From: Lachnospiraceae bacterium
GTDB lineage: Bacteria; Bacillota; Clostridia; Lachnospirales; Lachnospiraceae
DNA: 64,000 nt
Direction: 5' to 3'
Assembly: GCA_017472605.1 (NCBI GenBank)
Contig: JAFUPV010000027.1
Location: forward strand, 1-64,000
Shown: in pieces, positions 1 through 64,000 of the stretch
Numbering within the stretch: position 1 is the stretch's first letter
How the letters are laid out: each line of letters begins with the position of its first letter
Program-made: the position numbers and the translations under genes
The notes under the pieces: model-generated
Seen by the model: only the letters and a program-made list of their open reading frames with translations
Told to the model about the DNA's origin: nothing
Databases searched by the model: none

Positions 1-132
1 TGGGACGTAATTTATTATGCTTTGGCTATTGCAAACATATATGATATCGACATAGAACAAGTTGCTAAAGTTAAGTCTGAGATAAACGAAAGCAGATATC
101 CTTCTAAAGTTAAGTTTGAAGAAGGTAGATAA
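1..132 (+). CDS. MazG-like nucleotide pyrophosphohydrolase, C-terminal part
   Basis: Open at the left window edge; 43 codons remain before TAA at 130-132. The motif WDVIYYALAIANIYDIDI followed by a charged helix is typical of the last helices of small MazG-like proteins, which hydrolyse non-canonical or excess NTPs. The catalytic ExxE helix would lie outside the window, so activity cannot be judged. The stop codon is directly joined to a palindromic boundary element shared with most downstream junctions, so this looks like the first visible member of a cassette string. Family assignment is inferred from a short tail and is only moderately sure. Confidence 0.6.
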   Translation, partial: WDVIYYALAIANIYDIDIEQVAKVKSEINESRYPSKVKFEEGR

Positions 133-143
133 ATTCCAATTTG
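131..143 (+). repeat. Cassette boundary element copy 1
   Basis: AAATTCCAATTTG: arms AAATT/AATTT around CC. It overlaps the TAA stop upstream and is followed at once by ACGGAGG, the ribosome site of the next gene. Confidence 0.75.
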
Positions 144-156
144 ACGGAGGTATGCC

Positions 157-597
157 ATGAACGAGAAAATAGAAATTCTGGAAGAACGAATTTCGGCTGA
201 AGAATACATAGACTTTCTTAAAAGAACTGACTTGGGTTCTCAATATCCAAAAGAGCGATTCGAAAGTAGAATTGCAAAACTTGTCAATACCGTTTCCATC
301 AGCCTTGTGGCCAGAAACGAAAGTGGTACTGTAGTAGGAGTTTTGTTTGGCTTAACTGATTTTGCTTATTGGCTTTATGTAACCGATTTAGGTGTAGACA
401 GAACCTGTACAGGACAGGGTATTGGCAGAAAGTTGATGAAAAAGGCCCATGAAATCGCAGGCGGAGAAAAGAATATTGCAGTTTATTTGATTGCCAACGA
501 GAATGCGGTTGGATTCTATGAGAAACTGGGTATGAAGAAATCTGTGGATGTCATGCAGTATAACAAAATCGAATGGACAGATTTTGTGGTAGAGTGA
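157..597 (+). CDS. GNAT family N-acetyltransferase
   Basis: 146-residue protein with the full GNAT core. The acetyl-CoA pyrophosphate-binding loop is GQGIGRKLM at about residues 86-94, after beta-4 (LYVTDLGVD), and the C-terminal signature is NENAVGFYEKLGM near residue 114. It would transfer an acetyl group to an amine; the acceptor is unknown. ATG is placed 7 nt after GGAGG. It lies between two boundary elements with no promoter of its own, so it is probably read from upstream. Length is normal for a stand-alone GNAT. Confidence 0.88.
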   Translation: MNEKIEILEERISAEEYIDFLKRTDLGSQYPKERFESRIAKLVNTVSISLVARNESGTVVGVLFGLTDFAYWLYVTDLGVDRTCTGQGIGRKLMKKAHEIAGGEKNIAVYLIANENAVGFYEKLGMKKSVDVMQYNKIEWTDFVVE

Positions 598-611
598 CAA
601 ATTGCAATTTG
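598..611 (+). repeat. Cassette boundary element copy 2 (perfect palindrome)
   Basis: CAAATTGCAATTTG is a perfect 14-nt palindrome. It starts directly after the TGA stop (595-597) and is followed by TGAGG, the ribosome site of the next gene. Best-formed copy of the series. Confidence 0.82.
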
Positions 612-622
612 TGAGGTTGATT

Positions 623-1105
623 ATGAATATAGAATTCGAGGAATTGACACATCAGAATTTTTCAGATGCATGCAAAATTGATAGAGATGACATACCTGAG
701 GATTTTGTTGATACAGCTTTAACTATAATGAATATTACTGATTATGGCATTGATCATCATTATATTGGACATACCTTCGTTGTGAAGTATAATGAGAATC
801 CGATTGGGCTCATTCTTTTGGGCGAGGCAATTCCTTGGAAAACAGACCCACCAGAAATGAGTAAAGAGCCATTTTATCGTTTGATGGGATTTGTAGTTGA
901 TAAAAAATATCGTGGTTGTGGAATTGGAGGAGAGATATTGGAAAGGGCTATAAAAATTGTTTATCGTGACTTTGGCAAGCGCCCGATTGCCTTGGGGTGC
1001 CATAAGGATAATATTCAGGCGGAACATTTTTATTTACGACATGGGTTTAAGAAAACAAATGTTATGGAAGGAAATGACTACTATTATTTACGTTCTGCTA
1101 ATTGA
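623..1105 (+). CDS. GNAT family N-acetyltransferase
   Basis: 160-residue GNAT. The binding loop YRGCGIGGEILERA follows beta-4 (LMGFVVDKK), and the end carries a HKDNIQAEHFYLRHGF motif typical of the last strand and helix. Acceptor substrate unknown. ATG at 623 is preferred over an in-frame TTG at 602, because TGAGG sits 7-8 nt upstream of the ATG and the TTG lies inside the palindromic boundary element. Part of the co-oriented cassette run, with no independent promoter seen. Confidence 0.87.
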   Translation: MNIEFEELTHQNFSDACKIDRDDIPEDFVDTALTIMNITDYGIDHHYIGHTFVVKYNENPIGLILLGEAIPWKTDPPEMSKEPFYRLMGFVVDKKYRGCGIGGEILERAIKIVYRDFGKRPIALGCHKDNIQAEHFYLRHGFKKTNVMEGNDYYYLRSAN

Positions 1106-1106
1106 T

Positions 1107-1119
1107 AAACTTAAATTTG
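1107..1119 (+). repeat. Cassette boundary element copy 3 (diverged)
   Basis: AAACTTAAATTTG begins 1 nt after the TGA stop at 1103-1105. It is an imperfect palindrome and, unlike most copies, is not followed immediately by a ribosome site; about 60 nt with a promoter come first. Confidence 0.5.
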
Positions 1120-1143
1120 TTGAAATAAATTAAAACAGTCTCA

Positions 1144-1172
1144 TTGCATGAAGAATTAAAATGGACTATATT
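1144..1172 (+). promoter_or_regulatory. Predicted sigma-A promoter inside the cassette run
   Basis: -35 TTGCAT (1144-1149), 17-nt spacer, -10 TATATT (1167-1172), directly ahead of the ribosome site CAGGAGG of the alkyltransferase-like gene. It would restart transcription within the string of otherwise promoterless genes. Prediction from consensus only. Confidence 0.5.
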
Positions 1173-1192
1173 TAGAGCAGGAGGTGGATGAT

Positions 1193-1672
1193 ATGGCAAA
1201 TGAAGATAAAAAAGATTTTAATGCTATGTTGCATGACAATAAGGATATGCCAAAGTTTCAGATAATTACGGATTTGAAAAGCATTGAGAAATATGGCGGA
1301 GACCGAATGTATTTTGCACCGCCTATCGACTACGACAAAATAATGAAACAAATTCCGCATGGCAAAGTAATCACAGTTGGAAAGATAAGAGAATATTTTG
1401 CAAAAAAGAATGGAGCAGATTTTACAGAGCCTATTACCGCAGGAATTTTTGTATCTATCGTAGCATGGGCAAGCTATCAGCGTGAAGAAGAACACACACC
1501 CTATTGGCGAACTCTAAAGGCAAATGGTGAGTTAAATGAAAAATATCCTGGTGGCATTGAAGCCCAAAGGGAAATGCTGGAAAGAGAAGGACATACCATT
1601 ATTCAAAAAGGACGAAAAAATATCAAATACTATGTAAAAGACTATGAGAGTGTTCTTTTTGATTTGAGTTAA
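1193..1672 (+). CDS. MGMT-fold alkyltransferase-like (ATL) protein
   Basis: 159 residues. The C-terminal half matches the DNA-binding domain of O6-alkylguanine alkyltransferases: GKVITVGKIREYF (helix-turn-helix start), then YWRTLKANGELNEKYPGG and REMLEREGH. The active-site PCHR of true methyltransferases is replaced by a tryptophan-containing YWRT. This fits ATL proteins, which bind alkylated guanine and flag it for repair without removing the alkyl group. ATG 1193 has CAGGAGG 8 nt upstream; a GTG nine bases earlier is in frame but overlaps that site. Role in repair is inferred from family. Confidence 0.72.
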   Translation: MANEDKKDFNAMLHDNKDMPKFQIITDLKSIEKYGGDRMYFAPPIDYDKIMKQIPHGKVITVGKIREYFAKKNGADFTEPITAGIFVSIVAWASYQREEEHTPYWRTLKANGELNEKYPGGIEAQREMLEREGHTIIQKGRKNIKYYVKDYESVLFDLS

Positions 1673-1688
1673 CAAAATTCAAATTTTT
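1673..1688 (+). repeat. Cassette boundary element copy 4
   Basis: CAAAATTCAAATTTTT starts directly after the TAA stop (1670-1672). It keeps the AAATT..AATTT arms with extra A and T and is followed by CAGAGG, the ribosome site of the next gene. Confidence 0.65.
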
Positions 1689-1701
1689 CAGAGGTAGCAG
1701 G

Positions 1702-2214
1702 ATGAACATTCAATTAGTTAAATTGACAAAAGCATATAAAACGCATCTGGAAGATATGATGCAAGAATGGACTGGTACAGGTGAAAAAATAGTTCCGTAT
1801 GCGATCAGAAAAAATGATTATCACAATTTTGATTACTATTTAGAGAATTTGGAGATTACGCAAGAAACGGACGGGAAAGTGCCAGATACCACGTTGTTTT
1901 GTTTGGATGCAGATCGAAATATTTTTGTGGGAGCAGTAAATATCAGGCATTATCTCACAAAAGAAATGCTGGTTCATTCAGGTCATATCGGTGACGGAAT
2001 AAGACCGACAGAGAGAAGAAAAGGGTACGCAACTGCCATGATTGGTCTGGCTTTAAAAGAGGCAAAGAAGTTGGGAATCAGTAAGGTACTGATGGTTTGT
2101 GATAAGAATAATATTGGCTCAGCCAAAAGCATCATAAACAATGGTGGTATTTTGGAGAATGAGGTTGAAGTTGACGGCGTTGTAGAACAAAGATACTGGA
2201 TTGATTTGGTGTAA
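1702..2214 (+). CDS. GNAT family N-acetyltransferase
   Basis: 170-residue GNAT. Beta-4 (GHIGDGIRPTERRKGYATAMIG) leads into the loop RRKGYATAM, and the end has MVCDKNNIGSAKSIINNGG, the usual last helix. The N-terminal part with an Asp/Glu-rich segment resembles acetyltransferases near-universally annotated only as GNAT in Clostridia; the substrate is unknown. ATG 1702 follows CAGAGGTAGCAGG. Flanked on both sides by boundary elements. Confidence 0.87.
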   Translation: MNIQLVKLTKAYKTHLEDMMQEWTGTGEKIVPYAIRKNDYHNFDYYLENLEITQETDGKVPDTTLFCLDADRNIFVGAVNIRHYLTKEMLVHSGHIGDGIRPTERRKGYATAMIGLALKEAKKLGISKVLMVCDKNNIGSAKSIINNGGILENEVEVDGVVEQRYWIDLV

Positions 2215-2228
2215 CCAATCCAATTTGG
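2215..2228 (+). repeat. Cassette boundary element copy 5
   Basis: CCAATCCAATTTGG starts directly after the TAA stop (2212-2214) and is followed by CGAAGTGAGG. Outer CCAA/TTGG arms are complementary; the inner part is imperfect. Confidence 0.68.
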
Positions 2229-2246
2229 CGAAGTGAGGAAATGATT

Positions 2247-2717
2247 ATGCTTGAACTTGCAAAAGAAACAGATTTTGATGAAGTTAATCGTCTGGCTCGG
2301 CAGGTAACGGCTCACCATGCTCAGTGGACACCTGATATGGAAATCGTAGAGCATCCCTATCCTATGGATTATTTCCAGGAGTGTATCAAGCCGGAATCAA
2401 TTTGGGAAAGCGCTATATATGTAATGCGGCAAAATGGAAGCGTTGTTGGGTATATGCGTATCTATCTTTGGAACACAAATAGCACGGTATCTGCAAAACG
2501 GACTATTTTAAGTATCGATGACATCGGTGTGGATGAAGTGATGCGCAACCAGGGTATTGGTACCAAAATGATGACCCAACTGACAACCCTGGCGAAAGAG
2601 GAATGGGGTTGCAGCAGCATCTGCTTGTATGTAGACGCTCCTAATGAGAACGCAAGGGCCTACTACGAAAAGTGTGGCTTCCATGTGCGTAATATTGGTA
2701 TGATATTGGACTTATAA
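2247..2717 (+). CDS. GNAT family N-acetyltransferase
   Basis: 156-residue GNAT with the loop NQGIGTKMMTQL after beta-4 (SIDDIGVDEVM) and a typical end, YVDAPNENARAYYEKCGF. Such proteins acetylate small amines or protein N termini; the acceptor here is unknown. Two ATG codons lie close (2241, 2247). The second is preferred because GAAGTGAGG then has normal spacing. Its stop is followed by the weakest junction of the run, where no clear palindrome is visible. Confidence 0.87.
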   Translation: MLELAKETDFDEVNRLARQVTAHHAQWTPDMEIVEHPYPMDYFQECIKPESIWESAIYVMRQNGSVVGYMRIYLWNTNSTVSAKRTILSIDDIGVDEVMRNQGIGTKMMTQLTTLAKEEWGCSSICLYVDAPNENARAYYEKCGFHVRNIGMILDL

Positions 2718-2753
2718 ATGAAAAGGTCAAACGACAATCGGAAGGGTAAACTT

Positions 2754-3209
2754 ATGGCAGATAATTTATTCTGTAAAGATTTTTCTTATATTGAGGGAGA
2801 AACGATAGAACTTCGCCTGATCGATACATACGAAGGCGGAAATGGTGCGCTGCCATTCTATTGGTGGGATATTGTACAAAAAACGAATCATGCAGCTGTT
2901 GGAAAAATCAGTTTACGAATTGGGCATAACTACCATTCCTATTACAATGGCAACATTGGCTATGAGGTGGATGAGGGATATCGAGGGCATCACTATTCGC
3001 TGTTAGCCTGTCAGCTTGTGTTGAAAGTTGCACAGTATCACAACATGGAAAAAATATATTTAACATGTGATTACGATAATGTGGCATCCTGTAAAACGAT
3101 TGAAAAACTTGGAGCAAAGCGAATTGAAGAAGTTTTGCCTCCCAAAGACTACATATACTACAATGATGAAATGAAAATACATAAAATATATGAACTGAAC
3201 ATCGTTTGA
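2754..3209 (+). CDS. GNAT family N-acetyltransferase (RimJ/RimL-like)
   Basis: 151 residues. The order GNIGYEVDEGYRGHHYS, then CDYDNVASCKTIEKLGAK, is the RimJ/RimL-type GNAT pattern in which the binding loop is RGHHYS rather than the classical QxxGxG. ATG 2754 has AAGGG about 8 nt upstream; an in-frame ATG at 2718, abutting the previous stop, lacks a ribosome site. Substrate unknown. The gene ends with TGA directly abutting a boundary element. Confidence 0.85.
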   Translation: MADNLFCKDFSYIEGETIELRLIDTYEGGNGALPFYWWDIVQKTNHAAVGKISLRIGHNYHSYYNGNIGYEVDEGYRGHHYSLLACQLVLKVAQYHNMEKIYLTCDYDNVASCKTIEKLGAKRIEEVLPPKDYIYYNDEMKIHKIYELNIV

Positions 3210-3223
3210 CAAATCCTAATTTG
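3210..3223 (+). repeat. Cassette boundary element copy 6
   Basis: CAAATCCTAATTTG, directly after TGA (3207-3209) and followed by TGGAGG. A near-consensus copy: arms CAAAT/ATTTG around CCTA. Confidence 0.8.
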
Positions 3224-3237
3224 TGGAGGTATTATAC

Positions 3238-3723
3238 ATGGCAATGAGAATTTTGGAGGTAAAAAAGGAAAATTGTCCTGCTGCACGCCTTATTGGCAAA
3301 AAATATAAAAATACACCTAATTGGGGTGAATGGTGGGAAAACGGGTGGTTTTCAATTTTAGAAAAAATAGAGCGCCTTCCAATGAATGGCGATGCTTATA
3401 TTGGAGCAGTGCATATTGCAAATGGAATGCCTGAGCGTTGGATTGGCATGTTCTTTCCAACAGACACCCACGTTCCATATGGATTTGAATATATAGATAT
3501 TGCCCCTATGGAATACGCGGTGTGTTATTTGTATGATAAAGAAAACAGCGGTGATTTTTATACAATGGATACTCATAATATGTGCTTGGATGAATTAAAA
3601 GCACTTGGTTTGAAACGCAAAGAGGATGATTGGTGTTTTGAACGATATAGTTGTCCTGGATTCACTACACCAGATGAGAAGGGTAATGTTATTTTGGATT
3701 ATGCGATTTCCATAGAAGATTAA
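3238..3723 (+). CDS. GyrI-like / AraC effector-binding-domain protein
   Basis: 161-residue stand-alone small-molecule-binding domain of the GyrI-like superfamily. Recognised by PAARLIGKKYKN near the start, WWENGWFS, YIGAVHIANGMPERWIGMFF in the middle and YDKENSGDFYTMDTHN toward the end, the order seen in SHOCT-free GyrI-like proteins. In larger regulators this fold binds the effector; no DNA-binding domain is present, so it may sequester or hydrolyse a ligand. ATG 3238 follows TGGAGG. Ligand unknown. Confidence 0.72.
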   Translation: MAMRILEVKKENCPAARLIGKKYKNTPNWGEWWENGWFSILEKIERLPMNGDAYIGAVHIANGMPERWIGMFFPTDTHVPYGFEYIDIAPMEYAVCYLYDKENSGDFYTMDTHNMCLDELKALGLKRKEDDWCFERYSCPGFTTPDEKGNVILDYAISIED

Positions 3724-3724
3724 G

Positions 3725-3738
3725 CAAATCCTGATTTG
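3725..3738 (+). repeat. Cassette boundary element copy 7
   Basis: CAAATCCTGATTTG, one base after the TAA stop (3721-3723) and followed by AAGAGG, the ribosome site of the next gene. Confidence 0.76.
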
Positions 3739-3752
3739 AAGAGGACGATTCC

Positions 3753-4787
3753 ATGAAATTAGAAACGAGCAGATTAGTCATTCGCCATCTGAAAGAATCC
3801 GATTGGCAGGCGATGAAAAGCGTATTCGTTGATTTTAATAATTCAAAATATGCTGCCTATGATATGCCTCTGCCCACAGAGGATGAAGAAGCCAAAGTAT
3901 TAACAAAACGGTTTACTGCCAGCAAATTGTTTTTCACTGTTTTTCTAAAAGAATCAAATGAAATGATTGGATATATATGCTTTCATAAAGATGGAAATAC
4001 ATATGATTTGGGTTATTGTTTCCACTCTGCATACCATTCAAAGGGGTATGCTTACGAAAGTACAAATGCACTTGTCAAATACTTTGCCGACAAATGCGGT
4101 GTAACCAATTTCGCAGCAGGAACAGCGATTGATAACATACCCTCCTGTAAACTGCTGGAAAAGTTAGGGTTTGCTTGTGTTTCAATCGAAACAGTATCCT
4201 TTGACAATGCATTTTCTTTTCAGGGCGGAAATTTTGTGTTGAATATAAGTGAAACAAATTTGAACTTGAAGGAGAATTTTGGTATGAAGATAGAGATATA
4301 CCCATTAGATAAAGTTGTGATTGATGGAGTGGAAATTTTCCTTGGGATGGAACAATCTGCTGTTGAAACCGCAATCGGAAAAGGTCAACTTATTGGAAAG
4401 AGATGTTATTACTTCAATAGCGAGATGGCGATTGATTACAGCAATAACAAAGTAGAATACATAGAGTTTCTGTGTGGGGTGGATGGTATGCTGAAACCTG
4501 CAATCTATGGAATATCTGCTTTTGAGACCCAGGCGAATGACTTGTTTGAGGTTTTGAAAGAGCGAAACAATGGTGCAATTGGCGATAACGAAAATGGATA
4601 TTCGTATCAGTTTCAAAATATTAGTGTTGGTGTTTATCGTGAATCAGTTCCAGAAGAAATCAAAGAAATGATTGAGGAAGCTGTAAGTTTTGGAGAGCCT
4701 ATGTCCGATCATGAAATAGAGTATGAAATGAAAAGAGCCAATCATTGGGCAACCATCGGTGTTGGTGTTGCAGGATACTATCAATGA
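3753..4787 (+). CDS. GNAT fused in frame to a second conserved protein
   Basis: 344 residues made of two proteins that look independent. Residues 1-167 form a RimJ/RimL-like GNAT (TSRLVIRHLKESDW start, NIPSCKLLEKLGF end). From residue 178 (ATG 4284) a second module starts, MKIEIYPLDKVVIDGVEIF, ending near GVAGYYQ; I recognise it as a conserved Firmicutes protein of unknown function. The joint contains a boundary element (4255-4268) and AAGGAG, a complete ribosome site 10 nt before the internal ATG. So the second gene's own start signals survive inside the fusion. Loss of one base near 4248 or of the stop codon would explain the fusion. Confidence 0.8.
   Translation: MKLETSRLVIRHLKESDWQAMKSVFVDFNNSKYAAYDMPLPTEDEEAKVLTKRFTASKLFFTVFLKESNEMIGYICFHKDGNTYDLGYCFHSAYHSKGYAYESTNALVKYFADKCGVTNFAAGTAIDNIPSCKLLEKLGFACVSIETVSFDNAFSFQGGNFVLNISETNLNLKENFGMKIEIYPLDKVVIDGVEIFLGMEQSAVETAIGKGQLIGKRCYYFNSEMAIDYSNNKVEYIEFLCGVDGMLKPAIYGISAFETQANDLFEVLKERNNGAIGDNENGYSYQFQNISVGVYRESVPEEIKEMIEEAVSFGEPMSDHEIEYEMKRANHWATIGVGVAGYYQ
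4255..4268 (+). repeat. Cassette boundary element copy 8, trapped inside a fused gene
   Basis: CAAATTTGAACTTG followed by AAGGAG and, after a 10-nt spacer, ATG 4284. Identical layout to the other junctions, but no stop codon precedes it in the reading frame of the upstream GNAT. Confidence 0.7.
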
Positions 4788-4817
4788 TGAATTACTATTG
4801 TATGGAGGAATATTGAA

Positions 4818-5369
4818 GTGTTTGCATACCATGTAGTAACAGATAGACCGATGTATGTTGGACAACGGATTATGTTCGATGAAGAACATCATAGTGGAGT
4901 TTATCAAAGAGTATATGATAAAATAGATATCGTGAACGATATTTATGCTAATCCTGCTAAATATGATGTAGAAACATTAGAACATCATACATCAGTTGCA
5001 TTAAGAGAATTAGCATTAGAGGAAGTCAGACAGAAAAAATATCCGCAATATCCTTCAAGAATGGGGTGTTTATATGTATCTAAATCTTTTGAAGAAGCAG
5101 AAAATTGGGGAAAGTTCTTTGCTGAAATCGGTAGACCTACATACCATATTGTAAAATTAGATATCGAAGGTAATTGCTTTATTGGAGATGCTACAAAATG
5201 TTTTAAAGGGCGGTTGAGCAAGGAAGAAAACCTGAGGCTTGCTGAGGTTTATTGGGAAAGTAATGTAGATACAGAAAATAAGCAGGCAATTTGTGAGATG
5301 TTGGTAAACGGTCAAATTACAGTTGTTGAGATAGTAAAAGAAATAAATGCTAATATACAAAGTAATTGA
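4818..5369 (+). CDS. DUF2441 family protein
   Basis: 183 residues starting with GTG 4818, nine bases after GGAGG. The opening FAYHVVTDRPMYVGQRI and the central PSRMGCLYVSKSFEEAENW match DUF2441, small proteins reminiscent of ADP-ribosyltransferase-like or RES-like folds but without established activity. A role in nucleotide or NAD chemistry is only a guess. The junction upstream (4788-4803) has at most a degenerate palindrome, whereas the downstream one is clear. Confidence 0.65.
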   Translation: MFAYHVVTDRPMYVGQRIMFDEEHHSGVYQRVYDKIDIVNDIYANPAKYDVETLEHHTSVALRELALEEVRQKKYPQYPSRMGCLYVSKSFEEAENWGKFFAEIGRPTYHIVKLDIEGNCFIGDATKCFKGRLSKEENLRLAEVYWESNVDTENKQAICEMLVNGQITVVEIVKEINANIQSN

Positions 5370-5383
5370 CAAACTGCAATTTA
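5370..5383 (+). repeat. Cassette boundary element copy 9
   Basis: CAAACTGCAATTTA directly after TGA (5367-5369). The ribosome site GAGTGAGG follows after a slightly longer spacer than elsewhere. Confidence 0.65.
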
Positions 5384-5406
5384 TCTGTGAGAGTGAGGTT
5401 ATACTA

Positions 5407-5967
5407 GTGGCGATTTTTTATCTTGTACGACACGGTGAAGCTGATTACAGCGAAATGTTAGAAAAAGGCTTTTATGGTTTTGGGCGTTCGTTTGCACCAT
5501 TATCAGAAAAAGGAATAAATCAAGCAGAAAAGACAGCGATTGATGATAGATTAAAGTCGGCAGAATTGATTGTTTCATCTCCTTACACAAGGGCGTTGCA
5601 GACAGCGTCTATCATTTCAAGAGAAACTGGTTTGAAAATATGCGTTGAAGTTGATTTGCACGAATGGGAACCAGATAAAACGAATCAATATACTACTTCG
5701 GAAGAAGCATTTATGCTTACACGAGAGTTTAACTTATATAAAGGAGAATATCCAAAAGGTCAGCAGATGAGATGGGAAACATTAGATGAAGTTAGAAAAA
5801 GAATGCGCAGAGTTGCTGATAAATATGCAAACTATGACAAAGTCATCTTTGTTGGTCATGGTATGGCTTTTCGAACGCTCATGTATATAGAGCAGATGAA
5901 GCCTGCTGAAATAATTGAATGCAGCTATCATTTGGGACAGGATGATTGTATATATTCATTTCACTAA
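5407..5967 (+). CDS. Histidine phosphatase family protein
   Basis: 186 residues of the phosphoglycerate-mutase-like histidine phosphatase superfamily. YLVRHGEADYSE at residue 5 holds the phospho-accepting His, SSPYTRALQTA the second Arg, and VFVGHGMAFRTL near residue 157 the second catalytic His. It would remove phosphate from a small molecule; substrate unknown. GTG 5407 is chosen because GAGTGAGG precedes it by about 10 nt and the RHG motif is then at its usual distance from the N terminus. Confidence 0.87.
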   Translation: MAIFYLVRHGEADYSEMLEKGFYGFGRSFAPLSEKGINQAEKTAIDDRLKSAELIVSSPYTRALQTASIISRETGLKICVEVDLHEWEPDKTNQYTTSEEAFMLTREFNLYKGEYPKGQQMRWETLDEVRKRMRRVADKYANYDKVIFVGHGMAFRTLMYIEQMKPAEIIECSYHLGQDDCIYSFH

Positions 5968-5979
5968 ATTCCGGCTTTA
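5966..5979 (+). repeat. Cassette boundary element copy 10, not followed by a gene
   Basis: AAATTCCGGCTTTA overlapping the TAA stop (5965-5967), followed by the ribosome-like CGGAGAG but no open reading frame. It leads within 30 nt to a terminator, as if the following cassette were lost. Confidence 0.5.
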
Positions 5980-6008
5980 CGGAGAGATAGAAAGTAACAG
6001 AAGCTTTG

Positions 6009-6043
6009 AATCAGTGGAGGAACGAAACATCCACTGATTTTTA
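6009..6043 (+). terminator. Rho-independent terminator closing the cassette run
   Basis: AATCAGTGGA (6009-6018) pairs with TCCACTGATT (6030-6039) around an 11-nt loop and is followed by a short T run. It would end transcripts entering from the cassette genes. Confidence 0.75.
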
Positions 6044-6061
6044 AAAGAAAGCAATCGGGGG

Positions 6062-6075
6062 AAATTTGAATTTTG
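6062..6075 (+). repeat. Cassette boundary element copy 11
   Basis: AAATTTGAATTTTG followed by TGAGAAG, the ribosome site of the YdcF-like gene. No upstream stop codon abuts it, since the terminator region intervenes. Confidence 0.5.
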
Positions 6076-6086
6076 TGAGAAGTAAC

Positions 6087-6692
6087 ATGTTAGTATCAAA
6101 AATAAAAGAAGAAGATTTAACGATTGAAATAGTAGATAAATTATTATTTCAGGGGTTGGAAGATACAGGAGAAACGGTTGACTGCATTCTTGTGTTGGGA
6201 AGCTTAAAGGCGGCTAAGTATCGAGTCCCTGTGGCGGTAAACGCTTATCATGCAGGCAGAGCAAAGAAAATAATGCTATGCGGTGGTGTCTTAAGAGATT
6301 TTCCGGACGGAACGTGCAGGGAAGCAGAGCATATGCGCAAAGAAGCGTTAAAATCAGGCGTGGCTGTGGAAGACGTTATTTTGGAGAATTCCTCGCAGAA
6401 TACAGTGGAAAACATCCTGTTTGCGCTGGTAGAATTGCAGCGAACCTTTTGGCTGAATCGAATTCATAAAGTGCTTCTGGTTACAACTGCCTATCATATG
6501 AGACGCAGTCTGGCGATTGCAAGATATTTGTTCCCAAGGCATATAGACATCCTTCCCTGTCCCGCAAACGACAGCAATACGAAGCGGTACAATTGGATGA
6601 ATTCATCGGAAGGGATTGCACGGGCAAAAGGCGAAGCAATGAATCTTGTTCGATGTGTAAGGAACGGTGTGATTCCAGATTTTGAAATATGA
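6087..6692 (+). CDS. YdcF family protein (DUF218)
   Basis: 201 residues. The pattern VDCILVLGS near the start, NAYHAGRAKKIMLCGG, ENSSQNTVENILFA and VLLVTTAYHMRRSLAIAR is the YdcF/SanA (DUF218) fold, a Rossmann-like domain that may bind S-adenosylmethionine. Exact role unknown; related proteins affect envelope barrier functions. No signal peptide or membrane anchor is seen, so it is probably cytoplasmic. ATG 6087 has GTGAGAAG upstream, and an in-frame TTG at 6066 lies in the boundary element. Confidence 0.82.
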   Translation: MLVSKIKEEDLTIEIVDKLLFQGLEDTGETVDCILVLGSLKAAKYRVPVAVNAYHAGRAKKIMLCGGVLRDFPDGTCREAEHMRKEALKSGVAVEDVILENSSQNTVENILFALVELQRTFWLNRIHKVLLVTTAYHMRRSLAIARYLFPRHIDILPCPANDSNTKRYNWMNSSEGIARAKGEAMNLVRCVRNGVIPDFEI

Positions 6693-6844
6693 CTCTTGCG
6701 GATGCACATTTCGAATGGATAATCCGAAACAGGAAGATATCGCGTTTCTGAAGAAAGTGGTAGAAATTCGGATGAAAGAGTTAAGCAGCAATCAATAGAA
6801 ATTGATCCAACGCGATAACGGGGATTTGAAGAAGGAGAAAATCG

Positions 6845-8545
6845 ATGGTATTTTGGGATAAATTGTTACAGAGACGAAAAGAAGAGAAGCGCTTTACGGA
6901 TTCGATTAAGGACAATCCAAAAAAGAAATACCGTCCATACTTTTCGCTGCTGACAGACGATGAGCGGATTCGCGCCATAAAATATATCAGTCCGATTACA
7001 GAATTGGCACAGGTGCAGAACATTCAGCTTGCATATGGTGTAAGAATAGAAAATGAAACGCTTTTGATTATAAACAATAAAATCGTTCGAGAAAAGAACA
7101 CGGATACCGGAGAAACGCTTTATCATAGACACTTTATCATTATGCGTGGGACAAGCTGTGGGAAAGCCTATTACACCAGTGATAATGAGCAGGAGGAAGG
7201 AAAACTGACTTATTTTGTTCCCGATGCGTTTGCGGAACCTGTAAAGGCAGCCATGGATTTTTATCGAAACCGGTCTGCCCACAAAGTGTTTGAAAAGGCA
7301 TGCAGGGAGCAGAAGCCGGGCATTGATGTGACGATAATAATAAAGGCAACAAGGGCACTCCTGTTTGAGCAGTATAAGAATTCTGTAAATGAGCAAAAGA
7401 AACAGAACATGCAGTCCGAATCGGTTTCGCAGCCTCAGCCAACCGTAGAAAAGAAGGTACCGAAGAAAGTACATAAAGGTCCCGATCCGGTTGCAATGCT
7501 GAACCGGGAAAAAGAATATGTATTACGTTTATGTTCCCGTTTGGAAGCGAAATATGGGAAAGCGGAATTTGGAGCGCCGGCAGCGGAGGGTGAAATTTCT
7601 CAATGGGAAGAGGAAAATCAGGTTGTTCTTCCGGAGGATTTAAAAGAGTGGCTGAAGTTTTCGGGAGCAAGCAAATTGAAAGGCATTCCCCTGGAATTTT
7701 ACCCGATTGCTCAGTTTCGGAAAGAACAGGATTATGTAGTCATTGGAAAACGGGAAAATGCCCAAATTGGTTTTTCAATAGAAAATGGAAGATATCTTGC
7801 AGTAGAGAATGAGAAAAGAAGAAATTTGGGACAAATGGAAACGATTCTCCGTTTCTGGGGATATGATGCCAAAGAACTGTTTGCCGAGGAAGAGTTGGAA
7901 GCGCTTCGGCCTGTGATTGAAGAACATACCATGCAAATGAATCAGGCGAAGCAGAAGGCAAACATGTCATTAAGCGTTAAGGATGCGATGGAATACTTCT
8001 TTGCAAGAAACACCATAGGGTCTTTGAAAAAATGGCGGAGCTTTCCAAAATGCCCGGTAAGGAAAGAGCTCGTAGATTGTGGACTTGTGATTTCCGAGCC
8101 GGACAGAGATGGGTATTATCAATGGAAACCGGTGGAACAGACCATACCCGTTGATTTTACAGGAATCGAATCAAAGCTTGGTTTCAACTTGCATCCGGAT
8201 ATCAAAGCCTTTGTTTCAAGCTATTACTATTTTATGCTTGATGCAGATATCAAAGATGCAGGAATCAATATCTATCCATTTCTGCCAACCGTGAATGTCG
8301 GAAAATATCTGATGGATCGTTTTGAAAAAGAAAGCTATGCAGGGGATTACGCGTTCATTTTAAATGGTCATTTTTTCCAGCTGGGCGGTGCGTGCATCGA
8401 CGGAGATGATTCCTATATTTTAGAGGTCAATAATGAGACCGGCGAAGTTTTGGCGGTCGAGTATATGGATAAAAAACATATCAAAATTGCGGATTCTCTG
8501 TATGATTTATTTATGAATGCGAAACCAGGCTGGTATGAAGGGTAA
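6845..8545 (+). CDS. Two-domain SUKH-superfamily (SMI1/KNR4 plus Syd-like) protein
   Basis: 566 residues. After an N-terminal domain of unknown type and a Gln/Pro/Lys-rich linker (about 183-215), residues 238-350 form an SMI1/KNR4-like domain (ISQWEEENQVVLPEDLKEWL, FYPIAQFRKEQDYVVIG). The C terminus (about 440-566) resembles Syd/SUKH (GFNLHPDIKAFVSSYYYF, YAFILNGHFFQLGG). SUKH proteins often act as immunity proteins against secreted polymorphic toxins; no toxin gene is visible nearby, so this role is inference. ATG 6845 follows GAAGGAG. The stop abuts the ATG of the next fragment. Confidence 0.7.
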   Translation: MVFWDKLLQRRKEEKRFTDSIKDNPKKKYRPYFSLLTDDERIRAIKYISPITELAQVQNIQLAYGVRIENETLLIINNKIVREKNTDTGETLYHRHFIIMRGTSCGKAYYTSDNEQEEGKLTYFVPDAFAEPVKAAMDFYRNRSAHKVFEKACREQKPGIDVTIIIKATRALLFEQYKNSVNEQKKQNMQSESVSQPQPTVEKKVPKKVHKGPDPVAMLNREKEYVLRLCSRLEAKYGKAEFGAPAAEGEISQWEEENQVVLPEDLKEWLKFSGASKLKGIPLEFYPIAQFRKEQDYVVIGKRENAQIGFSIENGRYLAVENEKRRNLGQMETILRFWGYDAKELFAEEELEALRPVIEEHTMQMNQAKQKANMSLSVKDAMEYFFARNTIGSLKKWRSFPKCPVRKELVDCGLVISEPDRDGYYQWKPVEQTIPVDFTGIESKLGFNLHPDIKAFVSSYYYFMLDADIKDAGINIYPFLPTVNVGKYLMDRFEKESYAGDYAFILNGHFFQLGGACIDGDDSYILEVNNETGEVLAVEYMDKKHIKIADSLYDLFMNAKPGWYEG

Positions 8546-8731
8546 ATGGATGAAAAGAGAGAAAAGTTTGAAGGAATAAAGTCGTCGATTTCGCTGCCAT
8601 TGCAGGAAATCTATGAAAAGACCGAAGCCTATCACGATGGAAAATGGCTGTGGATACCGCTTGACGAGAGGATTGTGGTTGAGGATATCCTTGCAATGAT
8701 TAAAATAAAAAGAAGACCGAACCGGAAGTAA
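8546..8731 (+). pseudogene. N-terminally truncated DUF3788-like fragment
   Basis: A 61-residue frame beginning exactly at the stop of the SUKH gene. The stretch TEAYHDGKWLWIPLDER, followed by EDILAMIKIKRRP, is the C-terminal end of DUF3788 proteins, which are normally more than twice this length. No ribosome site is seen apart from the preceding coding sequence, so translation would need coupling. Interpreted as the tail of a deleted gene; a functional short form cannot be excluded. Confidence 0.55.
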
Positions 8732-8798
8732 GATTGGTTATTTTTATAGGATATTTAAGCAGGATAAAGAAAAACTGGATGTTACAGGGGGAAAAGGA

Positions 8799-9266
8799 AT
8801 GAGAAGAAAAGACAGAGAAGTTACAGACATTTCAAAAATGATGGAAATTATGAATTCCTGCGATTGCTGCCGCCTGGGGCTTGTGGATGGGAAGGAAGCA
8901 TACATTGTGCCGATGAATTTTGGTTATGACAGAATCAATGACCAGATTACCCTCTATTTTCACTGTGCAGCCGAAGGCAGAAAGATAGACTTACTGCCCG
9001 GACAATCGGTAGTCTCTTTCGAAATGGATACAAAGCACAGGTTAATCGAAGGGAAACGGGGATGTGATTTTTCCTGGCTGTATCAGTGCATTATGGGGAC
9101 TGGCACTTTGGAGATCGTTTCTGATGCAAATGAAAAAATCGATGGTTTGCAAAAAATCATGGAGCATTATACAAAGAAAACACAGTGGGAATTTGATGAA
9201 AGGGTTGTAGAACGGATAAACGTCCTGAAACTTTCCGTTCGAACATGGTCCTGTAAGGAACACTGA
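8799..9266 (+). CDS. Pyridoxamine 5'-phosphate oxidase family (NimA-like) flavoprotein
   Basis: 155 residues. MRRKDREVTDISKMMEIM then CCRLGLVDGKEAYIVPMNFGY and LYFHCAAEGRKIDLL is the split-barrel FMN-binding pattern of NimA/PNPOx-like proteins, with the His of the YFHCA motif near residue 51. Relatives reduce nitro compounds, including 5-nitroimidazole drugs, or act as general flavin reductases; activity here is inferred only. ATG 8799 follows GGGGGAAAAGG. It stands alone among unrelated genes. Confidence 0.8.
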   Translation: MRRKDREVTDISKMMEIMNSCDCCRLGLVDGKEAYIVPMNFGYDRINDQITLYFHCAAEGRKIDLLPGQSVVSFEMDTKHRLIEGKRGCDFSWLYQCIMGTGTLEIVSDANEKIDGLQKIMEHYTKKTQWEFDERVVERINVLKLSVRTWSCKEH

Positions 9267-9327
9267 AAATCGGGAAATTCGGACTGGGTGAAAAACAGTT
9301 ATAAGGTAATTGGCAGGAGTGATTGTG

Positions 9328-9765
9328 ATGACAGAAAAAGAGCTTTGGAACGACTTTATTACGAAAAACAAAATGGAGGACTGTGAATATGAGGCATGGG
9401 CTTTTGGTGCCGAACCCGATTTGCTGGCCAGATTGGCAGCGAGCGGGGAGAAAACCGCCACCGCCTCTGCTTATCCGCTATATGAAATAGAAAACGAGCC
9501 ATTACCCAAAGCTGGGGAGTATAGTGTCATTCTGGATTCGAAGGGGGAAGCAGTCTGTGTCGTTCAAACAAAGCGCGTATCGATTGTTTCCTTCCAGGAG
9601 GTACCAGCAGAACATGCATACAAAGAGGGTGAAGGGGATAAGTCGTTGGATTATTGGAGAAACGTACATGAAGAATTCTTTACTGCGTGCTTAGAGGAAG
9701 CCGGTCTGCAATTTACTGCTGATATGAAAGTTGTATGTGAGGAATTTGAGGTTGTTTATAAATGA
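9328..9765 (+). CDS. ASCH domain-containing protein
   Basis: 145 residues. LWNDFITKN, AWAFGAEPDLLARLAASGEKTATAS and the later SVILDSKGEAVCVVQTK, EGEGDKSLDYWRNVHEEFF are hallmark segments of bacterial ASCH proteins, a PUA-like RNA-binding fold. Some members cleave RNA or N4-acetylcytidine; this one is uncharacterised. ATG 9328 is chosen because GCAGGAG lies about 8 nt upstream; an earlier in-frame TTG at 9310 precedes the ribosome site. Confidence 0.85.
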   Translation: MTEKELWNDFITKNKMEDCEYEAWAFGAEPDLLARLAASGEKTATASAYPLYEIENEPLPKAGEYSVILDSKGEAVCVVQTKRVSIVSFQEVPAEHAYKEGEGDKSLDYWRNVHEEFFTACLEEAGLQFTADMKVVCEEFEVVYK

Positions 9766-9809
9766 GAATTTCATTGTAAGGCTTACTTCAAAAACGATAT
9801 TATAAACAA

Positions 9810-9925
9810 AGCGGCGGCGAACGGATAAAAATGAACATTGACCGCCGCTTTGTTTGTGGTTATAATAGAAGTAAAAACAGCGGCGAATGGTTGAAAAGAT
9901 ACATTGACCGGCGATTTGTGAGGTG
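9810..9925 (+). repeat. Two imperfect 40-bp direct repeats, each a potential hairpin
   Basis: Copy one (about 9810-9852) has AAAGCGGCGG pairing with CCGCCGCTTT. Copy two (about 9879-9925) keeps AGCGGCGAA...ACATTGACCGGCGATTTGTGAGG. Both contain ACATTGACCG. Copy one carries the -35 of the promoter and copy two ends at the ribosome site of the ATPase gene, so the pair forms its regulatory leader. Confidence 0.6.
9838..9866 (+). promoter_or_regulatory. Strong predicted sigma-A promoter of the DUF234 ATPase gene
   Basis: -35 TTGACC (9838-9843), exactly 17-nt spacer, -10 TATAAT (9861-9866). The -35 lies in the right arm of the first GC-rich hairpin repeat, suggesting the repeat is an operator. Confidence 0.75.
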
Positions 9926-9931
9926 TAAGAC

Positions 9932-11368
9932 ATGATTGGACGAGAGCAGGAAGTAAAAGAGTTGAATCGCCTGTATTCACGAGACAGAGCGGAGTTAGTT
10001 GCTATTTACGGAAGGAGACGTGTTGGAAAAACATTTCTTGTAGATGAAACATTTGCAAATAAAATTACATTTAGACATGCTGGGCTTTCACCGGCAGATG
10101 AAGATTCAAGAGGATTGTTAAAATTGCAATTGAATCATTTTTACAATTCGTTAGAGCTTCAGGGAATGGAGAAGAGTGATAAGCCATCAAACTGGCTGGA
10201 TGCATTTTTGTTATTGCAAAAGTTTTTGCAGAACAAAGATGATGGAAGTAGACAGGTCGTATTTCTGGATGAACTGCCATGGCTGGATACACCTAAGTCT
10301 GGCTTTATACGTGCGTTTGAAGCTTTTTGGAATACCTGGGGATGTCATCGCAAAAATTTGATGGTTATTGTATGTGGAAGTGCAAACTCGTGGATGCAGG
10401 ATAAATTACTTAATAATCATGGAGGTCTGTACAATCGAGTTACTTATGAAATAAAGCTGTCTCCATTTAATTTAAAGGAATGTGAAGATTTTTACAGGAG
10501 CAATCAGGTAAAACTTTCCAGATATGATATAGCACAGAGCTATATGATTTTTGGTGGAATTCCGTACTATATGGGATATGTCAGTCCGGAAATGAGTTTA
10601 GCACAGAATGTAGATAAATTGTTTTTTAAGAGAAATGGTATTCTAAGAGATGAATATAACAGACTATTTGCATCTGTATTTGTGAATCCGGAAGCTGTAA
10701 AAAGCATTGTACAGTTATTATACACAAGGAATGCTGGATTTACCAGAAGAGAAATCGTCGATAAACTGAAAATAACTGATGGAGGGAGACTATCCAGCAA
10801 TTTAAATGCCTTAATATCCAGTGATTTTATTATAAAGTATGTTCCATTTGGATACGGGAAAAGAGAAGAACATTATAAGCTGATTGATCCATTTTGCTTG
10901 TTTTATCTGCATTTTATTTGGAATCAAAAGAAAATAAATGAAAAATTCTGGCAACAAAATGTGACATCTGCACCGGTATCTGCATGGAGGGGATTTGCAT
11001 TTGAAAATGTTTGTTTTAACCATATAGAACAAATAAAGCGTTCACTGGGAATATCCGGAGTGATAACAGAAACAAGCGCCTGGTCTAAAAAAGAAGATGA
11101 TACGGACGGAACACAAATAGATTTGTTAATTTCGAGGAATGACAATGTGGTAAATATGTGTGAAATAAAATATTATGGTGGGGAGTTTAAGGTAAATAAA
11201 GATTATTATATAAAGTTGTTAAAAAGACAGTCTATTTTAGCGGAAACTGTGTCGCCTAAAATGGCAGTTCACAGTACGCTCATAACAACGTTTGGTCTGA
11301 CACAGAATGAACACAGTGGTGCATTTATGAATGTTATTGTATTGGATGATCTGTTTAAGGATAAATAA
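9932..11368 (+). CDS. ATP-binding protein of the archaeal-ATPase / DUF234 type
   Basis: 478 residues. Walker A is GRRRVGKT at about residues 27-34 and Walker B VVFLDELPW near 110. The C-terminal DUF234 region carries TQIDLLISRNDNVVNMCEIK, a PD-(D/E)xK-like nuclease motif, after a winged-helix segment (RREIVDKLKITDGGRLSSNL). These STAND-like ATPase-nuclease proteins are frequent multicopy genes in gut Clostridia; a defence or regulatory role is suspected but not established. It has its own strong promoter and repeated leader, unlike the surrounding cassette-like genes. Confidence 0.85.
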   Translation: MIGREQEVKELNRLYSRDRAELVAIYGRRRVGKTFLVDETFANKITFRHAGLSPADEDSRGLLKLQLNHFYNSLELQGMEKSDKPSNWLDAFLLLQKFLQNKDDGSRQVVFLDELPWLDTPKSGFIRAFEAFWNTWGCHRKNLMVIVCGSANSWMQDKLLNNHGGLYNRVTYEIKLSPFNLKECEDFYRSNQVKLSRYDIAQSYMIFGGIPYYMGYVSPEMSLAQNVDKLFFKRNGILRDEYNRLFASVFVNPEAVKSIVQLLYTRNAGFTRREIVDKLKITDGGRLSSNLNALISSDFIIKYVPFGYGKREEHYKLIDPFCLFYLHFIWNQKKINEKFWQQNVTSAPVSAWRGFAFENVCFNHIEQIKRSLGISGVITETSAWSKKEDDTDGTQIDLLISRNDNVVNMCEIKYYGGEFKVNKDYYIKLLKRQSILAETVSPKMAVHSTLITTFGLTQNEHSGAFMNVIVLDDLFKDK

Positions 11369-11374
11369 GAGGAA

Positions 11375-11395
11375 CCCTTTTACAGGTAAAAAGGG
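11375..11395 (+). promoter_or_regulatory. Hairpin overlapping the ribosome site of the next gene
   Basis: CCCTTTT (11375-11381) pairs with AAAAGGG (11389-11395) around a 7-nt loop. The right arm is part of the ribosome site AAGGGAG, so folding would hide it. No T run follows, so a terminator is less likely. Confidence 0.4.
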
Positions 11396-11403
11396 AGATT
11401 TGT

Positions 11404-12459
11404 ATGCATGAAAATGATATCGCAGAACTGCTGATAAAGGAAGGCTGCCCTTCCATTTCCTACCGCGTAAGAAAAGAAATCAGGCAGGAGCAGATCGGCG
11501 AGGAAGAGTACAGAGAATATCAAAATCTGATCTATGCCCAGCCGAACGTCCAGAATATTCTGTCCTGGCAGAATCCGGACGGATATTTTGGCACGAGACT
11601 TCACACCGCGCCGACAGGAAGCAAAATCTGGCCCCATGAAGGCTGTGTGCGGTATCTGCTGGAAACGGGACTTGACCATGAGGCGGTAAGGAAATCGCTG
11701 GATGTCATGCGCGCTCCCGGCTGGGGGAAGGAGTGTGAAAACAGCAGGGCAGCAAGTACCATTGGATATGAGATGATCCGTGCAAGTCTGTTTGCGCAGG
11801 CAGGGGATTCAAAGGAACCGTTTGTAGCTTCGTGGGTAAATCATGCGCTGCAGGGCTTTCGCACCATTGCGGAGACGGAATGCTATGAGGATCTTGTTTA
11901 TGAAGTCCGCAAACGCAGCGAGAACGGGAAAAAACCACGCAGCGGGTTGCTCCTGTTTCAGGAAGGAAAATACCTTCCGGTTGTGTATCACTTGCGTCTG
12001 CTGGCATTCACCGATTTCTGGAGAACCGAAGAAAATCGGAAAATGATGGAACTTGCCTATGAGAAATTGTATCAATGGCTGCCGCTGCCGCCAATCTATT
12101 ACAAATGCAGGACGCACCCGGCTGCACCGTTAGGTACGGTATCCTGGGCTGTGAATCAGAATTTTCAAGCGGACTCCGGATTTTTCTGGCTTCACTTTTA
12201 TGAAATGTCAGCCCGAATGGGAATGCTGGGAGAAAATTCGCCGTTTCGCGTGCATTTTGAAGAATTGAAGAACCATGTATTGCAGCAGGACGAATCGTTC
12301 CTCGCATATACAAAAAGCAGAAACCGTTCCTATACTGGCTGGTCCGGATATTCCGGCATTGCATTGGAAGAGGATGGAAGGGCGCAGCAGCCAAGAATGC
12401 GTGATTTCATGTTTCGGATTCTGCTGGTTAATGCGTATTGTAACATGGGATGGGAGTGA
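11404..12459 (+). CDS. Conserved protein of unknown function (possible alpha/alpha-toroid)
   Basis: 351 residues, no signal peptide or membrane segment. The sequence is rich in aromatic-capped helices: SWQNPDGYFGTRLH, KIWPHEGCVRYLLETGL, SWAVNQNFQADSGFFW and a final MRDFMFRILLVNAYC. Repeated helical hairpins with QNPDG-like turns resemble terpene-cyclase or prenyltransferase-type toroids, but no catalytic DxDD or similar motif is present and I do not recognise the family. ATG 11404 follows AAGGGAG. The next gene starts within the final codons of this one or just after, suggesting coupling. Confidence 0.7.
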   Translation: MHENDIAELLIKEGCPSISYRVRKEIRQEQIGEEEYREYQNLIYAQPNVQNILSWQNPDGYFGTRLHTAPTGSKIWPHEGCVRYLLETGLDHEAVRKSLDVMRAPGWGKECENSRAASTIGYEMIRASLFAQAGDSKEPFVASWVNHALQGFRTIAETECYEDLVYEVRKRSENGKKPRSGLLLFQEGKYLPVVYHLRLLAFTDFWRTEENRKMMELAYEKLYQWLPLPPIYYKCRTHPAAPLGTVSWAVNQNFQADSGFFWLHFYEMSARMGMLGENSPFRVHFEELKNHVLQQDESFLAYTKSRNRSYTGWSGYSGIALEEDGRAQQPRMRDFMFRILLVNAYCNMGWE

Positions 12460-12464
12460 AAAAG

Positions 12465-13331
12465 ATGGTAACAGTTGAAAAAAAGAAAAAAGCAATCCGA
12501 TCCAAAATCGCTGCAGTCGTTCTGCTTCTTCTGTTTGTGTGGATACTTTGGGGCAACACGGCCCTGGAATTGAACTCATATCCGATTAAGAGTTCCGATC
12601 TGCCAAATGTTTTTCATGGGTACCGGATCGCGCATGTCTCTGACCTGCATAATGCGGAAATGGGAAAGGAGAATGAGACTTTGCTGGAAATGATCCGGAC
12701 GGCCAGCCCGGATCTGATCTGCATAACCGGAGACATGGTCGATTCCAATCGCACGGACATTGCGATTGCTGTAGAGTTTGCAAAAGAGGCAGTAACCATT
12801 GCGCCCTGCTATTTTGTGACCGGAAACCATGAAGCACGAATCTCCCGGCAGACCTATGCTGCGCTGGAAGAGCAGCTGATCCGGGTCGGTGTGTCGGTTC
12901 TCCATGATGAAGAAGTGATTCTGGAAAAGGATGGAGAGCGGATCTCCCTCATCGGAATCGATGACCCGGATTTTGCAGCATATACGGTGGACGGCATTGC
13001 GGTTTCCGAGTCTCTGGAAGGGCTTGGCAGCCTGACAGCGGACGTTAGCTTCACCATTTTGCTTTCCCATCGGCCGGAATTGTTTCAAACGTATGTCAGT
13101 GCTGATGTAGATCTGGTTTTGTCCGGCCATGCCCACGGCGGTCAGTTCCGTCTGCCGCTCATCGGCGGTCTGGTGGCTCCCAATCAGGGGCTGTTTCCCA
13201 AATATGACGCAGGACTTTACCAAGAGGCGGACACAAACATGATCGTAAGCAGGGGAATTGGCAACAGCATCATTCCGATTCGCTTTAACAACCGGCCGGA
13301 AGTGATTCTTGTGGAACTGCTTGCGGAGTAA
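12465..13331 (+). CDS. Membrane-anchored metallophosphoesterase (YkuE/YaeI-like)
   Basis: 288 residues. A basic start and one hydrophobic segment (AAVVLLLLFVWILWG, about 14-30) anchor the protein. Then come the calcineurin-like metal sites: AHVSDLHN, CITGDMVDS, FVTGNHEA, LLSHRPELF and LSGHAHGGQ. This order matches YkuE/YaeI-type enzymes, which hydrolyse UDP-diacylglucosamine or similar lipid phosphodiesters at the membrane; the substrate is inferred. ATG 12465 has GGGAG 7 nt upstream; an in-frame ATG at 12450 overlaps the previous gene without a ribosome site. Confidence 0.87.
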   Translation: MVTVEKKKKAIRSKIAAVVLLLLFVWILWGNTALELNSYPIKSSDLPNVFHGYRIAHVSDLHNAEMGKENETLLEMIRTASPDLICITGDMVDSNRTDIAIAVEFAKEAVTIAPCYFVTGNHEARISRQTYAALEEQLIRVGVSVLHDEEVILEKDGERISLIGIDDPDFAAYTVDGIAVSESLEGLGSLTADVSFTILLSHRPELFQTYVSADVDLVLSGHAHGGQFRLPLIGGLVAPNQGLFPKYDAGLYQEADTNMIVSRGIGNSIIPIRFNNRPEVILVELLAE

Positions 13332-13406
13332 ACGGAGGATTGACGAATCTGAATGGGAAAAAATACGTGTTTCATTCAGACAGGAATGAGAACAGGGGGA
13401 AAAGGG

Positions 13407-13832
13407 ATGGTACGACTGGCAACAGAAATGGACGCAGAGCAGCTGGAGCGTCTGAATATTGAATTTAACGGAGAAGGGGAAACAACGCTGGAAGCGATCA
13501 GAGACTCGCTCTTAAACAATCAGCAGGAGCTGGTTTTTGTTGACGATGAAAACGGTCTGCTTACCGGTTTTGTCTGCGTGCAGCTGAAACGGTCCTTTTG
13601 CTATGACAAATACACGCCTGAGATCACAGAAGTGTATGTAAAAGAGGAATACAGAAAAAGAGGAATCGCAAGTGCAATGATCCGCTTTGCGGAAAACTGC
13701 TGCAGAGAGAACTTCCCGCTTCAAAAATTTGAGCTGCTGACCGGAAAAAACAACAAGGGTGCGCAGACCGTGTACGGGAAGCTGGGATATCGGGAGGATG
13801 GAGAACTTCATCTGATAAAACGTACAAAATAA
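13407..13832 (+). CDS. GNAT family N-acetyltransferase
   Basis: 141 residues. MVRLATEMDAEQLERLN opens the domain, EITEVYVKEEYRKRGIAS holds the acetyl-CoA loop (YRKRGIASAM), and LLTGKNNKGAQTVYGKLGY is the last strand and helix. Acceptor unknown. ATG 13407 is preferred because AGGGGGAAAAGGG lies immediately upstream; an in-frame ATG at 13353 would add 18 unconserved residues. The downstream glycosylase gene begins 9 nt after the stop. Confidence 0.86.
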   Translation: MVRLATEMDAEQLERLNIEFNGEGETTLEAIRDSLLNNQQELVFVDDENGLLTGFVCVQLKRSFCYDKYTPEITEVYVKEEYRKRGIASAMIRFAENCCRENFPLQKFELLTGKNNKGAQTVYGKLGYREDGELHLIKRTK

Positions 13833-13841
13833 CGGGAGAAT

Positions 13842-14351
13842 ATGATAGAAATGGAAACAAAGAGAAAACGGATCCAACATCCAATCGCCCCAATTTATGA
13901 TAAAAATTCCAGCGTTCTGATTCTGGGCAGCTTCCCCTCTGTGAAATCCAGAGAAGAGGGCTTTTTTTACGGTCATCCCCAGAACCGGTTCTGGCGTGTG
14001 CTGGCAGCGGTATTCGAAACCGATGTGCCGGCAACCATTCAGGAAAAGAAAGAATTTTTGATTACTCACCGGATCGCCGTCTGGGATGTGATTGCATCCT
14101 GTGACATCGAGGGCTCTTCGGACAGCAGCATCAGAAATGCAGTTCCCAATGATTTAGGCATCATTCTGGAAACAGCAGACATTCAGCAGATCTATGTAAA
14201 TGGAAAAAAGGCAGAGCAGATGTACAGGAAGTATCAGTATCCGCAGCTGAACCGTGAGGCAATCTGCCTGCCATCTACAAGTCCTGCCAACGCGGCATGG
14301 AATCTGGAGCGGCTGAAGGTGGAGTGGGCGCAGATCCGGGCAGAAAGATAG
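13842..14351 (+). CDS. DNA-deoxyinosine glycosylase (family 6 uracil-DNA-glycosylase fold)
   Basis: 169 residues. VLILGSFPSVKSREEGFFYG followed by HPQNRFWRVLAAVF is the defining N-terminal pattern of hypoxanthine-DNA glycosylases (UDG family 6). IAVWDVIASCDIEGSSDSSI and CLPSTSPANA are the later conserved blocks. It would excise hypoxanthine (deaminated adenine) from DNA in base-excision repair. ATG 13842 has GGGAG upstream, and a second ATG three codons on is possible. Length is normal for the family. Confidence 0.87.
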   Translation: MIEMETKRKRIQHPIAPIYDKNSSVLILGSFPSVKSREEGFFYGHPQNRFWRVLAAVFETDVPATIQEKKEFLITHRIAVWDVIASCDIEGSSDSSIRNAVPNDLGIILETADIQQIYVNGKKAEQMYRKYQYPQLNREAICLPSTSPANAAWNLERLKVEWAQIRAER

Positions 14352-14376
14352 AAGACAGGAATAAAGGAGAATTAAC

Positions 14377-15108
14377 ATGGCAACATGGGTGACACACTTA
14401 ATGATTGCGGACCGGGTTCTGGAACGGATTCCGGATCTCTGCAGACATGAATTTTGTGTCGGAAACATTGCGCCGGACTGCAATGTGGAGAACGAAGACT
14501 GGACAAGCTTTACGCCGTCCCGCGAAGTGACCCATTGGATGACTGGCGAAAGAAAGACTGCAGCCGATTGTGATCGCTTTTGGTATGAGTATATGGAAAA
14601 GAAAACGATCACTTCCGTTCAGGAAGAATCGTTTCTCTGGGGATATTATGCACACTTGATAACGGATGCAGAGTTTCAGCGAATGGTACGTGATGAAAAC
14701 AGAGTCAGAGCATCCTGGGAACGGATTAAATCTCATGCTGAACTAAATGAGCAGGCCGCTGGCATGCCAGAAACCTGGGATTCAGTGAAACTGCTGATCA
14801 ATGGAAAAGAGCGAATGAAGGATATCTATTCCATCGAGCGAGACTATCTGGAATCGCATCCGGACTCAGGCTATCTGACTGAGATCATCGGTCTGAGATC
14901 GTTTCCGGACTACATAGACTATCTGCCCCCGAATGCGATTCCACGCAAAGTGAAGGTGATGGGGTACATGCCGCAGAAAGCAGTCAGTAAATATCCTTAT
15001 ATCGGCATGTCAATCGAAGAGTATCAGGGATTCCTTGACCGGGCGACTGATTTGGTTGTGGATGCGATTCGATTGCATACGAATGAAGTGGCAGATTTCA
15101 AAGAGTAG
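14377..15108 (+). CDS. Zinc-dependent phospholipase C-like protein
   Basis: 243 residues. The His/Asp pattern WVTHLMIADR, FCVGNIAPDCN, SREVTHWM and WGYYAHLITDAEF matches the zinc-dependent phospholipase C family fold, in which these residues bind a metal cluster. No signal peptide is seen, so this member probably acts in the cytoplasm on an unknown phosphoester. ATG 14377 follows AAAGGAG. It sits 25 nt after the glycosylase gene in the same orientation. Confidence 0.75.
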   Translation: MATWVTHLMIADRVLERIPDLCRHEFCVGNIAPDCNVENEDWTSFTPSREVTHWMTGERKTAADCDRFWYEYMEKKTITSVQEESFLWGYYAHLITDAEFQRMVRDENRVRASWERIKSHAELNEQAAGMPETWDSVKLLINGKERMKDIYSIERDYLESHPDSGYLTEIIGLRSFPDYIDYLPPNAIPRKVKVMGYMPQKAVSKYPYIGMSIEEYQGFLDRATDLVVDAIRLHTNEVADFKE

Positions 15109-15139
15109 ATCGAAAAAAAACGACAGGAAGGAAAAAACA

Positions 15140-15574
15140 ATGATTCAATGTGCGGAAGGAAAGGATGCGTTGACGCTTTCCAGGCTGGCAATCCAGATGT
15201 GGGAGGACAATACACTTGAAAAGCTGGAAGAAGAATTTTCAGAACTTCTAAGCAGTGAAGAAGCCAGATGCTTCATCAAATATGTGGACGGCACAACGGC
15301 AGGCTTTGCCCAGTGTCAGCTTCGCCACGATTATGTAGAAGGCACGGATACCTCTCCGGTTGGCTATCTGGAAGGGATTTTTGTTCTGGAAAAATACCGG
15401 AACAGGGGATATGCGAAAGAACTGTTACAGGCGTGTGAGTGCTGGGCAAAGGAAAAGGGCTGTTCTGAGTTCGCAAGTGATTGCGAGCTGGACAATACAG
15501 CCAGTTTTCAGTTCCACCGGGCAATGGGATTTGAAGAGGCGAATCGGGTGATTTGTTTCAGAAAAGAAATTTGA
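15140..15574 (+). CDS. AAC(6')-type aminoglycoside N-acetyltransferase homolog
   Basis: 144 residues, the size of the chromosomal AAC(6')-I group. Diagnostic segments are LRHDYVEGTDTSPVGYLEGI, RNRGYAKELLQACE (acetyl-CoA loop) and FASDCELDNTASFQFHRAMG. In that group the DYVEGT loop contributes to the aminoglycoside site. So 6'-N-acetylation of aminoglycosides is plausible, but whether it confers resistance cannot be read from sequence. ATG 15140 has CAGGAAGG upstream. An in-frame upstream ATG would overlap the previous gene by more than 70 nt. Confidence 0.82.
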   Translation: MIQCAEGKDALTLSRLAIQMWEDNTLEKLEEEFSELLSSEEARCFIKYVDGTTAGFAQCQLRHDYVEGTDTSPVGYLEGIFVLEKYRNRGYAKELLQACECWAKEKGCSEFASDCELDNTASFQFHRAMGFEEANRVICFRKEI

Positions 15575-15584
15575 AATCAATTTG
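15575..15584 (+). repeat. Outlying cassette boundary element
   Basis: AATCAATTTG directly after the TGA stop (15572-15574) and followed by CGGAGG. It is the right half plus part of the left half of the CAAATYCNAATTTG element found in the 0-6 kb run, nearly 10 kb further on. Confidence 0.5.
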
Positions 15585-15599
15585 CGGAGGTGGCAGATT

Positions 15600-15674
15600 A
15601 TGATATTTTCGAGCCAGAACGGGGAGCTGCTTACGGAAAGACTGCTGGAAGAATCGTTTGCAAAGCGGGATTGA
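15600..15674 (+). other. Short reading frame after the outlying boundary element
   Basis: 24 codons starting at ATG 15600, 9 nt after CGGAGG, encoding SSQNGELLTERLLEESF. The good ribosome site and the abrupt end suggest the N-terminal remnant of a deleted gene, but nothing is recognisable. The rest of 15675-15734 holds only the ribosome site of the next gene. Confidence 0.3.
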
Positions 15675-15734
15675 AAGGGGAAGGAAAACGACCAGATCGG
15701 TTCAAAAAAACAGAAAACAGAGGAAACGACAGAA

Positions 15735-16079
15735 ATGAAGATTATTACAGTATGCGGCAGCTATCGATTTAAAAACGAGATGAATGCAATCGCAGAACGG
15801 ATGACATTAAAGGGCAATTGCATGCTGACTCCAATTGAACTGACAAAGCCCAACAAAGAGGCTTACACACAAGAGGAAGCAGGCATGATCGATCAGATGC
15901 ACAAAGAAAAAATAAAGCTGTCTGACGCGATTCTGGTTGTGAACGTAGACGGATACATCGGAACCAGTACCGCAAGTGAAATTGAGTATGCAAAAACATG
16001 CAAGAAAGAAATTCTGTATTACACCGATTTGATAAAAAAGGATTTTTTACTTGACTCTGCAGCTGATGCAGAGTTATAG
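15735..16079 (+). CDS. DUF4406-like / nucleoside 2-deoxyribosyltransferase-fold protein
   Basis: 114 residues. MKIITVCGSYRFKNEM is a Rossmann-like nucleotide-binding start; later KIKLSDAILVVNVDGYIG and STASEIEYAKTCKKEILYY recall the Asp and Glu positions of nucleoside deoxyribosyltransferase-like proteins. It may hydrolyse or bind a nucleotide; activity is unproven. ATG 15735 lies after AGAGGAAACGACAGAA. Stand-alone gene; the following 185 nt to the MATE gene hold no convincing reading frame. Confidence 0.7.
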   Translation: MKIITVCGSYRFKNEMNAIAERMTLKGNCMLTPIELTKPNKEAYTQEEAGMIDQMHKEKIKLSDAILVVNVDGYIGTSTASEIEYAKTCKKEILYYTDLIKKDFLLDSAADAEL

Positions 16080-16264
16080 TCAGTACAATATCCGAATACA
16101 AGGGAGAAAAGGTCAGAAATCCGATGCATAGTTACTTATGAGCGGATTATGAATGCTTTTTGGGATTACCAGAGCACATCGCGTAGAGTAACCCGGTATC
16201 ACAGGGGCAAAATATCTTTGTTCCTGCATCATATCATCAAGAGAGAAAGGCTGGATGAATCCAA

Positions 16265-17623
16265 ATGGAAAAGAATTTAACCCATGGCAGTGTGCTGAAA
16301 ACGTTATTGTCCTTCTCGCTGCCCTTTTTGCTGTCTTACTTTTTGCAGACGCTTTACGGCATGGCAGACCTGTTCATTGTCGGCCAGTTTAACGGTGTGG
16401 AAAGCACCACTGCCGTATCAATCGGAAGTCAGGTCATGCACATGCTGACGGTCATGATCGTTGGGCTTGCAATGGGTTCCACAGTGACAATCGGAAAAGC
16501 GATTGGAGCAGGCAAGCGGGAAGACGCATCCGCAGCCATTGGAAATACGGTTACTCTCTTCATGGGGCTGTCCGTGGTTATTACTGTCGTGCTGCTCCTG
16601 GCGGTTCGCCCCATTGTCTCCCTCATGTCTACTCCAGAGGAAGCGGTAGACGGTACGGTCATGTATCTGACCATCTGCTTCATCGGCATTCCCTTCATCA
16701 CCGCCTATAACATCATCAGCTCCATCTTCCGCGGCATGGGCGATTCCAGAAGTCCCATGTACTTTATTGCCATTGCCTGCGGTGCAAACATCGTGCTGGA
16801 CTATCTGTTTATCGGCGCCATGAAGCTGGGACCGGCCGGTGCTGCTCTGGGTACCACCTTATCCCAGTCCATCAGCGTAATGGTATCCCTTTGGATCATT
16901 CTGCGGAAACAGACAGGATTGTCCCTGAAAAAAGCACACTTCCAGCCAAAGAGAAGCGTCATGAGTTCCCTGCTGAAGGTCGGACTTCCCGTTGCGTTTC
17001 AGGACGGATTCATCCAGATTTCGTTCATCGTAATCACTGTAATTGCCAATCTGCGCGGCCTCAACGATGCGGCGGCAGTTGGTATCGTGGAAAAGCTGAT
17101 CAGCTTTCTGTTTCTTGTTCCGTCTTCCATGCTGTCTGCAGTTTCTGCGCTTGCCGCTCAGAACATCGGCGCCGGAAAACAGGATCGCGCAAAGCAGACG
17201 CTGCGGTATGCGATCATGCTTTCTGTTTCCTATGGTGTGCTTGCCGTCATCGTCATGCAGCTTTCTGCGGAAACCTTCGTCGGCCTGTTTTCAACGGAGA
17301 CAGAAGTAATTCACCTTGGCGGACAATATATGCGCGGTTACATCTGGGACTGTGTTCTGGCAAGCATTCATTTTTGCTTCAGCGGTTATTTCTGTGCCTG
17401 CGGTCTGTCCGGATTTTCGTTTCTGCATAATTCGATTTCCATCGTATGCGCCCGAATCCCGCTGGCCTATCTGGCATCCAGACTTTTTACGGACACACTG
17501 TTCCCCATGGGACTTGCAACAACAGCAGGCTCCAGCGTCTCTGTAGTGATCTGCATCGGCGTGTTTATCTGGATGCAGCGAAAGGAAAAGAAACAGAACA
17601 TGGAAAGCGGCAGGGGATGTTGA
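16265..17623 (+). CDS. MATE family multidrug efflux transporter
   Basis: 452 residues with about 12 hydrophobic segments in two homologous halves. Characteristic blocks are FSLPFLLSYFLQTLYGMADL near the N terminus, FRGMGDSRSPMYFIAIACG (end of helix 4 region) and VAFQDGFIQISFIVITVIAN at the start of the second half. MATE proteins export cationic drugs or metabolites using Na+ or H+ gradients; the substrate is unknown. Overlapping open frames on both strands here are shadows of its G+C-rich codons. The downstream methyltransferase starts within 31 nt. Confidence 0.9.
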   Translation: MEKNLTHGSVLKTLLSFSLPFLLSYFLQTLYGMADLFIVGQFNGVESTTAVSIGSQVMHMLTVMIVGLAMGSTVTIGKAIGAGKREDASAAIGNTVTLFMGLSVVITVVLLLAVRPIVSLMSTPEEAVDGTVMYLTICFIGIPFITAYNIISSIFRGMGDSRSPMYFIAIACGANIVLDYLFIGAMKLGPAGAALGTTLSQSISVMVSLWIILRKQTGLSLKKAHFQPKRSVMSSLLKVGLPVAFQDGFIQISFIVITVIANLRGLNDAAAVGIVEKLISFLFLVPSSMLSAVSALAAQNIGAGKQDRAKQTLRYAIMLSVSYGVLAVIVMQLSAETFVGLFSTETEVIHLGGQYMRGYIWDCVLASIHFCFSGYFCACGLSGFSFLHNSISIVCARIPLAYLASRLFTDTLFPMGLATTAGSSVSVVICIGVFIWMQRKEKKQNMESGRGC

Positions 17624-17653
17624 TTGGATAAAAGAATTTGTGAGGATAATGAC

Positions 17654-18304
17654 ATGCTGGAAAAAATGAGCGATTTTTTTGAAAATCGACTGGATGGATA
17701 TGATGAACACATGCGGACGAATATTGAATCAGCAGAGGAGTTTTATCCGTATACTGCGGACTGTCTGCCGAAGAAGGAAAACTGCAGCATCCTTGATTTG
17801 GGGTGTGGCACCGGATTGGAATTAGAAGAATACTATTTATTCAATCCGTCTGCCAGGGTAACAGGGATTGATTTATCACAGGGAATGTTGTCGGCACTGA
17901 AAAAGAAATTCCCGGATAAAAACATGACGCTTGTTATCGGTTCCTATTTCGATGTTCCCTTCGGCGAGCAGCTTTTTGATGCAGCTGTATCAGTAGAAAG
18001 TCTGCACCATTTTACAAAAGCGGAAAAAGTTCCTTTGTACGCGAAACTGCACAGGGCGCTGAAAGATCAGGGCTATTTCATCTTAACGGATTATTTTTCC
18101 TTATCCGATGAAGAAGAACGGCTGCATCGCCGGAACCTGATTTCCATAAAAGCAGAACAGGGACTTGGAGAGAATGAATGTTATCACTATGACACGCCGC
18201 TTACCGTAATGCATGAAACGGAAGCATTACTGGAAGCAGGGTTTTCATCGGTTGAAGTGTTGAAGAACTGGGGAGCTACCTATACATTGAAGGCAGTCCG
18301 ATAG
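17654..18304 (+). CDS. Class I SAM-dependent methyltransferase
   Basis: 216 residues. SILDLGCGTGLELEEY is motif I (SAM binding), GIDLSQGMLSALK motif II with the acidic residue contacting the ribose, and FDAAVSVESLHHFTKAEK motif IV. Proteins like this methylate small molecules; the acceptor is unknown. ATG 17654 follows TGTGAGGATAATGAC. An in-frame TTG at 17624 abuts the MATE stop codon but precedes the ribosome site. Probably co-transcribed with the MATE gene. Confidence 0.85.
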   Translation: MLEKMSDFFENRLDGYDEHMRTNIESAEEFYPYTADCLPKKENCSILDLGCGTGLELEEYYLFNPSARVTGIDLSQGMLSALKKKFPDKNMTLVIGSYFDVPFGEQLFDAAVSVESLHHFTKAEKVPLYAKLHRALKDQGYFILTDYFSLSDEEERLHRRNLISIKAEQGLGENECYHYDTPLTVMHETEALLEAGFSSVEVLKNWGATYTLKAVR

Positions 18305-18327
18305 CCTTGCATCGATTGGGCAAAACT

Positions 18328-18921
18328 ATGATTGAAACGATAATTGAAACTTTGATTTTAAGTATTACATCCTTTGTTGGAACAAATATTGATGACATGT
18401 TTATCAACACCCTGTTCTTTTCGGAAGCGGAAACAGGCGCAGACAGGAACTGTATTGTCTGCGGAAAGTATCTTGGCACAGGAATCCTGGTTCTGTTAAG
18501 TATTCTTGGTGCCTTTGGACTGCAATTTCTGCCGCAGCGCTTCATCGGCTGCCTTGGTCTTATTCCGATTGGTTTAGGTGTCAAAGAAATCATTGGCAGT
18601 CTCAAATCCAAAGGGATTGATGAGGCAGATGAGGATGCAGAAAAATCAACAAACAGGGTAATCAATACAGCACTTATCACAATGGCGAATGGTGCAGACA
18701 ATATTGGCGTATACATTCCGCTTTTTGCCGGATTTGCAGTGTGGCAGATCCTGTTGACTGTCTGCGTGTTTTTCGTTTTCATTGCTGTCTGGTGCTTTCT
18801 TGGAAAGGCACTGGCAGACCTGCCTGTTTTGCGGAATCTTCTGTCGAAATATAAAACGGTTATCGTACCGATCGTGTATATCGCATTGGGGGGATACATC
18901 TTATTGAAAAATTATATGTAA
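18328..18921 (+). CDS. CadD-like cadmium resistance/permease family protein
   Basis: 197 residues with five to six hydrophobic segments. ITSFVGTNIDDMFINTLFF at the N terminus and ITMANGADNIGVYIPLFAG in the middle are the two conserved Asp-containing blocks of CadD/LysE-type transporters. Family members export cadmium or other small cations, but many are uncharacterised. Start ATG 18328 is taken because the earlier TTG has no ribosome site; support for either is weak. Followed by decayed sequence. Confidence 0.78.
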   Translation: MIETIIETLILSITSFVGTNIDDMFINTLFFSEAETGADRNCIVCGKYLGTGILVLLSILGAFGLQFLPQRFIGCLGLIPIGLGVKEIIGSLKSKGIDEADEDAEKSTNRVINTALITMANGADNIGVYIPLFAGFAVWQILLTVCVFFVFIAVWCFLGKALADLPVLRNLLSKYKTVIVPIVYIALGGYILLKNYM

Positions 18922-18961
18922 TTCATGCTTCGTTTGTAAGCATCAATTTGGAGAGATAATA

Positions 18962-19248
18962 ATGCGGATACTAACATATGGTGCAGGGGTAATTGACTGT
19001 CTATATGGGAAGAAATATGTGGTAAAGTAAGAATTATCAAATTCGTCGTTCTTTTTAAGAAAGCTCATATTCCATATCAAATCGTGAAAGATATGCATGA
19101 ATGGCAGCTGTGCCATTTGGCAATGATAGTGCCGATTGCGGATGCTCTTCCTGAGTTCAAGAAAATAGCAGGTATCGTTAATGCAAATAAATCATTATAC
19201 GACAGCTTCAATGACAGAGCTAGATTTATAGAGTATAATGGAAAATAG
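18962..19248 (+). pseudogene. Ketopantoate reductase-like gene remnant with internal deletion
   Basis: The left end reads MRILTYGAGVIDCLYG, the NAD(P)-binding start of ketopantoate/2-hydroxyacid-type reductases, then stops at TAA 19028-19030. Further on, a separate frame up to TAG 19246-19248 reads IVKDMHEWQLCHLAMIVPIAD, the conserved C-terminal domain of the same family. The middle (roughly two thirds of a 300-residue protein) is missing, so this is a deletion remnant. CATCAATTTGGAGAG just upstream resembles half of the boundary element plus ribosome site. Confidence 0.7.
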
Positions 19249-19324
19249 TTTGATAAATTTGAGTGAAATACGAATAGCGGTTTAAGTCTCAACATATCAT
19301 AGTATAAAAAGAACGACACAAATA

Positions 19325-19354
19325 TTGACATCTTTGGTATAAATATGGTACTGT
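19325..19354 (+). promoter_or_regulatory. Predicted promoter of the AbiE toxin-antitoxin operon
   Basis: -35 TTGACA (19325-19330), 18-nt spacer, -10 TACTGT (19349-19354), about 10 nt ahead of the ribosome site GGAGG. AbiE operons are normally autorepressed by AbiEi; no clear inverted repeat was identified here. Confidence 0.5.
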
Positions 19355-19372
19355 ATATGTGGAGGTGAGAGC

Positions 19373-19999
19373 ATGCTAAAATCTTACTTAATGGATAACT
19401 ATGGATATAATGAGCCAATATTTTTAAATGATTTATCAATAGAAGGATTATCTGAAAATGCAGTGCGCCAGTCTGTAAAGAGACTTGTGGCAAATGGTTT
19501 TTTAGAGCGATATGATAATGGAATCTATTATATACCGAAACAAGGTGGATTGTTAGGTAAGAGTTATCTCGATCCGTTCCTTGTTATTATGCGTAAATAT
19601 GTGCAAAACAAATCCGAAACATATGGTTATGTTACCGGATTATCTTTTGCAAATCAATTAGGATTAACCACACAAATGCCGGCAGTAATAGAGGTTGTTA
19701 CAAATCGCGAAGCAACCAATGGACGCATGATTATGGTAGGCAATCTGAAGGTGAGAATTAAGAAGCCATCCGTTACGATTTCTGATTCAAATGCTGAAAT
19801 TTTACAGCTTTTAGATAGTATCGGACAGGCTGAAAAGTATACAGAGCTTCCACTGGAAGAAACCATAGAAACCATGATTTCATATATAAAACAGAAGCGT
19901 TTTACGAAGGAACAGCTATCCCAGGTATCATCCATTCTAACTGGTGCGACTGCGAAAAAATTAATTGAATGGGGGATGATTTATGAATTTGCATCATGA
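19373..19999 (+). CDS. abiEi: AbiEi-type antitoxin / winged-helix regulator (DUF6088 family)
   Basis: 208 residues. An N-terminal winged helix (LSENAVRQSVKRLVANGFLE, then YDNGIYYIPK) is followed by the DUF6088/AbiEi C-terminal region (YGYVTGLSFANQLGLTTQMP, EVVTNREATNGR). AbiEi proteins repress their operon and neutralise the cognate AbiEii nucleotidyltransferase. ATG 19373 follows GGAGG. It overlaps the toxin gene by 17 nt, the usual coupling. The reading frame is intact, in contrast to the toxin. Confidence 0.82.
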   Translation: MLKSYLMDNYGYNEPIFLNDLSIEGLSENAVRQSVKRLVANGFLERYDNGIYYIPKQGGLLGKSYLDPFLVIMRKYVQNKSETYGYVTGLSFANQLGLTTQMPAVIEVVTNREATNGRMIMVGNLKVRIKKPSVTISDSNAEILQLLDSIGQAEKYTELPLEETIETMISYIKQKRFTKEQLSQVSSILTGATAKKLIEWGMIYEFAS

Positions 20000-20897
20000 T
20001 AAAGAAGCATTGGAAGAACTGATTATTGGTGCTGCTAATGAATTGGCTATTCCAACCAATGTAATTGAGAAAGATTATTATGTGACAATTACTCTTAAGG
20101 CATTATCTAATAAACTGGAAGATTTGGTATTCAAGGGTGGTACTTCGCTTACAAAGTGTTATCAGCTGTTAGACCGTTTTTCGGAAGATATTGATTTGTC
20201 TTATACTGCAGAATCAGGTACACCGGGGGAAAGCAGAAAGAAACAGTTGAAAAAGGCTATTGTCTCAACAATGGAAGAGTTTGATTTCCCGATTAATAAT
20301 CTTGAAAACACAAGAAGCCGGAGAAACTATAACTGCTACAGAGCAAACTATCCATCTATGTATGAGTAATCTGCTATCTTGAAATCGGAATTGGTGGTTG
20401 AAACATTTGTAGCAATGTTACCATTTCCTACTACAAAGCGGCTGGTAGATAATTACATTTACCGATTCTTAAATAAAATCAATCGTTTGGATCTGGCAGA
20501 AAAATATGATTTAATGCCTTTTGAAATGACAACCCAAGCGATAGAGAGAACTTTGGTAGATAAAGTATTTGCCTTGTGTGATTATTATATGGATGGAAAG
20601 ATAGAGCGCCATTCCAGACACTTATATGATATTTATAAGATAGTGAATTCTATCGGAATTCCAGACGAAATCTCTTTGCTGATTCCCGAAGTAAGAGCAG
20701 TACGTGCTCAGATGCCAGTATGCCCGTCCGCAAAACCGGGTGTTTGTGTATCTGAAAAATTACATGAGATTATTGATAGTCAGGTATATAGAGATGATTA
20801 TGAAGATATAACCCTTGGATTATTATTTGTTCCGGAAACTTATGATACGGTAATTAAGAGTCTGCAGCAGATAGCGGATAGTGGATTGTGGGATTAG
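19983..20897 (+). pseudogene. abiEii: AbiEii-type nucleotidyltransferase toxin, broken by one stop codon
   Basis: Two pieces in the same frame separated only by TAA 20367-20369. The first holds the nucleotidyltransferase signature FKGGTSLTKCYQLLDRFSED then IDLSY; the second (20379-20897) holds ELVVETFVAMLPFPTT, MTTQAIERTLVDKVFALCD and RHSRHLYDIYKI. Together they make a full-length protein of about 300 residues. Intact AbiEii adds nucleotides to RNA such as tRNA ends and causes growth arrest. With the stop it is most likely inactive, leaving an orphan antitoxin. Confidence 0.83.
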
Positions 20898-21125
20898 ATA
20901 AATGAATTTTGCTTTATTTTTCAGCAACCTTTGTATATAATATGAGTGAAAAGAGTAATCTTTTGGGAGGCACACCCGGACAGCACCTCTTTCCCTGGTG
21001 GGGGATAAAAAATATACCATGAACGTTCAGCAATAGGTGATATGTTGTCAGCTATCCAAGATATTGCAATGCGAGGGCTTGTTTCGGAGGAAGCAGGCCT
21101 TTATTCATATAGAAAGGAGAATCTC

Positions 21126-22169
21126 GTGGATCGAACAATCATTGAACAGATAGCGACACAACTGAATCTGGGTACGCTGGTGGCAGTTCCGCGCTCCCTG
21201 ACCGGCGGATTCCTTCACAAAATGTATTCGCTGCATACCACAAAAGGACGGTATGCCGTGAAACTTCTGAATCCCCATATCATGAAGCGGGAAACAGCCC
21301 CGGCAAACTATCGATGCGCGGAAGAACTGGAACAAAAGCTGGAAGAGCAGGGACTTCCAATCCTCCCGGCACTGAGTTTCGGCGGTAGAAAAATGCAGGA
21401 AATCAACGGGCAATTTTTCTATTTATATGACTGGTATGATGGAAAAGCTTTGAAAAGCAGCGAAGTGACGGCAGATCATTGTACAAAAATCGGAAGAATT
21501 CTTGCAGCGATTCACGGCATCGAACGAAGACCTGCAGAAGACATGGGCATCGAACGGAGACCGGAGGAAGACATGAGCAGAGAGCAGCGACCGGAAGAAA
21601 ACGTGGACACCGAACCTGGTATCGACTGGGATTTCTATATCGACCAGATGGCAGCTGCGAACCTGGAGCTTCATTCGCTTCTGTTTCAGACCCGTCCAAT
21701 TCTGTATGAATGTGTGAGAAAAGGAAATCAGGCGGTGAAACGGCTTCCGGCAGTTGAAACAATCTGCCACAATGATATGGATTGCAAAAACGTCCTCTGG
21801 AACAGAAATGAATGCCGCGTCATAGATCTGGAATGTCTTTCCTGGTCCAATCCATATGTTGAATTGTATGAAACGGCCCTCTGCTGGTCCGGTTACGAAA
21901 CGAATGCCATTGATTTCCATCGCCTGAAACAGTTTATGGATTCCTATTCAGAAGCGGGAGGAAAGCTTCCTGCCGATTGGGAAGTTGTTTATGACAGCAA
22001 TGTGGGAAGACTGGGATGGCTGGAATATAATCTGAAACGGGTTCTTGGAATTGACTGCGGAGCAGATGAAAAGGAAATGGGAATTTCTCAGGTTCGCTCT
22101 TCCATTGCGCAGATTATGTATTATCATGATGCAAAAGAGGATATTTTGCACTGTCTGAATGAGGCGTGA
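21126..22169 (+). CDS. Phosphotransferase of the aminoglycoside/choline kinase (APH) family
   Basis: 347 residues with a kinase-like fold: GGFLHKMYSLHTTKGRYAVK (nucleotide loop and Lys), ICHNDMDCKNVLWN (catalytic loop HxD...N) and RVIDLECLSW in place of the usual DFD metal motif. It phosphorylates an unknown small molecule; drug resistance is not implied. GTG 21126 follows GAAAGGAG; an in-frame TTG/ATG at 21042 precedes that site. Residues 131-160 are three 10-residue tandem repeats (ERRPxED) in the linker between lobes. The 228 nt upstream hold a TATAAT-like box near 20938 but no gene. Confidence 0.84.
   Translation: MDRTIIEQIATQLNLGTLVAVPRSLTGGFLHKMYSLHTTKGRYAVKLLNPHIMKRETAPANYRCAEELEQKLEEQGLPILPALSFGGRKMQEINGQFFYLYDWYDGKALKSSEVTADHCTKIGRILAAIHGIERRPAEDMGIERRPEEDMSREQRPEENVDTEPGIDWDFYIDQMAAANLELHSLLFQTRPILYECVRKGNQAVKRLPAVETICHNDMDCKNVLWNRNECRVIDLECLSWSNPYVELYETALCWSGYETNAIDFHRLKQFMDSYSEAGGKLPADWEVVYDSNVGRLGWLEYNLKRVLGIDCGADEKEMGISQVRSSIAQIMYYHDAKEDILHCLNEA
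21516..21605 (+). repeat. In-frame 30-bp tandem repeat (three copies) inside the APH-family gene
   Basis: Three units, 21516-21545, 21546-21575 and 21576-21605, encode GIERRPAEDM, GIERRPEEDM and SREQRPEENV. Units one and two are near identical at DNA level, the third diverged. Confidence 0.85.
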
Positions 22170-22198
22170 GCGAGAGGAATTGCGCAGGAGGACCGTTG

Positions 22199-22810
22199 GT
22201 GATTATTAGAAGCGGATCATGGAAACCAGTTAATTGGGATAATGACATATACATGGGGAAATTAATGAAAGATCATTGGAGACGGTTTGATGAAACCTTT
22301 GAATCGAAATTAGAATGCATCGGAATTACTTCGTTCGGATATGTGAGAACGGCAGATCTTCATTTTTTTGAAGAAATCCGTGCGATATGTGCCGGCAACC
22401 AGTGCAGAAACTACGGAAAAACATGGGCATGCCCACCTGCAGTTGGAACCCTGGAGGAATGCCGCAGCCAGTGTCTGAAATTTTCCTCTGCCATGGTGTT
22501 TTCCGCCTCCTATCCGTTGGAGGATTCCTTTGACTACGAAGGAATGGTTCACGGGCACCGGCAGTTTAAGCAGGTCTGTGATAACCTGCATGAGATGCTG
22601 GATTTTCCGCATCTGTTACTATCAAATGAAGGCTGCGTCCGATGTCAGACATGTACCTATCCCAATGCACCGTGCCGATTTCCAGAGAAGCTGTTTCCTT
22701 CCCTGGAGGGATACGGTATTCTGGTCAGTGATTTGGCAAAAAGTGCGGAAATGCCGTACATAAAAGCGGGGCATGTAACTTATTTTGGATTGTTATGTTA
22801 CGATCGATGA
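22199..22810 (+). CDS. DUF2284 metal-binding protein
   Basis: 203 residues. ICAGNQCRNYGKTWACPP, LSNEGCVRCQTCTYP and APCRFPEKLFPSLEGYGI are the three cysteine clusters of DUF2284, predicted iron-sulfur or corrinoid-associated metal-binding proteins. KAGHVTYFGLLCYD closes the domain as usual. Biological role unknown. GTG 22199 is proposed because GCAGGAGG lies 7 nt upstream; ATG 22253 or 22265 would give a shorter product starting nearer the conserved region. Confidence 0.82.
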   Translation: MIIRSGSWKPVNWDNDIYMGKLMKDHWRRFDETFESKLECIGITSFGYVRTADLHFFEEIRAICAGNQCRNYGKTWACPPAVGTLEECRSQCLKFSSAMVFSASYPLEDSFDYEGMVHGHRQFKQVCDNLHEMLDFPHLLLSNEGCVRCQTCTYPNAPCRFPEKLFPSLEGYGILVSDLAKSAEMPYIKAGHVTYFGLLCYDR

Positions 22811-22837
22811 TGCGGAATACTGGAGAGGTGAGTGTTT

Positions 22838-23044
22838 ATGAAAATCGTTTTTGTCCGGCACGGAGAACCCATTAGCAGATCCAAACCTGTTTTTGACAAA
22901 TATGTGGATCTCGGATATGAGAAGATTATGGTGGTAGCCCATGGAGGAATCATTCGAAGGTATGTGGGAATTGGATTGATTGATCACTGCGAAGTATTTG
23001 AAGTGGAGTATTCGAAAGAGTTTTCGTGCTTTGGTTGGGTGTAA
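22838..23044 (+). pseudogene. Histidine phosphatase with in-frame internal deletion
   Basis: 68 codons. MKIVFVRHGEP is the N-terminal catalytic block of histidine phosphatases and YEKIMVVAHGGIIRRYVG the C-terminal catalytic His block. Normally more than 100 residues lie between; here only about 20 do, so the core is missing. The frame is still open and carries GGAGAGGTG as ribosome site, so a short peptide may be made, but activity is unlikely. Confidence 0.7.
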
Positions 23045-23090
23045 ATCGTCCGGGAAAATTTGAATTAAAGGAGTTCGGAGGAAACAGGAT

Positions 23091-23198
23091 ATGGCAGAGA
23101 AATAGGATTTTACAGCAATTGCTGTATGCGGAGAGTGTGGTACCGGATGCAAAAAGAAAGACACAGATGCCGGCAGGGGCTGCATTGAATATAAATTA
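23091..23198 (+). pseudogene. DUF3795-like cysteine-rich N-terminal remnant with amber codon
   Basis: After GGAGG, ATG 23091 opens MAEK, then TAG at 23103-23105, then DFTAIAVCGECGTGCKKK and GRGCIEYK before running in frame into the nucleotidyltransferase start at 23199. The CGxC...GC pattern is the N-terminal part of DUF3795 proteins. It looks like the truncated start of one gene joined to the next one, then silenced by the stop. Confidence 0.6.
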
Positions 23199-23642
23199 AT
23201 GGTTCTCAGTAAAATCGCAGACGGACTGAACAAAGCGGATATCACATGGTCAATCGGTGCCTCGCTGCTGCTGTATCTGAAGGGGATAACGGACCGTTTT
23301 AATGATATTGATATCATGGTTACCGAAAAGGATGTGTTCCGTTTAAAAGAAACCCTTCTGTCTCTTGGAACCATGAATCCGCCAAACCCGAATCGGCAGT
23401 ACAGAACGAGACATTTCTACGAGTTTGTCGTGGATGGAATTGATATTGACGTAATGGCCGGATTTGTAATTGTGGATGATGACAGGGAATATGATTGCTC
23501 TCTGCATGAAAATCAGATCATCGAATATCAGGTGGTAAATGATGCAACAATACCGCTGCAATTGGTTGCTTTGTGGAGAGAATACTACCGGCTGATGCAC
23601 AGAGAGAAAAAGGTTGCGATGATTGATCAGGCGATACTGTAG
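23199..23642 (+). CDS. Nucleotidyltransferase-fold protein
   Basis: 147 residues. KADITWSIGASLLLYLKGI, then RFNDIDIMVTEKD, is a minimal nucleotidyltransferase pattern (GxS...D-I-D), and VDGIDIDVMAGFVI supplies a third Asp. Similar small proteins resemble aminoglycoside nucleotidyltransferase-like or MNT-type domains; substrate unknown. The start is uncertain: ATG 23199 lacks a good ribosome site because the preceding DUF3795 remnant has replaced the native upstream region. It ends at a terminator shared with the convergent minus-strand genes. Confidence 0.7.
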   Translation: MVLSKIADGLNKADITWSIGASLLLYLKGITDRFNDIDIMVTEKDVFRLKETLLSLGTMNPPNPNRQYRTRHFYEFVVDGIDIDVMAGFVIVDDDREYDCSLHENQIIEYQVVNDATIPLQLVALWREYYRLMHREKKVAMIDQAIL

Positions 23643-23700
23643 CAGAGTTGTGAATGTGTCGGATTCGGGGGATATGATCGCTCACTGCTCGCATAAAGGA

Positions 23701-23733
23701 AAAGGGAACAGAAGAAGTATAGCTGTTCCCTTT
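23701..23733. terminator. Bidirectional terminator between convergent genes
   Basis: AAAGGGAACAG (23701-23711) pairs with CTGTTCCCTTT (23723-23733) around an 11-nt loop. A-rich sequence on the left and T-rich on the right allow function in both directions. It overlaps the last codon of the flavodoxin-like gene. Confidence 0.75.
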
Positions 23734-24067
23734 AAATACATTTCAGGATGATTGCGCTAAGTTCATCCTTAAAATGCAGTTCACGGATCTGAGCAATCGC
23801 AGACTCGTCGTAAGGGGATGCTCCGACGCAGAACACAAGAATTTTCTTTCCTGTCAGGAATTTGATATTCCGTTTCAGGAAAGAGAGTCCGGCAATTCCA
23901 GATGCATAGACGCCTCCGCCAAGGATGATTGTATCATATTCACATACTTGATTCAGTTTGGCAGCTTTCGTTTCCATACAGGCAAAGCCAGTCTCTTCCT
24001 GCAGCCACTGGGCATATTTTTTTGTAGCACCATATTTTGATTGATATAGAATAATTCCACTGCTCAT
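23732..24067 (-). CDS. Flavodoxin-domain protein, C-terminally truncated
   Basis: 111 residues. SSGIILYQSKYGATKKYAQW is the FMN phosphate-binding loop, YDTIILGGGVYASGIAGLSF the 50s loop and KILVFCVGASPYDE the next strand. Full-length relatives, HemG-like or small flavodoxins, are about 160 residues; here the last third is missing and the frame ends inside the terminator stem. The deletion may have joined it to the terminator. Follows a MarR regulator gene by 5 nt, so one operon. Confidence 0.72.
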   Translation of the reverse strand: MSSGIILYQSKYGATKKYAQWLQEETGFACMETKAAKLNQVCEYDTIILGGGVYASGIAGLSFLKRNIKFLTGKKILVFCVGASPYDESAIAQIRELHFKDELSAIILKCI

Positions 24068-24072
24068 AAAAT

Positions 24073-24549
24073 TTACTCCTTAAAATGTTTCAGATTAGCT
24101 TCAATCTGGATAATCGTTTGAATTGTCATCTGAAGCTGCTCCTCTGTGATTCCCTGAAACATGCATTTCATGATCTGGCTGCTTCGTTCGTCGTTCTTCT
24201 GGCAAAAATCCAGACAGAAATCCGTTAATTCGACACGCTGTTTCCGTTTATCTCTGCTGTCGGTAGAAATTTTTACAAATCCCTTTTTCTCCAGTTTGAG
24301 CAGGAGCTGCTTGACATTCTGGTGCGAACTTCCCATGATGTCAGCAAGCTCGCGTATGGTGGGACTTTCTTTACACAAATTGATGCAGATGATTGCAAAG
24401 AACTGTTTCCAGCTGATTGCTTCCATCGTCCGGTCAGCCATGGCCTGAAAGCGATTATCAAAGGCACTCAGCAATCCCAGTAAGAAGTAAGAGGATTCAA
24501 TTCCGGTAAAATCCACCTGCTCATTTTGGATGACTTCCGTTATATTCAT
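24073..24549 (-). CDS. MarR family transcriptional regulator
   Basis: 158 residues. Winged helix-turn-helix: SPTIRELADIMGSSHQNVKQ, LLLKLEKKGFVKISTDSRDK, RKQRVELTDFCLDF. The DxRxxR-like wing is present (DSRDKRKQR). MarR proteins repress their own operon until a ligand or oxidation releases them. Two palindromes upstream (24566-24601) are the likely operators. It probably controls itself and the flavodoxin-like gene. Confidence 0.88.
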   Translation of the reverse strand: MNITEVIQNEQVDFTGIESSYFLLGLLSAFDNRFQAMADRTMEAISWKQFFAIICINLCKESPTIRELADIMGSSHQNVKQLLLKLEKKGFVKISTDSRDKRKQRVELTDFCLDFCQKNDERSSQIMKCMFQGITEEQLQMTIQTIIQIEANLKHFKE

Positions 24550-24565
24550 TGCAACCTCCGAATAG

Positions 24566-24577
24566 GTAATATATTAC
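24566..24577. promoter_or_regulatory. Probable MarR operator, distal palindrome
   Basis: GTAATATATTAC, a perfect 12-nt palindrome between the MarR start codon and its predicted -10 box. Related in sequence to the second palindrome 22 nt away, i.e. two helical turns. Confidence 0.6.
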
Positions 24578-24587
24578 TAAAACAAAT

Positions 24588-24617
24588 GGTAACATGTTAC
24601 CTTTATAAAGTCAAGTG
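24588..24617 (-). promoter_or_regulatory. Promoter of the MarR operon with overlapping operator
   Basis: On the minus strand TTGACT, a 17-nt spacer and TACCAT form the promoter. The perfect 14-nt palindrome GGTAACATGTTACC (24588-24601) covers the -10 box and part of the spacer, so a bound MarR dimer would block RNA polymerase. Confidence 0.65.
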
Positions 24618-24787
24618 AAAACATTTATTCTGTTTCTCCGCACCAGATGAATATAGTTAAAATCACTGGAAAAATCGTTCAATCATCTTCCACAGATCTA
24701 TGATATTATGTTATAATCCGGTATAGTAATTCTTTCTCTTGCTTCGAACCAGACGCAAGAGCAGTTTGCTGTGTGGAGGGTCTTTTG

Positions 24788-25228
24788 ATGGAGATTAGAC
24801 GGGTTACATATGGGGATAGACGTTGGAACGATGTGAAGGATTATGCCGGTCACTGCTCCTGGCGTGCCGGAAAATCGCTGGCCAGCTTGATGGAACAGCA
24901 GATGTTTTCTGAGTGGGAAGGTGTGATTGCAGCTTTTGATCAGGAGAAAATCTGTGGATATTGTACAGTTTCAAAAACAGACTGCATCCCGGAGGTCAGT
25001 TATACGCCCTACATCGGCTATGTGTTTGTTGGGGAAGAATACAGGGGAAAACGTCTCAGTCAGAAACTGATTGAAAATGCCATGGAGTATTTGAAAACAG
25101 TTGGATTTGAGGAAGTATATCTGATCAGCGATCATGAAAATTTATACGAGAAATATGGGTTTGAAGTAATTGACCGCAGAATTGCGCCATGGGGAACCGA
25201 GGAGAAGATATATTTTCGGAGAATATAG
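24788..25228 (+). CDS. GNAT family N-acetyltransferase
   Basis: 146 residues. PYIGYVFVGEEYRGKRLSQ contains beta-4 and the acetyl-CoA loop (YRGKRLSQKL), and EVYLISDHENLYEKYGFEVI the end of the domain. WRAGKSLASLM in the N-terminal half suggests a small-molecule acceptor site, identity unknown. ATG 24788 follows TGGAGGG. A TATAAT box at about 24711 could start transcription, since the neighbouring operon points the other way. Confidence 0.86.
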   Translation: MEIRRVTYGDRRWNDVKDYAGHCSWRAGKSLASLMEQQMFSEWEGVIAAFDQEKICGYCTVSKTDCIPEVSYTPYIGYVFVGEEYRGKRLSQKLIENAMEYLKTVGFEEVYLISDHENLYEKYGFEVIDRRIAPWGTEEKIYFRRI

Positions 25229-25254
25229 GGGAGCAGGGATTCTGAGAATCAGTA

Positions 25255-25380
25255 AAAATCCCGGAGCTTCCAGAAAAAGAAGCACATGCTTTTTATCGAA
25301 CAGTCGGATTTAAGGATGAGAACGAGCAGAAGTGTTTTATAAAAAAACTGGACGGAGCGGTAGGAAAGGAGATACCATGA
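25255..25380 (+). pseudogene. C-terminal fragment of a GNAT acetyltransferase
   Basis: Frame without a start codon: PELPEKEAHAFYRTVGFKDE then FIKKLDG is the last helix and strand of a GNAT, running to TGA 25378-25380, which overlaps the ATG of the next gene in ATGA. The remaining 100 residues are absent. Evidently a deletion remnant that still supplies the coupling overlap and ribosome site for the kinase-like gene. Confidence 0.6.
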
Positions 25381-25889
25381 AAACGTTAATTGTGATAAGT
25401 GCTGCATGCGGCGTAGGAAAATCCACGATTCGGGATGCATTGGAGAACAGTGGCTTGCTGCCGGATTATGCGTGTGTAGATACCGATGGAGTTGGAATTA
25501 ACTGGTGGGACTACGCGGGAACAGACCACGAATCCCAATTTACCGATGACTGTTTTGCGGAAGCGGTAAGGATTGCAAAGGATAAAAATCTGCTGTTTGT
25601 CTGCTGTGTGAATCCCATTGATTTCTACATGAAGGTGAATCTTCCGCAGGAAATCAGCAATTCGTTTCTCATTGGAATGACGTGCTCCGAGGAAGAACTG
25701 ACAAAACGGCTGAAAGCAAGACCCGCGGAGCGGATGTGCGGAAGCGACGAATTTATTGCCGGACAGATCACATATAATAACTGGTTCCGGAAACATGCGA
25801 ATAAATTTCAGTATTTCATTGACAACACAGGATTGTCCGTGGAGGAAACGGCAAAACAGATTGCAGCATTTGTTCTTCGCCAGCAATAA
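25377..25889 (+). CDS. P-loop kinase-like NTPase
   Basis: 170 residues. Walker A is SAACGVGKST at about residues 8-17. A hydrophobic strand followed by DTDGVGINWWDYAG and the LID-like RLKARPAERMCG recall small nucleoside- or shikimate-type kinases. The substrate is not evident. ATG 25377 has AAAGGAG upstream and overlaps the stop of a GNAT remnant. Similar in style to the other stand-alone P-loop protein at 48.5 kb, though not closely alike. Confidence 0.75.
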   Translation: MKTLIVISAACGVGKSTIRDALENSGLLPDYACVDTDGVGINWWDYAGTDHESQFTDDCFAEAVRIAKDKNLLFVCCVNPIDFYMKVNLPQEISNSFLIGMTCSEEELTKRLKARPAERMCGSDEFIAGQITYNNWFRKHANKFQYFIDNTGLSVEETAKQIAAFVLRQQ

Positions 25890-25950
25890 TAAAAGAAACA
25901 GGCACAGGCACAGAAAACTGATTTGGCAGGAAAGAGCAGGTACAGAGACG

Positions 25951-26625
25951 ATGAAACGGACAAAAATCGAAATAACACTTGAAGAATTCCCCAGAGAACT
26001 GCATGGAATATTGAAAAATGCCAATGTATATGACAGTAGCTGTGGTTCACCGGCACAGGTACTATACAGTGATGCCGGATATTATATAAAAATCGCGAAA
26101 AAGGGGCAGCTGAAACGGGAGGCGGAAATGGCTTCTCTCTTTGAGCGCAAAGGAATTGGCGCTAAAGTGGAGGCATATCTTTCAGAAGACAGGGATTATC
26201 TTGTAACTGAGAGCGCCAGAGGTGAGGACGGAACCAACCATTTATCGGATCCCGAAAAGCTTTGCGGGGAACTTGCCAAAGCCATGAAGCTGCTGCACAG
26301 CATTCCGGTTACGGATCTTCCGATTTCCCCGTGCATGGAAACATATGCGGAACTGGTATCGGAAAAAAAGATGAAGCAGGACACGTTAATTCACGGTGAT
26401 TTCTGCTTACCAAATGTAATGCTGGATGACTGGAAGTTCAGCGGATTTATTGATACCGGTCTGGCGGGAGTCGGTGACAGGCACATTGATCTGTACTGGG
26501 TGCTGTGGTCACTGCAGTACAATCTGAAAACCGATCGGTATACGGATTATTTCATCGATTTATATGGACGAGATCAGGTGGACCGGGAGATTTTGAAAAA
26601 GGTTGCGGAAAGGGAGCATGGGTAA
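25951..26625 (+). CDS. APH(3')-like aminoglycoside phosphotransferase homolog, shortened
   Basis: 224 residues. YYIKIAKKGQLKREAEM (nucleotide-binding Lys), YLVTESARGEDGT (hinge), LIHGDFCLPNVMLDDW (catalytic loop) and FSGFIDTGLAGVGDRHID (metal-binding Asp) follow the APH(3') order. Typical members are about 260 residues; the spacer between the hinge region and the catalytic loop (around residue 130) is about 40 residues short, which may be an in-frame deletion. Drug phosphorylation is therefore uncertain. ATG 25951 follows GAGCAGG. Confidence 0.75.
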   Translation: MKRTKIEITLEEFPRELHGILKNANVYDSSCGSPAQVLYSDAGYYIKIAKKGQLKREAEMASLFERKGIGAKVEAYLSEDRDYLVTESARGEDGTNHLSDPEKLCGELAKAMKLLHSIPVTDLPISPCMETYAELVSEKKMKQDTLIHGDFCLPNVMLDDWKFSGFIDTGLAGVGDRHIDLYWVLWSLQYNLKTDRYTDYFIDLYGRDQVDREILKKVAEREHG

Positions 26626-26651
26626 AGGCAAAGTGCCGATAAGGAGGAACG

Positions 26652-27152
26652 ATGGCAATTCCGGGAATTGATCAGCCTGAGACGATTCAGGTGGATGAAA
26701 GCATACGGTTACGAAAATTCGATGGAATCTATGAATTTGCATTGGAATGGTATCAGGATGAAGAACTGGTTTATCTGGTTGACGGAGACCGAACCCCATA
26801 TTCACAGGAGCGGCTGAAACGGATGTATGAATATCTGGATGCCCATGGGGAACTGTATTTCATCGAAGCGCTGGAGAACGATACATACAGACCAATTGGC
26901 GATGTGACATTCTGGAAAGAGGACATGCCCATCGTGATCGGTGATGGTGCGTACCGGGGAAAGAAAATCGGACAGAAAGTGATTGCTTCCCTGGTTAAGC
27001 GCGGACGGGAACTGGGATATGACTGTCTGTATGTTTCGGAGATTTATGATTACAATATTGCGTCCAGAACATGTTTTGACCATGTTGGATTTTGTGCATA
27101 TGAGAAGACAGAGAAGGGGAAGCGGTATCGGTTCGAGTTGAAAAACGAGTGA
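26652..27152 (+). CDS. GNAT family N-acetyltransferase
   Basis: 166 residues. IGDVTFWKEDMPIVIGDGAY is the middle of the sheet, YRGKKIGQKVIASLVKRGRE the acetyl-CoA loop and helix, and YDYNIASRTCFDHVGF the conserved end. The N-terminal ALEWYQDEELVYLVDG is typical of a Clostridia subgroup with no known acceptor. ATG 26652 follows AAGGAGG with good spacing. It stands 26 nt after the APH-like gene. Confidence 0.86.
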   Translation: MAIPGIDQPETIQVDESIRLRKFDGIYEFALEWYQDEELVYLVDGDRTPYSQERLKRMYEYLDAHGELYFIEALENDTYRPIGDVTFWKEDMPIVIGDGAYRGKKIGQKVIASLVKRGRELGYDCLYVSEIYDYNIASRTCFDHVGFCAYEKTEKGKRYRFELKNE

Positions 27153-27195
27153 AATCGACCAATGGGAGGAGATTCTGAAGAGAGGAGCAGACAGT

Positions 27196-28188
27196 ATGGA
27201 GTATTCGATGGAAGACAGATACCAGGCGATTGTAAACGCATGCTTACAGGAAAAAGGAAAAAATCCGATTCAGATATTCGGGAAAATTGCAGATCAGGAA
27301 TATATCCGGATCCATGGGCCGGAGCACCATGTGCTGGATGGCGCATCGTTGCTTACCGCATATCATAATGCCGGAGGAAACCTTGATCTGAGACAGAGCC
27401 TGGATGAACTGGTAAAAAGAGGTGCTCAGATGCCGGGAGCAACTTGTGGATTATGGGGCGTTTGCGGTGCAGTCAGTTCTGTCGGTGCGGCATTGTCTAT
27501 TATTGACCAGACAGGTCCGTTGACAGAAGATGAATCGTGGGGAAACCATATGCGATTCACGTCAAAAGCGTTGGAAGCGCTGGCGCAGGTTGGCGGTCCC
27601 AGGTGCTGCAAACGGGATGGATTTCTTGTGCTTCGCGAAGCGGTAAAATTTGTAAATGACAACTATGGAGTTTCGTTGGAGCAGAGTGATATTCATTGTC
27701 ATTATAGCGATAAAAATAAACAATGTAAAAAGAACGGCTGCCCGTTTTACCGGAAAAAAATCGCTTTTATCTGCGTGCACAACTCCTGTCGAAGCCAGAT
27801 CGCGGAAGCGCTGGGAAAGAAATACTTATCGGATTTCTTTGAATGCTATTCGGCTGGCACAGAACGGAAACCACAGATCAATCAGGATGCTGTCCGCATT
27901 ATGAAAGAACGGTATCAGATTGACATGGAAAAAACGCAGTACTCCAAGCTGATTTCTGAAATTCCCGATCCGGACCTTGCAATCTCCATGGGATGTAATG
28001 TGGGATGTCCGTTCATCGGACGGGCGTTTGATGAGAATTGGGGGCTGGAAGATCCAACCGGAAAATCGGACGAAGAATTTATCCGGGTAATGGAAGCGAT
28101 TGAGACAAGAATTCTTCAATTGAGGTCAGAGGAGGAGCTTTGCAATGGTAGATCTGAAAGATTTGCAGAGAAAGGTATATCAGAATAA
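27196..28188 (+). CDS. DUF5714 protein fused to an arsenate reductase/low-Mr phosphatase domain
   Basis: 330 residues. Residues 1-185 match DUF5714 (GPEHHVLDGASLLTAYHNAG, PGATCGLWGVCGAVSSVGAA, cysteine-rich end CKKNGCPFYRK). From about 188 the sequence is a thioredoxin-type arsenate reductase: IAFICVHNSCRSQIAEAL (P-loop CxxxxxR), ISMGCNVGCPFIGRAFDENW and GLEDPTGKSDEEF. Both normally occur separately, so this is an unusual fusion. The last 15 residues overlap the next gene and do not look conserved; an end frameshift is possible. ATG 27196 follows AGAGGAG. Confidence 0.82.
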   Translation: MEYSMEDRYQAIVNACLQEKGKNPIQIFGKIADQEYIRIHGPEHHVLDGASLLTAYHNAGGNLDLRQSLDELVKRGAQMPGATCGLWGVCGAVSSVGAALSIIDQTGPLTEDESWGNHMRFTSKALEALAQVGGPRCCKRDGFLVLREAVKFVNDNYGVSLEQSDIHCHYSDKNKQCKKNGCPFYRKKIAFICVHNSCRSQIAEALGKKYLSDFFECYSAGTERKPQINQDAVRIMKERYQIDMEKTQYSKLISEIPDPDLAISMGCNVGCPFIGRAFDENWGLEDPTGKSDEEFIRVMEAIETRILQLRSEEELCNGRSERFAEKGISE

Positions 28189-28450
28189 AGTAGATCATAA
28201 GTTCAATGTAACCAATATTGAGTTTGAATTCTGTCTTGCTTATGGGGAAATGGCAGAGGCATATCAGGCATATTTGAAGAAAAAGGATGATCTTGGCGAG
28301 GAACTGGCCGATGTTGCGATTTATCTGCTGGGACTTGCGGAGATTCTTGGCATTGATCTGGAGCAGGAAATTCTGCAGAAAATGGAGAAAAACAGGAAGA
28401 GGATCTACAGGGAAGTGAATGGGGAAATGATAAAAGTGGAAGGGGAATGA
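28145..28450 (+). CDS. MazG-like nucleotide pyrophosphohydrolase
   Basis: 101 residues. EFCLAYGEMAEAYQAYLKK, then LGEELADVAIYLLGLAEIL, carries the ExxE...EExxD helices that bind Mg and hydrolyse nucleoside triphosphates in the MazG superfamily. Likely a house-cleaning enzyme for aberrant NTPs. ATG 28145 follows GAGGAGGAG and overlaps the preceding fusion gene by 44 nt. A second MazG-like end lies at the left window edge but the two are not obviously duplicates. Confidence 0.83.
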   Translation: MVDLKDLQRKVYQNKVDHKFNVTNIEFEFCLAYGEMAEAYQAYLKKKDDLGEELADVAIYLLGLAEILGIDLEQEILQKMEKNRKRIYREVNGEMIKVEGE

Positions 28451-28492
28451 CGGGGCAAAAGCCTTAGACAGCATTTTCGGAAAGAAAACATG

Positions 28493-28521
28493 TTTACAGT
28501 TTTTTTTCAATGAGTTATAAT
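28493..28521 (+). promoter_or_regulatory. Predicted promoter of the Rpn-family gene
   Basis: -35 TTTACA (28493-28498), 17-nt spacer with a T run, -10 TATAAT (28516-28521). Confidence 0.68.
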
Positions 28522-28597
28522 ATAAGAAATACGAATGATAATTACCTCCCAAAGTACAGAAGATATGAAATCAGAATGGAAAGAAAGGGTAAGTGAG

Positions 28598-29449
28598 ATG
28601 AACAGAAAACCGTGGGAGGAATTAGTAATTACAGATGATTTTTTATTTGGAAAGGTGATGACCGATCCAATCATTTGTAAGGGGACATTGGAACGGATTC
28701 TTGGCGTGAAAATTGAATCTATTGAGTATCCGGAACGACAGAAAGTGATTGATGTAGATTATGACGCAAAAGGGGTTCGTCTGGATGTTTATGTACAGGA
28801 TGGGAAGGGAACCGTTTACAACATTGAAATGCAGGCATTAAGTACTGATAATTTGCCGAAACGAAGTCGATATTATCAGGGAATGATTGATTTGAACCTG
28901 CTTGAAAAAGGTGCTCATTACTCGGAGCTGAACCAGAGTTATGTTATCTTTGTCTGTAATTTTGACTTGTTTAAATGCGGCAGACATTTGTATACATTTG
29001 AAAATATTTGTTTGCAGGATAAAGAGATTTGTCTTAAGGATGAAACAACAAAAATCTTTTTAAATGCAAAAGGCACAATGAATGATGTTAGTGACGAATT
29101 GAAAGCATTCCTTAACTATGTCAGCACCGGAGAAGTATCAGACGATAAATTTGTAAATGCGGTTGATCAGGCAGTTAAGTCAGCCCGTGAAAACAAGGAA
29201 TGGAGGCGGGAATATATGACGCAGTATATGCGTGAATTAGAAATCAAGATGAAGGCTCGTGCCGATGGAAAGGTGATTAGTATCATTTCACAGATACGTA
29301 AGAAAATTGTGAAAGGGTTGTCCTGCGAAGTAATTGCAGATATGTTGGAGACTGATGTTGAGATGGTAGAGAAAATTGTAGAATTGATAAAGGAAAATCC
29401 ATCATTGGATGACGAGATGATTTATGCGCAGTTTGAAGATCGTGAGTGA
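28598..29449 (+). CDS. Rpn family PD-(D/E)xK nuclease/putative transposase
   Basis: 283 residues. ITDDFLFGKVMTDPIICKG, RLDVYVQDGKGTVYNIEMQ (the D...ExQ nuclease signature) and KRSRYYQGMIDLNLLEKG are the standard blocks of the Rpn (PD-(D/E)xK transposase-like) family. Such genes are multicopy in Clostridia and promote RecA-independent recombination in E. coli relatives; whether this one does is unknown. ATG 28598 follows AAAGGG; an upstream in-frame ATG at 28535 has no site. It has its own promoter and terminator, an independent unit. Confidence 0.85.
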   Translation: MNRKPWEELVITDDFLFGKVMTDPIICKGTLERILGVKIESIEYPERQKVIDVDYDAKGVRLDVYVQDGKGTVYNIEMQALSTDNLPKRSRYYQGMIDLNLLEKGAHYSELNQSYVIFVCNFDLFKCGRHLYTFENICLQDKEICLKDETTKIFLNAKGTMNDVSDELKAFLNYVSTGEVSDDKFVNAVDQAVKSARENKEWRREYMTQYMRELEIKMKARADGKVISIISQIRKKIVKGLSCEVIADMLETDVEMVEKIVELIKENPSLDDEMIYAQFEDRE

Positions 29450-29484
29450 ATGGATATCTGATCATTTCAAACATATTGTGCTGC

Positions 29485-29523
29485 AAGGATTGCCCGGAAA
29501 TGATTCCGGGCAATCTTGTTCTT
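29485..29523 (+). terminator. Terminator after the Rpn-family gene
   Basis: GATTGCCCGG (29488-29497) pairs perfectly with CCGGGCAATC (29506-29515), 8-nt loop, then TTGTTCTT. Confidence 0.75.
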
Positions 29524-29548
29524 AATGAGAAGAGGCAGGAGGAAAAAA

Positions 29549-30355
29549 ATGGAAATCAGAGATCAGAGAATTGATGCCGGAAAAGGGTTCGACTGGGGAC
29601 GAACTTCAAAAGAATATGCAAAGTACAGAGACATTTATCCGGAGTTGTTTTACCGAAAAATCACGGATCGGGGGCTGTGTGTGACTGGACAGAAGTGTCT
29701 GGATCTGGGAACGGGAACCGGTGTGCTGCCGAGAAATCTGTATCGTCATGGCGCAAAATGGATCGGAACTGACATTTCCAGAGAACAGATTGAGCAGGCA
29801 GAGATTCTGACAAAGCAGAGTCACATGGAGATTGAGTACCTGGTAACTCCTGCAGAATCCATTCCGTTTCCGCCAGATACCTTTGATGTGGTAACTGCAT
29901 GTCAGTGTTTCTGGTATTTTGACCATTCCAGATTAATGCCTGTTATTGCCGATCGACTGAAGGAAGACGGAAAGCTTCTGATTCTTCAGATGGCGTGGCT
30001 TCCGTTTGAGGATGCGCTTGCCGGTGCCAGTGAGGAGCTGGTGCTGAAATACAGTCCCAACTGGTCAGGTGCAGGGTGGACCAGAAGGCCGGTTGGAATC
30101 CCGGATGCGGTATATGAATTTTTTGAACTGGAAGATCATGAAGAATATGATGTGATGGTTCCGTTTACAAAGGAAACCTGGCATGGACGAATGAAGGCAT
30201 GCAGAGGTGTCGGTGCGTCTTTGAATCCGCAGGAGCTGGAAAGCTGGGAGGGGGAGCATCGGAAACTTCTGGACCAGATTGCACCGGAACAGTTCGAAGT
30301 GAAGCATTTTGCCGCAATGGCTGTGCTGCGGGTGAAAAAGAAATCGAACCGGTGA
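29549..30355 (+). CDS. Class I SAM-dependent methyltransferase
   Basis: 268 residues. CLDLGTGTGVLPRNLYRHG is motif I, WIGTDISREQIEQAEI motif II, and FDVVTACQCFWYFDHSRLMP motif IV. The order and the WGRTSKEYAKYRDIYPELFY leader match a methyltransferase group common in Firmicutes with unknown acceptors. ATG 29549 follows GGCAGGAGG. The following gene begins 16 nt after the stop, probably in one transcript. Confidence 0.86.
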   Translation: MEIRDQRIDAGKGFDWGRTSKEYAKYRDIYPELFYRKITDRGLCVTGQKCLDLGTGTGVLPRNLYRHGAKWIGTDISREQIEQAEILTKQSHMEIEYLVTPAESIPFPPDTFDVVTACQCFWYFDHSRLMPVIADRLKEDGKLLILQMAWLPFEDALAGASEELVLKYSPNWSGAGWTRRPVGIPDAVYEFFELEDHEEYDVMVPFTKETWHGRMKACRGVGASLNPQELESWEGEHRKLLDQIAPEQFEVKHFAAMAVLRVKKKSNR

Positions 30356-30371
30356 GAAGAAGGAGGCGGAA

Positions 30372-31124
30372 ATGAGCATGGCAGACATTAAAATCATGGA
30401 TCGCGTGGAGCAATTGCTGGAGATGTACCGGCAGGGAAAGCTGGGCGGTGAGGTGATGCCGGAAGATGCCAATCCTCATCTGGAAAAGGGAAGTGCGGAA
30501 AACTATCTGTATTTTACCCTGCCCATGGCGCTGAACTATCAGCGGAATTCCTATACGTTATGGGAAAGCGCGAAGAAAACCTGGGAGGATGGGGAAACAG
30601 GATTTGTTTTTAATCCGAATGAATGTCTGCAGAGATCCTTTGAAGACGTTCAGCAGGCATTGACCCGATATAAAGTTGCCCTGCAGAAACAGAAGCAGAC
30701 GGAGATTTGGCTGAAGCTTTGTGAAACCTTTGTAACTCGCTTTGGCGGTGATATCCGGAAATTATTCGATGAAAATAGCAATGATATCGACCGGATCCGA
30801 ACCTTCATACAGGTGGAACACAAAAAGGAATTTCCCTACCTGTCCGGAACAAAAATATGTAACTACTGGCTGTACGTCATTTACCAGTATACGGACCGGA
30901 CATTCACCAGTCTGGACCGGCTGACGGTTGCGCCGGATACCCATGTCTGCAAGGCAACCAGGAAACTGGGACTGATCACGGAAGACGAATACAATGCCTC
31001 AAACGTGCAGCAGCTTGTGATTGAGGCATGGAACCAACAGCTTGCAGGGACGCGGTACAAGCCCATCGATGTGCATACACCGCTTTGGCTGTGGAGCAGG
31101 AATGGATTTCGTGAGATTGAATAG
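30372..31124 (+). CDS. Uncharacterised protein, possible HhH-GPD (DNA glycosylase-like) fold
   Basis: 250 residues, all-helical by appearance. FPYLSGTKICNYWLYVIYQY followed by VAPDTHVCKATRKLGLI resembles the helix-hairpin-helix and DTHVxR..RLG segment of endonuclease III-like glycosylases, with the catalytic Asp candidate at PDTHV. No iron-sulfur cysteines are visible at the end. The rest of the sequence is not recognisable. The annotation is tentative. ATG 30372 follows AAGGAGGCGG. Confidence 0.55.
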   Translation: MSMADIKIMDRVEQLLEMYRQGKLGGEVMPEDANPHLEKGSAENYLYFTLPMALNYQRNSYTLWESAKKTWEDGETGFVFNPNECLQRSFEDVQQALTRYKVALQKQKQTEIWLKLCETFVTRFGGDIRKLFDENSNDIDRIRTFIQVEHKKEFPYLSGTKICNYWLYVIYQYTDRTFTSLDRLTVAPDTHVCKATRKLGLITEDEYNASNVQQLVIEAWNQQLAGTRYKPIDVHTPLWLWSRNGFREIE

Positions 31125-31132
31125 GAAAGGAA

Positions 31133-31748
31133 ATGGACAGAACAATGTGCAGAATCTTGTGCTCCACCGGAGCTTTGATTGGCAGGCCAAACGGCCGCAA
31201 TTACCGTTTACTGAAGGATTTGGCCGGGCAGCTGACCTGTGACGGATTCGAGTTTATGATGTATGACAGCTGGTATGACCAGGTGGATGAGCTGACGGAT
31301 TATCTGCTGGATTTGAAGCTGAATGTTCCGGTGATGCACTGCGAAAAGAAGATCGGAGAGGCAATCAGCAAGGGAACAGAGGACGAGTTGGAAACAGCCA
31401 GCCATCTGTTTGAAATCAATTGTCAGATTGCAGAAAAGCTGGGTGCGAAAAAGCTGGTGATCCATCTGTGGGATGGTATTACATCGGATCAGAACTTCGA
31501 TAATAATAAACGAACATACCGTCATCTGGCTGATGCGTCCGCTGCACATGGACTGGAAAAACCTGCGAACCTTGCCGGTTGGAAGAGGGAACATCAATTT
31601 TGCCCCGTTCTTCGCACATGTCAAAAAGAGCGGATATCGGGATACATTTACGGTAGAAGCAACGGCTTTTGGCGCTGATGGCGCTGTGGACGTGGAGATG
31701 CTGAATGAGCAGTTTAAGCGGATCCGGGAAGGACTTTCGGAAGGATAA
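31133..31748 (+). pseudogene. Sugar-phosphate isomerase/epimerase-like (TIM barrel) gene with out-of-frame deletion
   Basis: The left part reads MCRILCSTGALIGRPNGRNY ... KKLVIHLWDGITSD, the first half of a xylose-isomerase-like TIM barrel. At about 31553 the frame changes: the next frame continues HMDWKNLRTLPVGRGNINF and FTVEATAFGADGAVD, the barrel's C-terminal end, to 31748. A block of roughly 70 residues that should lie between is missing, so this is an internal deletion joining HG/MD codons out of frame. The original frame runs on to 31678 without homology. Confidence 0.75.
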
Positions 31749-31769
31749 CTGCAAAGAAAGGATAAGACT

Positions 31770-32207
31770 ATGATCAGAGAAGCATGTTTTGAGGATTTGC
31801 AGGCAATACTGGAGCTTTATCTGAATCTTCACGAAACCGGGATCCCGGAGGAATCCGCGCATCTGAATCAGACTTGGAAAACAATCATGGAAGATGAAAA
31901 CCACCATCTGATTGTCTGCGAGACAGACGGAAGAATCGTCTCTTCCTGTGTCTGTGTGATCATTCCGAATCTGACCAGAGGCGTGCGGCCCTATGCATTT
32001 GTGGAAAACGTGGTGACGCATCGGGAATACAGGGGAAGAGGGTACGCAACGGAATGTCTGGCATACGCGAAGAAGATTGCAAAAGAGAAAAACTGCTATA
32101 AAATGATGCTGCTGACCGGTTCAAAGAGTGAAAAGACGCTGGAATTTTACCGAAATGCGGGATATAACAGCGTGGATAAGACGGCGTTTATTCAGTGGCT
32201 GGAGTAG
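31770..32207 (+). CDS. GNAT family N-acetyltransferase
   Basis: 145 residues. MIREACFEDLQAILELYLNL opens it, AFVENVVTHREYRGRGYATE includes the acetyl-CoA loop (YRGRGYATECL) and MMLLTGSKSEKTLEFYRNAG the closing strand and helix. This is the compact single-domain type; acceptor unknown. ATG 31770 follows GAAAGG. A frame starting in the middle is a shadow. Confidence 0.87.
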   Translation: MIREACFEDLQAILELYLNLHETGIPEESAHLNQTWKTIMEDENHHLIVCETDGRIVSSCVCVIIPNLTRGVRPYAFVENVVTHREYRGRGYATECLAYAKKIAKEKNCYKMMLLTGSKSEKTLEFYRNAGYNSVDKTAFIQWLE

Positions 32208-32249
32208 GGAAGAAGGATTGGTGCTGGTTTGGCAGAGAGGAGCAAAGGG

Positions 32250-32870
32250 ATGGACAGAAATGAGAAATGGCTGCAGTGGGCAGTTGAATTGCAGAGCATT
32301 GCGCAGGCTGGTCTGACATATGGGAAGGACGTGTTTGACAGAGAACGGTATGAACAGATCCGTGAAATCGCAGCGGAAATGATTGCGTATCAGTCAGAAA
32401 TTCCTCTGGAGAAGGTGAAAGATCTGTTCTGCAATGAGACCGGCTACCAGACACCGAAGCTGGATACCCGCGCGGCAATCTTTCAGGGTGACCGGATTTT
32501 GCTGGTTCAGGAGAAAAACGGAACATGGTCGCTGCCGGGAGGCTGGGTTGATGTGAATGTATCGGTGAAAGAAAATGCAATAAAGGAAGTCAAAGAAGAA
32601 GCCGGTCTGGATGTGACGGCAGATCTTGTGATCGCTGTCCAGGACAGAGAAAAACACAATTTGCCGGTCTATGCGCATAAGGTATGCAAAATTTTTGTCC
32701 TGTGCACCGTGACAGGAGGTCAGTTCGAAGCGAATCTGGAAACGGTGGACTGTCGGTATTTCGGTCTGGACGAGCTGCCGACGCTGGCGACGGAGAAAAA
32801 CAATGAGGAACAGATCCGGATGTGCTTTGACGCGTATCATTCGGAAAACTGGAAGACAAGATTTGACTGA
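32250..32870 (+). CDS. NUDIX hydrolase with N-terminal helical domain
   Basis: 206 residues. The first 60 form the helical domain (KWLQWAVELQSIAQAGLTYG) of a Nudix subgroup that hydrolyses ADP-ribose-like or nucleoside diphosphate compounds. The Nudix box is GGWVDVNVSVKENAIKEVKE followed by EAG at about residues 92-115, with the KEVKEE metal-binding core intact. Substrate inferred only by subgroup. ATG 32250 follows GAGAGGAGC with usual spacing. It closes the first accessory block before the carbohydrate locus. Confidence 0.85.
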   Translation: MDRNEKWLQWAVELQSIAQAGLTYGKDVFDRERYEQIREIAAEMIAYQSEIPLEKVKDLFCNETGYQTPKLDTRAAIFQGDRILLVQEKNGTWSLPGGWVDVNVSVKENAIKEVKEEAGLDVTADLVIAVQDREKHNLPVYAHKVCKIFVLCTVTGGQFEANLETVDCRYFGLDELPTLATEKNNEEQIRMCFDAYHSENWKTRFD

Positions 32871-32912
32871 GCTGCATGAGATTTGAGCACAGATGGATCA
32901 ATGAAGGTAAAG

Positions 32913-32935
32913 AAATTACCAGAAAGTCAAAATAT
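32913..32935 (+). promoter_or_regulatory. Shared 22-bp motif, copy upstream of the sensor-kinase remnant
   Basis: The sequence from ATTACCAGAAAGT to AAAATATT matches 18 of 22 positions with the copy at 34451-34472, upstream of the solute-binding protein. A binding site for the YesN-like regulator encoded between them is the natural reading. The remaining 32936-33096 stretch holds only a possible TAAAAT -10 box. Confidence 0.45.
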
Positions 32936-33096
32936 TGCACTTTCAAAAATTACTTTTTTCCGTTAAAATAGTAAATAATAAAGAAACGAATAATTGGCTG
33001 CTGCAAATAGATACTGTTTCACAGCCGGCAATCAGAAGATTCTGCCAGCCGGTACTCAGAAGACACAGGTTTGCGGCAGCTTTTTCTGTATGAGGA

Positions 33097-33706
33097 ATGA
33101 AAATGAAAACAGTGATAAATAAAATCAGACAGGCTGGACGGTCAATTACCGTACAGCTGATGGTAATGTTTCTGGCAATCTGGATTGTAGTGAGCATTCT
33201 TGTGATGGTCGCATTTACTTTCCTGAACCAGCAGCTGGCGAATAAGATTATGGAAGGGCAGAAGGATCGGGTAAGTTATTATGCAGCGATTGTTAACGCG
33301 GATTTGAGCCGAATTACAGATCTGATGCAGCGGATGTGTGTGGATGATGATGTGGCTGCTTTTCTGCGCAGAAGGGATTGTGACTTTGATTATCAGGATT
33401 ATGAAGCATATCTGGATTCGCTGGAACGACTGAAAAGCTACCAGGCCAGCAGTATGTACATTGATGATGTGTTTCTGGTGATTCCACAGACCGGAGAACT
33501 TTTGCGGGCGAATCGCGGTGTAATAACCATACCGGAGGAGTATGAAAACAAGATTCAGCTTTGCATGGAAGAGGAAGACGAGGTGTTTTTTCGATTGACG
33601 ATACGATGATCTATGTTTTTGTGTATCTTTCCGCTTTCGGAGATACCTCGATTGGGAACCGGAGCAGAACAGGGGAAGAAAAACAGACAGAAGAGAGGAG
33701 TAAGAT
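33097..33706 (+). pseudogene. YesM-like sensor histidine kinase, truncated
   Basis: 170 codons to TGA 33607-33609. One membrane segment (QLMVMFLAIWIVVSILVMVA, about residues 20-40) leads into the extracellular sensor region. Then the frame breaks: a neighbouring frame reads SIDDTMIYVFVYLSAFGDTS and a tail reaching into the regulator start. HAMP, phospho-acceptor His and ATPase domains (some 350-400 residues) are absent. So no kinase can be made; a large deletion plus frameshift. Confidence 0.75.
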
Positions 33707-34432
33707 ATGTACAGTATATTGATTGTTGATGATGAAACAATCCTTCTGGAAGGAATTAAAGAAGTGATTGAAGAATCGGATCTTCCTTTCAAAGAAATCC
33801 GGACGGCATCCTCTGCGCAGGAAGCTTTGGCGATGCACGAACAGACACCATTTGATATTCTGCTCAGTGATATCAGCATGCCTCAGATGGATGGACTTAT
33901 AATGGCAGAGCATATGAAGGAAATTTATCCATATATGGAAGTGAAGATGATGATTCTGATTTCTCATCGAAGCGGATGGGACAACTGGATTGAGCTTGCA
34001 GGGAAAATGATCAATCAGGTACAGGAGAGGGAGGAATTTGGTGCCCTCTGTACCTACGAGGAAAAAACAGAGTCCGATGAAGCCAGTTCGGAGGAAGCTG
34101 GAGGAAATATGTTGATGTATAAAGTTCGCGACTATATCCGGCAGAACCCGGGGATGGATCTTTCTCTTGGACGACTGGCATTTCAGTTTCATATCAATCC
34201 ATCCTATCTGTCACGCAGCTTTCATCAGACAATCCAGTCCCCTTTATCCTCTTATATTGCTCAGGTGCGCATGGAACGGGCGAAACAGCTGCTGACAGAA
34301 ACCGATGAACGGATTTACGAAATCGCACAAAAGGTTGGATTTGATACGCAGGGGTATTTCACAAAAGTGTTTAATCGGATGGTTGGAATGTCTCCGAAGG
34401 AGTACAGAATGAACAATAAAAGTGATAAATGA
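33707..34432 (+). CDS. YesN-like AraC-type response regulator with shortened receiver domain
   Basis: 241 residues. The receiver begins normally (SILIVDDETILLEGI; phospho-acceptor Asp near 55 in LLSDISMPQMDG) but after YPYMEV the usual second half, including the conserved Thr and Lys, is replaced by MILISHRSGWDN and a short helix. The C-terminal AraC domain is complete: YIRQNPGMDLSLGRLAFQFH, HINPSYLSRSF, AQKVGFDTQGYFTKVF. Family members are about 500 residues, so this gene has lost the middle and probably responds to nothing, though it may still bind DNA. Confidence 0.78.
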   Translation: MYSILIVDDETILLEGIKEVIEESDLPFKEIRTASSAQEALAMHEQTPFDILLSDISMPQMDGLIMAEHMKEIYPYMEVKMMILISHRSGWDNWIELAGKMINQVQEREEFGALCTYEEKTESDEASSEEAGGNMLMYKVRDYIRQNPGMDLSLGRLAFQFHINPSYLSRSFHQTIQSPLSSYIAQVRMERAKQLLTETDERIYEIAQKVGFDTQGYFTKVFNRMVGMSPKEYRMNNKSDK

Positions 34433-34448
34433 TTAGAATAAAACAAAT

Positions 34449-34472
34449 GAATTACCAAAAAGTAAAATCATT
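34449..34472 (+). promoter_or_regulatory. Shared 22-bp motif, copy upstream of the solute-binding protein gene
   Basis: The sequence from ATTACCAAAAAGT to AAATCATT, the partner of 32914-32935. It sits about 85 nt ahead of the solute-binding protein start, where a regulator site for the ABC importer would be expected. A TATAAA box lies at about 34503. Confidence 0.45.
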
Positions 34473-34556
34473 CTCATATCTTTCTGTGAAAAATCATGTT
34501 AGTATAAAAGTGCTGAAAGACGTGGCCGCGTTAGAAATGAACAGGAGGATTTATCT

Positions 34557-36155
34557 ATGAAATTAAGAAGAGTTATGGCATTGGGTCTTGGATTGATTAT
34601 GGCAATGCCAATGGGAATTATGGCAGAAGAACTTTCGGAAGAGGAGAAACTGAAAACATATGATCCGGCAATTACTCTTACTTTTGCAAAAGCTGAGGTA
34701 GTAACAAACTATGCAGAAGGAGAAGATGCGCAGAATAATTCCGGATATGCCATGTGGGAAGATATCATGGGTATCCATGTGGAAAATAAGATTCTGGCAC
34801 CAAGCTCTTCCATGACAGAGAAGATGCAGCTTGCAATCGCAAGTAATGATATTCCGGATTTCGGAATTGTTGACGCGACCATGATGGCATCTCTGATTAA
34901 AAATGACATGGTAGAGGTCTTAACCGATGAATATGAGATGTGGGCGACAGATGCCTTGAAAGAACTGACAGAGCAGAATAATAAGGGTCTGTTTGCTCCG
35001 GTAACGAATTCAGAGGGAAGCTATATGGGCATTCCGGTGCCGAACACACTTGGAGACAGCTATCCAATTATGTGGATTCGTCAGGACTGGCTGGATAATC
35101 TGGGGCTGGATGCACCGACCACAATGGACGAAGCGCTTGATATTGCAATGAAATTTGCAACGGAAGATCCGGATGGAAACGGTGAAAAGGATACCTATGG
35201 TCTGTATCTGGATAAGGATCTGAACGGTTTGAATTATATCATGGCAGCCTATGAGGCATATACAAATGATGAGTTCTGGGTAAAGACGGAGGATGGTTCA
35301 TTGATTGCCGGATGCACGGATGAAAAGACGAAAGAACCGTTGGAGAGACTGGCAGAGCTGTATGCAGCCGGTGCAATTGATCCGGAATTTGCTGTGAAGG
35401 ATGCAGCAAAAGAGGAAGAGTTGATTGCTGCTGGTAAGATTGGTATTTACTGCGGACTGTTCTTCAATCCGCTTGGAGTTATGAAAGATTGCGTTGCGAA
35501 TATAGATGGCGCGGACTGGACAGCTGTACCAATGCCTGCAGCAGAAGGGGTAGAGACATATACACCAGGCGTACCGCTTAACGTATATGGTTATATCTAT
35601 GCGAAGAAAGGAATTGAGAATCCGGAAGCAATCATTGTTATGCTGAACTGGCTGTGTGCAGGATATGCAACCCCGAATGAGGACAATGAGTTCTATATCA
35701 AATACAATGAATTACTGGCAGATCCGGCAATCCGTGATACAAGTGGTGTGAATAACCTGATGCCGTTCCAGATGGCAGCAAACATTAACTGGGGCGAGAC
35801 ATTTACTGCTGCGATTGAAAATGGAGATGAGCATGTTCCAGGTAAAGATGCGGATTATCAGAATGTAATCAGCACAGAACTGGATGAAGCTACTTCCTGG
35901 GCATGGAAGAAGGTTTATCTGGAAGGATATCTGGCAATTAACTTTGATAATGTACGCTATAGTGATTATGCAGGCGCTCCGACAGCAACTGCTGTTAAGA
36001 CGCAGTCTCTGTTAGACAAGCAGAAGCTGACCGATTACATTGCGATCATTATGGGAGATAAGGATATTTCCTATTTTGATACCTTTGTAGAAACCTATAA
36101 TTCCATTGGCGGAAGTCAGATCGCAAAAGAAATTGCAGAGGAGTTAGGTGAGTAA
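34557..36155 (+). CDS. Extracellular solute-binding protein of a carbohydrate ABC importer (LplA-like)
   Basis: 532 residues, the size of LplA-type family 1 binding proteins. An N-terminal signal sequence (RRVMALGLGLIMAMPMG) is followed by AEEL. The body has WIRQDWLDNLGLDAPTTMDE, DPDGNGEKDTYGLYL and GLFFNPLGVMKD, the standard pattern for complex sugar import. No lipobox cysteine is present in the first 30 residues, so lipid anchoring is not expected, unlike nearly all Gram-positive relatives. ATG 34557 follows AGGAGG. Confidence 0.86.
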   Translation: MKLRRVMALGLGLIMAMPMGIMAEELSEEEKLKTYDPAITLTFAKAEVVTNYAEGEDAQNNSGYAMWEDIMGIHVENKILAPSSSMTEKMQLAIASNDIPDFGIVDATMMASLIKNDMVEVLTDEYEMWATDALKELTEQNNKGLFAPVTNSEGSYMGIPVPNTLGDSYPIMWIRQDWLDNLGLDAPTTMDEALDIAMKFATEDPDGNGEKDTYGLYLDKDLNGLNYIMAAYEAYTNDEFWVKTEDGSLIAGCTDEKTKEPLERLAELYAAGAIDPEFAVKDAAKEEELIAAGKIGIYCGLFFNPLGVMKDCVANIDGADWTAVPMPAAEGVETYTPGVPLNVYGYIYAKKGIENPEAIIVMLNWLCAGYATPNEDNEFYIKYNELLADPAIRDTSGVNNLMPFQMAANINWGETFTAAIENGDEHVPGKDADYQNVISTELDEATSWAWKKVYLEGYLAINFDNVRYSDYAGAPTATAVKTQSLLDKQKLTDYIAIIMGDKDISYFDTFVETYNSIGGSQIAKEIAEELGE

Positions 36156-36173
36156 GTATTAATCAGAACAGCA

Positions 36174-36206
36174 TGTGGGCGGCTGCGGATGCGGCCGCCC
36201 ATGATG
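36174..36206 (+). terminator. Intercistronic hairpin after the binding-protein gene
   Basis: GGGCGGC (36177-36183) pairs with GCCGCCC (36194-36200) and flanking bases extend the stem. No T run follows. Such hairpins commonly protect the binding-protein message and reduce read-through to the permease genes. Confidence 0.6.
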
Positions 36207-36303
36207 TTTACGTGATCAGCGAGTTGAGCAGAGGAGGAATGTTATGCAGTTTGGGAAGGCAAAGAAAAAAGGAAAATGGTGGTAGAACTGGCAGCTTCAT
36301 GCG

Positions 36304-37158
36304 ATGATTCTTCCGGGAATCGTGTTTGTATTTATTTTCAAATATATGCCTCTTGGCGGAATTACGATTGCATTTAAGGAGTTTTTACCAGGAAAAGGAA
36401 TCTGGGGCTCACCATGGGTAGGATTTGAGAATTTTGAATATATGATGCTGCTGCCGGACACAAAACAGGTGATGTGGAATACTTTATTTATTGCGGCTGC
36501 TAAAATAATTGTAAATTTTCCCATTCCTATTATTGTATCGATTTTATTAAACGAAGTAAGGAGTGCTAAATTCAAGAGGACTGTTCAGACGATTATTTAT
36601 CTGCCATACTTTATTTCATGGGTTATTCTTGCGGGAATTATTCAGGATTTGTTTGCGATGGATGGAATCATTAATAATTTATTGAATCTGTTCGGTATTG
36701 AATCAATCTATTTCCTTGGAAATAAGTATGCATTCATTGGTGTGCTGATTGGAACAGATGTCTGGAAGAATTTTGGCTATAATACGGTTGTTTATCTTGC
36801 AGCAATTACTGGAATTGACGAGAGTCTGTATGAAGCAGCCAAGATTGACGGTGCAAACCGCTTCCAGCAGATTATGAACATCACGCTTCCGGGAATTGCA
36901 CCAATTGTAACTTTGATGCTGATTCTGAATATGGGAAATGTATTAAACGCAGGATTTGAACAGATTTTTAATCTGTATAATCCGTTGGTATATTCGACGG
37001 CAGATATTATTGATACGTTTGTATACCGTATTTCACTGGTAGAAGCGAACTACAGCCTTGGTACGGCGGTTGGCCTGTTGAAATCGGTTGTCAGTTTTAT
37101 TCTGATTATTACCAGTTACAAAATTGCAAATAAATACAGCGATTATACGGTATTCTAA
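36304..37158 (+). CDS. LplB-like ABC transporter permease, amber codon near the start
   Basis: The natural frame begins at ATG 36244 after GGAGG and reads 13 codons ending WW, then TAG 36283-36285, then NWQLHAMILPGIVFVFIFKY and on without interruption. Counting from ATG 36304, 284 residues remain with six membrane segments and the EAAKIDGANRFQQIMNITLP loop that docks the ATPase. Only the cytoplasmic N terminus is lost, so re-initiation might give a working protein, but the ribosome site is then missing. Together with the next permease it would move an oligosaccharide. Confidence 0.78.
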   Translation: MILPGIVFVFIFKYMPLGGITIAFKEFLPGKGIWGSPWVGFENFEYMMLLPDTKQVMWNTLFIAAAKIIVNFPIPIIVSILLNEVRSAKFKRTVQTIIYLPYFISWVILAGIIQDLFAMDGIINNLLNLFGIESIYFLGNKYAFIGVLIGTDVWKNFGYNTVVYLAAITGIDESLYEAAKIDGANRFQQIMNITLPGIAPIVTLMLILNMGNVLNAGFEQIFNLYNPLVYSTADIIDTFVYRISLVEANYSLGTAVGLLKSVVSFILIITSYKIANKYSDYTVF

Positions 37159-37169
37159 GGAGGGACGAC

Positions 37170-38078
37170 ATGAACAGAACAAATTCGAAACATACATCAG
37201 GACTACATGGCGGCAGTGTCGGATCTCGCATATTTATTGTGATTAATATTACCATTCTGACAATGCTTGCTGTGATGTGTGCATTCCCTGTGGTACATAT
37301 GTTTTCTGTTTCGCTGAGTAATCAGTCCGCAGTAGCGGCGAATCAGGTCAATCTGCTTCCGGTAGGCTTTAATTTAGCTTCGTATAAAATGGTTGCAAAG
37401 CGGGAAGCTTTCTGGAATTCATTTGGGGTATCGGTTCAGCGTGTTGCAATTGGTGTGACAATTAATACGGTACTCACGGTTTTGATGGCTTATCCATTGT
37501 CAAAATCGGTTCGTGAATTTCCGTCCAGAAGAGTTTACGTATGGATTCTTCTGTTTGCCATGATTTTTGATGGTGGTCTGATTCCTAATTATCTTCAGGT
37601 AAAAAATCTGGATTTATTTGATACAATCTGGGCTCTTGTTTTACCGGGAGCAGTGCCAATCTATAATGTTATTCTTGTGATGAACTTCATGAAGCAGCTG
37701 CCGGATACAATTGAGGAAGCTGCTGAAGTGGACGGTGCTTCCTATTTTCAGCGGTTTACACGAATCGTACTTCCATTGAGTAAACCATCGATTGCAACAG
37801 TTGTGCTGTTTAGCTTTCTGAATCATTGGAATGGCTGGTTTGATGGAAAAATTTATAATAACAATACCGCGAATTACCCGCTGCAAACGTATCTGCAGGC
37901 TCTGCTTGCCAACACGGATCTGACAAATTCCAGTGAAGCGATTGAGAACGCGCTGACGAACGTGAAAACCCTGCAGGCAGCGCAACTGTTTTTGACTATG
38001 CTTCCGATTCTTATTGTTTATCCGTTTTTGCAGAAATATTTCACAAAGGGGCTTACAATTGGAGCGGTTAAGGGGTAA
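37170..38078 (+). CDS. YtcP-like carbohydrate ABC transporter permease
   Basis: 302 residues with six membrane segments. FPVVHMFSVSLSNQSAVAAN follows the first one; PDTIEEAAEVDGASYFQRFT is the EAA loop contacting the ATPase, and PFLQKYFTKGLTIGAVKG is the classical C terminus of this family. ATG 37170 follows AAGGAGGG, 11 nt after the first permease. No ATPase gene is present; importers of this type share an ATPase encoded elsewhere. It is the only gene in the locus without an obvious lesion. Confidence 0.9.
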   Translation: MNRTNSKHTSGLHGGSVGSRIFIVINITILTMLAVMCAFPVVHMFSVSLSNQSAVAANQVNLLPVGFNLASYKMVAKREAFWNSFGVSVQRVAIGVTINTVLTVLMAYPLSKSVREFPSRRVYVWILLFAMIFDGGLIPNYLQVKNLDLFDTIWALVLPGAVPIYNVILVMNFMKQLPDTIEEAAEVDGASYFQRFTRIVLPLSKPSIATVVLFSFLNHWNGWFDGKIYNNNTANYPLQTYLQALLANTDLTNSSEAIENALTNVKTLQAAQLFLTMLPILIVYPFLQKYFTKGLTIGAVKG

Positions 38079-38111
38079 TATAGAGACAGAGATGAGAAGG
38101 AGGATTGTGTA

Positions 38112-41081
38112 ATGGAGAAACGTCTGATTGATGCACTGAACGGAACCGGGGAGAACTATATCCTGCCGTTTTTCTGGCAGCATGGCGAAGAAGAAGCGCT
38201 GCTGTGCGAGGGCATGGAACGGATTCGTGAGAGCGGAATCCGGGCGGTTTGTGTGGAATCCAGACCGCATCCGGATTTTCTGGGAGATACCTGGTGGCGT
38301 GACATGGATATCATCATGAGAAAGGCAAAAGAACTGGGGATGAGAGTCTGGGTGCTGGATGACGCCCATTTTCCCTCCGGCTATTGCAATGGACAGGTTG
38401 GAGAGGATTCGCCCTATGGAAAAACATACCTGACCCATTACTGCGTGGATGCGGTGGGACCGCTGAAGAACTGCAGCTTCATGATCCATCTGGAACAGGG
38501 AGAAGAACTGGTGGGAGTGACTCTCGGAAAACGAGACCGGGAGAAGCCGTTTCGGATGACGGATATTCAGGACATGACAGAAAACGTGGCAGCCGGACGT
38601 GTCTTTGCAGACATCCCGGAGGGAACCTGGTGCGTGACAGTGATTAAGACAACAAGAAAGGGAACCGGACGGAAGAATTACATAAGCACCATTGACCGGG
38701 CGGCGGTCCGCTTTTTCATTGATACCGTTTACGAAGCGCACTATGCCCGTTACAGCGAGGATTTTGGAGGTACCTTTGCCGGGTTCTTCTCGGATGAGCC
38801 GGAGATTGGAAACTGCCTTGGTGAGTACCGTCATGATGCCCACATCGGTCAGCCTGACATGAGACTTCCATGGAGCAAAGAGGTGGAAGCTGCGCTGAGA
38901 GAAGCATGGGGAGCATCATTTGTGAAGAATCTGATTTCACTGTGGATGGACACAGATGAAAAGCAGAATGCAGGACAAGCGGATTCTGAGGACAGGTACC
39001 GTTTCGGGGAACAGGCGGCAGAGATTTGCCGGACGAACCGGACGGGACTGTTCCGCTGTCAGTTTATGGATTTGATCTCCCGGCTGTATGGAGAGAACTT
39101 CTGCATGCAGATCGGTGACTGGTGTCGGGAACATGGTGTGGAATATATTGGTCATGTGATTGAGGACGGCGGCAGCCATGCCCATTTGGGCCTTGGAACC
39201 GGTCACTTTTTCCGGGCGCTTGGGGGACAGGACATGTCCGGAATTGATGTGGTTCTGCAGCAGATCCGTCCGCAGCTGGATGATTGTCCATTTTACAGCA
39301 TTGGCGGAACCAGTTTTTACCATGGTGAGCTGTTCCATTACGGCCTGGCGAAAATGGGCGTTTCGCTTGGTCATCTGGACGAAAAGAAAAAGGGACGCAC
39401 GATGTGTGAGGTATTCGGCGCATATGGCTGGTCAGAGGGACTGAAGCTGATGAAATGGCTGATGGACCATATGCTTGTGAACGGTGTAAATTACTATGTT
39501 CCCCATGCGTTTACGATGAAAACGTTTCCGGATCCGGATTGCCCGCCTCATTTCTATGCCCGCGGCATGAATCCGCAGTTTCCATATTTCCGATATCTGA
39601 TGGAATACTGCAACCGTGTCAGTCATCTGATCCAGGGCGGACGGCATGTTCCGTGTGCTGCTCTGCTGTATACGGCGGAACAGGAGTGGATGGGTTCTTA
39701 TCGTCCGTTTGAGAAGGATGCGAAGATTCTGACAAGAAATCAGATTGATTTTGACGTTCTTCCTGCGGATTACCTCCTGTCTGTCGGCGTGGAGAATGGC
39801 AAACTGAGATGGGGAAATGAAGAAGTTTCCGTGTTGATTGTGCCGGGAAGCCAGTGTATTCGGGAAAATCTGGCGGACTGGATTGATGAGGCTGCAAAGC
39901 AGGGACTTGCTGTGATTTTCACCGAACAGATTCCTCAGGTACTTGGGGAGGATGGAACGCTTGCTGTTCGATGGGGGGCGGTTTCATGCGGAGACATTCC
40001 GTGCAAAGGTGTTTCATGCGGTCCTGTGATGAAAAAGCAGGAGGAACTGGCTGAATACCTGAGAACGATGGGATGCTTTGAACTGAAGACAGAAGGCGAA
40101 GAACCGTGGCTGCGCTACTATCACTATGAGCAGGAAAACGGCGGATTCTGGCTGTTCTTTACCGAATCCGTAACGGAAAGAACGGATACCGTGGTATTCT
40201 TTCAGGGAAAGAAGCCGGAGCATGCCTGCTGGTATGATCCGTGGACCAATCAATTGAAGCTGTGTCAATGGACAGCGGACGGCGGGCTGAAGCTGAACCT
40301 GAGCCCTTATGAGATGCAGATTCTTTATACGGGAGAGGTGGAAGCAGCATTTGCAGGAGAAGCGGCAGATGTATTCGCAGGGAACGCGGCAGATGTATTT
40401 GCAGGAGGAGCGGCAGACGCATTCGCAGGGAACGCGGCAGACTCATTTGGAGGAGAAGCGGCAGATGTATTCGCAGGGAGCGCGGCAGATGTATTTGCAG
40501 GAGGAGCGGCAGACGCATTCGCAGGGAACGCGGCAGACTCATTTGCAGGAGAAATGGCAAATGTATTTGCTGATGAGACTGCTGGCGTGTCTTCAGGAGA
40601 AATGGAAGTGGGCTGGACGCAGAGGAAAAACGGCAAGGAACAGAAGCAGGTGATCTGTCTGGATGCCGGAGCCTGGTCATTGAGCACGAAGGAAGCCGGA
40701 ACCAGTGAGGAAATCAGCCAGACTGGATTTGCTGCTCCTGGCGATATCAGTCTTCCGGATCGGATGCCGGATTTCTCTGGAACCATGTATTACCGCACAG
40801 TGTTTGATGCAGCAGCAGACTGGAAGTGCGGTCTGAACCTGGGAGAAGTCTATGAAACAGCAGCTGTCCGGGTAAACGGAACGCTTGCCGGTGTCCGTAT
40901 TGCACCGCCCTATCAGTTTGAACTGACGGGACTGCTGCGGGATGGAACAAATGAACTGGAGATTGAAGTGGTGAATACGCTGGTAAACCGTCAGCGTGAT
41001 TTCATGTCCATGACAATGCCCATGGAGCCGTCCGGACTGATTGGTCCGGTGGAGCTGATCCATTCAACTGGAAATCAGTAA
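38112..41081 (+). CDS. Large glycoside hydrolase, GH106-like
   Basis: 989 residues, no signal peptide. The N-terminal barrel shows PFFWQHGEEEALLCEGMERI, AKELGMRVWVLDDAHFPSGY and FAGFFSDEPEIGN, a pattern seen in GH106-type (alpha-L-rhamnosidase-like) enzymes with a candidate catalytic Glu in DEPE. The C-terminal region (MYYRTVFDAAADWKCGLNLG, VYETAAVRVNGTLAG) is a jelly-roll, sugar-binding-like module. Between them, residues 746-823, lies an Ala/Gly-rich 24-bp tandem repeat, an insertion unknown in the family. It would cut an imported oligosaccharide in the cytoplasm. Confidence 0.75.
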   Translation: MEKRLIDALNGTGENYILPFFWQHGEEEALLCEGMERIRESGIRAVCVESRPHPDFLGDTWWRDMDIIMRKAKELGMRVWVLDDAHFPSGYCNGQVGEDSPYGKTYLTHYCVDAVGPLKNCSFMIHLEQGEELVGVTLGKRDREKPFRMTDIQDMTENVAAGRVFADIPEGTWCVTVIKTTRKGTGRKNYISTIDRAAVRFFIDTVYEAHYARYSEDFGGTFAGFFSDEPEIGNCLGEYRHDAHIGQPDMRLPWSKEVEAALREAWGASFVKNLISLWMDTDEKQNAGQADSEDRYRFGEQAAEICRTNRTGLFRCQFMDLISRLYGENFCMQIGDWCREHGVEYIGHVIEDGGSHAHLGLGTGHFFRALGGQDMSGIDVVLQQIRPQLDDCPFYSIGGTSFYHGELFHYGLAKMGVSLGHLDEKKKGRTMCEVFGAYGWSEGLKLMKWLMDHMLVNGVNYYVPHAFTMKTFPDPDCPPHFYARGMNPQFPYFRYLMEYCNRVSHLIQGGRHVPCAALLYTAEQEWMGSYRPFEKDAKILTRNQIDFDVLPADYLLSVGVENGKLRWGNEEVSVLIVPGSQCIRENLADWIDEAAKQGLAVIFTEQIPQVLGEDGTLAVRWGAVSCGDIPCKGVSCGPVMKKQEELAEYLRTMGCFELKTEGEEPWLRYYHYEQENGGFWLFFTESVTERTDTVVFFQGKKPEHACWYDPWTNQLKLCQWTADGGLKLNLSPYEMQILYTGEVEAAFAGEAADVFAGNAADVFAGGAADAFAGNAADSFGGEAADVFAGSAADVFAGGAADAFAGNAADSFAGEMANVFADETAGVSSGEMEVGWTQRKNGKEQKQVICLDAGAWSLSTKEAGTSEEISQTGFAAPGDISLPDRMPDFSGTMYYRTVFDAAADWKCGLNLGEVYETAAVRVNGTLAGVRIAPPYQFELTGLLRDGTNELEIEVVNTLVNRQRDFMSMTMPMEPSGLIGPVELIHSTGNQ
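40347..40580 (+). repeat. In-frame 24-bp minisatellite within the glycoside hydrolase
   Basis: Eight full 24-bp units (40365-40556) encode AAD-VFAGN-like octapeptides, flanked by partial ones. Units 1-4 (40365-40460) and 5-8 (40461-40556) form a 96-bp higher-order duplication with about four differences, evidence of recent expansion. Confidence 0.9.
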
Positions 41082-41172
41082 TTCGGGTTACGCGTTCATC
41101 ATCCGGTTCTTAATAAAACGATGCACGAAGACAGTGCTGCATGGACAGCAGAACGGGGAAAGGAGAATCAAT

Positions 41173-42180
41173 ATGTACTATACGTCATTGGACTATTATA
41201 TTAAGCTGTTTGAATCAACAAAGCGTGAGTATGCTTTTGAAGCGGAGACAAAGGAGGAATATCAGCAGTGGAAAACGGCACTGCGCAGACGACTGGCGCA
41301 GATTTCCGGGATTGACCGCTGTCAGAAGTGCCCGGAGGAGCATCAGTACATACGAACCGATGAAGTGGAAGGATTTTCGGCGGAATATCATACGATTCAG
41401 ACGGAACCGGGAATTGTGATGCCTTTCTATCTGATCTGGCCGGATAAAGTCGAAAAAAACCATCCGATTCTCATGATTCCCCATGGACATGGAGGCGGGA
41501 AAAGGGAGAGTCTCGGATATCAGGGAAAATTCATTCGCGAGTGCCTGGAGCAGGGATTTGTGGTTGCCTGTCCGGATGAGCGGGGAAGCGGTGACCGCCG
41601 TGAGTTTGTGGAGTAGGGAGAGGATGAGAAGGCGGTTCGCAGCAATTCTCACCGGGAACTTCTTCAGGTAGGGATTAATTTCGGTAGAACCGTGATCGGA
41701 ACTGCGGTCTGGGATTTGATGCGTCTGGCAGACTATCTGCTGGCGCTGCCCCAGACAGGAGAGTTCCTTGCCTGCGCCGGAATGAGCGGGGGCGGTCAGC
41801 AGACCGTCTGGTTTTCCGCCATGGATGAGCGTGTATGTGCTGCCATTACAAGCGGATATTTTTACGGAGTCAAGGAATCTCTGATTGAACTGCCTCATAA
41901 CTGTGCATGCAACTTTGTCCCATTCTTTTTTGAAACGGCGGATATGGGTGAGCTGGGCGCTCTGATTGCGCCGCGGCCGCTGTTTGTGGAAAGCGGAGAA
42001 AAGGATCCGCTGAACGGAAAATCCGGTCTTGATAATGTCCGCCCCCAGTTGGAAACAGCGCGCAAAGCCTATCGCCTGTTTGACGCAGAGGAATGCCTGG
42101 TTCATTCCGTTCATCCGGGCGGTCACCAGTGGGTTGGTGACGGAATGATCAGTTTCCTGAAAAAATGGTGTACGGACTGA
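41173..42180 (+). pseudogene. Alpha/beta hydrolase (acetyl-xylan-esterase-like), interrupted by an amber codon
   Basis: One frame of 336 codons broken only by TAG 41614-41616. Before it: ILMIPHGHGGGKRESLGYQG (oxyanion strand) and CPDERGSGDRREF. After it: GEDEKAVRSNSHRELLQVG, then AGMSGGGQQTVWF with the nucleophile Ser, ESGEKDPLNG (Asp) and HPGGHQWVG (His). All three catalytic residues are in the second half. Relatives remove acetyl groups from plant sugars, matching the glycoside hydrolase upstream. ATG 41173 follows AAAGGAG. Confidence 0.8.
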
Positions 42181-42275
42181 ACTGCTTCAGGGGAACATAT
42201 GATACGAAGTTCCAAATGATGGCAGTTCACCGGAAACGCATACATGACAGCATGGAAAGGAGAGCAAAACGCAAC

Positions 42276-42716
42276 ATGGAAATTCGGACGATGAAAATAG
42301 ATGATTACGAAAATCTGTATCGCCTGTGGATGGCCTGCAAAGGAATGGGGCTGAATGATCTGGATGATTCCAGAGAAGGGATTACCCGGTTTTTAAAGCG
42401 GAATCCGGATACATGTTTTGTGGCTGCGGAAAAGGAAACCGTGATTGGTGCCATTATGGCAGGACATGATGGAAGAAGAGGATTCATCTACCATACTGCA
42501 GTTCATCCGGACTGCAGAAAGCAGGGGATTGGAACAAAGCTGACAGAGGCGGCGCTGCAGGCACTGAAAGAGTGCGGCATTTCAAAGGTTGCGCTTGTCG
42601 TTTTTAGCCGAAATGCAGAGGGAAACCGGTTCTGGGAGAAGATGGGGTTTACCGCCCGGGAAGATCTTACCTATCGGAACAGGGCGCTGAAGGAACTGGT
42701 TCGTCTGGATACATAA
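42276..42716 (+). CDS. GNAT family N-acetyltransferase (YpeA-like)
   Basis: 146 residues. MEIRTMKIDDYENLYRLW, then FIYHTAVHPDCRKQGIGTKL with the acetyl-CoA loop, and VALVVFSRNAEGNRFWEKMG is the YpeA/RimI-like GNAT order. Acceptor unknown. ATG 42276 is preferred by conservation; the ribosome site AAAGGAG lies 15 nt upstream, and ATG 42252 just before it is an alternative. Confidence 0.85.
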   Translation: MEIRTMKIDDYENLYRLWMACKGMGLNDLDDSREGITRFLKRNPDTCFVAAEKETVIGAIMAGHDGRRGFIYHTAVHPDCRKQGIGTKLTEAALQALKECGISKVALVVFSRNAEGNRFWEKMGFTAREDLTYRNRALKELVRLDT

Positions 42717-42755
42717 GTGTAAAAATAAGACAAAAAATAAGAGGGGGAAAGAAGC

Positions 42756-42959
42756 GATGATGACTGGCACATCACACTGGATGGGGCTGTAACGCTTGCT
42801 AATACATATCCGGAAAGCATTCTGATCTGCATTCATTATGGCTGCATCGATGCGCCTCATATGGCTCCATTCAATGGAAATCCGGCAGATCTGGAAGGAC
42901 GGGTCTGCAATCCGGAACGGATAAAAATACTGGCTCCGGGAGAAAAATATTCGATATAA
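42756..42959 (+). pseudogene. C-terminal remnant of an MBL-fold metallohydrolase
   Basis: 67 codons, no start codon: DDDWHITLDGAVTLANTYPE, CIHYGCIDAPHMAPFNGNPA and NPERIKILAPGEKYSI is the last part of UlaG-like metallo-beta-lactamase-fold proteins. The whole metal-binding N-terminal region is missing. A ribosome-like AGAGGGGGAAAG stands just upstream, as if the deletion joined a start region to the gene's tail. 42960-43043 holds only the ribosome site of the tag gene. Confidence 0.65.
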
Positions 42960-43043
42960 TTCGAAAAAAATAAATGGAAAGAAGATCACGGAAATTGGGA
43001 AATACGCTGCTGAGTGGGTGGCGGAGGAAAGAGAGGAAGCGCT

Positions 43044-43649
43044 ATGGAGAAGAAGATACGATGCAGCTGGGTCAATCTGAAAAACGAAACCTATGTGAAA
43101 TATCATGACGAAGAATGGGGACGCCCGCTGTATGATGACAGAAAGCTGTATGAACTTCTGCTCCTGGAATGCTTTCAGGCCGGACTGTCCTGGGAATGCA
43201 TCCTCAACAAAAGAGAAAATTTCCGCAAGGCATTTGACTGCTTTGACATTGACAAGGTAGTTCAGTACGATGAAACGAAAATGCAGGAGCTTTTAAATAA
43301 TCCTGGAATTATCCGCAACCGCCTGAAAGTGAAAGCTGCGGTGAAAAACAGCATTGTCTTTCAGGGAATTCAGAAGGAATATGGTTCTTTCTGTGACTAT
43401 ATCTGGTCCTTTACCGATCATCAGGTCATCCGGGAAGTGTTCACCGAGCGGACGACTTCTCCGCTGTCAGATGCGATTTCCAAAGATCTGAAAAAACGCG
43501 GAATGACTTTTGTTGGCTCCACAATTATTTATTCTTACCTGCAGTCCATGGGTGTGATCAATGGGCATGCAAAGGATTGTATGTGCTGTCAGATGATCGA
43601 GGGAAACGAAAGCGAATCGCGGCGGGGATCGGAGGCAGACCCGCGCTGA
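43044..43649 (+). CDS. tag: DNA-3-methyladenine glycosylase I
   Basis: 201 residues. RCSWVNLKNETYVKYHDEEW, YELLLLECFQAGLSWECIL and FTDHQVIREVF follow the Tag family order. The conserved Glu and aromatic residues of the alkyl-base pocket and the zinc-snap residues (Cys and His ends: CSW near the start, GHAKDCMCC near the end) are present. It removes 3-methyladenine from alkylated DNA. ATG 43044 follows GAGAGGAAG. The C-terminal tail beyond the zinc site is a little longer than usual. Confidence 0.92.
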   Translation: MEKKIRCSWVNLKNETYVKYHDEEWGRPLYDDRKLYELLLLECFQAGLSWECILNKRENFRKAFDCFDIDKVVQYDETKMQELLNNPGIIRNRLKVKAAVKNSIVFQGIQKEYGSFCDYIWSFTDHQVIREVFTERTTSPLSDAISKDLKKRGMTFVGSTIIYSYLQSMGVINGHAKDCMCCQMIEGNESESRRGSEADPR

Positions 43650-43752
43650 GAGAAACCGCCATGGATTTCGGTATTGTGGATAAGTTGAAGTTGTTACATC
43701 ATTTCTGCACAAAATGTGTAGATGTATGAAAAAACTTGCGCAAAATATCCAG

Positions 43753-43781
43753 TTGTATTTCTGAATGAGTTATGGTATACT
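43753..43781 (+). promoter_or_regulatory. Predicted promoter of the second Rpn-type gene
   Basis: -35 TTGTAT (43753-43758), 17-nt spacer, -10 TATACT (43776-43781). A leader of about 230 nt follows with hairpin candidates at about 43840-43875 (AACAGACGAA/TTCGTCCTGTT), 43925-43945 (CGAATC/GATTCG) and 43960-43980 (AAAGGAG/CTCCTTT). 43650-44014 holds no gene. Confidence 0.55.
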
Positions 43782-44014
43782 TGTTTTGCAGAAGGACATG
43801 GAATGGTTGCGTGCCTCTTCTATTCTACGTTGACAGGATAGCAACAGACGAAGTCAATTCGTCCTGTTACCTTACTTTACGATAAAACCGTTGGAACATA
43901 CTCCATATGGTCAGTGAAACTTTTCGAATCAAAAAAACGATTCGGAGAAAACTACCGGAAAGGAGTGCTTCCTCCTTTTCTGATAGTTATAATCAGTTTA
44001 GGAGGGATAAGGAA

Positions 44015-44938
44015 ATGAATACAGCGAATGTAGCAAGAAACTATAAGGATCGTCTGTTTGTCCGTTTGTTTGGAGATAAGGAAAATAAGAAAAATCTGTT
44101 ATCTCTGTACAACGCGCTCAATGGTACGGAATACACTGACGAAACGGCACTGGATATTACAACGATTGAAGGTGTTGTGTACATGGGAATGAAGAATGAT
44201 GTGTCGTGCATTCTGGATAATACCATGGCATTGTACGAACACCAGAGCAGTTATAACCCGAATATGCCGCTGCGTGGCTTTTTATATGCGGGGAAGCTGT
44301 ACGATAAGTATGTGGTAACACAGGATATCAGCATTTACGGCGACACCCTGATTGCTTTGCCGACACCTCAGTATTATGTGTTTTATAACGGAACCGATGA
44401 AATGAAAACGGAAGACCGGATTGAACTGCGTTTATCGGATGCGTTTGGCGATCCAACGGCGAAGGAACGGTACGAATGGACGGCAATTATGCTGAACATC
44501 AACTGCGGGAGAAACCGTGAATTGATGAAGAAATGCAGCCTGCTGAGAGAATATTCCATGTGTGTGGATACTATCCGCGAATTTACAAAAATGGAAAAGG
44601 ACTGGAAAAATGCAATAAGAAAAGCCGTCGATGAATGCATTCAGAGAGGAATTCTGGCAGATTTTCTGAGAAATAACAAAGCGGAGGTGGTAGATATGCT
44701 GCTGACTGAATATGACGAGCAGAAATTACTGGAACAGTACAGAAGAAGAGGTTATGAAGCAGGAACAAAGAATGGATGTGCAATTGGAATTAAGATGAGC
44801 CAGTTTGTGACGGAGAAGCTGCTGGAAGCGAAACGCTATGAAGATCTGGAGCGGGCGGTAAAAGATCCGATTGTGCTCAGAACATTTGCAGAAGAATTTG
44901 GATTCGAGACTGAAAACCAGTCTGTTGACGGTGAGTAA
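44015..44938 (+). CDS. Rpn-like PD-(D/E)xK nuclease family protein
   Basis: 307 residues. RNYKDRLFVRLFGDKENKKN is the usual start, KNDVSCILDNTMALYEHQS the D...ExQ nuclease signature, and LRGFLYAGKLYDKYV the next block. The C-terminal half has a Tyr/Arg-rich helical segment (EQYRRRGYEAGTKNGCAIG). Members are numerous in gut Clostridia and related to Rpn/transposase-like proteins; function is inferred. ATG 44015 follows GGAGGG. Unlike the 28.6 kb gene it has the YEHQ variant. It has its own promoter and terminator. Confidence 0.82.
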   Translation: MNTANVARNYKDRLFVRLFGDKENKKNLLSLYNALNGTEYTDETALDITTIEGVVYMGMKNDVSCILDNTMALYEHQSSYNPNMPLRGFLYAGKLYDKYVVTQDISIYGDTLIALPTPQYYVFYNGTDEMKTEDRIELRLSDAFGDPTAKERYEWTAIMLNINCGRNRELMKKCSLLREYSMCVDTIREFTKMEKDWKNAIRKAVDECIQRGILADFLRNNKAEVVDMLLTEYDEQKLLEQYRRRGYEAGTKNGCAIGIKMSQFVTEKLLEAKRYEDLERAVKDPIVLRTFAEEFGFETENQSVDGE

Positions 44939-44949
44939 ATAGAATGCTT

Positions 44950-44979
44950 GAAATCCCGGCGGTAAGCCGGGATTTCTGT
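44950..44979 (+). terminator. Terminator after the Rpn-like gene
   Basis: GAAATCCCGGC (44950-44960) pairs perfectly with GCCGGGATTTC (44966-44976) around GGTAA, followed by TGTAT. Confidence 0.75.
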
Positions 44980-45013
44980 ATCAGTTATGGAGAAATAGAA
45001 AGGAGAATGGTAC

Positions 45014-45565
45014 ATGGAGATAGGTCTGAAGCGAAAAACAGTAGAGCTGAAACCGCATAATCCGGAATGGACGAACTGCGCAAAAGAGACGATTTCTGTC
45101 CTGCGGAAACTTCTCGGGACGGATGCGGTTAATATTCAACATGTGGGAAGTACTGCGGTTGCGGGAATTCCAGCGAAGCCGATCATTGATCTTGCTATTG
45201 CCGTGCAGGATTTTTCCCATGTGATGAAGCATAAAGAAGCGCTGGCAAAAGCAGGATTTATTTTTGCAGGTGAGGATGTGGAACGGCAGCTGCTGTTTGT
45301 TGTCGGCGATTTTGAGCAGGACACCAGGAGCCATCATATTCATGTGGTGAAATGGAATGGAAAGGAATGGACGAATTATCTGAATTTCAGAGATTACCTG
45401 AATGCAAATCCGTCTGCTGCCAGGGAATATGCGGCGCTGAAGGAACGGCTTTCAGTCATGTTTGCCAATGACCGCAGTGCATATACACAGGGGAAACAGG
45501 AATTGATTGATCGGTTGTTACAGGAGGCAGCTGACTGGAGAAGAAAGATGGAAGCTTGTGAATGA
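45014..45565 (+). CDS. GrpB family protein (UPF0157, nucleotidyltransferase fold)
   Basis: 183 residues. AVNIQHVGSTAVAGIPAKPI and DLAIAVQDF form the GSTAVxG...KPIIDL nucleotidyltransferase core of GrpB/UPF0157, and HHIHVVKWNGKEWTNYLNFR is the conserved late block. Small-molecule or RNA adenylylation is presumed; no substrate is established. ATG 45014 follows AAAGGAG. It overlaps the acylphosphatase gene by four bases (ATGA), which suggests coupling. Confidence 0.88.
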   Translation: MEIGLKRKTVELKPHNPEWTNCAKETISVLRKLLGTDAVNIQHVGSTAVAGIPAKPIIDLAIAVQDFSHVMKHKEALAKAGFIFAGEDVERQLLFVVGDFEQDTRSHHIHVVKWNGKEWTNYLNFRDYLNANPSAAREYAALKERLSVMFANDRSAYTQGKQELIDRLLQEAADWRRKMEACE

Positions 45566-45957
45566 TTCCATGGATGTTTGGGAAGGTGGAAATTAATTTG
45601 AAACTGAAAGAGATGTTTATTAAATACAGAGATGGCTATGTGATAAATCAGGTAGAGCTTCTGAAACTGCCGGAATTTGAAACAGACCGCATTTGCCGAC
45701 AAAAGGTCACTTTTTCCGGACGTGTTCAAAACGTAGGGTTCCGTCTGGAAGTCTGTCAGCTGGCAACGCGTCTGGGATTGACCGGTTACTGTAAAAATAT
45801 GGAAAATGGAGATGTTCTCGCAGAATTGCAGGGGTCAGAGAATCGGATTCAGTATCTGATCACATTTATGAAATCACTGAAGCGGATAAAAATCCGGAAT
45901 ATGGTAATCAAAGAGATGGAAGTGAATGAGAAAGAGTCGGTTTTTCTGCCGTATTAG
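45562..45957 (+). CDS. acyP: Acylphosphatase with unusual N-terminal extension
   Basis: 131 residues; the acylphosphatase domain is residues 46-131. KVTFSGRVQNVGFRLEVCQL contains the catalytic Arg and the phosphate loop, and LTGYCKNMENGDVLAELQG the catalytic Asn. It hydrolyses acyl phosphates. Typical enzymes have about 90 residues; the extra first 45 (KLKEMFIKYRDGYVINQVEL) are unrecognised. ATG 45562 overlaps the GrpB stop. A start inside the extension cannot be excluded. Confidence 0.8.
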   Translation: MIPWMFGKVEINLKLKEMFIKYRDGYVINQVELLKLPEFETDRICRQKVTFSGRVQNVGFRLEVCQLATRLGLTGYCKNMENGDVLAELQGSENRIQYLITFMKSLKRIKIRNMVIKEMEVNEKESVFLPY

Positions 45958-45984
45958 CCCGGAGTGTGGATGGAGGAAGCACAG

Positions 45985-46224
45985 ATGAAGAAGGTAAAAC
46001 TGACGGTAACAGAAAGCCGATGCAGAGGAGGGTACTGTCAAAAAGGAGATGAATTCATTGTTGAAGACTTGTGCCCGCCGCTGTGTCATGAACTGTGGAA
46101 TATGATGTATCCGTTTGTGTATGCATTGAAGAATGGTGCGGATTTGGATTATGGAAACGGCCGTTCCAGACAGTTTGACATGAAATGTCCGGGTGGTGGA
46201 CGGTGTGTATTCATGGTGAAGTGA
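45985..46224 (+). CDS. TIGR04076 family small protein
   Basis: 79 residues. VKLTVTESRCRGGYCQKGDE, LCPPLCHELWNMMYPFVYAL and MKCPGGGRCVF are the defining pattern of TIGR04076 (several conserved cysteines at both ends). Function unknown; the cysteines suggest metal or redox binding. ATG 45985 follows GGAGG by 8 nt; an in-frame GTG at 45964 precedes that site. The preceding acylphosphatase gene ends 27 nt upstream. Confidence 0.82.
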   Translation: MKKVKLTVTESRCRGGYCQKGDEFIVEDLCPPLCHELWNMMYPFVYALKNGADLDYGNGRSRQFDMKCPGGGRCVFMVK

Positions 46225-46282
46225 TGGAATGAAAATGGGTTAAGAAAATGACGGATGAGTGGCGCTTTGAGGGAGGGCGGAA

Positions 46283-46846
46283 ATGGAACGGACATACAAT
46301 GGGATACGGATTCGGGAAGCAAATGTTGGGGATGCAAAGCAGCTTTGCATTTGGTGGAATGACGGCAGGGTAATGGCACACGCAGGCTTTCCCAATGGTT
46401 TGGGAACTACGGCTGAACGGATTGCGGATCAGATCAAAAATCAGAAGGTTCATCAGACCTGCAGGCATCTGATTTTGTTTCAGGAGAGACCGATTGGAGA
46501 GATGAATTATAACAGAATCGGAGCGAATGTCTGTGAAATTGGCATTAAGATCTGTGAGCCGGAAATGCAGAACCGGGGATTGGGGAAATTTGTATTAAGT
46601 CTGTTTATTGACGGACTTTTTCATGAACTGAATTTTGAGAAGATCGTTCTGGATACGAATCGGAATAACAGGCGTGCACAGCATGTGTATGAACAGCTTG
46701 GTTTTCGAAGAGTTCGGGTGAATGTGGATTCATGGAAGGATCAGTTGGGAAATCTGCAGTCGTCTGTTGACTATGAATTGACGAGAGAACAGTTTATCAG
46801 CTATGTCTGCACGCCCATATCCTTTGCCAACAGAGAGGACGGGTGA
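46283..46846 (+). CDS. GNAT family N-acetyltransferase
   Basis: 187 residues. RPIGEMNYNRIGANVCEIGI leads to CEPEMQNRGLGKFVLSLFID, with the loop QNRGLGKFVL, and LDTNRNNRRAQHVYEQLGF the closing motif. RimJ/RimL-like, acceptor unknown. ATG 46283 follows GAGGGAGGGCGG. The following zincin-like gene starts 4 nt after the stop, so the two are probably translated from one message. Confidence 0.87.
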   Translation: MERTYNGIRIREANVGDAKQLCIWWNDGRVMAHAGFPNGLGTTAERIADQIKNQKVHQTCRHLILFQERPIGEMNYNRIGANVCEIGIKICEPEMQNRGLGKFVLSLFIDGLFHELNFEKIVLDTNRNNRRAQHVYEQLGFRRVRVNVDSWKDQLGNLQSSVDYELTREQFISYVCTPISFANREDG

Positions 46847-46849
46847 AAA

Positions 46850-47719
46850 ATGATTCGGATCATAGATACCTATGCAGAAATTAATGCACTGTTTGACAAC
46901 GGAATGTTTCAGCTGGGCAGGTGGAAATCCTATATCAATGCAATTTATTCCGGATCTGCGAATCTGTTTCTTTCTGATATGAACGAATATTTTGCAGACG
47001 GAAGCTATACCTATGAAAAGGATTTTCTTCCTGTCATTAATTCTGTTTATCAGAATCCGAAACTGGAAGAGCTGCATCAGTCCTTTCAGAAAGCCGTTGA
47101 CGGGATTAACCGGAAAGTGCGTGAATGCTCTGGAAAGGAACTTGATGTAGACATTGTTTTGTATCTGGGATTGTGCAATGGAGCGGGATGGGTGACAAAA
47201 ATAAATGGAAGAGATGCTGTTTTGCTCGGTGTGGAAAAAATTATTGAGCTGAACTGGTGCGGTCTGGATTCCATGTATGGACTGATCTATCATGAACTGG
47301 GACATGTATACCAGATGCAGTATGGTGTGCTGCAGAGAGAATCTTCAGACAGCAGACGGAATTTTGTCTGGCAGCTGTTCACAGAGGGGATTGCCATGTA
47401 TTTTGAACAGATGCTGATTGGAAATTTCGATTATTATCATCAGGATACGGACGGATGGAAGGACTGGTGCGATGATCATTTTCAACAGATTAAGTGCGAT
47501 TTCCATCAGGATTTGGAAACGATGACCCGGCAAAATCAGCGATACTTCGGTGACTGGTGCAGATACCATGGAAGAGGGGACGTAGGGTATTATCTGGGAA
47601 CAGAATTTGTTCATGATCTGCTGAAAAGTCATGAATTAAGTGCCATGATCCGTTATGAAATGGATGAGGTATATGAATGGTATCTGGCATTTGTTGGCGC
47701 TGAAAAATCATTGGAATGA
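46850..47719 (+). CDS. Putative zinc metallopeptidase (DUF2268-like gluzincin)
   Basis: 289 residues. The metal site is YHELGHVYQ at residues 147-155 (HExxH), with a downstream Glu in FTEGIAMYFEQ at about 179, the gluzincin spacing. VLYLGLCNGAGWVTKINGRD is the conserved strand before it. Cytoplasmic by appearance; substrate unknown. ATG 46850 follows GAGAGGACGGG. Its stop shares ATGA with a possible early start of the cysteine-cluster gene. Confidence 0.78.
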   Translation: MIRIIDTYAEINALFDNGMFQLGRWKSYINAIYSGSANLFLSDMNEYFADGSYTYEKDFLPVINSVYQNPKLEELHQSFQKAVDGINRKVRECSGKELDVDIVLYLGLCNGAGWVTKINGRDAVLLGVEKIIELNWCGLDSMYGLIYHELGHVYQMQYGVLQRESSDSRRNFVWQLFTEGIAMYFEQMLIGNFDYYHQDTDGWKDWCDDHFQQIKCDFHQDLETMTRQNQRYFGDWCRYHGRGDVGYYLGTEFVHDLLKSHELSAMIRYEMDEVYEWYLAFVGAEKSLE

Positions 47720-47757
47720 CGGATCCGGAAGAGGAAAAGAAGCAGGAAGGGATGGGA

Positions 47758-48474
47758 ATGGATATGGCGACAGGATTTAAGCCGGGAGCGGAATGCTCAG
47801 AATGCAGAGGAAAATGCTGTAAGGAAAAGGGGTGCTGCTTATCGCCGGAGGATATGCTGCGTGCACTGCATTGGGAGCAGGAGTTTGGTATGGAGAGCCG
47901 GTCTGGCATGGAGAGCCGGTCTGGTATGGAGAGCCGGTCTGGCATGGAGAGCCGGTCTGGTATGGAGAGCCGATCTGGTATGGAGAGCCGGTCTGGTATG
48001 GTGCTTCCGGCACCGGAATGGAAGACAGAATTCCGGAACCGGCTTGTGAAGTTGCTGACGGATCAAAACGGATTCTTTGCAATTGACTTCTTTCGGGAAA
48101 ATGGAGTTCCCTGCTACTATTTGCGGATGCGCCACAAATGTTATACGTTCATCGGGATTGATGCCGTGGGAGAGTGCGTTGCTTTGACGGAGAACGGATG
48201 CAGTCTGCCAGAGGAGCAGAGACCGAAGGGCGGACGGTATCTGGAAAGCAGACCGGACGGAGCCTGCATTCAGCATTATACCCATGAGCAGATGTGTGCG
48301 GATTGGGCTCCGTATGGTGAGACGCTGAAGAGTATCTGGGATGAATTTCATGAAAAAATGGAACAGGATGGCACGTTTAGCCGATGCGATGACGCATATT
48401 TTGCATGGCTGCGGTCGCGGCATAATTCGCTTCGTGCACCGTCTGGCAGCAGCGGACCGAGCGGGAAAGAATAG
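47758..48474 (+). CDS. YkgJ-like cysteine-cluster protein with a repeat insertion
   Basis: 238 residues. CSECRGKCCKEKGCCLSPED starts the YkgJ-type zinc/iron cysteine cluster, then a run of six GMESRS repeats (47887-48000) interrupts it. LRMRHKCYTFIGIDAVGECV and CSLPEEQRPKGGRYLE carry further cysteines and the CxxL..RPxxGR end. Function of the family is unknown. ATG 47758 has CAGGAAGG upstream; an overlapping ATG at 47716 fits coupling but lacks a site. The repeats follow the WEQEF helix. Confidence 0.72.
   Translation: MDMATGFKPGAECSECRGKCCKEKGCCLSPEDMLRALHWEQEFGMESRSGMESRSGMESRSGMESRSGMESRSGMESRSGMVLPAPEWKTEFRNRLVKLLTDQNGFFAIDFFRENGVPCYYLRMRHKCYTFIGIDAVGECVALTENGCSLPEEQRPKGGRYLESRPDGACIQHYTHEQMCADWAPYGETLKSIWDEFHEKMEQDGTFSRCDDAYFAWLRSRHNSLRAPSGSSGPSGKE
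47887..48000 (+). repeat. In-frame 18-bp tandem repeat inside the YkgJ-like gene
   Basis: Six full copies of GGTATGGAGAGCCGGTCT, with single C/T or A/G changes, plus a partial unit (47995-48000). Each encodes GMESRS. Very low divergence points to recent expansion or ongoing length change. Confidence 0.92.
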
Positions 48475-48547
48475 AAACCACGAAAAACGGAACGATGTAA
48501 ATGAAAAAAACAGCTAAAATAACAGCTAAATTAACAGAGGAAAGAAA

Positions 48548-49075
48548 ATGATATTCTTAATTGCGGGCGCATCACACACCGGAAAAACAGTATTGGCTCA
48601 GAAACTGCTTGAAACATATTCCTATCCATATTTATCGATCGATCATCTGAAAATGGGCCTGATCCGCAGCAAAAACACAGCGCTGACGCCGATGAGCAGC
48701 GATCAGGAACTGACGGATTATCTGTGGCCGATCGTCAGAGAGATGATGAAAACGGCCATTGAAAATAATCAGAATATGATCGTTGAGGGCTGCTATATTC
48801 CGTTTGACTGGGAACAGGATTTCGATGAGGAATATCGGTCAAAGATCCGTTACTGCTGTCTGGTCATGAGTGAAACGTATATCCGGGAACACTATGAGGA
48901 TATTTTAAAGCATGCCAGTGATGTGGAGACACGAATGGATGATTCGGATTGCACAGTGCAGATGCTGATTCGGGACAACGGGGAAGCACTCAGGATGTGT
49001 CAGCAGCATGGCGTGAATTATGTGCTGATTGACACGGAATATTGTGCAGAGCGGGCGGAGATTTTTTATCAATAA
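48548..49075 (+). CDS. P-loop kinase-like protein
   Basis: 175 residues. Walker A is IAGASHTGKTVLAQKLLET (residues 5-23). The Asp in YLSIDHLKMGLIRS and the strand MIVEGCYIPFDWEQDF resemble adenylate-kinase-type or 2-phosphoglycerate-kinase-like small-molecule kinases. Substrate unknown. ATG 48548 follows GAGGAAAG. It stands alone; the following 120 nt contain a short unrecognised frame (VWELIFTEGKKHQEVQQIV) and the ribosome site of pcp. Confidence 0.78.
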   Translation: MIFLIAGASHTGKTVLAQKLLETYSYPYLSIDHLKMGLIRSKNTALTPMSSDQELTDYLWPIVREMMKTAIENNQNMIVEGCYIPFDWEQDFDEEYRSKIRYCCLVMSETYIREHYEDILKHASDVETRMDDSDCTVQMLIRDNGEALRMCQQHGVNYVLIDTEYCAERAEIFYQ

Positions 49076-49195
49076 TCATGATAAGAAGAAACAGACAGCA
49101 TATGAAGTGTGGGAACTCATTTTTACAGAGGGAAAAAAGCACCAGGAAGTGCAGCAGATTGTAAGAAATGCTGCATCTGGTAAAAGGAGCTGCTT

Positions 49196-49825
49196 ATGAA
49201 GATTCTGGTTACGGGATTTGAACCTTTCAATGGCGCGGACATCAATCCGTCGCAGGAGCTTGTAAAGCATCTGAAGGCCCCGAAGGGAACGATATTAATC
49301 AAAGAGATCTTGCCGGTGGAATTTAAGAAAACGACGGTACGGATCCATGAACTGCTGCGGGAGCATCAGCCGGATGTGGCGATTTCCATCGGGCAGGCAG
49401 GCGGAAGGAAAGAAATCTGCGTGGAACGGGTTGCGATTAACCTGGATAATGTGCGGGCATCCGGCGGTGTGCACATGCTGCCGGATAACGCGGGGGATGC
49501 TCCGGTGGATCAGCCAATTGAGGCAGATGGAGAAAATGCCTATTTTTCAACACTTCCGGTATGGGAGATGGTGAAAGCAATTCAAGACAGGAATGTTCCG
49601 GGAGCGGTTTCCTATTCTGCCGGAACCTATGTCTGCAACCATGTGATGTACCGGCTGCTGTATGAGGGGGCAAGGAATTATCCGGAGATGAAAGCCGGGT
49701 TTATCCATGTGCCGTTTTTGCCAAAGCAGCTGGAAATGATGGAAAATCCGGCGCAGAGATGTGCCATGCTGCTTTCGGATATGGTGGCAGGTGTGCAGGC
49801 GGCGTTGGATCTGTTTGCCGTGTGA
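49196..49825 (+). CDS. pcp: Pyroglutamyl-peptidase I
   Basis: 209 residues. ILVTGFEPFNGADINPSQEL is the signature start. The catalytic triad is visible as Glu77 in CVERVAIN, Cys147 in SAGTYVCNHVMY and His171 in FIHVPFLP. The enzyme removes N-terminal pyroglutamate from peptides in the cytoplasm. ATG 49196 follows AAAGGAG. Normal length and no lesion. Confidence 0.93.
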   Translation: MKILVTGFEPFNGADINPSQELVKHLKAPKGTILIKEILPVEFKKTTVRIHELLREHQPDVAISIGQAGGRKEICVERVAINLDNVRASGGVHMLPDNAGDAPVDQPIEADGENAYFSTLPVWEMVKAIQDRNVPGAVSYSAGTYVCNHVMYRLLYEGARNYPEMKAGFIHVPFLPKQLEMMENPAQRCAMLLSDMVAGVQAALDLFAV

Positions 49826-49963
49826 TTTGTTTCGTTCTTTGCGGAGCGATATACAGGAAAGGAATATACGGGAAAATCAAAAATTATACCAACAGTGTAA
49901 TGACAAATCCGGGAAAGGGTGATATACTGGCAATATCATCACACTCGCAGAGAAATTGACATG

Positions 49964-50016
49964 CATCCAGGTGAACGTGCCAGTAACACGTTTTGCCGGA
50001 TTCTGCAGAAAGGGGA
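49964..50016 (+). repeat. Second-type boundary element, copy 1
   Basis: The sequence from CATCCAGGTGAACGTGCCAG to AGAAAGGGG contains the inverted repeat AACGTG/CACGTT around CCAGTAA and ends at a ribosome-like AAAGGGG before ATG 50022. About 56 nt, closely similar to 52239-52295. Confidence 0.7.
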
Positions 50017-50021
50017 TACCA

Positions 50022-50162
50022 ATGGCAGCATTTTTCGCAGCAGGCTGTTTCACAAAAGAACGCAACATGAACCTTAATAATAATCAGGCGCTGGATATGA
50101 ACCGGGGTCTGTATTTTGCGTACACATTGTGGACAGAGCGAAGGAGTCAGCTGCAGGGTTGA
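50022..50162 (+). other. Short reading frame after the second-type element
   Basis: 46 codons from ATG 50022, well spaced from AAAGGGG: FFAAGCFTKERN then LYFAYTLWTERRSQL. No family recognised. It may be a real small protein or the remnant of a larger gene cut off before the terminator. The rest of 49826-50363 holds the element upstream, the terminator downstream, and no other gene. Confidence 0.35.
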
Positions 50163-50194
50163 TCCGATTGTGATATCAATAGAAGGATATTCAG

Positions 50195-50233
50195 AACGCT
50201 TATCTCTTGTGTACAGGGATAAGCGTTTTTTCA
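50195..50233 (+). terminator. Rho-independent terminator upstream of asnS
   Basis: AACGCTTATC (50195-50204) pairs with GATAAGCGTT (50218-50227) and the run TTTTTT follows. It separates the short reading frame from asnS. Confidence 0.8.
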
Positions 50234-50363
50234 TTTACGCGAGTGGCGAATCGGGCGAGGGAGCTTGTGGACTCATCAGACGAGCGCAGCCATAGCGAGA
50301 GAAGCCTGTGCAGCGATAATGAGAGAAAGAAATTCATGAATTGGAAAAATGGAGGAGAAAGAC

Positions 50364-51758
50364 ATGAAACATGTGGATATTAAGATGCTTCTTACCGATG
50401 CGGAACGCTTCGCAGGCAGCGCGGTTACTGTCTGCGGCTGGATCAGAACGGCGCGGGATTCCAAAACCGTTTCTTTCGTGGAATTGAATGACGGAACCTG
50501 TCTGAGCAACCTCCAGCTTGTTCTTGATAAGTCGAAGGATCTGGGACTTGGCGGAGCGAATTCCCTGGCTGTTGGAACTGCGCTGATGGCTGTCGGAACA
50601 CTGGTTTGGTCTGCGCGAAACGGATATGAGATGAACGTGGAGACAATAACGATTCTTGGTTCCTGTCCGTCTGATTTTCCGCTGCAGAAGAAACGGCACA
50701 GTGTGGAATTTCTTCGGACCATTCCTCATCTGCGTGTCCGCACACGCTATTTTGAAGCGGTGTTTGCGGTTCGGGATCAGCTTTCCTATGCGATTCATGA
50801 TTATTTTCATAAACATGGCTATAAATATGTGCACACACCGATTATTACCGGAAGTGACTGCGAGGGGGCAGGGGAGATGTTTCGTGTAACAACGCAGCCG
50901 TGGGATGCAGGAAGAAAAGATGGGGGAGCATATCCGGATGCGGATTCCTATTTCGCGGATGATTTCTTCGGAAAGAAGGCAGGCCTGACCGTTTCCTGTC
51001 AGCTGGAAGGAGAGATGGCCGCAATGGGACTTGGAAAAATCTATACGTTTGGACCCACGTTCCGCGCGGAACACAGCAACACAACACGCCATGCGGCGGA
51101 GTTCTGGCAGGTGGAGCCGGAGGTTTGTTTTGCAGAAATCGATGACATCATTGAGATCGCAGAGAATTTTATCAAGAGTATCATTACCGGAGTTCTGACA
51201 AACTGTAAGGAGGAAATGGCGTTCTTTGATCAGTGGGTGGAAGCGGGATTACTGAATCGGCTGAACCATGTGGTGAACAGCGAATTTGGACGAGTGACCT
51301 ACACGGAAGCAGTTGAACTTCTGAAAAAGTCAGAGCATGAGTTCAAATATCCGGTGGAATGGGGATGCGACATTCAGACGGAGCATGAAAAATATCTTGC
51401 GGATGAATATTTTAAGAAGCCGGTGTTTGTGGTGGATTATCCGGCTGAGATCAAAGCGTTCTATATGAAGCAGAATGCGGATGGGAAGACAGTTGCCGCG
51501 ACGGATCTGCTGGTTCCCGGAATTGGTGAGATCATCGGCTGCAGCGAACGGGAAAATGATCTGGAGAAGCTGAAGCAGGCAATGAGAAAGCGGGGAATGG
51601 CATTGGAGGAATATGAAGAATATCTGGATACAAGAAAGTTTGGCAGTGCTCCTCACAGCGGGTTCGGTCTGGGACTGGACCGCATGATGATGTATGTGAC
51701 AGGAATTTCAAACATCCGTGATACGCTGCTGTTCCCGCGGACGGTAGGCAGTCTGTGA
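50364..51758 (+). CDS. asnS: Asparaginyl-tRNA synthetase
   Basis: 464 residues, normal length. An N-terminal OB fold (VTVCGWIRTARDSKTVSFVE) binds the anticodon. The class II catalytic core has motif 2 (GPTFRAEHSNTTRHAAEF) and motif 3 (GFGLGLDRMMMYVTG with LLFPR). It charges tRNA-Asn with asparagine. ATG 50364 follows GAGGAG. It is the only translation gene in the window, set among accessory genes. No T-box leader is visible upstream, so regulation is not obvious. Confidence 0.95.
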   Translation: MKHVDIKMLLTDAERFAGSAVTVCGWIRTARDSKTVSFVELNDGTCLSNLQLVLDKSKDLGLGGANSLAVGTALMAVGTLVWSARNGYEMNVETITILGSCPSDFPLQKKRHSVEFLRTIPHLRVRTRYFEAVFAVRDQLSYAIHDYFHKHGYKYVHTPIITGSDCEGAGEMFRVTTQPWDAGRKDGGAYPDADSYFADDFFGKKAGLTVSCQLEGEMAAMGLGKIYTFGPTFRAEHSNTTRHAAEFWQVEPEVCFAEIDDIIEIAENFIKSIITGVLTNCKEEMAFFDQWVEAGLLNRLNHVVNSEFGRVTYTEAVELLKKSEHEFKYPVEWGCDIQTEHEKYLADEYFKKPVFVVDYPAEIKAFYMKQNADGKTVAATDLLVPGIGEIIGCSERENDLEKLKQAMRKRGMALEEYEEYLDTRKFGSAPHSGFGLGLDRMMMYVTGISNIRDTLLFPRTVGSL

Positions 51759-51843
51759 TGACAGAGACTTGTGGTTCGGAGCATATGATGTGAGGAAAGC
51801 GATTTGCAATTTTTAAAGCAGCGGACAGACAGGAGGGAAAGAG

Positions 51844-52080
51844 ATGTGTCAGATACCGGCCATTGATATGGTCCGTACAGGAGAAAACATTGTCCGTTTA
51901 AGAAAAGAGTGCGGACTGTCCGTGAAGGATTTGCAGAAAATTTTTGGATTTACCACACCGCAGGCAATTTACAAGTGGCAGCAGGGAACGGCGCTGCCGT
52001 CTGTGGATAACTTATTTGTACTGGCTGCTGTTTTTCATGTGCATATGGACGAAATTATAATTTCGAACGAATGTTCTTGA
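51844..52080 (+). CDS. XRE family helix-turn-helix regulator
   Basis: 78 residues. GENIVRLRKECGLSVKDLQK, IFGFTTPQAIYKWQQGTALP and DNLFVLAAVFHVHMDEI form a single Cro/CI-type five-helix domain and nothing else, so it has no effector domain. It probably represses itself or a neighbour; no operator was identified. ATG 51844 follows AGGAGGGAAAGAG. The short N-terminal CQIPAID before the domain is variable in relatives. Confidence 0.85.
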   Translation: MCQIPAIDMVRTGENIVRLRKECGLSVKDLQKIFGFTTPQAIYKWQQGTALPSVDNLFVLAAVFHVHMDEIIISNECS

Positions 52081-52238
52081 AAAGGGGAGAAAGATGTGGT
52101 ATGATAGTACCGGTACCTGGTATTTTCGAAGCGTTGTGCTGGAGTGCTGTTGGCATCAGAGGCCATGCGGATGTCCAGGGCGGTGACGCCGCAATCACGG
52201 GAGAAACTGGCGCAGCGTGTTTCTTCCTGTTGTCTATT

Positions 52239-52295
52239 CATCCAGGCGAACGTGCCAGTGACACGTTCGGTCGGATTGCAGTGCACAGAAAGGGG
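52239..52295 (+). repeat. Second-type boundary element, copy 2
   Basis: The sequence from CATCCAGGCGAACGTGCCAG to AGAAAGGGG holds the perfect inverted repeat CGAACGTG/CACGTTCG around CCAGTGA and ends at AAAGGGGAG, the ribosome site of the peptidase gene. 52081-52238 upstream holds no gene I can recognise. Confidence 0.72.
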
Positions 52296-52301
52296 AGTTA
52301 T

Positions 52302-53039
52302 ATGATAATTTTTTTGACGAGCAGTCCGACAGGACCGCTGGACGGAAGCCGAAAGGTAGAGGGAATTGATGAAAAGAACGGTTTTCGTGAGCATTTACGG
52401 CAGTTCTGGAAGGAGAAGGCACGCTGCCTGATGATTGCGGCATCTCCGGACGAGGCAGCGGTTAATGATGAAATGAAAAGCTGGATGGCAGATACGTTTG
52501 AAAAGAGCGGACTTTCTATCACTACGGTTGACCTCTGGGATGGCCGCACCACGGACGTTTCCCAACAGACGCTGAATTCCTATGATGTTGTGATTCTTGG
52601 CGGCGGTCATGTGCCAACGGAGAATTTGTTTTTTGAACGGATTGGTCTGCGGGAGAAGATGAGGGCATTCCATGGTGTGGTGATTGGAATCAGTGCCGGA
52701 ACGATGAATTCGGCAGATGAGGTCTATGCGCAGCCGGAGATGCCGGGGGAAGCCGTGGATCCCGGCTATCAGCGCTTTCTGACGGGACTTGGACTGACAA
52801 AAACCCGGATTCTTCCCCACTATCAGATGCTGCAGGATTCGATGCTGGATGGAATGCGGCTGTATGAGGAAATTACATTTGAAGACAGTTACGGCAGAAC
52901 GTTTCTTGTACTGACAGACGGAAGCTATCTGTTCTGTCGGAATGGACAGGAAACCGTTTATGGAGAGGCATATGTGATTTCTGACGGGCGGATGGAGCCG
53001 TTTTGTGAAGATGGACAGGCGAAGTGCTGGAACGGATGA
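52302..53039 (+). CDS. Peptidase E-like (S51 family) protein
   Basis: 245 residues. MIIFLTSSPTGPLDGSRKVE, CLMIAASPDEAAVNDEM and VVILGGGHVPTENLFF lead to VVIGISAGTMNSADEVYAQP, with the nucleophile Ser in GISAG typical of S51 peptidases (dipeptidase E, cyanophycinase). The catalytic His candidate is in RILPHYQML. It would act on a dipeptide or related small peptide. ATG 52302 follows AAAGGGGAG inside the second-type element. Confidence 0.8.
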   Translation: MIIFLTSSPTGPLDGSRKVEGIDEKNGFREHLRQFWKEKARCLMIAASPDEAAVNDEMKSWMADTFEKSGLSITTVDLWDGRTTDVSQQTLNSYDVVILGGGHVPTENLFFERIGLREKMRAFHGVVIGISAGTMNSADEVYAQPEMPGEAVDPGYQRFLTGLGLTKTRILPHYQMLQDSMLDGMRLYEEITFEDSYGRTFLVLTDGSYLFCRNGQETVYGEAYVISDGRMEPFCEDGQAKCWNG

Positions 53040-53078
53040 TGCCTTTCGGCATTGCCGGTGAGAGAGGAGAGATGTTAT

Positions 53079-54503
53079 ATGAATAAAAAGGATTTCGAGC
53101 ATTATCAGAATCAGAGCGATGAGGCTGACTTTGCGCTGCTGAAAGAGGAAATGATTCCGTTTTCTGTCCTTGCATCAATTCTGCAGAGTCCATGTACCGA
53201 CATTTTTACGAATCATCAGAGCGCAATCATCTGCCATTCGAGCAGTCCGCATCCGGTATGGATCTGGTGTAAGGATGTGGAAAACAGGAGCGATGTGGAT
53301 TCGATTGCCCGGTGCCTGAAAGAAGCATTCCCCTTGGAATCCGGTTATTCCTACAATATCGGCTATGAATTGCTGGATCGCTTGCAGGAAACTGACGATT
53401 ATTATAAAAACATTACCGTCAGCATGGGACTGCTGTCCTATCGGCTGGATGAAATTCAGAGAATTAACTACCCCTGCGGAGGAGGAGCCGGGGAGGCCAG
53501 GGAAGAGGAGCTGGAAACGCTTTGCCGGATCTGGCATGACAGCTGCCTGGAGATGACAGGAACGGAGCATACCTTTGAGCACTGTAAAGAACGGGTGAGA
53601 GCACACCTGGAAAATCACACGTTGTTTGTATGGCGAGATGATGTGGGAGAGATTGCGGCAATCACGGCCAAAGGAAGGGTCGGAGAATACAGTAAGATTT
53701 CCGGCGTTTATACCCTGCCGGATCAGCGCAGGAAGGGATATGCCATCAATCTGGTATCTCATGTGGCGAAGACGATTCTGGATGAAGGATTAATCCCGAT
53801 TTTGTATACCAACGCGGATTATCCGGCATCGAATGACTGTTATAAAAAAATTGGATTCCGGCAGGTGGGAAGCCTGTGTACGGTGCGGAGGGAGATTATG
53901 GATTTTACAGGACTGAAATGCAAACTGGAATCACTGGGGTACCGGGTAACATGTTTTGACACGGCTGCAGAAGCTGCCGGATATCTGGACCAGCAGATTG
54001 ATCATAAGACGGTTGGTTTTGGCGGATCGGTAACGCTGGAACAGATGAAGCTGTATGAACGGCTGAGCAGACATAATACGGTGGACTGGCATCAGCGGAT
54101 TCCGGAGGGGATGACCAGCAGGGAAGTGCGCATGAAAGCAAATGGGGCCGAAATCTATGTTTCTTCGGTCAATGGTCTGGCAGAGACTGGAGAAATTATT
54201 AATATAGACGGAAACTGTAATCGTGTTGCATCGATCTTTTATGGACATGAGAAGGTGTATCTGATTGTCGGAGAGAATAAGATTGCGAAGGATTATGACA
54301 GCGCGCTTTACCGCGCCAGAAACGTCGCTTCTCCGTTGAATGCGAAGCGGCTTGGAGTAAAAACGCCATGTGCGGTAAAAGGAGATAAATGCTATAACTG
54401 CAATAGTCCGGAGCGGCTCTGCCGAGGGCTGTCTGTGCTGTGGGGACCGCCGATGACAGGGGAATTTGAAGTGGTTCTGATCCATGAGAAACTGGGATAT
54501 TGA
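53079..54503 (+). CDS. GNAT acetyltransferase fused to a LUD-type (LutC/DUF162) domain
   Basis: 474 residues. Residues 1-273 form an N-terminal domain plus GNAT (SGVYTLPDQRRKGYAINLVS loop; YTNADYPASNDCYKKIGFRQ end). From residue 274 (ATG 53898) the sequence is a LUD domain: KTVGFGGSVTLEQMKLYERL, HNTVDWHQRIPEGM, CYNCNSPERLCRGLSVLWGP. The joint carries GGAGGGAG, a complete ribosome site with normal spacing to that internal ATG. So two separate genes were most likely merged by loss of a stop codon. LUD proteins occur in lactate-utilisation systems. Confidence 0.85.
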   Translation: MNKKDFEHYQNQSDEADFALLKEEMIPFSVLASILQSPCTDIFTNHQSAIICHSSSPHPVWIWCKDVENRSDVDSIARCLKEAFPLESGYSYNIGYELLDRLQETDDYYKNITVSMGLLSYRLDEIQRINYPCGGGAGEAREEELETLCRIWHDSCLEMTGTEHTFEHCKERVRAHLENHTLFVWRDDVGEIAAITAKGRVGEYSKISGVYTLPDQRRKGYAINLVSHVAKTILDEGLIPILYTNADYPASNDCYKKIGFRQVGSLCTVRREIMDFTGLKCKLESLGYRVTCFDTAAEAAGYLDQQIDHKTVGFGGSVTLEQMKLYERLSRHNTVDWHQRIPEGMTSREVRMKANGAEIYVSSVNGLAETGEIINIDGNCNRVASIFYGHEKVYLIVGENKIAKDYDSALYRARNVASPLNAKRLGVKTPCAVKGDKCYNCNSPERLCRGLSVLWGPPMTGEFEVVLIHEKLGY

Positions 54504-54511
54504 TGATTTGC

Positions 54512-54535
54512 CCATCGTTATGTTATAAACGATGG
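54512..54535 (+). repeat. Inverted repeat in the 54.5 kb intergenic gap
   Basis: CCATCGTT (54512-54519) pairs with AACGATGG (54528-54535) around an 8-nt loop. No T run, so termination is doubtful. Confidence 0.4.
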
Positions 54536-54609
54536 CTGGAGACGGACAGGAATCCGATTCAAATGGACGAATGGAATTATGAACGCCGGTAAATGTTAAT
54601 ATCCGTTGC

Positions 54610-54638
54610 TTGATTCCTCGTATGTTTACAGGTATAAT
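54610..54638 (+). promoter_or_regulatory. Predicted promoter of the XRE-oxidoreductase gene
   Basis: -35 TTGATT (54610-54615), 17-nt spacer, -10 TATAAT (54633-54638), 28 nt upstream of the start codon. Confidence 0.68.
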
Positions 54639-54665
54639 GTAGGTTGGCTGTAAAGGGGGTGCAAT

Positions 54666-56270
54666 ATGCTTAGTGAAAAATTAAGATATTTGCGAAAATC
54701 AAAAGGAGTTTCGCAGGAAGAGCTGGCTGAGAAGCTTTGTGTTGTCAGACAGACGATCTCCAAGTGGGAAAAGGGATGGTCGGTTCCTGATGCGGAAATG
54801 CTTCTTAAAATTGCAGAAGCGTTGGACATACCTGTGAACGATATTTTGAATGAAACGATGGAATGTGCGGAGGAGAAAGAAACGATGAAATATGATGTAA
54901 TCATTATTGGCGCCGGCCCGGGCGGAATTTTTGCCGCTTATGAGCTGATGCAGCATAAGAGCGAATTGAGAGTTGCTGTGTTTGAAGCGGGACATGAATT
55001 AAAAAAACGTCATTGTCCCATCGATGGAGATAAGATAAAAACCTGCATTGGCTGTAAAAGCTGCAGCATCATGAGCGGCTTTGGCGGTGCCGGCGCTTTT
55101 TCCGACGGCAAATACAATATCACCAATGATTTCGGCGGAACGCTGTACGAATACATCGGCAAAAAGCGGGCTCTGGATCTGATGCATTATGTCGATGAGA
55201 TTAACATGAAATATGGCGGTGCCGGTACAAAACTGTATTCGACTGCCGGTACGAAGTTCAAGAAGCTGTGTATCGAAAATGATCTGCATTTGCTGGATGC
55301 TTCCGTTCGTCATCTTGGAACGGATATCAACTATGTTGTACTGGAACAGCTGTATGCGTATCTTCAGGATAAGGTGGATTTTTATTTCGATACACCGGTG
55401 GAAACGGTGTCTGTTCTGGATGATGGATATGAGATTACATGTGCCAGGGGAACGTTTGACTGCAGTCAGTGCGTGATCTCCGTAGGAAGAAGCGGAAGTA
55501 AGTGGATGGAGCATGTCTGCAGGGAACTGGACATTCCGACCAGGTCCAATCGTGTGGACATTGGTGTCCGTGTGGAGCTTCCGGCAGAGGTATTCTCCCA
55601 TCTGACAGATGAGCTGTATGAAAGCAAGATTGTTTACCGTACGGAGAAGTATGGAGATAAGGTTCGTACGTTCTGCATGAACCCGAAGGGTGCTGTCGTA
55701 AATGAGAATACAAACGGCATTATTACGGTGAATGGTCACAGCTACGAGGATCCAGCTATGCAGACTGGCAACACCAACTTCGCGCTGCTGGTAGCCAAAC
55801 ATTTTTCAGAGCCATTTAAGGATTCCAATGGTTACGGTGAGTCCATTGCGCGTCTGAGCAACATGCTTGGAGGCGGTGTGATTGTTCAGCGGTTCGGCGA
55901 TCTGATCCGCGGACGCCGGTCAACACAAAACCGCATCGAGGAATCCTTTGTAACACCGACTCTCAACGCAACGCCGGGTGATCTGAGTCTTGTTCTTCCG
56001 AAGCGTATTCTGGATGGAATTATTGAAATGATCTATGCGCTGGACAAAGTGGCTCCAGGAACTGCCAACGATGATACGCTGCTCTATGGTGTAGAAGTGA
56101 AGTTCTATAACATGGAGGTAGAGGTGAATGAGCAGCTGATGTGCCGCTATGATGGTCTGTATATCATCGGAGACGGCAGCGGCATTACCCATTCTCTGTC
56201 CCATGCTTCTGCAAGCGGCGTGCATGTGGCGAGAGATATTGTGGCGTCTGACGGAAGAGCAGAGGAATAG
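54666..56270 (+). CDS. XRE-type helix-turn-helix fused to an FAD-dependent oxidoreductase
   Basis: 534 residues. Residues 1-65 are a Cro/CI-type domain (RYLRKSKGVSQEELAEKLCV, VRQTISKWEKGWSVPD). At ATG 54885 (residue 74) a complete flavoprotein begins: YDVIIIGAGPGGIFAAYEL (Rossmann FAD loop), CIGCKSCSIMSGFGGAGAFS and YIIGDGSGITHSLSHASASG. GGAGGAG sits 9 nt before that internal ATG, so the flavoprotein could still be translated alone. Oxidoreductases of this group are predicted FAD-dependent dehydrogenases of unknown substrate. Fusion by stop loss is the natural explanation. Confidence 0.83.
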   Translation: MLSEKLRYLRKSKGVSQEELAEKLCVVRQTISKWEKGWSVPDAEMLLKIAEALDIPVNDILNETMECAEEKETMKYDVIIIGAGPGGIFAAYELMQHKSELRVAVFEAGHELKKRHCPIDGDKIKTCIGCKSCSIMSGFGGAGAFSDGKYNITNDFGGTLYEYIGKKRALDLMHYVDEINMKYGGAGTKLYSTAGTKFKKLCIENDLHLLDASVRHLGTDINYVVLEQLYAYLQDKVDFYFDTPVETVSVLDDGYEITCARGTFDCSQCVISVGRSGSKWMEHVCRELDIPTRSNRVDIGVRVELPAEVFSHLTDELYESKIVYRTEKYGDKVRTFCMNPKGAVVNENTNGIITVNGHSYEDPAMQTGNTNFALLVAKHFSEPFKDSNGYGESIARLSNMLGGGVIVQRFGDLIRGRRSTQNRIEESFVTPTLNATPGDLSLVLPKRILDGIIEMIYALDKVAPGTANDDTLLYGVEVKFYNMEVEVNEQLMCRYDGLYIIGDGSGITHSLSHASASGVHVARDIVASDGRAEE

Positions 56271-56351
56271 AAATGATTCTGTGCTTGCTATTTCGTGCTA
56301 TTGAGGGTAAAATGGAAGTGATGTAGTAGTCAGGAAGGGAGGAGGATTCGA

Positions 56352-57839
56352 ATGGGTATTTATCTAAATCCAGGACATGAAGCATTTAAGCGGGCGGTGA
56401 GCTCCGAAATATATGTGGATAAAACCGGATTACTTTCCTATACAAATAAGAGACTTGGAACGGAACAGATGTATATTTGCGTAAGCAGACCGCGCAGATT
56501 TGGAAAATCAATGGCGGCTAATATGCTTACCGCATATTACGGAAGAGGTAGTGATTCCAGTTTTCTTTTTGGGGATAAAAAAATTGCAAAGGATCCTTCC
56601 TTCCAAAGGCATATGAACCAATACCACGTAATTTTTCTGAATATGCAGGAATTTTTCAGCAGAACTCATGATGTGGAAGCCATGAAGTCCCTGATTGAAA
56701 AATGTGTACTGCGCGATCTGCTGCGTGAATATGCAGATCTGGACTATTTTGATCGGACCGATTTAATTGGTGTGTTGCAGGATATTTATGCAGAATGCAG
56801 AATACCATTTGTGTTTGTAATTGATGAGTGGGACTGTATTTTCCGTGAGAGGAAAGACGATAGCAGATCACAGAAGATTTATCTTGATTTTTTGCGTAAT
56901 CTTCTGAAGGATAAAGTCTATGTTGCCCTTGCTTACATGACGGGAATTTTGCCAATAAAAAAATATGGAACGCACTCAGCCTTGAATATGTTTGATGAGT
57001 TTTCTATGACGAATCCAAAACAATTGGCAGAATTTGTTGGTTTCACGGAAGAGGAAGTAAAGTGTTTATGCAGACAATATGAGATGGACTTTGAGGAGAC
57101 AAGACGCTGGTATGATGGATACCATTTTGAAAATGTTCCACATGTTTACAGTCCCAAGTCAGTAGTAAGCGCAATGCTGAGCAGAAGCTTTGACAGTTAT
57201 TGGAATCAGACGGAGACATTTGAGGCATTACGTGATTACATTGTAATGAATTTTGAGGGACTAAAGGAAACGATTGTAAGTTTGCTTGCAGGGAGAAAGA
57301 AATCAATTGATATTGGATCATTTAGTAACGATATGACAAGCTTCTCAAGTTCGGATAATGTATTAACGTTATTGGTACATCTTGGATACTTGGGATATGA
57401 CTTTCCAACCAGAGAAGTTTTCATTCCAAATTTCGAGATTTCATCCGAGTTTGTAAGGGCAGTTGAAAGTGCTGGATGGGAAAACGTGATTCAGGCACTG
57501 AAACAGTCCGATGATTTACTAAAGGCAATCTGGAAACGTGATGAAAAGAAAGTGGCTTCCGGTATTGATAAAGCACATTTGAGCACTTCAATATTGACGT
57601 ATAATAATGAAAACTCACTTGCCTGTGTTCTATCATTGGCATTATTTCGCGCAAAGGAATATTATACAGAGGTCAGGGAACTGCCAGCTGGCAAGGGGTA
57701 TGCGGATCTTGTGTATGTTCCAAGAAAGAAGTATTTGAATTATCCTGCGCTGATTGTAGAATTGAAATGGGATAAAGATGCAGAAGGGGCAATCGCCCAG
57801 ATAAAGAGGAAAGAATATGTGCAAGAAACCGCGTTTTGA
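56352..57839 (+). CDS. AAA-ATPase-like protein with PD-(D/E)xK nuclease domain, short C terminus
   Basis: 495 residues. VDKTGLLSYTNKRLGTEQM then CVSRPRRFGKSMAANMLTAY (Walker A variant) and FVIDEWDCIFRE (Walker B) is the AAA-ATPase-like start. The nuclease part has GYADLVYVPRKKYLNYPALI and VELKWDKDAEGAIAQIK. Relatives are about 30-40 residues longer after this point; here the frame stops at once. Multicopy in Clostridia, function unknown. ATG 56352 follows GGAGGAGG. Confidence 0.8.
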   Translation: MGIYLNPGHEAFKRAVSSEIYVDKTGLLSYTNKRLGTEQMYICVSRPRRFGKSMAANMLTAYYGRGSDSSFLFGDKKIAKDPSFQRHMNQYHVIFLNMQEFFSRTHDVEAMKSLIEKCVLRDLLREYADLDYFDRTDLIGVLQDIYAECRIPFVFVIDEWDCIFRERKDDSRSQKIYLDFLRNLLKDKVYVALAYMTGILPIKKYGTHSALNMFDEFSMTNPKQLAEFVGFTEEEVKCLCRQYEMDFEETRRWYDGYHFENVPHVYSPKSVVSAMLSRSFDSYWNQTETFEALRDYIVMNFEGLKETIVSLLAGRKKSIDIGSFSNDMTSFSSSDNVLTLLVHLGYLGYDFPTREVFIPNFEISSEFVRAVESAGWENVIQALKQSDDLLKAIWKRDEKKVASGIDKAHLSTSILTYNNENSLACVLSLALFRAKEYYTEVRELPAGKGYADLVYVPRKKYLNYPALIVELKWDKDAEGAIAQIKRKEYVQETAF

Positions 57840-57939
57840 TGCGAAAACATCGAATCGCGGTTTCGTAAATATGATATGAAAGCAGTGCGGATTGTTTACC
57901 ATGCTGCACCCGGCTGATTCACACGGAGGATAAGATTCT

Positions 57940-58482
57940 ATGAAAATAAATACAAAAAGACTGATTATCAGACCGTTGTCGGAGGAGGACAGAGAATCCA
58001 TGACCGGTCTGCTGACGAACGCTGTGATTAAGAAGACCTATATGCTGCCGGATTTCGGATCGGAAGAAGAGGCGGTACAGCTGTTTGAACGTCTGCGGGC
58101 GCTGTCCTTATCCGAAGAACATTATGTAGGAGGGATTTGTCTGTCGGATCAGCTGATTGGCTTTCTGAATGATGTGGAGCAAACGAAGGATTCGATTGAA
58201 CTGGGATATGTAATCAGCCCGGAGTTTCATAATTGCGGCTTTGCAACGGAAGCTTTGGGCGGCGTGATTTCCGATTTGTTTGCACGCGGATTTTTCGAGG
58301 TGACAGCAGGCGCGTTTGAAGAAAACCGGGCGAGTATCCGTGTGATGGAAAAGTGCGGAATGAACCGGGTTGAACGGGAAGAGGAGATCGCGTATCGAGG
58401 AGAAGTACATCACTGTGTATATTATTCGATAAAAAAAGATAAATATGAAGAAAAATCGAATCGGTCAGGAGGAGCACTATGA
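57940..58482 (+). CDS. GNAT family N-acetyltransferase (RimJ/RimL-like)
   Basis: 180 residues. INTKRLIIRPLSEEDRESMT is the typical start, IELGYVISPEFHNCGFATEA the beta-4 and loop, and FEENRASIRVMEKCGMNRVE the end. YRGEVHHCVYYSI closes the fold. RimJ/RimL-like acetyltransferases modify ribosomal proteins or small amines; acceptor unknown here. ATG 57940 follows CGGAGG. It overlaps the methyltransferase by four bases (ATGA), so the two are probably coupled. Confidence 0.87.
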   Translation: MKINTKRLIIRPLSEEDRESMTGLLTNAVIKKTYMLPDFGSEEEAVQLFERLRALSLSEEHYVGGICLSDQLIGFLNDVEQTKDSIELGYVISPEFHNCGFATEALGGVISDLFARGFFEVTAGAFEENRASIRVMEKCGMNRVEREEEIAYRGEVHHCVYYSIKKDKYEEKSNRSGGAL

Positions 58483-59222
58483 ACGGAAAGGTGAATGTTC
58501 AGGGGTATCTGGATTCCGTAAATGCACCATGGGGAAAGCTGTTTTACCGGCTTGTGTGGCATAACCTTAAGGTGGAAGGAAAGAAAGTTCTGGATTTTGG
58601 CAGTGGATTTGGGATTACGGCAGATCACCTGGCGGAATTAAATGAGGTGACAGCGGTTGAACCCAACGAGGAGATGCTGAAATACCGGTTTTGTGCTCAT
58701 GAATATGAGCAGCTTGTTGGAGGAATGGAACAGCTGAAAGCCATGCCGAATTCCAGCTTTGATGTGATTATCTGCCATAATGTTCTGGAGTATCTGGATC
58801 ATCGGGAAGAATTACTTGGAGAATTTTTCCGGTTACTGAAGCCGGATGGGTTTGTGTCAATTCTGAAGCATAATAAAGCCGGTAAGATTATGCAGAAAGC
58901 CGTGTTTGAATATAAAATCGAGGAGGCTCTGGATTTGCTTCACGATGGAACCGGTGTTTCAGTGAATTTCGGCGTGGTCAATGAATACAGCAATCAGGAG
59001 CTGGAACAGTACTGCAGAGGACTGTTTGTGATTGATCAAATTTATGGTGTGCGTACATTTTTTGCGCTTCAAAGGAACGAACTGAAGACAGGGGAAACGT
59101 GGTTGGAGGATATGTACAGACTGGAGTGTGCTGCGGAGGAGATACCGGAGTTCCGGGCTGTGGCGTTTTTTCAGCATGTGGTGTTGAAAAAAATGATCGT
59201 GATGGAGCAGGAAGCCGGATGA
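58479..59222 (+). CDS. Class I SAM-dependent methyltransferase
   Basis: 247 residues. VLDFGSGFGITADHLAELNE is motif I, VTAVEPNEEMLKY motif II and FDVIICHNVLEYLDHREELL motif IV. Acceptor unknown; the length and LYHxxR-free insertion are ordinary. ATG 58479 overlaps the GNAT stop and follows TCAGGAGGAGC. It ends before a terminator that serves the opposing minus-strand genes. Confidence 0.86.
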   Translation: MNGKVNVQGYLDSVNAPWGKLFYRLVWHNLKVEGKKVLDFGSGFGITADHLAELNEVTAVEPNEEMLKYRFCAHEYEQLVGGMEQLKAMPNSSFDVIICHNVLEYLDHREELLGEFFRLLKPDGFVSILKHNKAGKIMQKAVFEYKIEEALDLLHDGTGVSVNFGVVNEYSNQELEQYCRGLFVIDQIYGVRTFFALQRNELKTGETWLEDMYRLECAAEEIPEFRAVAFFQHVVLKKMIVMEQEAG

Positions 59223-59235
59223 GAATGGTAAAAAG

Positions 59236-59273
59236 GGCTGCGGAAGTGATGTGAGGAGTCATTCCGCAGCCCC
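59236..59273. terminator. Terminator between convergent genes at 59.2 kb
   Basis: GGGCTGCGGAA (59236-59246) pairs with TTCCGCAGCCC (59263-59273). AAAAA just left of it becomes a T run for the minus strand, so it mainly stops the SGNH-hydrolase transcript. Confidence 0.7.
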
Positions 59274-59307
59274 GGGAAGGGTTTATAACAAAATATAGAA
59301 CAGGTAA

Positions 59308-59955
59308 TCAGGCATAGGCAGATTCATAACAGAACAGAATCTTAATCAGGTCATAAATCGGACGCTTGCAGCTGTGGGGACGAACAAATCCAAGGGTAGA
59401 GAGGAAGGAAAGGACATCTCTTGTTTCCTTCGGATTCCAGACGCGTCTGTTTGTGATGTCACTGAATTCACAGTGCTCGGAATCGGCGATGAATTGCAGA
59501 TGACGGTTCATCTCACGGATGACGGCATCATTCGTTGGATTGCCTGTGTTTTCCGGTTGACAAGCCGGTGATGTGTCCGGTGCAGACGGAGTTTTCAGGG
59601 AGATGACTGCGATTCTGCAATTCTTATTCAGAGAGCGGATGTGCGCGATCAGTTCACAGTATTTCTGATCAAAGACAGCTGAATTTTCCTGAAACAGGAG
59701 ACGGTCTGCATCACCGATATGCAGTAAAACAATTTCCGGGTCAAGGGGAGCAACGCAGGCATCATATGTCCGGATGGCATCCGTGATGGAAAGGCCGCTG
59801 ACACTTCGGTTGTACAGTCGGGATTCAAGGGCAAATGCCTGTTTCAGCTCGCAGAGAGGAATTTCTCTGTCCTCACTTCCGCCGAAGATAACAATTCCGT
59901 TCTGCTCGGCAAATTCATTGAGTGCGGTATACTTTTTTGTGTCGAATTCAAACAT
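59308..59955 (-). CDS. SGNH/GDSL-like hydrolase
   Basis: 215 residues. IVIFGGSEDREIPLCELKQA (block I, with Ser), ESRLYNRSVSGLSITD (block II) and VLLHIGDADRLLF (block III) keep the order of SGNH hydrolases, with divergent residues at the active site. A final Asp-x-x-His is not obvious. Ester hydrolase activity is therefore tentative. The ATG overlaps the end of the preceding SemiSWEET-like gene by 8 nt. The product has no signal peptide. Confidence 0.65.
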   Translation of the reverse strand: MFEFDTKKYTALNEFAEQNGIVIFGGSEDREIPLCELKQAFALESRLYNRSVSGLSITDAIRTYDACVAPLDPEIVLLHIGDADRLLFQENSAVFDQKYCELIAHIRSLNKNCRIAVISLKTPSAPDTSPACQPENTGNPTNDAVIREMNRHLQFIADSEHCEFSDITNRRVWNPKETRDVLSFLSTLGFVRPHSCKRPIYDLIKILFCYESAYA

Positions 59956-60277
59956 TTCTCAGACCTCCAATTCTGATGTTGTGGTTTTTCCTTCCTTCCT
60001 GGTTCGTCTCTGCTTTCTTGTCCAGAGAAGCATTTCTGAAATATACAACGAGGTTCAGTCCCACAATGGCCAGATTGAGAAGGTATGCCACGAGGACGTA
60101 GTTCAGCTGATGGGTGAGGATTTTTGCGCTGATACCTGCGATGTAGCCGGTTATGATGAGAAGGATGAAGGGAAGGCTGGACCCTTTTGCTGTTTTGGCT
60201 TTGTAAGCCTTGATTAAATTCAGCGGCCAGGAAAAGCCGAAGCAGATAAGCATTGTTGTTTCAAGAATCGAACCCAT
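59948..60277 (-). CDS. SemiSWEET/PQ-loop-like membrane protein
   Basis: 109 residues with three hydrophobic segments: TTMLICFGFSWPLNLIKA, LPFILLIITGYIAGISAK and YVLVAYLLNLAIVGLNLVVY. The order WPLNLIKAYKAKTAKGSS resembles the PQ-loop of SemiSWEET sugar transporters, which dimerise to form the pore. The basic C-terminal tail is longer than usual. Function inferred from topology only. ATG at 60277 reads from the minus-strand promoter at 60316-60344. Confidence 0.7.
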   Translation of the reverse strand: MGSILETTMLICFGFSWPLNLIKAYKAKTAKGSSLPFILLIITGYIAGISAKILTHQLNYVLVAYLLNLAIVGLNLVVYFRNASLDKKAETNQEGRKNHNIRIGGLRNV

Positions 60278-60315
60278 GGTTAAGATCTCCTTTGTCTGTT
60301 TTTTGTTCAGGTGCT

Positions 60316-60344
60316 ATCATAGCGCCGGTCGGAAACAAATACAA
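60316..60344 (-). promoter_or_regulatory. Predicted promoter of the SemiSWEET-SGNH operon
   Basis: On the minus strand TTGTAT (60344-60339), 17-nt spacer, TATGAT (60321-60316), 38 nt ahead of the start codon; AAAGGAG precedes the ATG. Confidence 0.65.
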
Positions 60345-60424
60345 TTTTATGAAAAAAAGAAAAGGAAATGGTTCTGTGAAACCATTTTTTTTACTTTCAA
60401 AAGGTATTTCCGAATGTATCAAAA

Positions 60425-60453
60425 TTGCGTAGACCTCTTATTTATGGTAGAAT
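60425..60453 (+). promoter_or_regulatory. Predicted promoter of the DcuS/DcuR-type operon
   Basis: -35 TTGCGT (60425-60430), 17-nt spacer, -10 TAGAAT (60448-60453). Back-to-back with the minus-strand promoter, so 60278-60502 is a divergent control region. Confidence 0.6.
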
Positions 60454-60502
60454 GAAGCCGATTTCTTTTGGTGAAAAATGAGAAGCAGCAGGAGGAACGG
60501 TT

Positions 60503-62380
60503 ATGGCAATGGCAGAAAAATGGAAGAAAAGAAAGGAAGCAGAGCGAACCGGATTTGTACGGAAACAGGAGGAGCAGAATGAGCAGAGACAGGGTGAGCA
60601 AAGACAGAATGAGCAGAGACAGAGCGGGCAAAGACAGAATGGGCAGAGCCAAAAGCATTATACACAGAAAAGCATCCAGCAGATGTTTTTCCGGACCCAG
60701 CTGATTCTGATCGTTTCACTTGCTCTTTTCCTGGGGATTACAGGAACGCTGATCAACATCCATTTTGAGACGGAGAAGCGTGACCGGAATCTGCAGAATG
60801 TGGCGGAGGCCATTGCCCATTCCCCGATACTGACGGAGAATGGACTGGAGTTGGAAGAAGAGCAGATGGTCCTGATGGAATATCTGGATTCGCTGAAGGA
60901 AACGCTGGATGATATTGATGTGATTTCCGTCGTTGATACGGAACAGAGACGTGTCTATCATTCCAATCATGCTCTGATTGGCACGGTGTATGACGGAACA
61001 CTTCCTGTTTTTGTAGCCGAGAAAAAGGAATATGATACGGCAGATGAGACAGGTCCGTCCGGAACGCAGCGAAGGGCATATGCTGCTGTTTATGATGAGG
61101 ACGGAACATACAGCGGATTTGTTATGGCAATTATGCTGATGAAGAATATTCGAAACGAGGTAGTGCAAACACTGCTGATCTATGGATTGATTACGATTGT
61201 GGCTATCCTGATGGAGCTGATGATTTCCGCCGAGCTTTCCGGCATGATCAAGAAAAGTCTGATGGGCTATGAACCGGATGTGTTTACTGCCATGTATAAG
61301 ATGCGTGATAATATTCTGGAATCGCTGGATGAAGGAATTCTTGGTATTGATAAAAATGGAACGATACAGTTCGCCAACGAAGCGGCGACAGCAATGTTGA
61401 AACGTATGGAGGAGGGAACGGAAGAATGCAGCGCTGCGGAGCATGGGGAGGAGGAAAATGAGAAACCTGTCAGCAGCACGGAACGAACGATTACGGAAGT
61501 TGGAGGGCGGCTGGTCGGAACAGACATTAATCGCGTCTGTGACGGAACGATTCTTCTGCGCACGCTGGAGAGCGGAGAGAAGGAATTCAACGGAAACCTG
61601 GGAGATGCGGATATTCTGATCGACAGCATTCCGATCAAAGAGGAGGATGCTGTGGTTGGTGCCATTGGAATCCTTCATAACAGAGCAGAATACACAAGGC
61701 TGATGGAGGATCTGACAGGTACCAGATACCTTGTGGATTCCATGCGCGCCAATAATCATGATTTTACCAATAAGCTTCATGTGATTCTGGGACTGATTCA
61801 GATGGGGATGTATGAGGAGGCCACATCCTATATTCAGAATATAACAATTGTGCAGCGGGCGGCCATCAGCAGAATCATGAATGCAGTAAGTGATCCTGCA
61901 GTTGCGGCGCTGTTGATCGGAAAGACGGCAAGAGCATCGGAACTGAATGTGAAGTTTATTCTGAGAGAGGGCTGTTCTTATGTACCAACGGACATGAATC
62001 TTCCGTCGGAGGTACTTGTAACGGTGATTGGAAACCTGATTGACAATGCCTTTGAGGCTATGAATGAGAACAGTGATTATGACGCGCAGAAGGAGCTGAT
62101 GTTTGGAATATATTCCCGGCCGGGCGCGGTGCTGATCACTGCAGATGATACGGGATGCGGCATTTGTGAAGGAGACATGGAGCATATTTTTAAGAATGGC
62201 TATTCCACAAAAGGCCAGGGAAGAGGAACCGGTCTTTATCAGGTGAAAACGATGGTGGAAGGATTGGGCGGAACAATTGCCGTGGAATCTCAGGTAGGAG
62301 TTGGAACATCGTTTTCCGTAAGCTTCACAGGGGGGAAGGAGTTCCGGAAAGGAGCAGCAGAGAGATGTATAAGGTATTGA
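60503..62380 (+). CDS. DcuS/CitA-family sensor histidine kinase
   Basis: 625 residues. After a basic, Gln-rich start, membrane segments at about 65-85 (LILIVSLALFLGITGTLINI) and 222-243 (LLIYGLITIVAILMELMI) enclose an extracellular sensor domain. Then follow a PAS-like part, the phospho-acceptor region NNHDFTNKLHVILGLIQMG (His419) and the ATPase boxes NLIDNAFEAM and YSTKGQGRGTGLY. Family members sense C4-dicarboxylates or citrate; the ligand here is unknown. Residues 26-50 are five 5-residue QRQ repeats. ATG 60503 follows CAGGAGG. Confidence 0.88.
   Translation: MAMAEKWKKRKEAERTGFVRKQEEQNEQRQGEQRQNEQRQSGQRQNGQSQKHYTQKSIQQMFFRTQLILIVSLALFLGITGTLINIHFETEKRDRNLQNVAEAIAHSPILTENGLELEEEQMVLMEYLDSLKETLDDIDVISVVDTEQRRVYHSNHALIGTVYDGTLPVFVAEKKEYDTADETGPSGTQRRAYAAVYDEDGTYSGFVMAIMLMKNIRNEVVQTLLIYGLITIVAILMELMISAELSGMIKKSLMGYEPDVFTAMYKMRDNILESLDEGILGIDKNGTIQFANEAATAMLKRMEEGTEECSAAEHGEEENEKPVSSTERTITEVGGRLVGTDINRVCDGTILLRTLESGEKEFNGNLGDADILIDSIPIKEEDAVVGAIGILHNRAEYTRLMEDLTGTRYLVDSMRANNHDFTNKLHVILGLIQMGMYEEATSYIQNITIVQRAAISRIMNAVSDPAVAALLIGKTARASELNVKFILREGCSYVPTDMNLPSEVLVTVIGNLIDNAFEAMNENSDYDAQKELMFGIYSRPGAVLITADDTGCGICEGDMEHIFKNGYSTKGQGRGTGLYQVKTMVEGLGGTIAVESQVGVGTSFSVSFTGGKEFRKGAAERCIRY
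60578..60652 (+). repeat. In-frame 15-bp tandem repeat in the sensor kinase N terminus
   Basis: Five 15-bp units (60578-60652) encode NEQRQ, GEQRQ, NEQRQ, SGQRQ and NGQSQ in the cytoplasmic N terminus before the first membrane segment. Confidence 0.85.
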
Positions 62381-63042
62381 TCGTAGAAGATGATCCGATG
62401 GTTGCGATGATAAACCGTCAGTATATTGAACGGAATAGAAATTTTCAGGTGGTCGGATCGTGCAGGGACGGTAAAAGCGCGATTGGCTTTCTGGAGAGCA
62501 GGGAAGCAGATTTGCTGATTCTTGATGTGTTTATGCCTCATATGGATGGATTTGAGACGCTGCGGCAGATTCGCAGGAAACAGATTTCGGTGGACGCAAT
62601 TATGGTAACAGCGGCCAACGACCGGGAATCGCTGGAAGAGGCGCTTCACCTGGGAATCGTGGACTATCTGGTTAAGCCGTTTACCTTTGAACGGTTTCAG
62701 CTGGCGCTGGAGAAGTTCATCGTTCAGAATCATGCACTGAAGGATCTGGATACGCTGAATCAGAAAAGTATTGACTTGATTATTGAACATTCCAGGAAAA
62801 AGAGTGAGGAAGTTTATCCCAAGGGAATTCAGGAAAAGACGCTTCATCTGATTCTGGAGCAGCTGCGAAGGGAAGGCGACCAGTGGCTGACCGGTGATGA
62901 GATCGCAAAGCGGGTGGGACTGACCGGTGTTACGGTTCGGCGGTATATGAACTATCTGGCGGAATCCGGGAAAGTGACCGGGCAGATGAACTATGAGACA
63001 GGAGGAAGGCCTTGCATGGTGTACCGGCAAAAGGACGGATGA
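62365..63042 (+). CDS. DcuR/CitB-family response regulator
   Basis: 225 residues. Receiver: VLIVEDDPMVAMINRQYIER, phospho-acceptor Asp54 in LLILDVFMPHMDG, Lys in DYLVKPFTFERF. The C-terminal helix-turn-helix (TGDEIAKRVGLTGVTVRRY, MNYLAESGKVTGQMNY) is the CitB/DcuR type, with a winged-helix rather than LuxR fold. It overlaps the kinase by 16 nt, so the two are coupled. Target genes are not evident; metY follows with its own promoter-like region. Confidence 0.88.
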   Translation: MYKVLIVEDDPMVAMINRQYIERNRNFQVVGSCRDGKSAIGFLESREADLLILDVFMPHMDGFETLRQIRRKQISVDAIMVTAANDRESLEEALHLGIVDYLVKPFTFERFQLALEKFIVQNHALKDLDTLNQKSIDLIIEHSRKKSEEVYPKGIQEKTLHLILEQLRREGDQWLTGDEIAKRVGLTGVTVRRYMNYLAESGKVTGQMNYETGGRPCMVYRQKDG

Positions 63043-63226
63043 TGGTTTCGGAATGAGTCAGGTGGATTTTTTGACACGCAAAGAGTGACAGCGAAGGAGA
63101 AAGCGCAGATTTCTGTGTGAACGTGAGGAATCGCTGAAAAAGTGATGGCAAAATGCAGGGCAGTATGCTATACTCTTTTATAGCTGATTTTCAGGCAGTA
63201 ACACAGGAAAGGAAGTACCAAGAGCA

Positions 63227-64000
63227 ATGAGCGATTACAGAATTAATACAAAGTGTGTTCAGGCAGGCTATACACCAGGCAACGGCGAGCCGCGCCAGAT
63301 TCCGATTATCCAGTCAACCACGTTTAAATATGCAACCAGCGAGGACATGGGAAAGCTGTTTGACCTGGAGGCGTCCGGTTATTTCTATACCCGTCTTCAG
63401 AACCCGACGAATGACTATGTGGCAGCGAAAATCTGCGAGCTGGAGGGCGGAAGTGCAGCGATGCTGACTTCCTCCGGACAGGCAGCGAATTTCTTTGCGC
63501 TGTTTAATATCTGCGAGTGCGGCAGCCATATCGTTGCGTCCTCTTCCATCTATGGAGGAACCTTTAACCTGATTTCCGTTACGATGGCGAAGATGGGAAT
63601 CGAGACCACGTTTGTTTCCCCGGACTGTACGGAGGAAGAACTGAATGCGGCATTCCGCGAGAATACAAAGGCTGTGTTTGGTGAGACCATTGCAAACCCG
63701 GCTCTGACCGTTCTTGACATTGAGAAGTTTGCAAAAGCAGCTCATGCCCACGGTGTTCCGCTGATTGTTGACAACACGTTCCCGACACCGGTTAACTGCC
63801 GTCCGATTGAGTGGGGCGCTGATATCGTTACCCACTCCACCACCAAGTACATGGATGGTCATGGTGCTGCCGTAGGCGGCGCGATTGTGGATGCCGGAAA
63901 GTTTGACTGGATGGCTCACGCAGAGAAGTATCCGGGTCTCTGCACACCGGATGATTCCTATCACGGAATTACCTATGCAGAGAAGTTTGGCAAGGAAGGC
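63227..64000 (+). CDS. metY: O-acetylhomoserine sulfhydrylase-type PLP enzyme (5' part)
   Basis: 258 codons, open at the right window edge. IQSTTFKYATSEDMGKLFDL, YFYTRLQNPTNDYVAAKICE and the PLP Lys207 in THSTTKYMDGHG are the Cys/Met metabolism family. FGETIANPALTVLDIEKFAK and the following VDNTFPTPVNCRPIEWGADI are typical of MetY (O-acetylhomoserine aminocarboxypropyltransferase) rather than MetC. It makes homocysteine from sulfide. ATG 63227 follows AAAGGAAG. A TATACT -10 box lies at 63169-63174 with only a weak -35. Confidence 0.9.
   Translation, partial: MSDYRINTKCVQAGYTPGNGEPRQIPIIQSTTFKYATSEDMGKLFDLEASGYFYTRLQNPTNDYVAAKICELEGGSAAMLTSSGQAANFFALFNICECGSHIVASSSIYGGTFNLISVTMAKMGIETTFVSPDCTEEELNAAFRENTKAVFGETIANPALTVLDIEKFAKAAHAHGVPLIVDNTFPTPVNCRPIEWGADIVTHSTTKYMDGHGAAVGGAIVDAGKFDWMAHAEKYPGLCTPDDSYHGITYAEKFGKEG

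Follow-up and report, generated by a model that had tools for sequence, protein, structure and literature searches.

pdif modules are moved by XerC/XerD, and their sites are 28 bp long with two 11-bp arms. The attC sites of integrons span 57–142 nt, are poorly conserved in sequence, and are recognized through their folded structure, as stated in an excerpt of the relevant paper (PMC2727003). In the excerpted part of its report, the IntegronFinder 2.0 survey records one complete integron in Firmicutes (PMC9024848). An MGMT-dfrF transposable element of Enterococcus faecalis is described as a unit transposon in the excerpted account of it, according to which dfrF aligned in E. faecium isolates and the element's other genes did not (PMC9484755); on that partial account, the dfrF-only alignment fits single-gene movement. 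Here we compare with these systems a string of small genes in the window, by which we mean the whole 64,000-nt stretch analyzed, from a Lachnospiraceae bacterium. Judged from sequence comparisons, this array is likely to be a string of mobile one-gene cassettes, belonging to an integron-like system in which a short palindrome would serve as the exchange site.

The first-pass annotation described a string of co-oriented genes with a 14-nt palindrome between each stop codon and the next ribosome site. We scored the 12 junctions from a MazG-like gene (ends at 132) through a YdcF-like gene (starts at 6087), both names being assigned by eye. A junction was counted if it matched either of two 13-nt consensus words, A and B, with at most three mismatches. 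Such a dyad word is present at 10 of the 12 junctions in window 132–6087; the two lacking it lie at 2717–2754 and 4787–4818. The features are as follows.

130–143, + strand: element 1, word A, AAATTCCAATTTG at 131–143, 0 mismatches; separates the MazG-like gene from the first GNAT gene.
157–597, + strand: cassette gene, GNAT acetyltransferase (PF00583).
598–611, + strand: element 2, perfect dyad, CAAATTGCAATTTG, 1 mismatch.
623–1105, + strand: cassette gene, GNAT (Pfam).
1107–1119, + strand: element 3, word B, AAACTTAAATTTG, 2 mismatches.
1193–1672, + strand: cassette gene, MGMT-like (DNA_binding_1, Pfam), with a conserved leader at about 1130–1192.
1675–1687, + strand: element 4, word A, AAATTCAAATTTT, 2 mismatches.
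1702–2214, + strand: cassette gene, GNAT (Acetyltransf_3, Pfam).
2215–2227, + strand: element 5, word A, CCAATCCAATTTG, 3 mismatches.
2241–2717, + strand: cassette gene, GNAT (Pfam); no recognizable element 3' of the gene (5 mismatches).
2754–3209, + strand: cassette gene, GNAT (Acetyltransf_3, Pfam).
3210–3223, + strand: element 6, word A, CAAATCCTAATTTG, 1 mismatch.
3238–3723, + strand: cassette gene without a Pfam family; a copy at 75% identity is in genome G096.
3725–3738, + strand: element 7, word A, CAAATCCTGATTTG, 2 mismatches.
3753–4787, + strand: GNAT gene fused in frame across element 8 to a second gene (from 4284; no Pfam family), by open reading frame and Pfam.
4256–4268, + strand: element 8, word B, within the open frame, AAATTTGAACTTG, 1 mismatch.
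4818–5369, + strand: cassette gene, DUF2441 (Pfam); the preceding junction has no clear element.
5371–5383, + strand: element 9, word A, AAACTGCAATTTA, 3 mismatches.
5407–5967, + strand: cassette gene, histidine phosphatase (PF00300).
6062–6074, + strand: element 10, word B, the last of the array, 5' of the YdcF-like gene, AAATTTGAATTTT, 1 mismatch.

By Pfam, the array thus holds five GNAT genes and a sixth GNAT in the fusion, together with MGMT-like, DUF2441 and histidine phosphatase genes and one gene without a family; the part of the fusion beyond element 8 also lacks one. All array genes lie on one strand, as first described, and the array is indeed more A+T-rich than its surroundings, with a GC content of 37.1% vs 45.4% elsewhere in the window, where the lowest sampled 6-kb stretch has 41.4%.

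The string of palindrome-bearing junctions is real. When the 12 array junctions were shuffled 1000 times, a mean of 1.4 and a maximum of 6 of the 12 carried the word, and the motif is not equally frequent at ordinary junctions, being found at 0 of the 27 remaining same-strand junctions of the window. In the 3.68-Mb genome, CAAATYCNAATTTG occurs with at most one mismatch at 9 places on both strands, 5 of which are within the 6-kb array. A plain word count in the window with 2 mismatches is not significant (13 vs 9.8 expected, reached by 21 of 100 shuffles), so the signal is the position of the word. Contig C70 continues the array upstream, and its first 20 kb have the word at 1 of 7 junctions. 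An Rfam search of the window at the gathering threshold gave no matches. In place of the single consensus element first proposed there are two related words, and the recurrence of a short dyad stands. Its placement directly after the stop codon holds for 8 of 12, at a distance of no more than 2 nt (the first overlaps the stop). It fails at 4256, where the gene has no stop in frame and runs on through element 8 as a 344-aa open reading frame, and at 6062, where element 10 begins 94 nt past the stop.

The same word borders single genes in unrelated contexts in other Lachnospiraceae genera. Window positions 1104–1680 align junction to junction at 80% in three genomes (G138, G384, G133), where these relatives of the MGMT cassette sit in a recurrent platform described below; a further relative is on E. 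faecium pELF. MGMT homologues have half-words on their flanks in some genomes, and the same leader with no clear words in others. Another cassette is 99.5–99.7% identical in Blautia sp. XA-2221 and G102, and its neighbours differ. In other genera, the genes are thus found in other contexts. Homologues without a clear word were found for the gene at 157–597 (in G068, G290 and G207), for 2767–3199 (in G288) and for 3771–4247 (in G268). The copies in the window itself were not seen to move, and same-genus genomes are without a homologous locus. Likewise, a search for the empty site of a lone cassette on contig C69 found no homologous locus in 2 other genomes of the genus.

The wider search returned 106 stretches, 80 of which were taken as loci, and 37 named as Clostridia were inspected; some of the others come from different phyla and are probably chance matches. 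Fifteen stretches with word B and a ribosome site are on viral contigs, and the phage records searched gave no match. Exact 14-mers match in 111 of 299 genomes, and none of the 11 matches listed from other loci (+ strand only) is directly after a stop codon. Counting exact 14-mers was rejected as a test because context matters, and its reversed-pattern control is poor because the reversed word contains TAA.

The ends of shared DNA coincide with the dyads more often than random placement predicts. Half-words are found at both ends of 17 of 82 shared segments (against a mean of 0.25 and a maximum of 3 when placed at random) and at 59 of 164 segment ends (null: mean 7.5, maximum 15). Nine of the 17 both-ended segments represent one cassette, MGMT, and the 40 segments of the 82 with no half-word at either end are partly element backbone. 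G138 and G102 have six blocks in common in changed order, only one of them bounded on both sides. Several breakpoints agree with CAG^TTTG, and others lie at the centre of the dyad, ahead of GAATTTG. Breakpoints within short repeated words, with donor DNA supplied by conjugative elements, would also suit exchange with no dedicated enzyme, in which DNA received by conjugation or transformation recombines at short repeated junctions through microhomology or homologous recombination. We consider this quite unlikely: 14 nt is short for RecA-dependent exchange, and the one-gene precision and dyad-centre breakpoints would be left to explain.

The platform consists, in order, of a promoter-like box (TATAAT-like by eye), a half-dyad, one or more cassettes, a second half-dyad, and a terminator-like stem. 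It often lies inside Tn916/Tn1545-type elements, and named copies occur on plasmids of Enterococcus faecium and Clostridioides difficile, the E. faecium copy carrying dfrF (trimethoprim resistance) as a cassette. Behind the box, between the same two half-words, 13 distinct inserts were found across 10 genomes; this is an attI-like platform, with its promoter-like box, for co-oriented cassettes. No IntI-type integrase was seen adjoining it. No empty platform turned up in the 299 genomes: a narrow exact pattern, which would miss variants such as AATTTCATATCC, gave 28 matches in 24 of them, none with the dyad at mid-match. Taken with the differing neighbourhoods across genera and the breakpoints of shared DNA, the varied contents of the platform support the original suggestion of a recombination site, with gene plus short palindrome as the unit.

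One-gene mini-transposons would make the genes mobile cassettes too and differ from this explanation in mechanism alone: the dyads would be terminal inverted repeats for a transposase, such as a single-strand HUH enzyme, while insertion beside older copies would make the arrays grow. Word B matches the reverse complement of word A at 13 of 16 positions by eye, and there are lone genes with one word per end (loci L005 and L077, the MGMT set). Neighbouring cassettes, however, often share a single dyad, 10 genomes use the same position in the platform, and inspection by eye of three lone insertions (L005, L077, L320) showed no target duplication. This mechanism is unlikely, the least so among the alternatives.

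Outside the window, the site often consists of two dyads spaced 9–14 nt apart, about 35–40 nt in total. The loci examined contain 34 rows (28 distinct) of two-dyad sites vs 1 for the reversed pattern, a comparison biased because word B had been used to retrieve many of the loci. Covariance-model matches (E ≤ 0.02) occur in 71 of 299 family genomes, where the rough E-values, if they hold, predict about 6; in the window's genome the two-dyad model finds nothing. The single palindromes of the window resemble a short form of the site. The window array would be a single-dyad string that is probably old and has partly decayed. Conservation is confined to about 14 columns (14 junctions compared). There is no covariation in the sites (0.107 vs 0.139 in shuffles), and 3 of 8 sequences fold clearly better than shuffles; a selected attC-like hairpin was rejected on the absent covariation and mixed folding. 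The same results, with folding weak as well as mixed, weigh against the idea of a signal in RNA or translation (for stop-start spacing, mRNA processing or ribosome loading) for which the dyad is selected at gene starts, with arrays arising via ordinary recombination. The dyad does lie just 5' of the ribosome site and sometimes 3' of a promoter-like box. Yet it also follows the last gene, before the terminator-like stem, in most platforms, it borders shared segments, and other genomes have homologues of the same gene without it. Such a signal is very unlikely.

By the tests run, the array is not an integron: none of 13 genomes has an IntI scoring above the TIGR02249 cut-off, the sites are shorter than attC, as first noted, and covariation is absent. 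The 13 comprised the window's own genome, one from the same genus and 11 that carry related cassettes; the array genomes G047, G102, G171, G207 and G290 were among those left out. Sub-cut-off matches occur in every one of the 14 control genomes as well. A true integron or CALIN, with a distant IntI moving cassettes between divergent attC sites, would account for the co-oriented single-gene cassettes, the promoter-like platform and the imperfect inverted-repeat sites, and the CAG^TTTG breakpoints are reminiscent of the integron G^TT. However, 6 of 19 sites have GTT in the second half at the column where it is expected (8 with a one-column shift), and the sites are conserved in sequence. We regard this as the least probable of the alternatives.

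The first-pass annotation saw no integrase; by-eye inspection showed no recombinase near the array, and none common to array genomes was found (IntI in 13 genomes; one candidate in 19 genomes). That candidate, truncated where the contig with the G047 array ends, was rejected, being present in only 4 of the 19. Next to the G096 cassettes is a Xer-like gene with close relatives (54–62%) in G000, G322 and G384; it was taken as an ordinary chromosomal gene.

Since no recombinase was seen near the array or common to array genomes, we infer the mechanism of the integron-like cassette system. Exchange would take place in the 14-nt palindrome, at or near the dyad centre, so that the left arm, CAAATT, is the end of the upstream cassette and the right arm, AATTTG, the start of the downstream one. 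A putative site-specific recombinase, supplied in trans, would act on the dyad, or on two dyads 9–14 nt apart, to excise and insert cassettes. An inserted gene would keep the same orientation and be read from the shared upstream promoter. More tentatively, we raise as a serious possibility that this may be a second gene-cassette system of Gram-positive gut bacteria, independent of and unrelated to integrons. It would combine a palindrome recognized as double-stranded DNA, central exchange with no need for homology there, a putative trans recombinase, and promoter-terminator capture platforms carried on Tn916/Tn1545-type elements into Lachnospiraceae, Clostridioides and Enterococcus.

A literature search that included site words of 12–13 nt found no description of the word within open-access PMC texts. 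If true, the proposal would explain how small enzyme genes, dfrF among them, move one at a time between gut anaerobes and also reach Enterococcus and Clostridioides. Bacillota are considered nearly devoid of integrons; this would be a cassette system of their own, carried on conjugative elements. The word provides a sequence test for such cassettes and makes the hunt for a new recombinase concrete.

The array resembles pdif modules in its single genes with short palindromic flanking sites and no recombinase of their own, but has about 14 conserved columns rather than a 28-bp site with two 11-bp arms. Like MITE-like or inverted-repeat passenger-gene transposons, it has inverted end words around a gene; unlike them, its end words are often common to neighbours, its platform is reused, and the three lone insertions have no target duplication by eye. 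The E. faecalis element likewise holds MGMT and dfrF, beside integrase, excisionase and replicase genes in the excerpted account (PMC9484755), whereas in the present system the genes are separate cassettes, each carrying half-dyads of its own. Integrons and CALINs share with this system the co-oriented one-gene cassettes, the promoter-like platform, the inverted-repeat intercassette site and a resistance gene among the cassettes. In contrast to them, the platform described here has a boundary on either side and ends in a terminator-like stem, the site is conserved in sequence as a 13–14 nt dyad or two in about 35–40 nt, and the hosts are Bacillota, where integrons are rare according to the excerpted survey (PMC9024848).

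Bases 1-6075 of the window carry a string of short genes in one orientation. They encode five GNAT proteins and a further GNAT domain within a fusion, an MGMT-like protein, a DUF2441 protein, a histidine phosphatase, and a protein that was not assigned to any family. A 13-nt word close to AAATYCCARTTTG (form A) or AAATTTGAAKTTG (form B), with at most three mismatches, occurs at 10 of the 12 array junctions, compared with a mean of 1.4 and a maximum of 6 in 1000 trials with shuffled junctions. At the same threshold, it occurs at none of the 27 remaining same-strand junctions of the window. The derivation of these words drew partly on other genomes; since the search started from the window, though, their independence from it is not complete. 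A position-blind count of the motif in the window is not unusual. As the first-pass annotation proposed, the array is more A+T-rich than the rest of the window (37.1% vs. 45.4% GC). A single open frame (3753-4787) spans two cassette genes and runs through an element; the palindrome would therefore be translated within a 344-residue protein.

The window is the opening 64 kb of contig C72 in a 3.68 Mb genome of 75 contigs. Contig C70 shares a 141-base identical overlap with its start and extends the gene string upstream by about nine further small genes. This upstream portion has a GC content of 43.9%, and the word is present at one of seven scored junctions in the first 20 kb of C70. No recombinase was recognized by eye among the genes of the roughly 11 kb listed on that side. 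Elsewhere in the same genome, a lone small gene (L005 1224-1514; contig C69, approximately 34240-34530) has a B-like word, CAAGTTTAAATTTAG, upstream, CAAATCACAATTTG after its stop, and an internal in-frame TGA; it is possibly a single cassette.

When 397 family genomes were searched with the array DNA, scoring two candidates per genome, matches were found in 86, including the genome of origin; those listed are single genes or gene parts. The MGMT-like cassette (gene 1193..1672) is matched over its full junction-to-junction length (1104-1680, 80%) in G138, G384, and G133, at a location unrelated to the window. Its homologues have a conserved leader in common (TCAAACNGTCTCATTGCAT and close variants; 1130-1192 in the window). 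By eye, six loci (L050, L052, L053, L054, L059, L061) have a B-like word ahead of the leader and an A- or B-like word after the stop, and others (for example L055, L058, L062, L063) have the leader and gene without clear words. Among the homologues compared, the leader lies upstream whether words are present or absent. There is no clear word at the homologues of 157-597 in G068, G290, and G207, of 2767-3199 in G288, or of 3771-4247 in G268. In a roe-deer gut Lachnospiraceae genome (L043; G221:C14), 32 listed co-oriented small genes extend over 20 kb, with dyads at some junctions only.

Shared DNA was compared across 106 loci picked for holding cassettes, sites, or platform flanks. Segments of 200-3000 nt with at least 88% identity were collapsed to 82, and an end was counted if it lay within 12 nt of a half-word. 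Half-words bound 17 segments at both ends (random placement: mean 0.25, maximum 3), 25 at one end, and 40 at neither; 59 of 164 segment ends fall at half-words, compared with 7.5 at random (maximum 15). In our reading, nine of the 17 both-ended segments are the MGMT cassette and eight represent six further units. A 107-residue cassette has different neighbors in Blautia sp. XA-2221 (L187) and in G102 (L266), although the two copies share 99.5-99.7% DNA identity. A block of three genes (radical-SAM-like by eye) recurs at 96-98% identity in G138, G102, G047, and G232 and is followed on its right by different sequence. G138 and G102 have six blocks in common in changed order; this is weak evidence, because half-words flank only one of the six on both sides. 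A helix-turn-helix-like protein of 57-58 residues (EKRCYTVQELQEILGVSRPTIYN) recurs in and near the rearranged blocks of these two genomes:

L261, 9151-9327: helix-turn-helix-like EKRCYTVQELQEILGVSRPTIYN copy
L261, 16875-17048: helix-turn-helix-like EKRCYTVQELQEILGVSRPTIYN copy
L266, 4115-4291, reversed: helix-turn-helix-like EKRCYTVQELQEILGVSRPTIYN copy

Exact breakpoints fall inside the dyad at 68 of 142 counted ends, 41 of them within its middle six positions; the count is descriptive, as both strands and related pairs are included. For the trimethoprim-resistance gene dfrF, in four contexts, the left break is ..|GAATTTG and the right break falls at CAAATTCCAG|TTTG or within the next 4 nt. 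Its copies in E. faecium pELF_JHP35 (L360) and in G133, G138, G384, and G028 are 99.7% identical with equal cassette ends.

Searching with the flanks of a lone MGMT cassette revealed a platform. Its constant left flank ends in TATAATATGGRTATGAAGAAA and the dyad start; its constant right flank consists of the dyad end, ACAACTTCATATCC, and a terminator-like stem. Across 10 genomes, 13 distinct inserts separate these flanks (equal inserts collapsed); they measure 416 to 2917 nt, and two contain dfrF. On visual inspection, L316 lacks the left half-dyad and L311 and L312 have a weak one; in L078, L312, L315, and L321, the right half-dyad is weak or absent. Platforms occur in several settings: between YdcP-like and FtsK-like genes, ahead of a relaxase-like gene, next to a regulator and replication gene, adjoining a chromosomal-looking gene, or on a 4.3-kb plasmid that carries a Rep gene (names mostly by eye). 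No empty platform was found in 299 genomes using a narrow exact pattern. In a C. difficile plasmid, a metallo-hydrolase insert is flanked by YdcP and FtsK genes and lacks a clear dyad on its right. A PD-(D/E)XK nuclease family transposase (PF12784; L361 3677-4789) adjoins the platform of a Clostridioides plasmid, which could be chance. pELF_JHP35 carries two platforms in tandem beside a Tn1545-type integrase gene, one holding an MGMT-like gene and the other combining dfrF with genes for a cyclase and a TfoX-like protein:

L360 (E. faecium pELF_JHP35), 3806-4300: dfrF in capture platform

At its cyclase/TfoX junction, one word immediately follows the stop and precedes the ribosome site, as in the window; its dfrF/cyclase junction has a single dyad about 60 nt past the stop. 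The insert of the 4.3-kb plasmid belongs to this cyclase family as well.

Many arrays contain an intergenic site of dyad A followed by dyad B, inverted relatives 9 to 14 nt apart, mostly right after a stop and right before a ribosome site. The collected loci hold 34 such pairs (28 distinct) vs. one of the reversed pattern, a count biased upward because many loci were retrieved using the B word; those retrieved include other phyla, probably by chance. A covariance model built from 19 sites matches 71 of 299 family genomes at E ≤ 0.02 (about six expected if the rough E-values hold), with no match in the window's own genome. It matches eight of 69 genomes in a class sample, one from the same family; in the strongest (G430, another family), a full site separates a pair of small genes. 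Covariation does not exceed that of shuffles and folding gave a mixed result, so there is no support for a selected hairpin.

The comparisons establish the word position, one-gene units with differing neighbors, breakpoints at the word, and a platform with varied inserts. A trans-acting enzyme would move the cassettes, with exchange taking place at the dyad centre. Most tyrosine recombinases studied require spacer homology (PMC2727003), whereas here the partners have unlike dyad centres (CAAACTT|GAATTTG, CAAATTA|GAATTTG, and AAAAAAG|GAATTTG, among others). The enzyme may be integron-like, or it may be a single-strand transposase.

Among known elements, an E. faecalis MGMT-dfrF element is described in PMC9484755 as a unit transposon; in the E. 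faecium isolates of that study, dfrF aligned and the element's other genes did not. The IntegronFinder 2.0 survey (PMC9024848) recorded a single complete integron in Firmicutes. We do not class the cassette system as an integron, because its sites are too short and too conserved and no integron integrase (IntI) scored above the cut-off in the 13 genomes searched. It nevertheless works like one, with a platform, a promoter-like box, co-oriented cassettes, and a site between genes.
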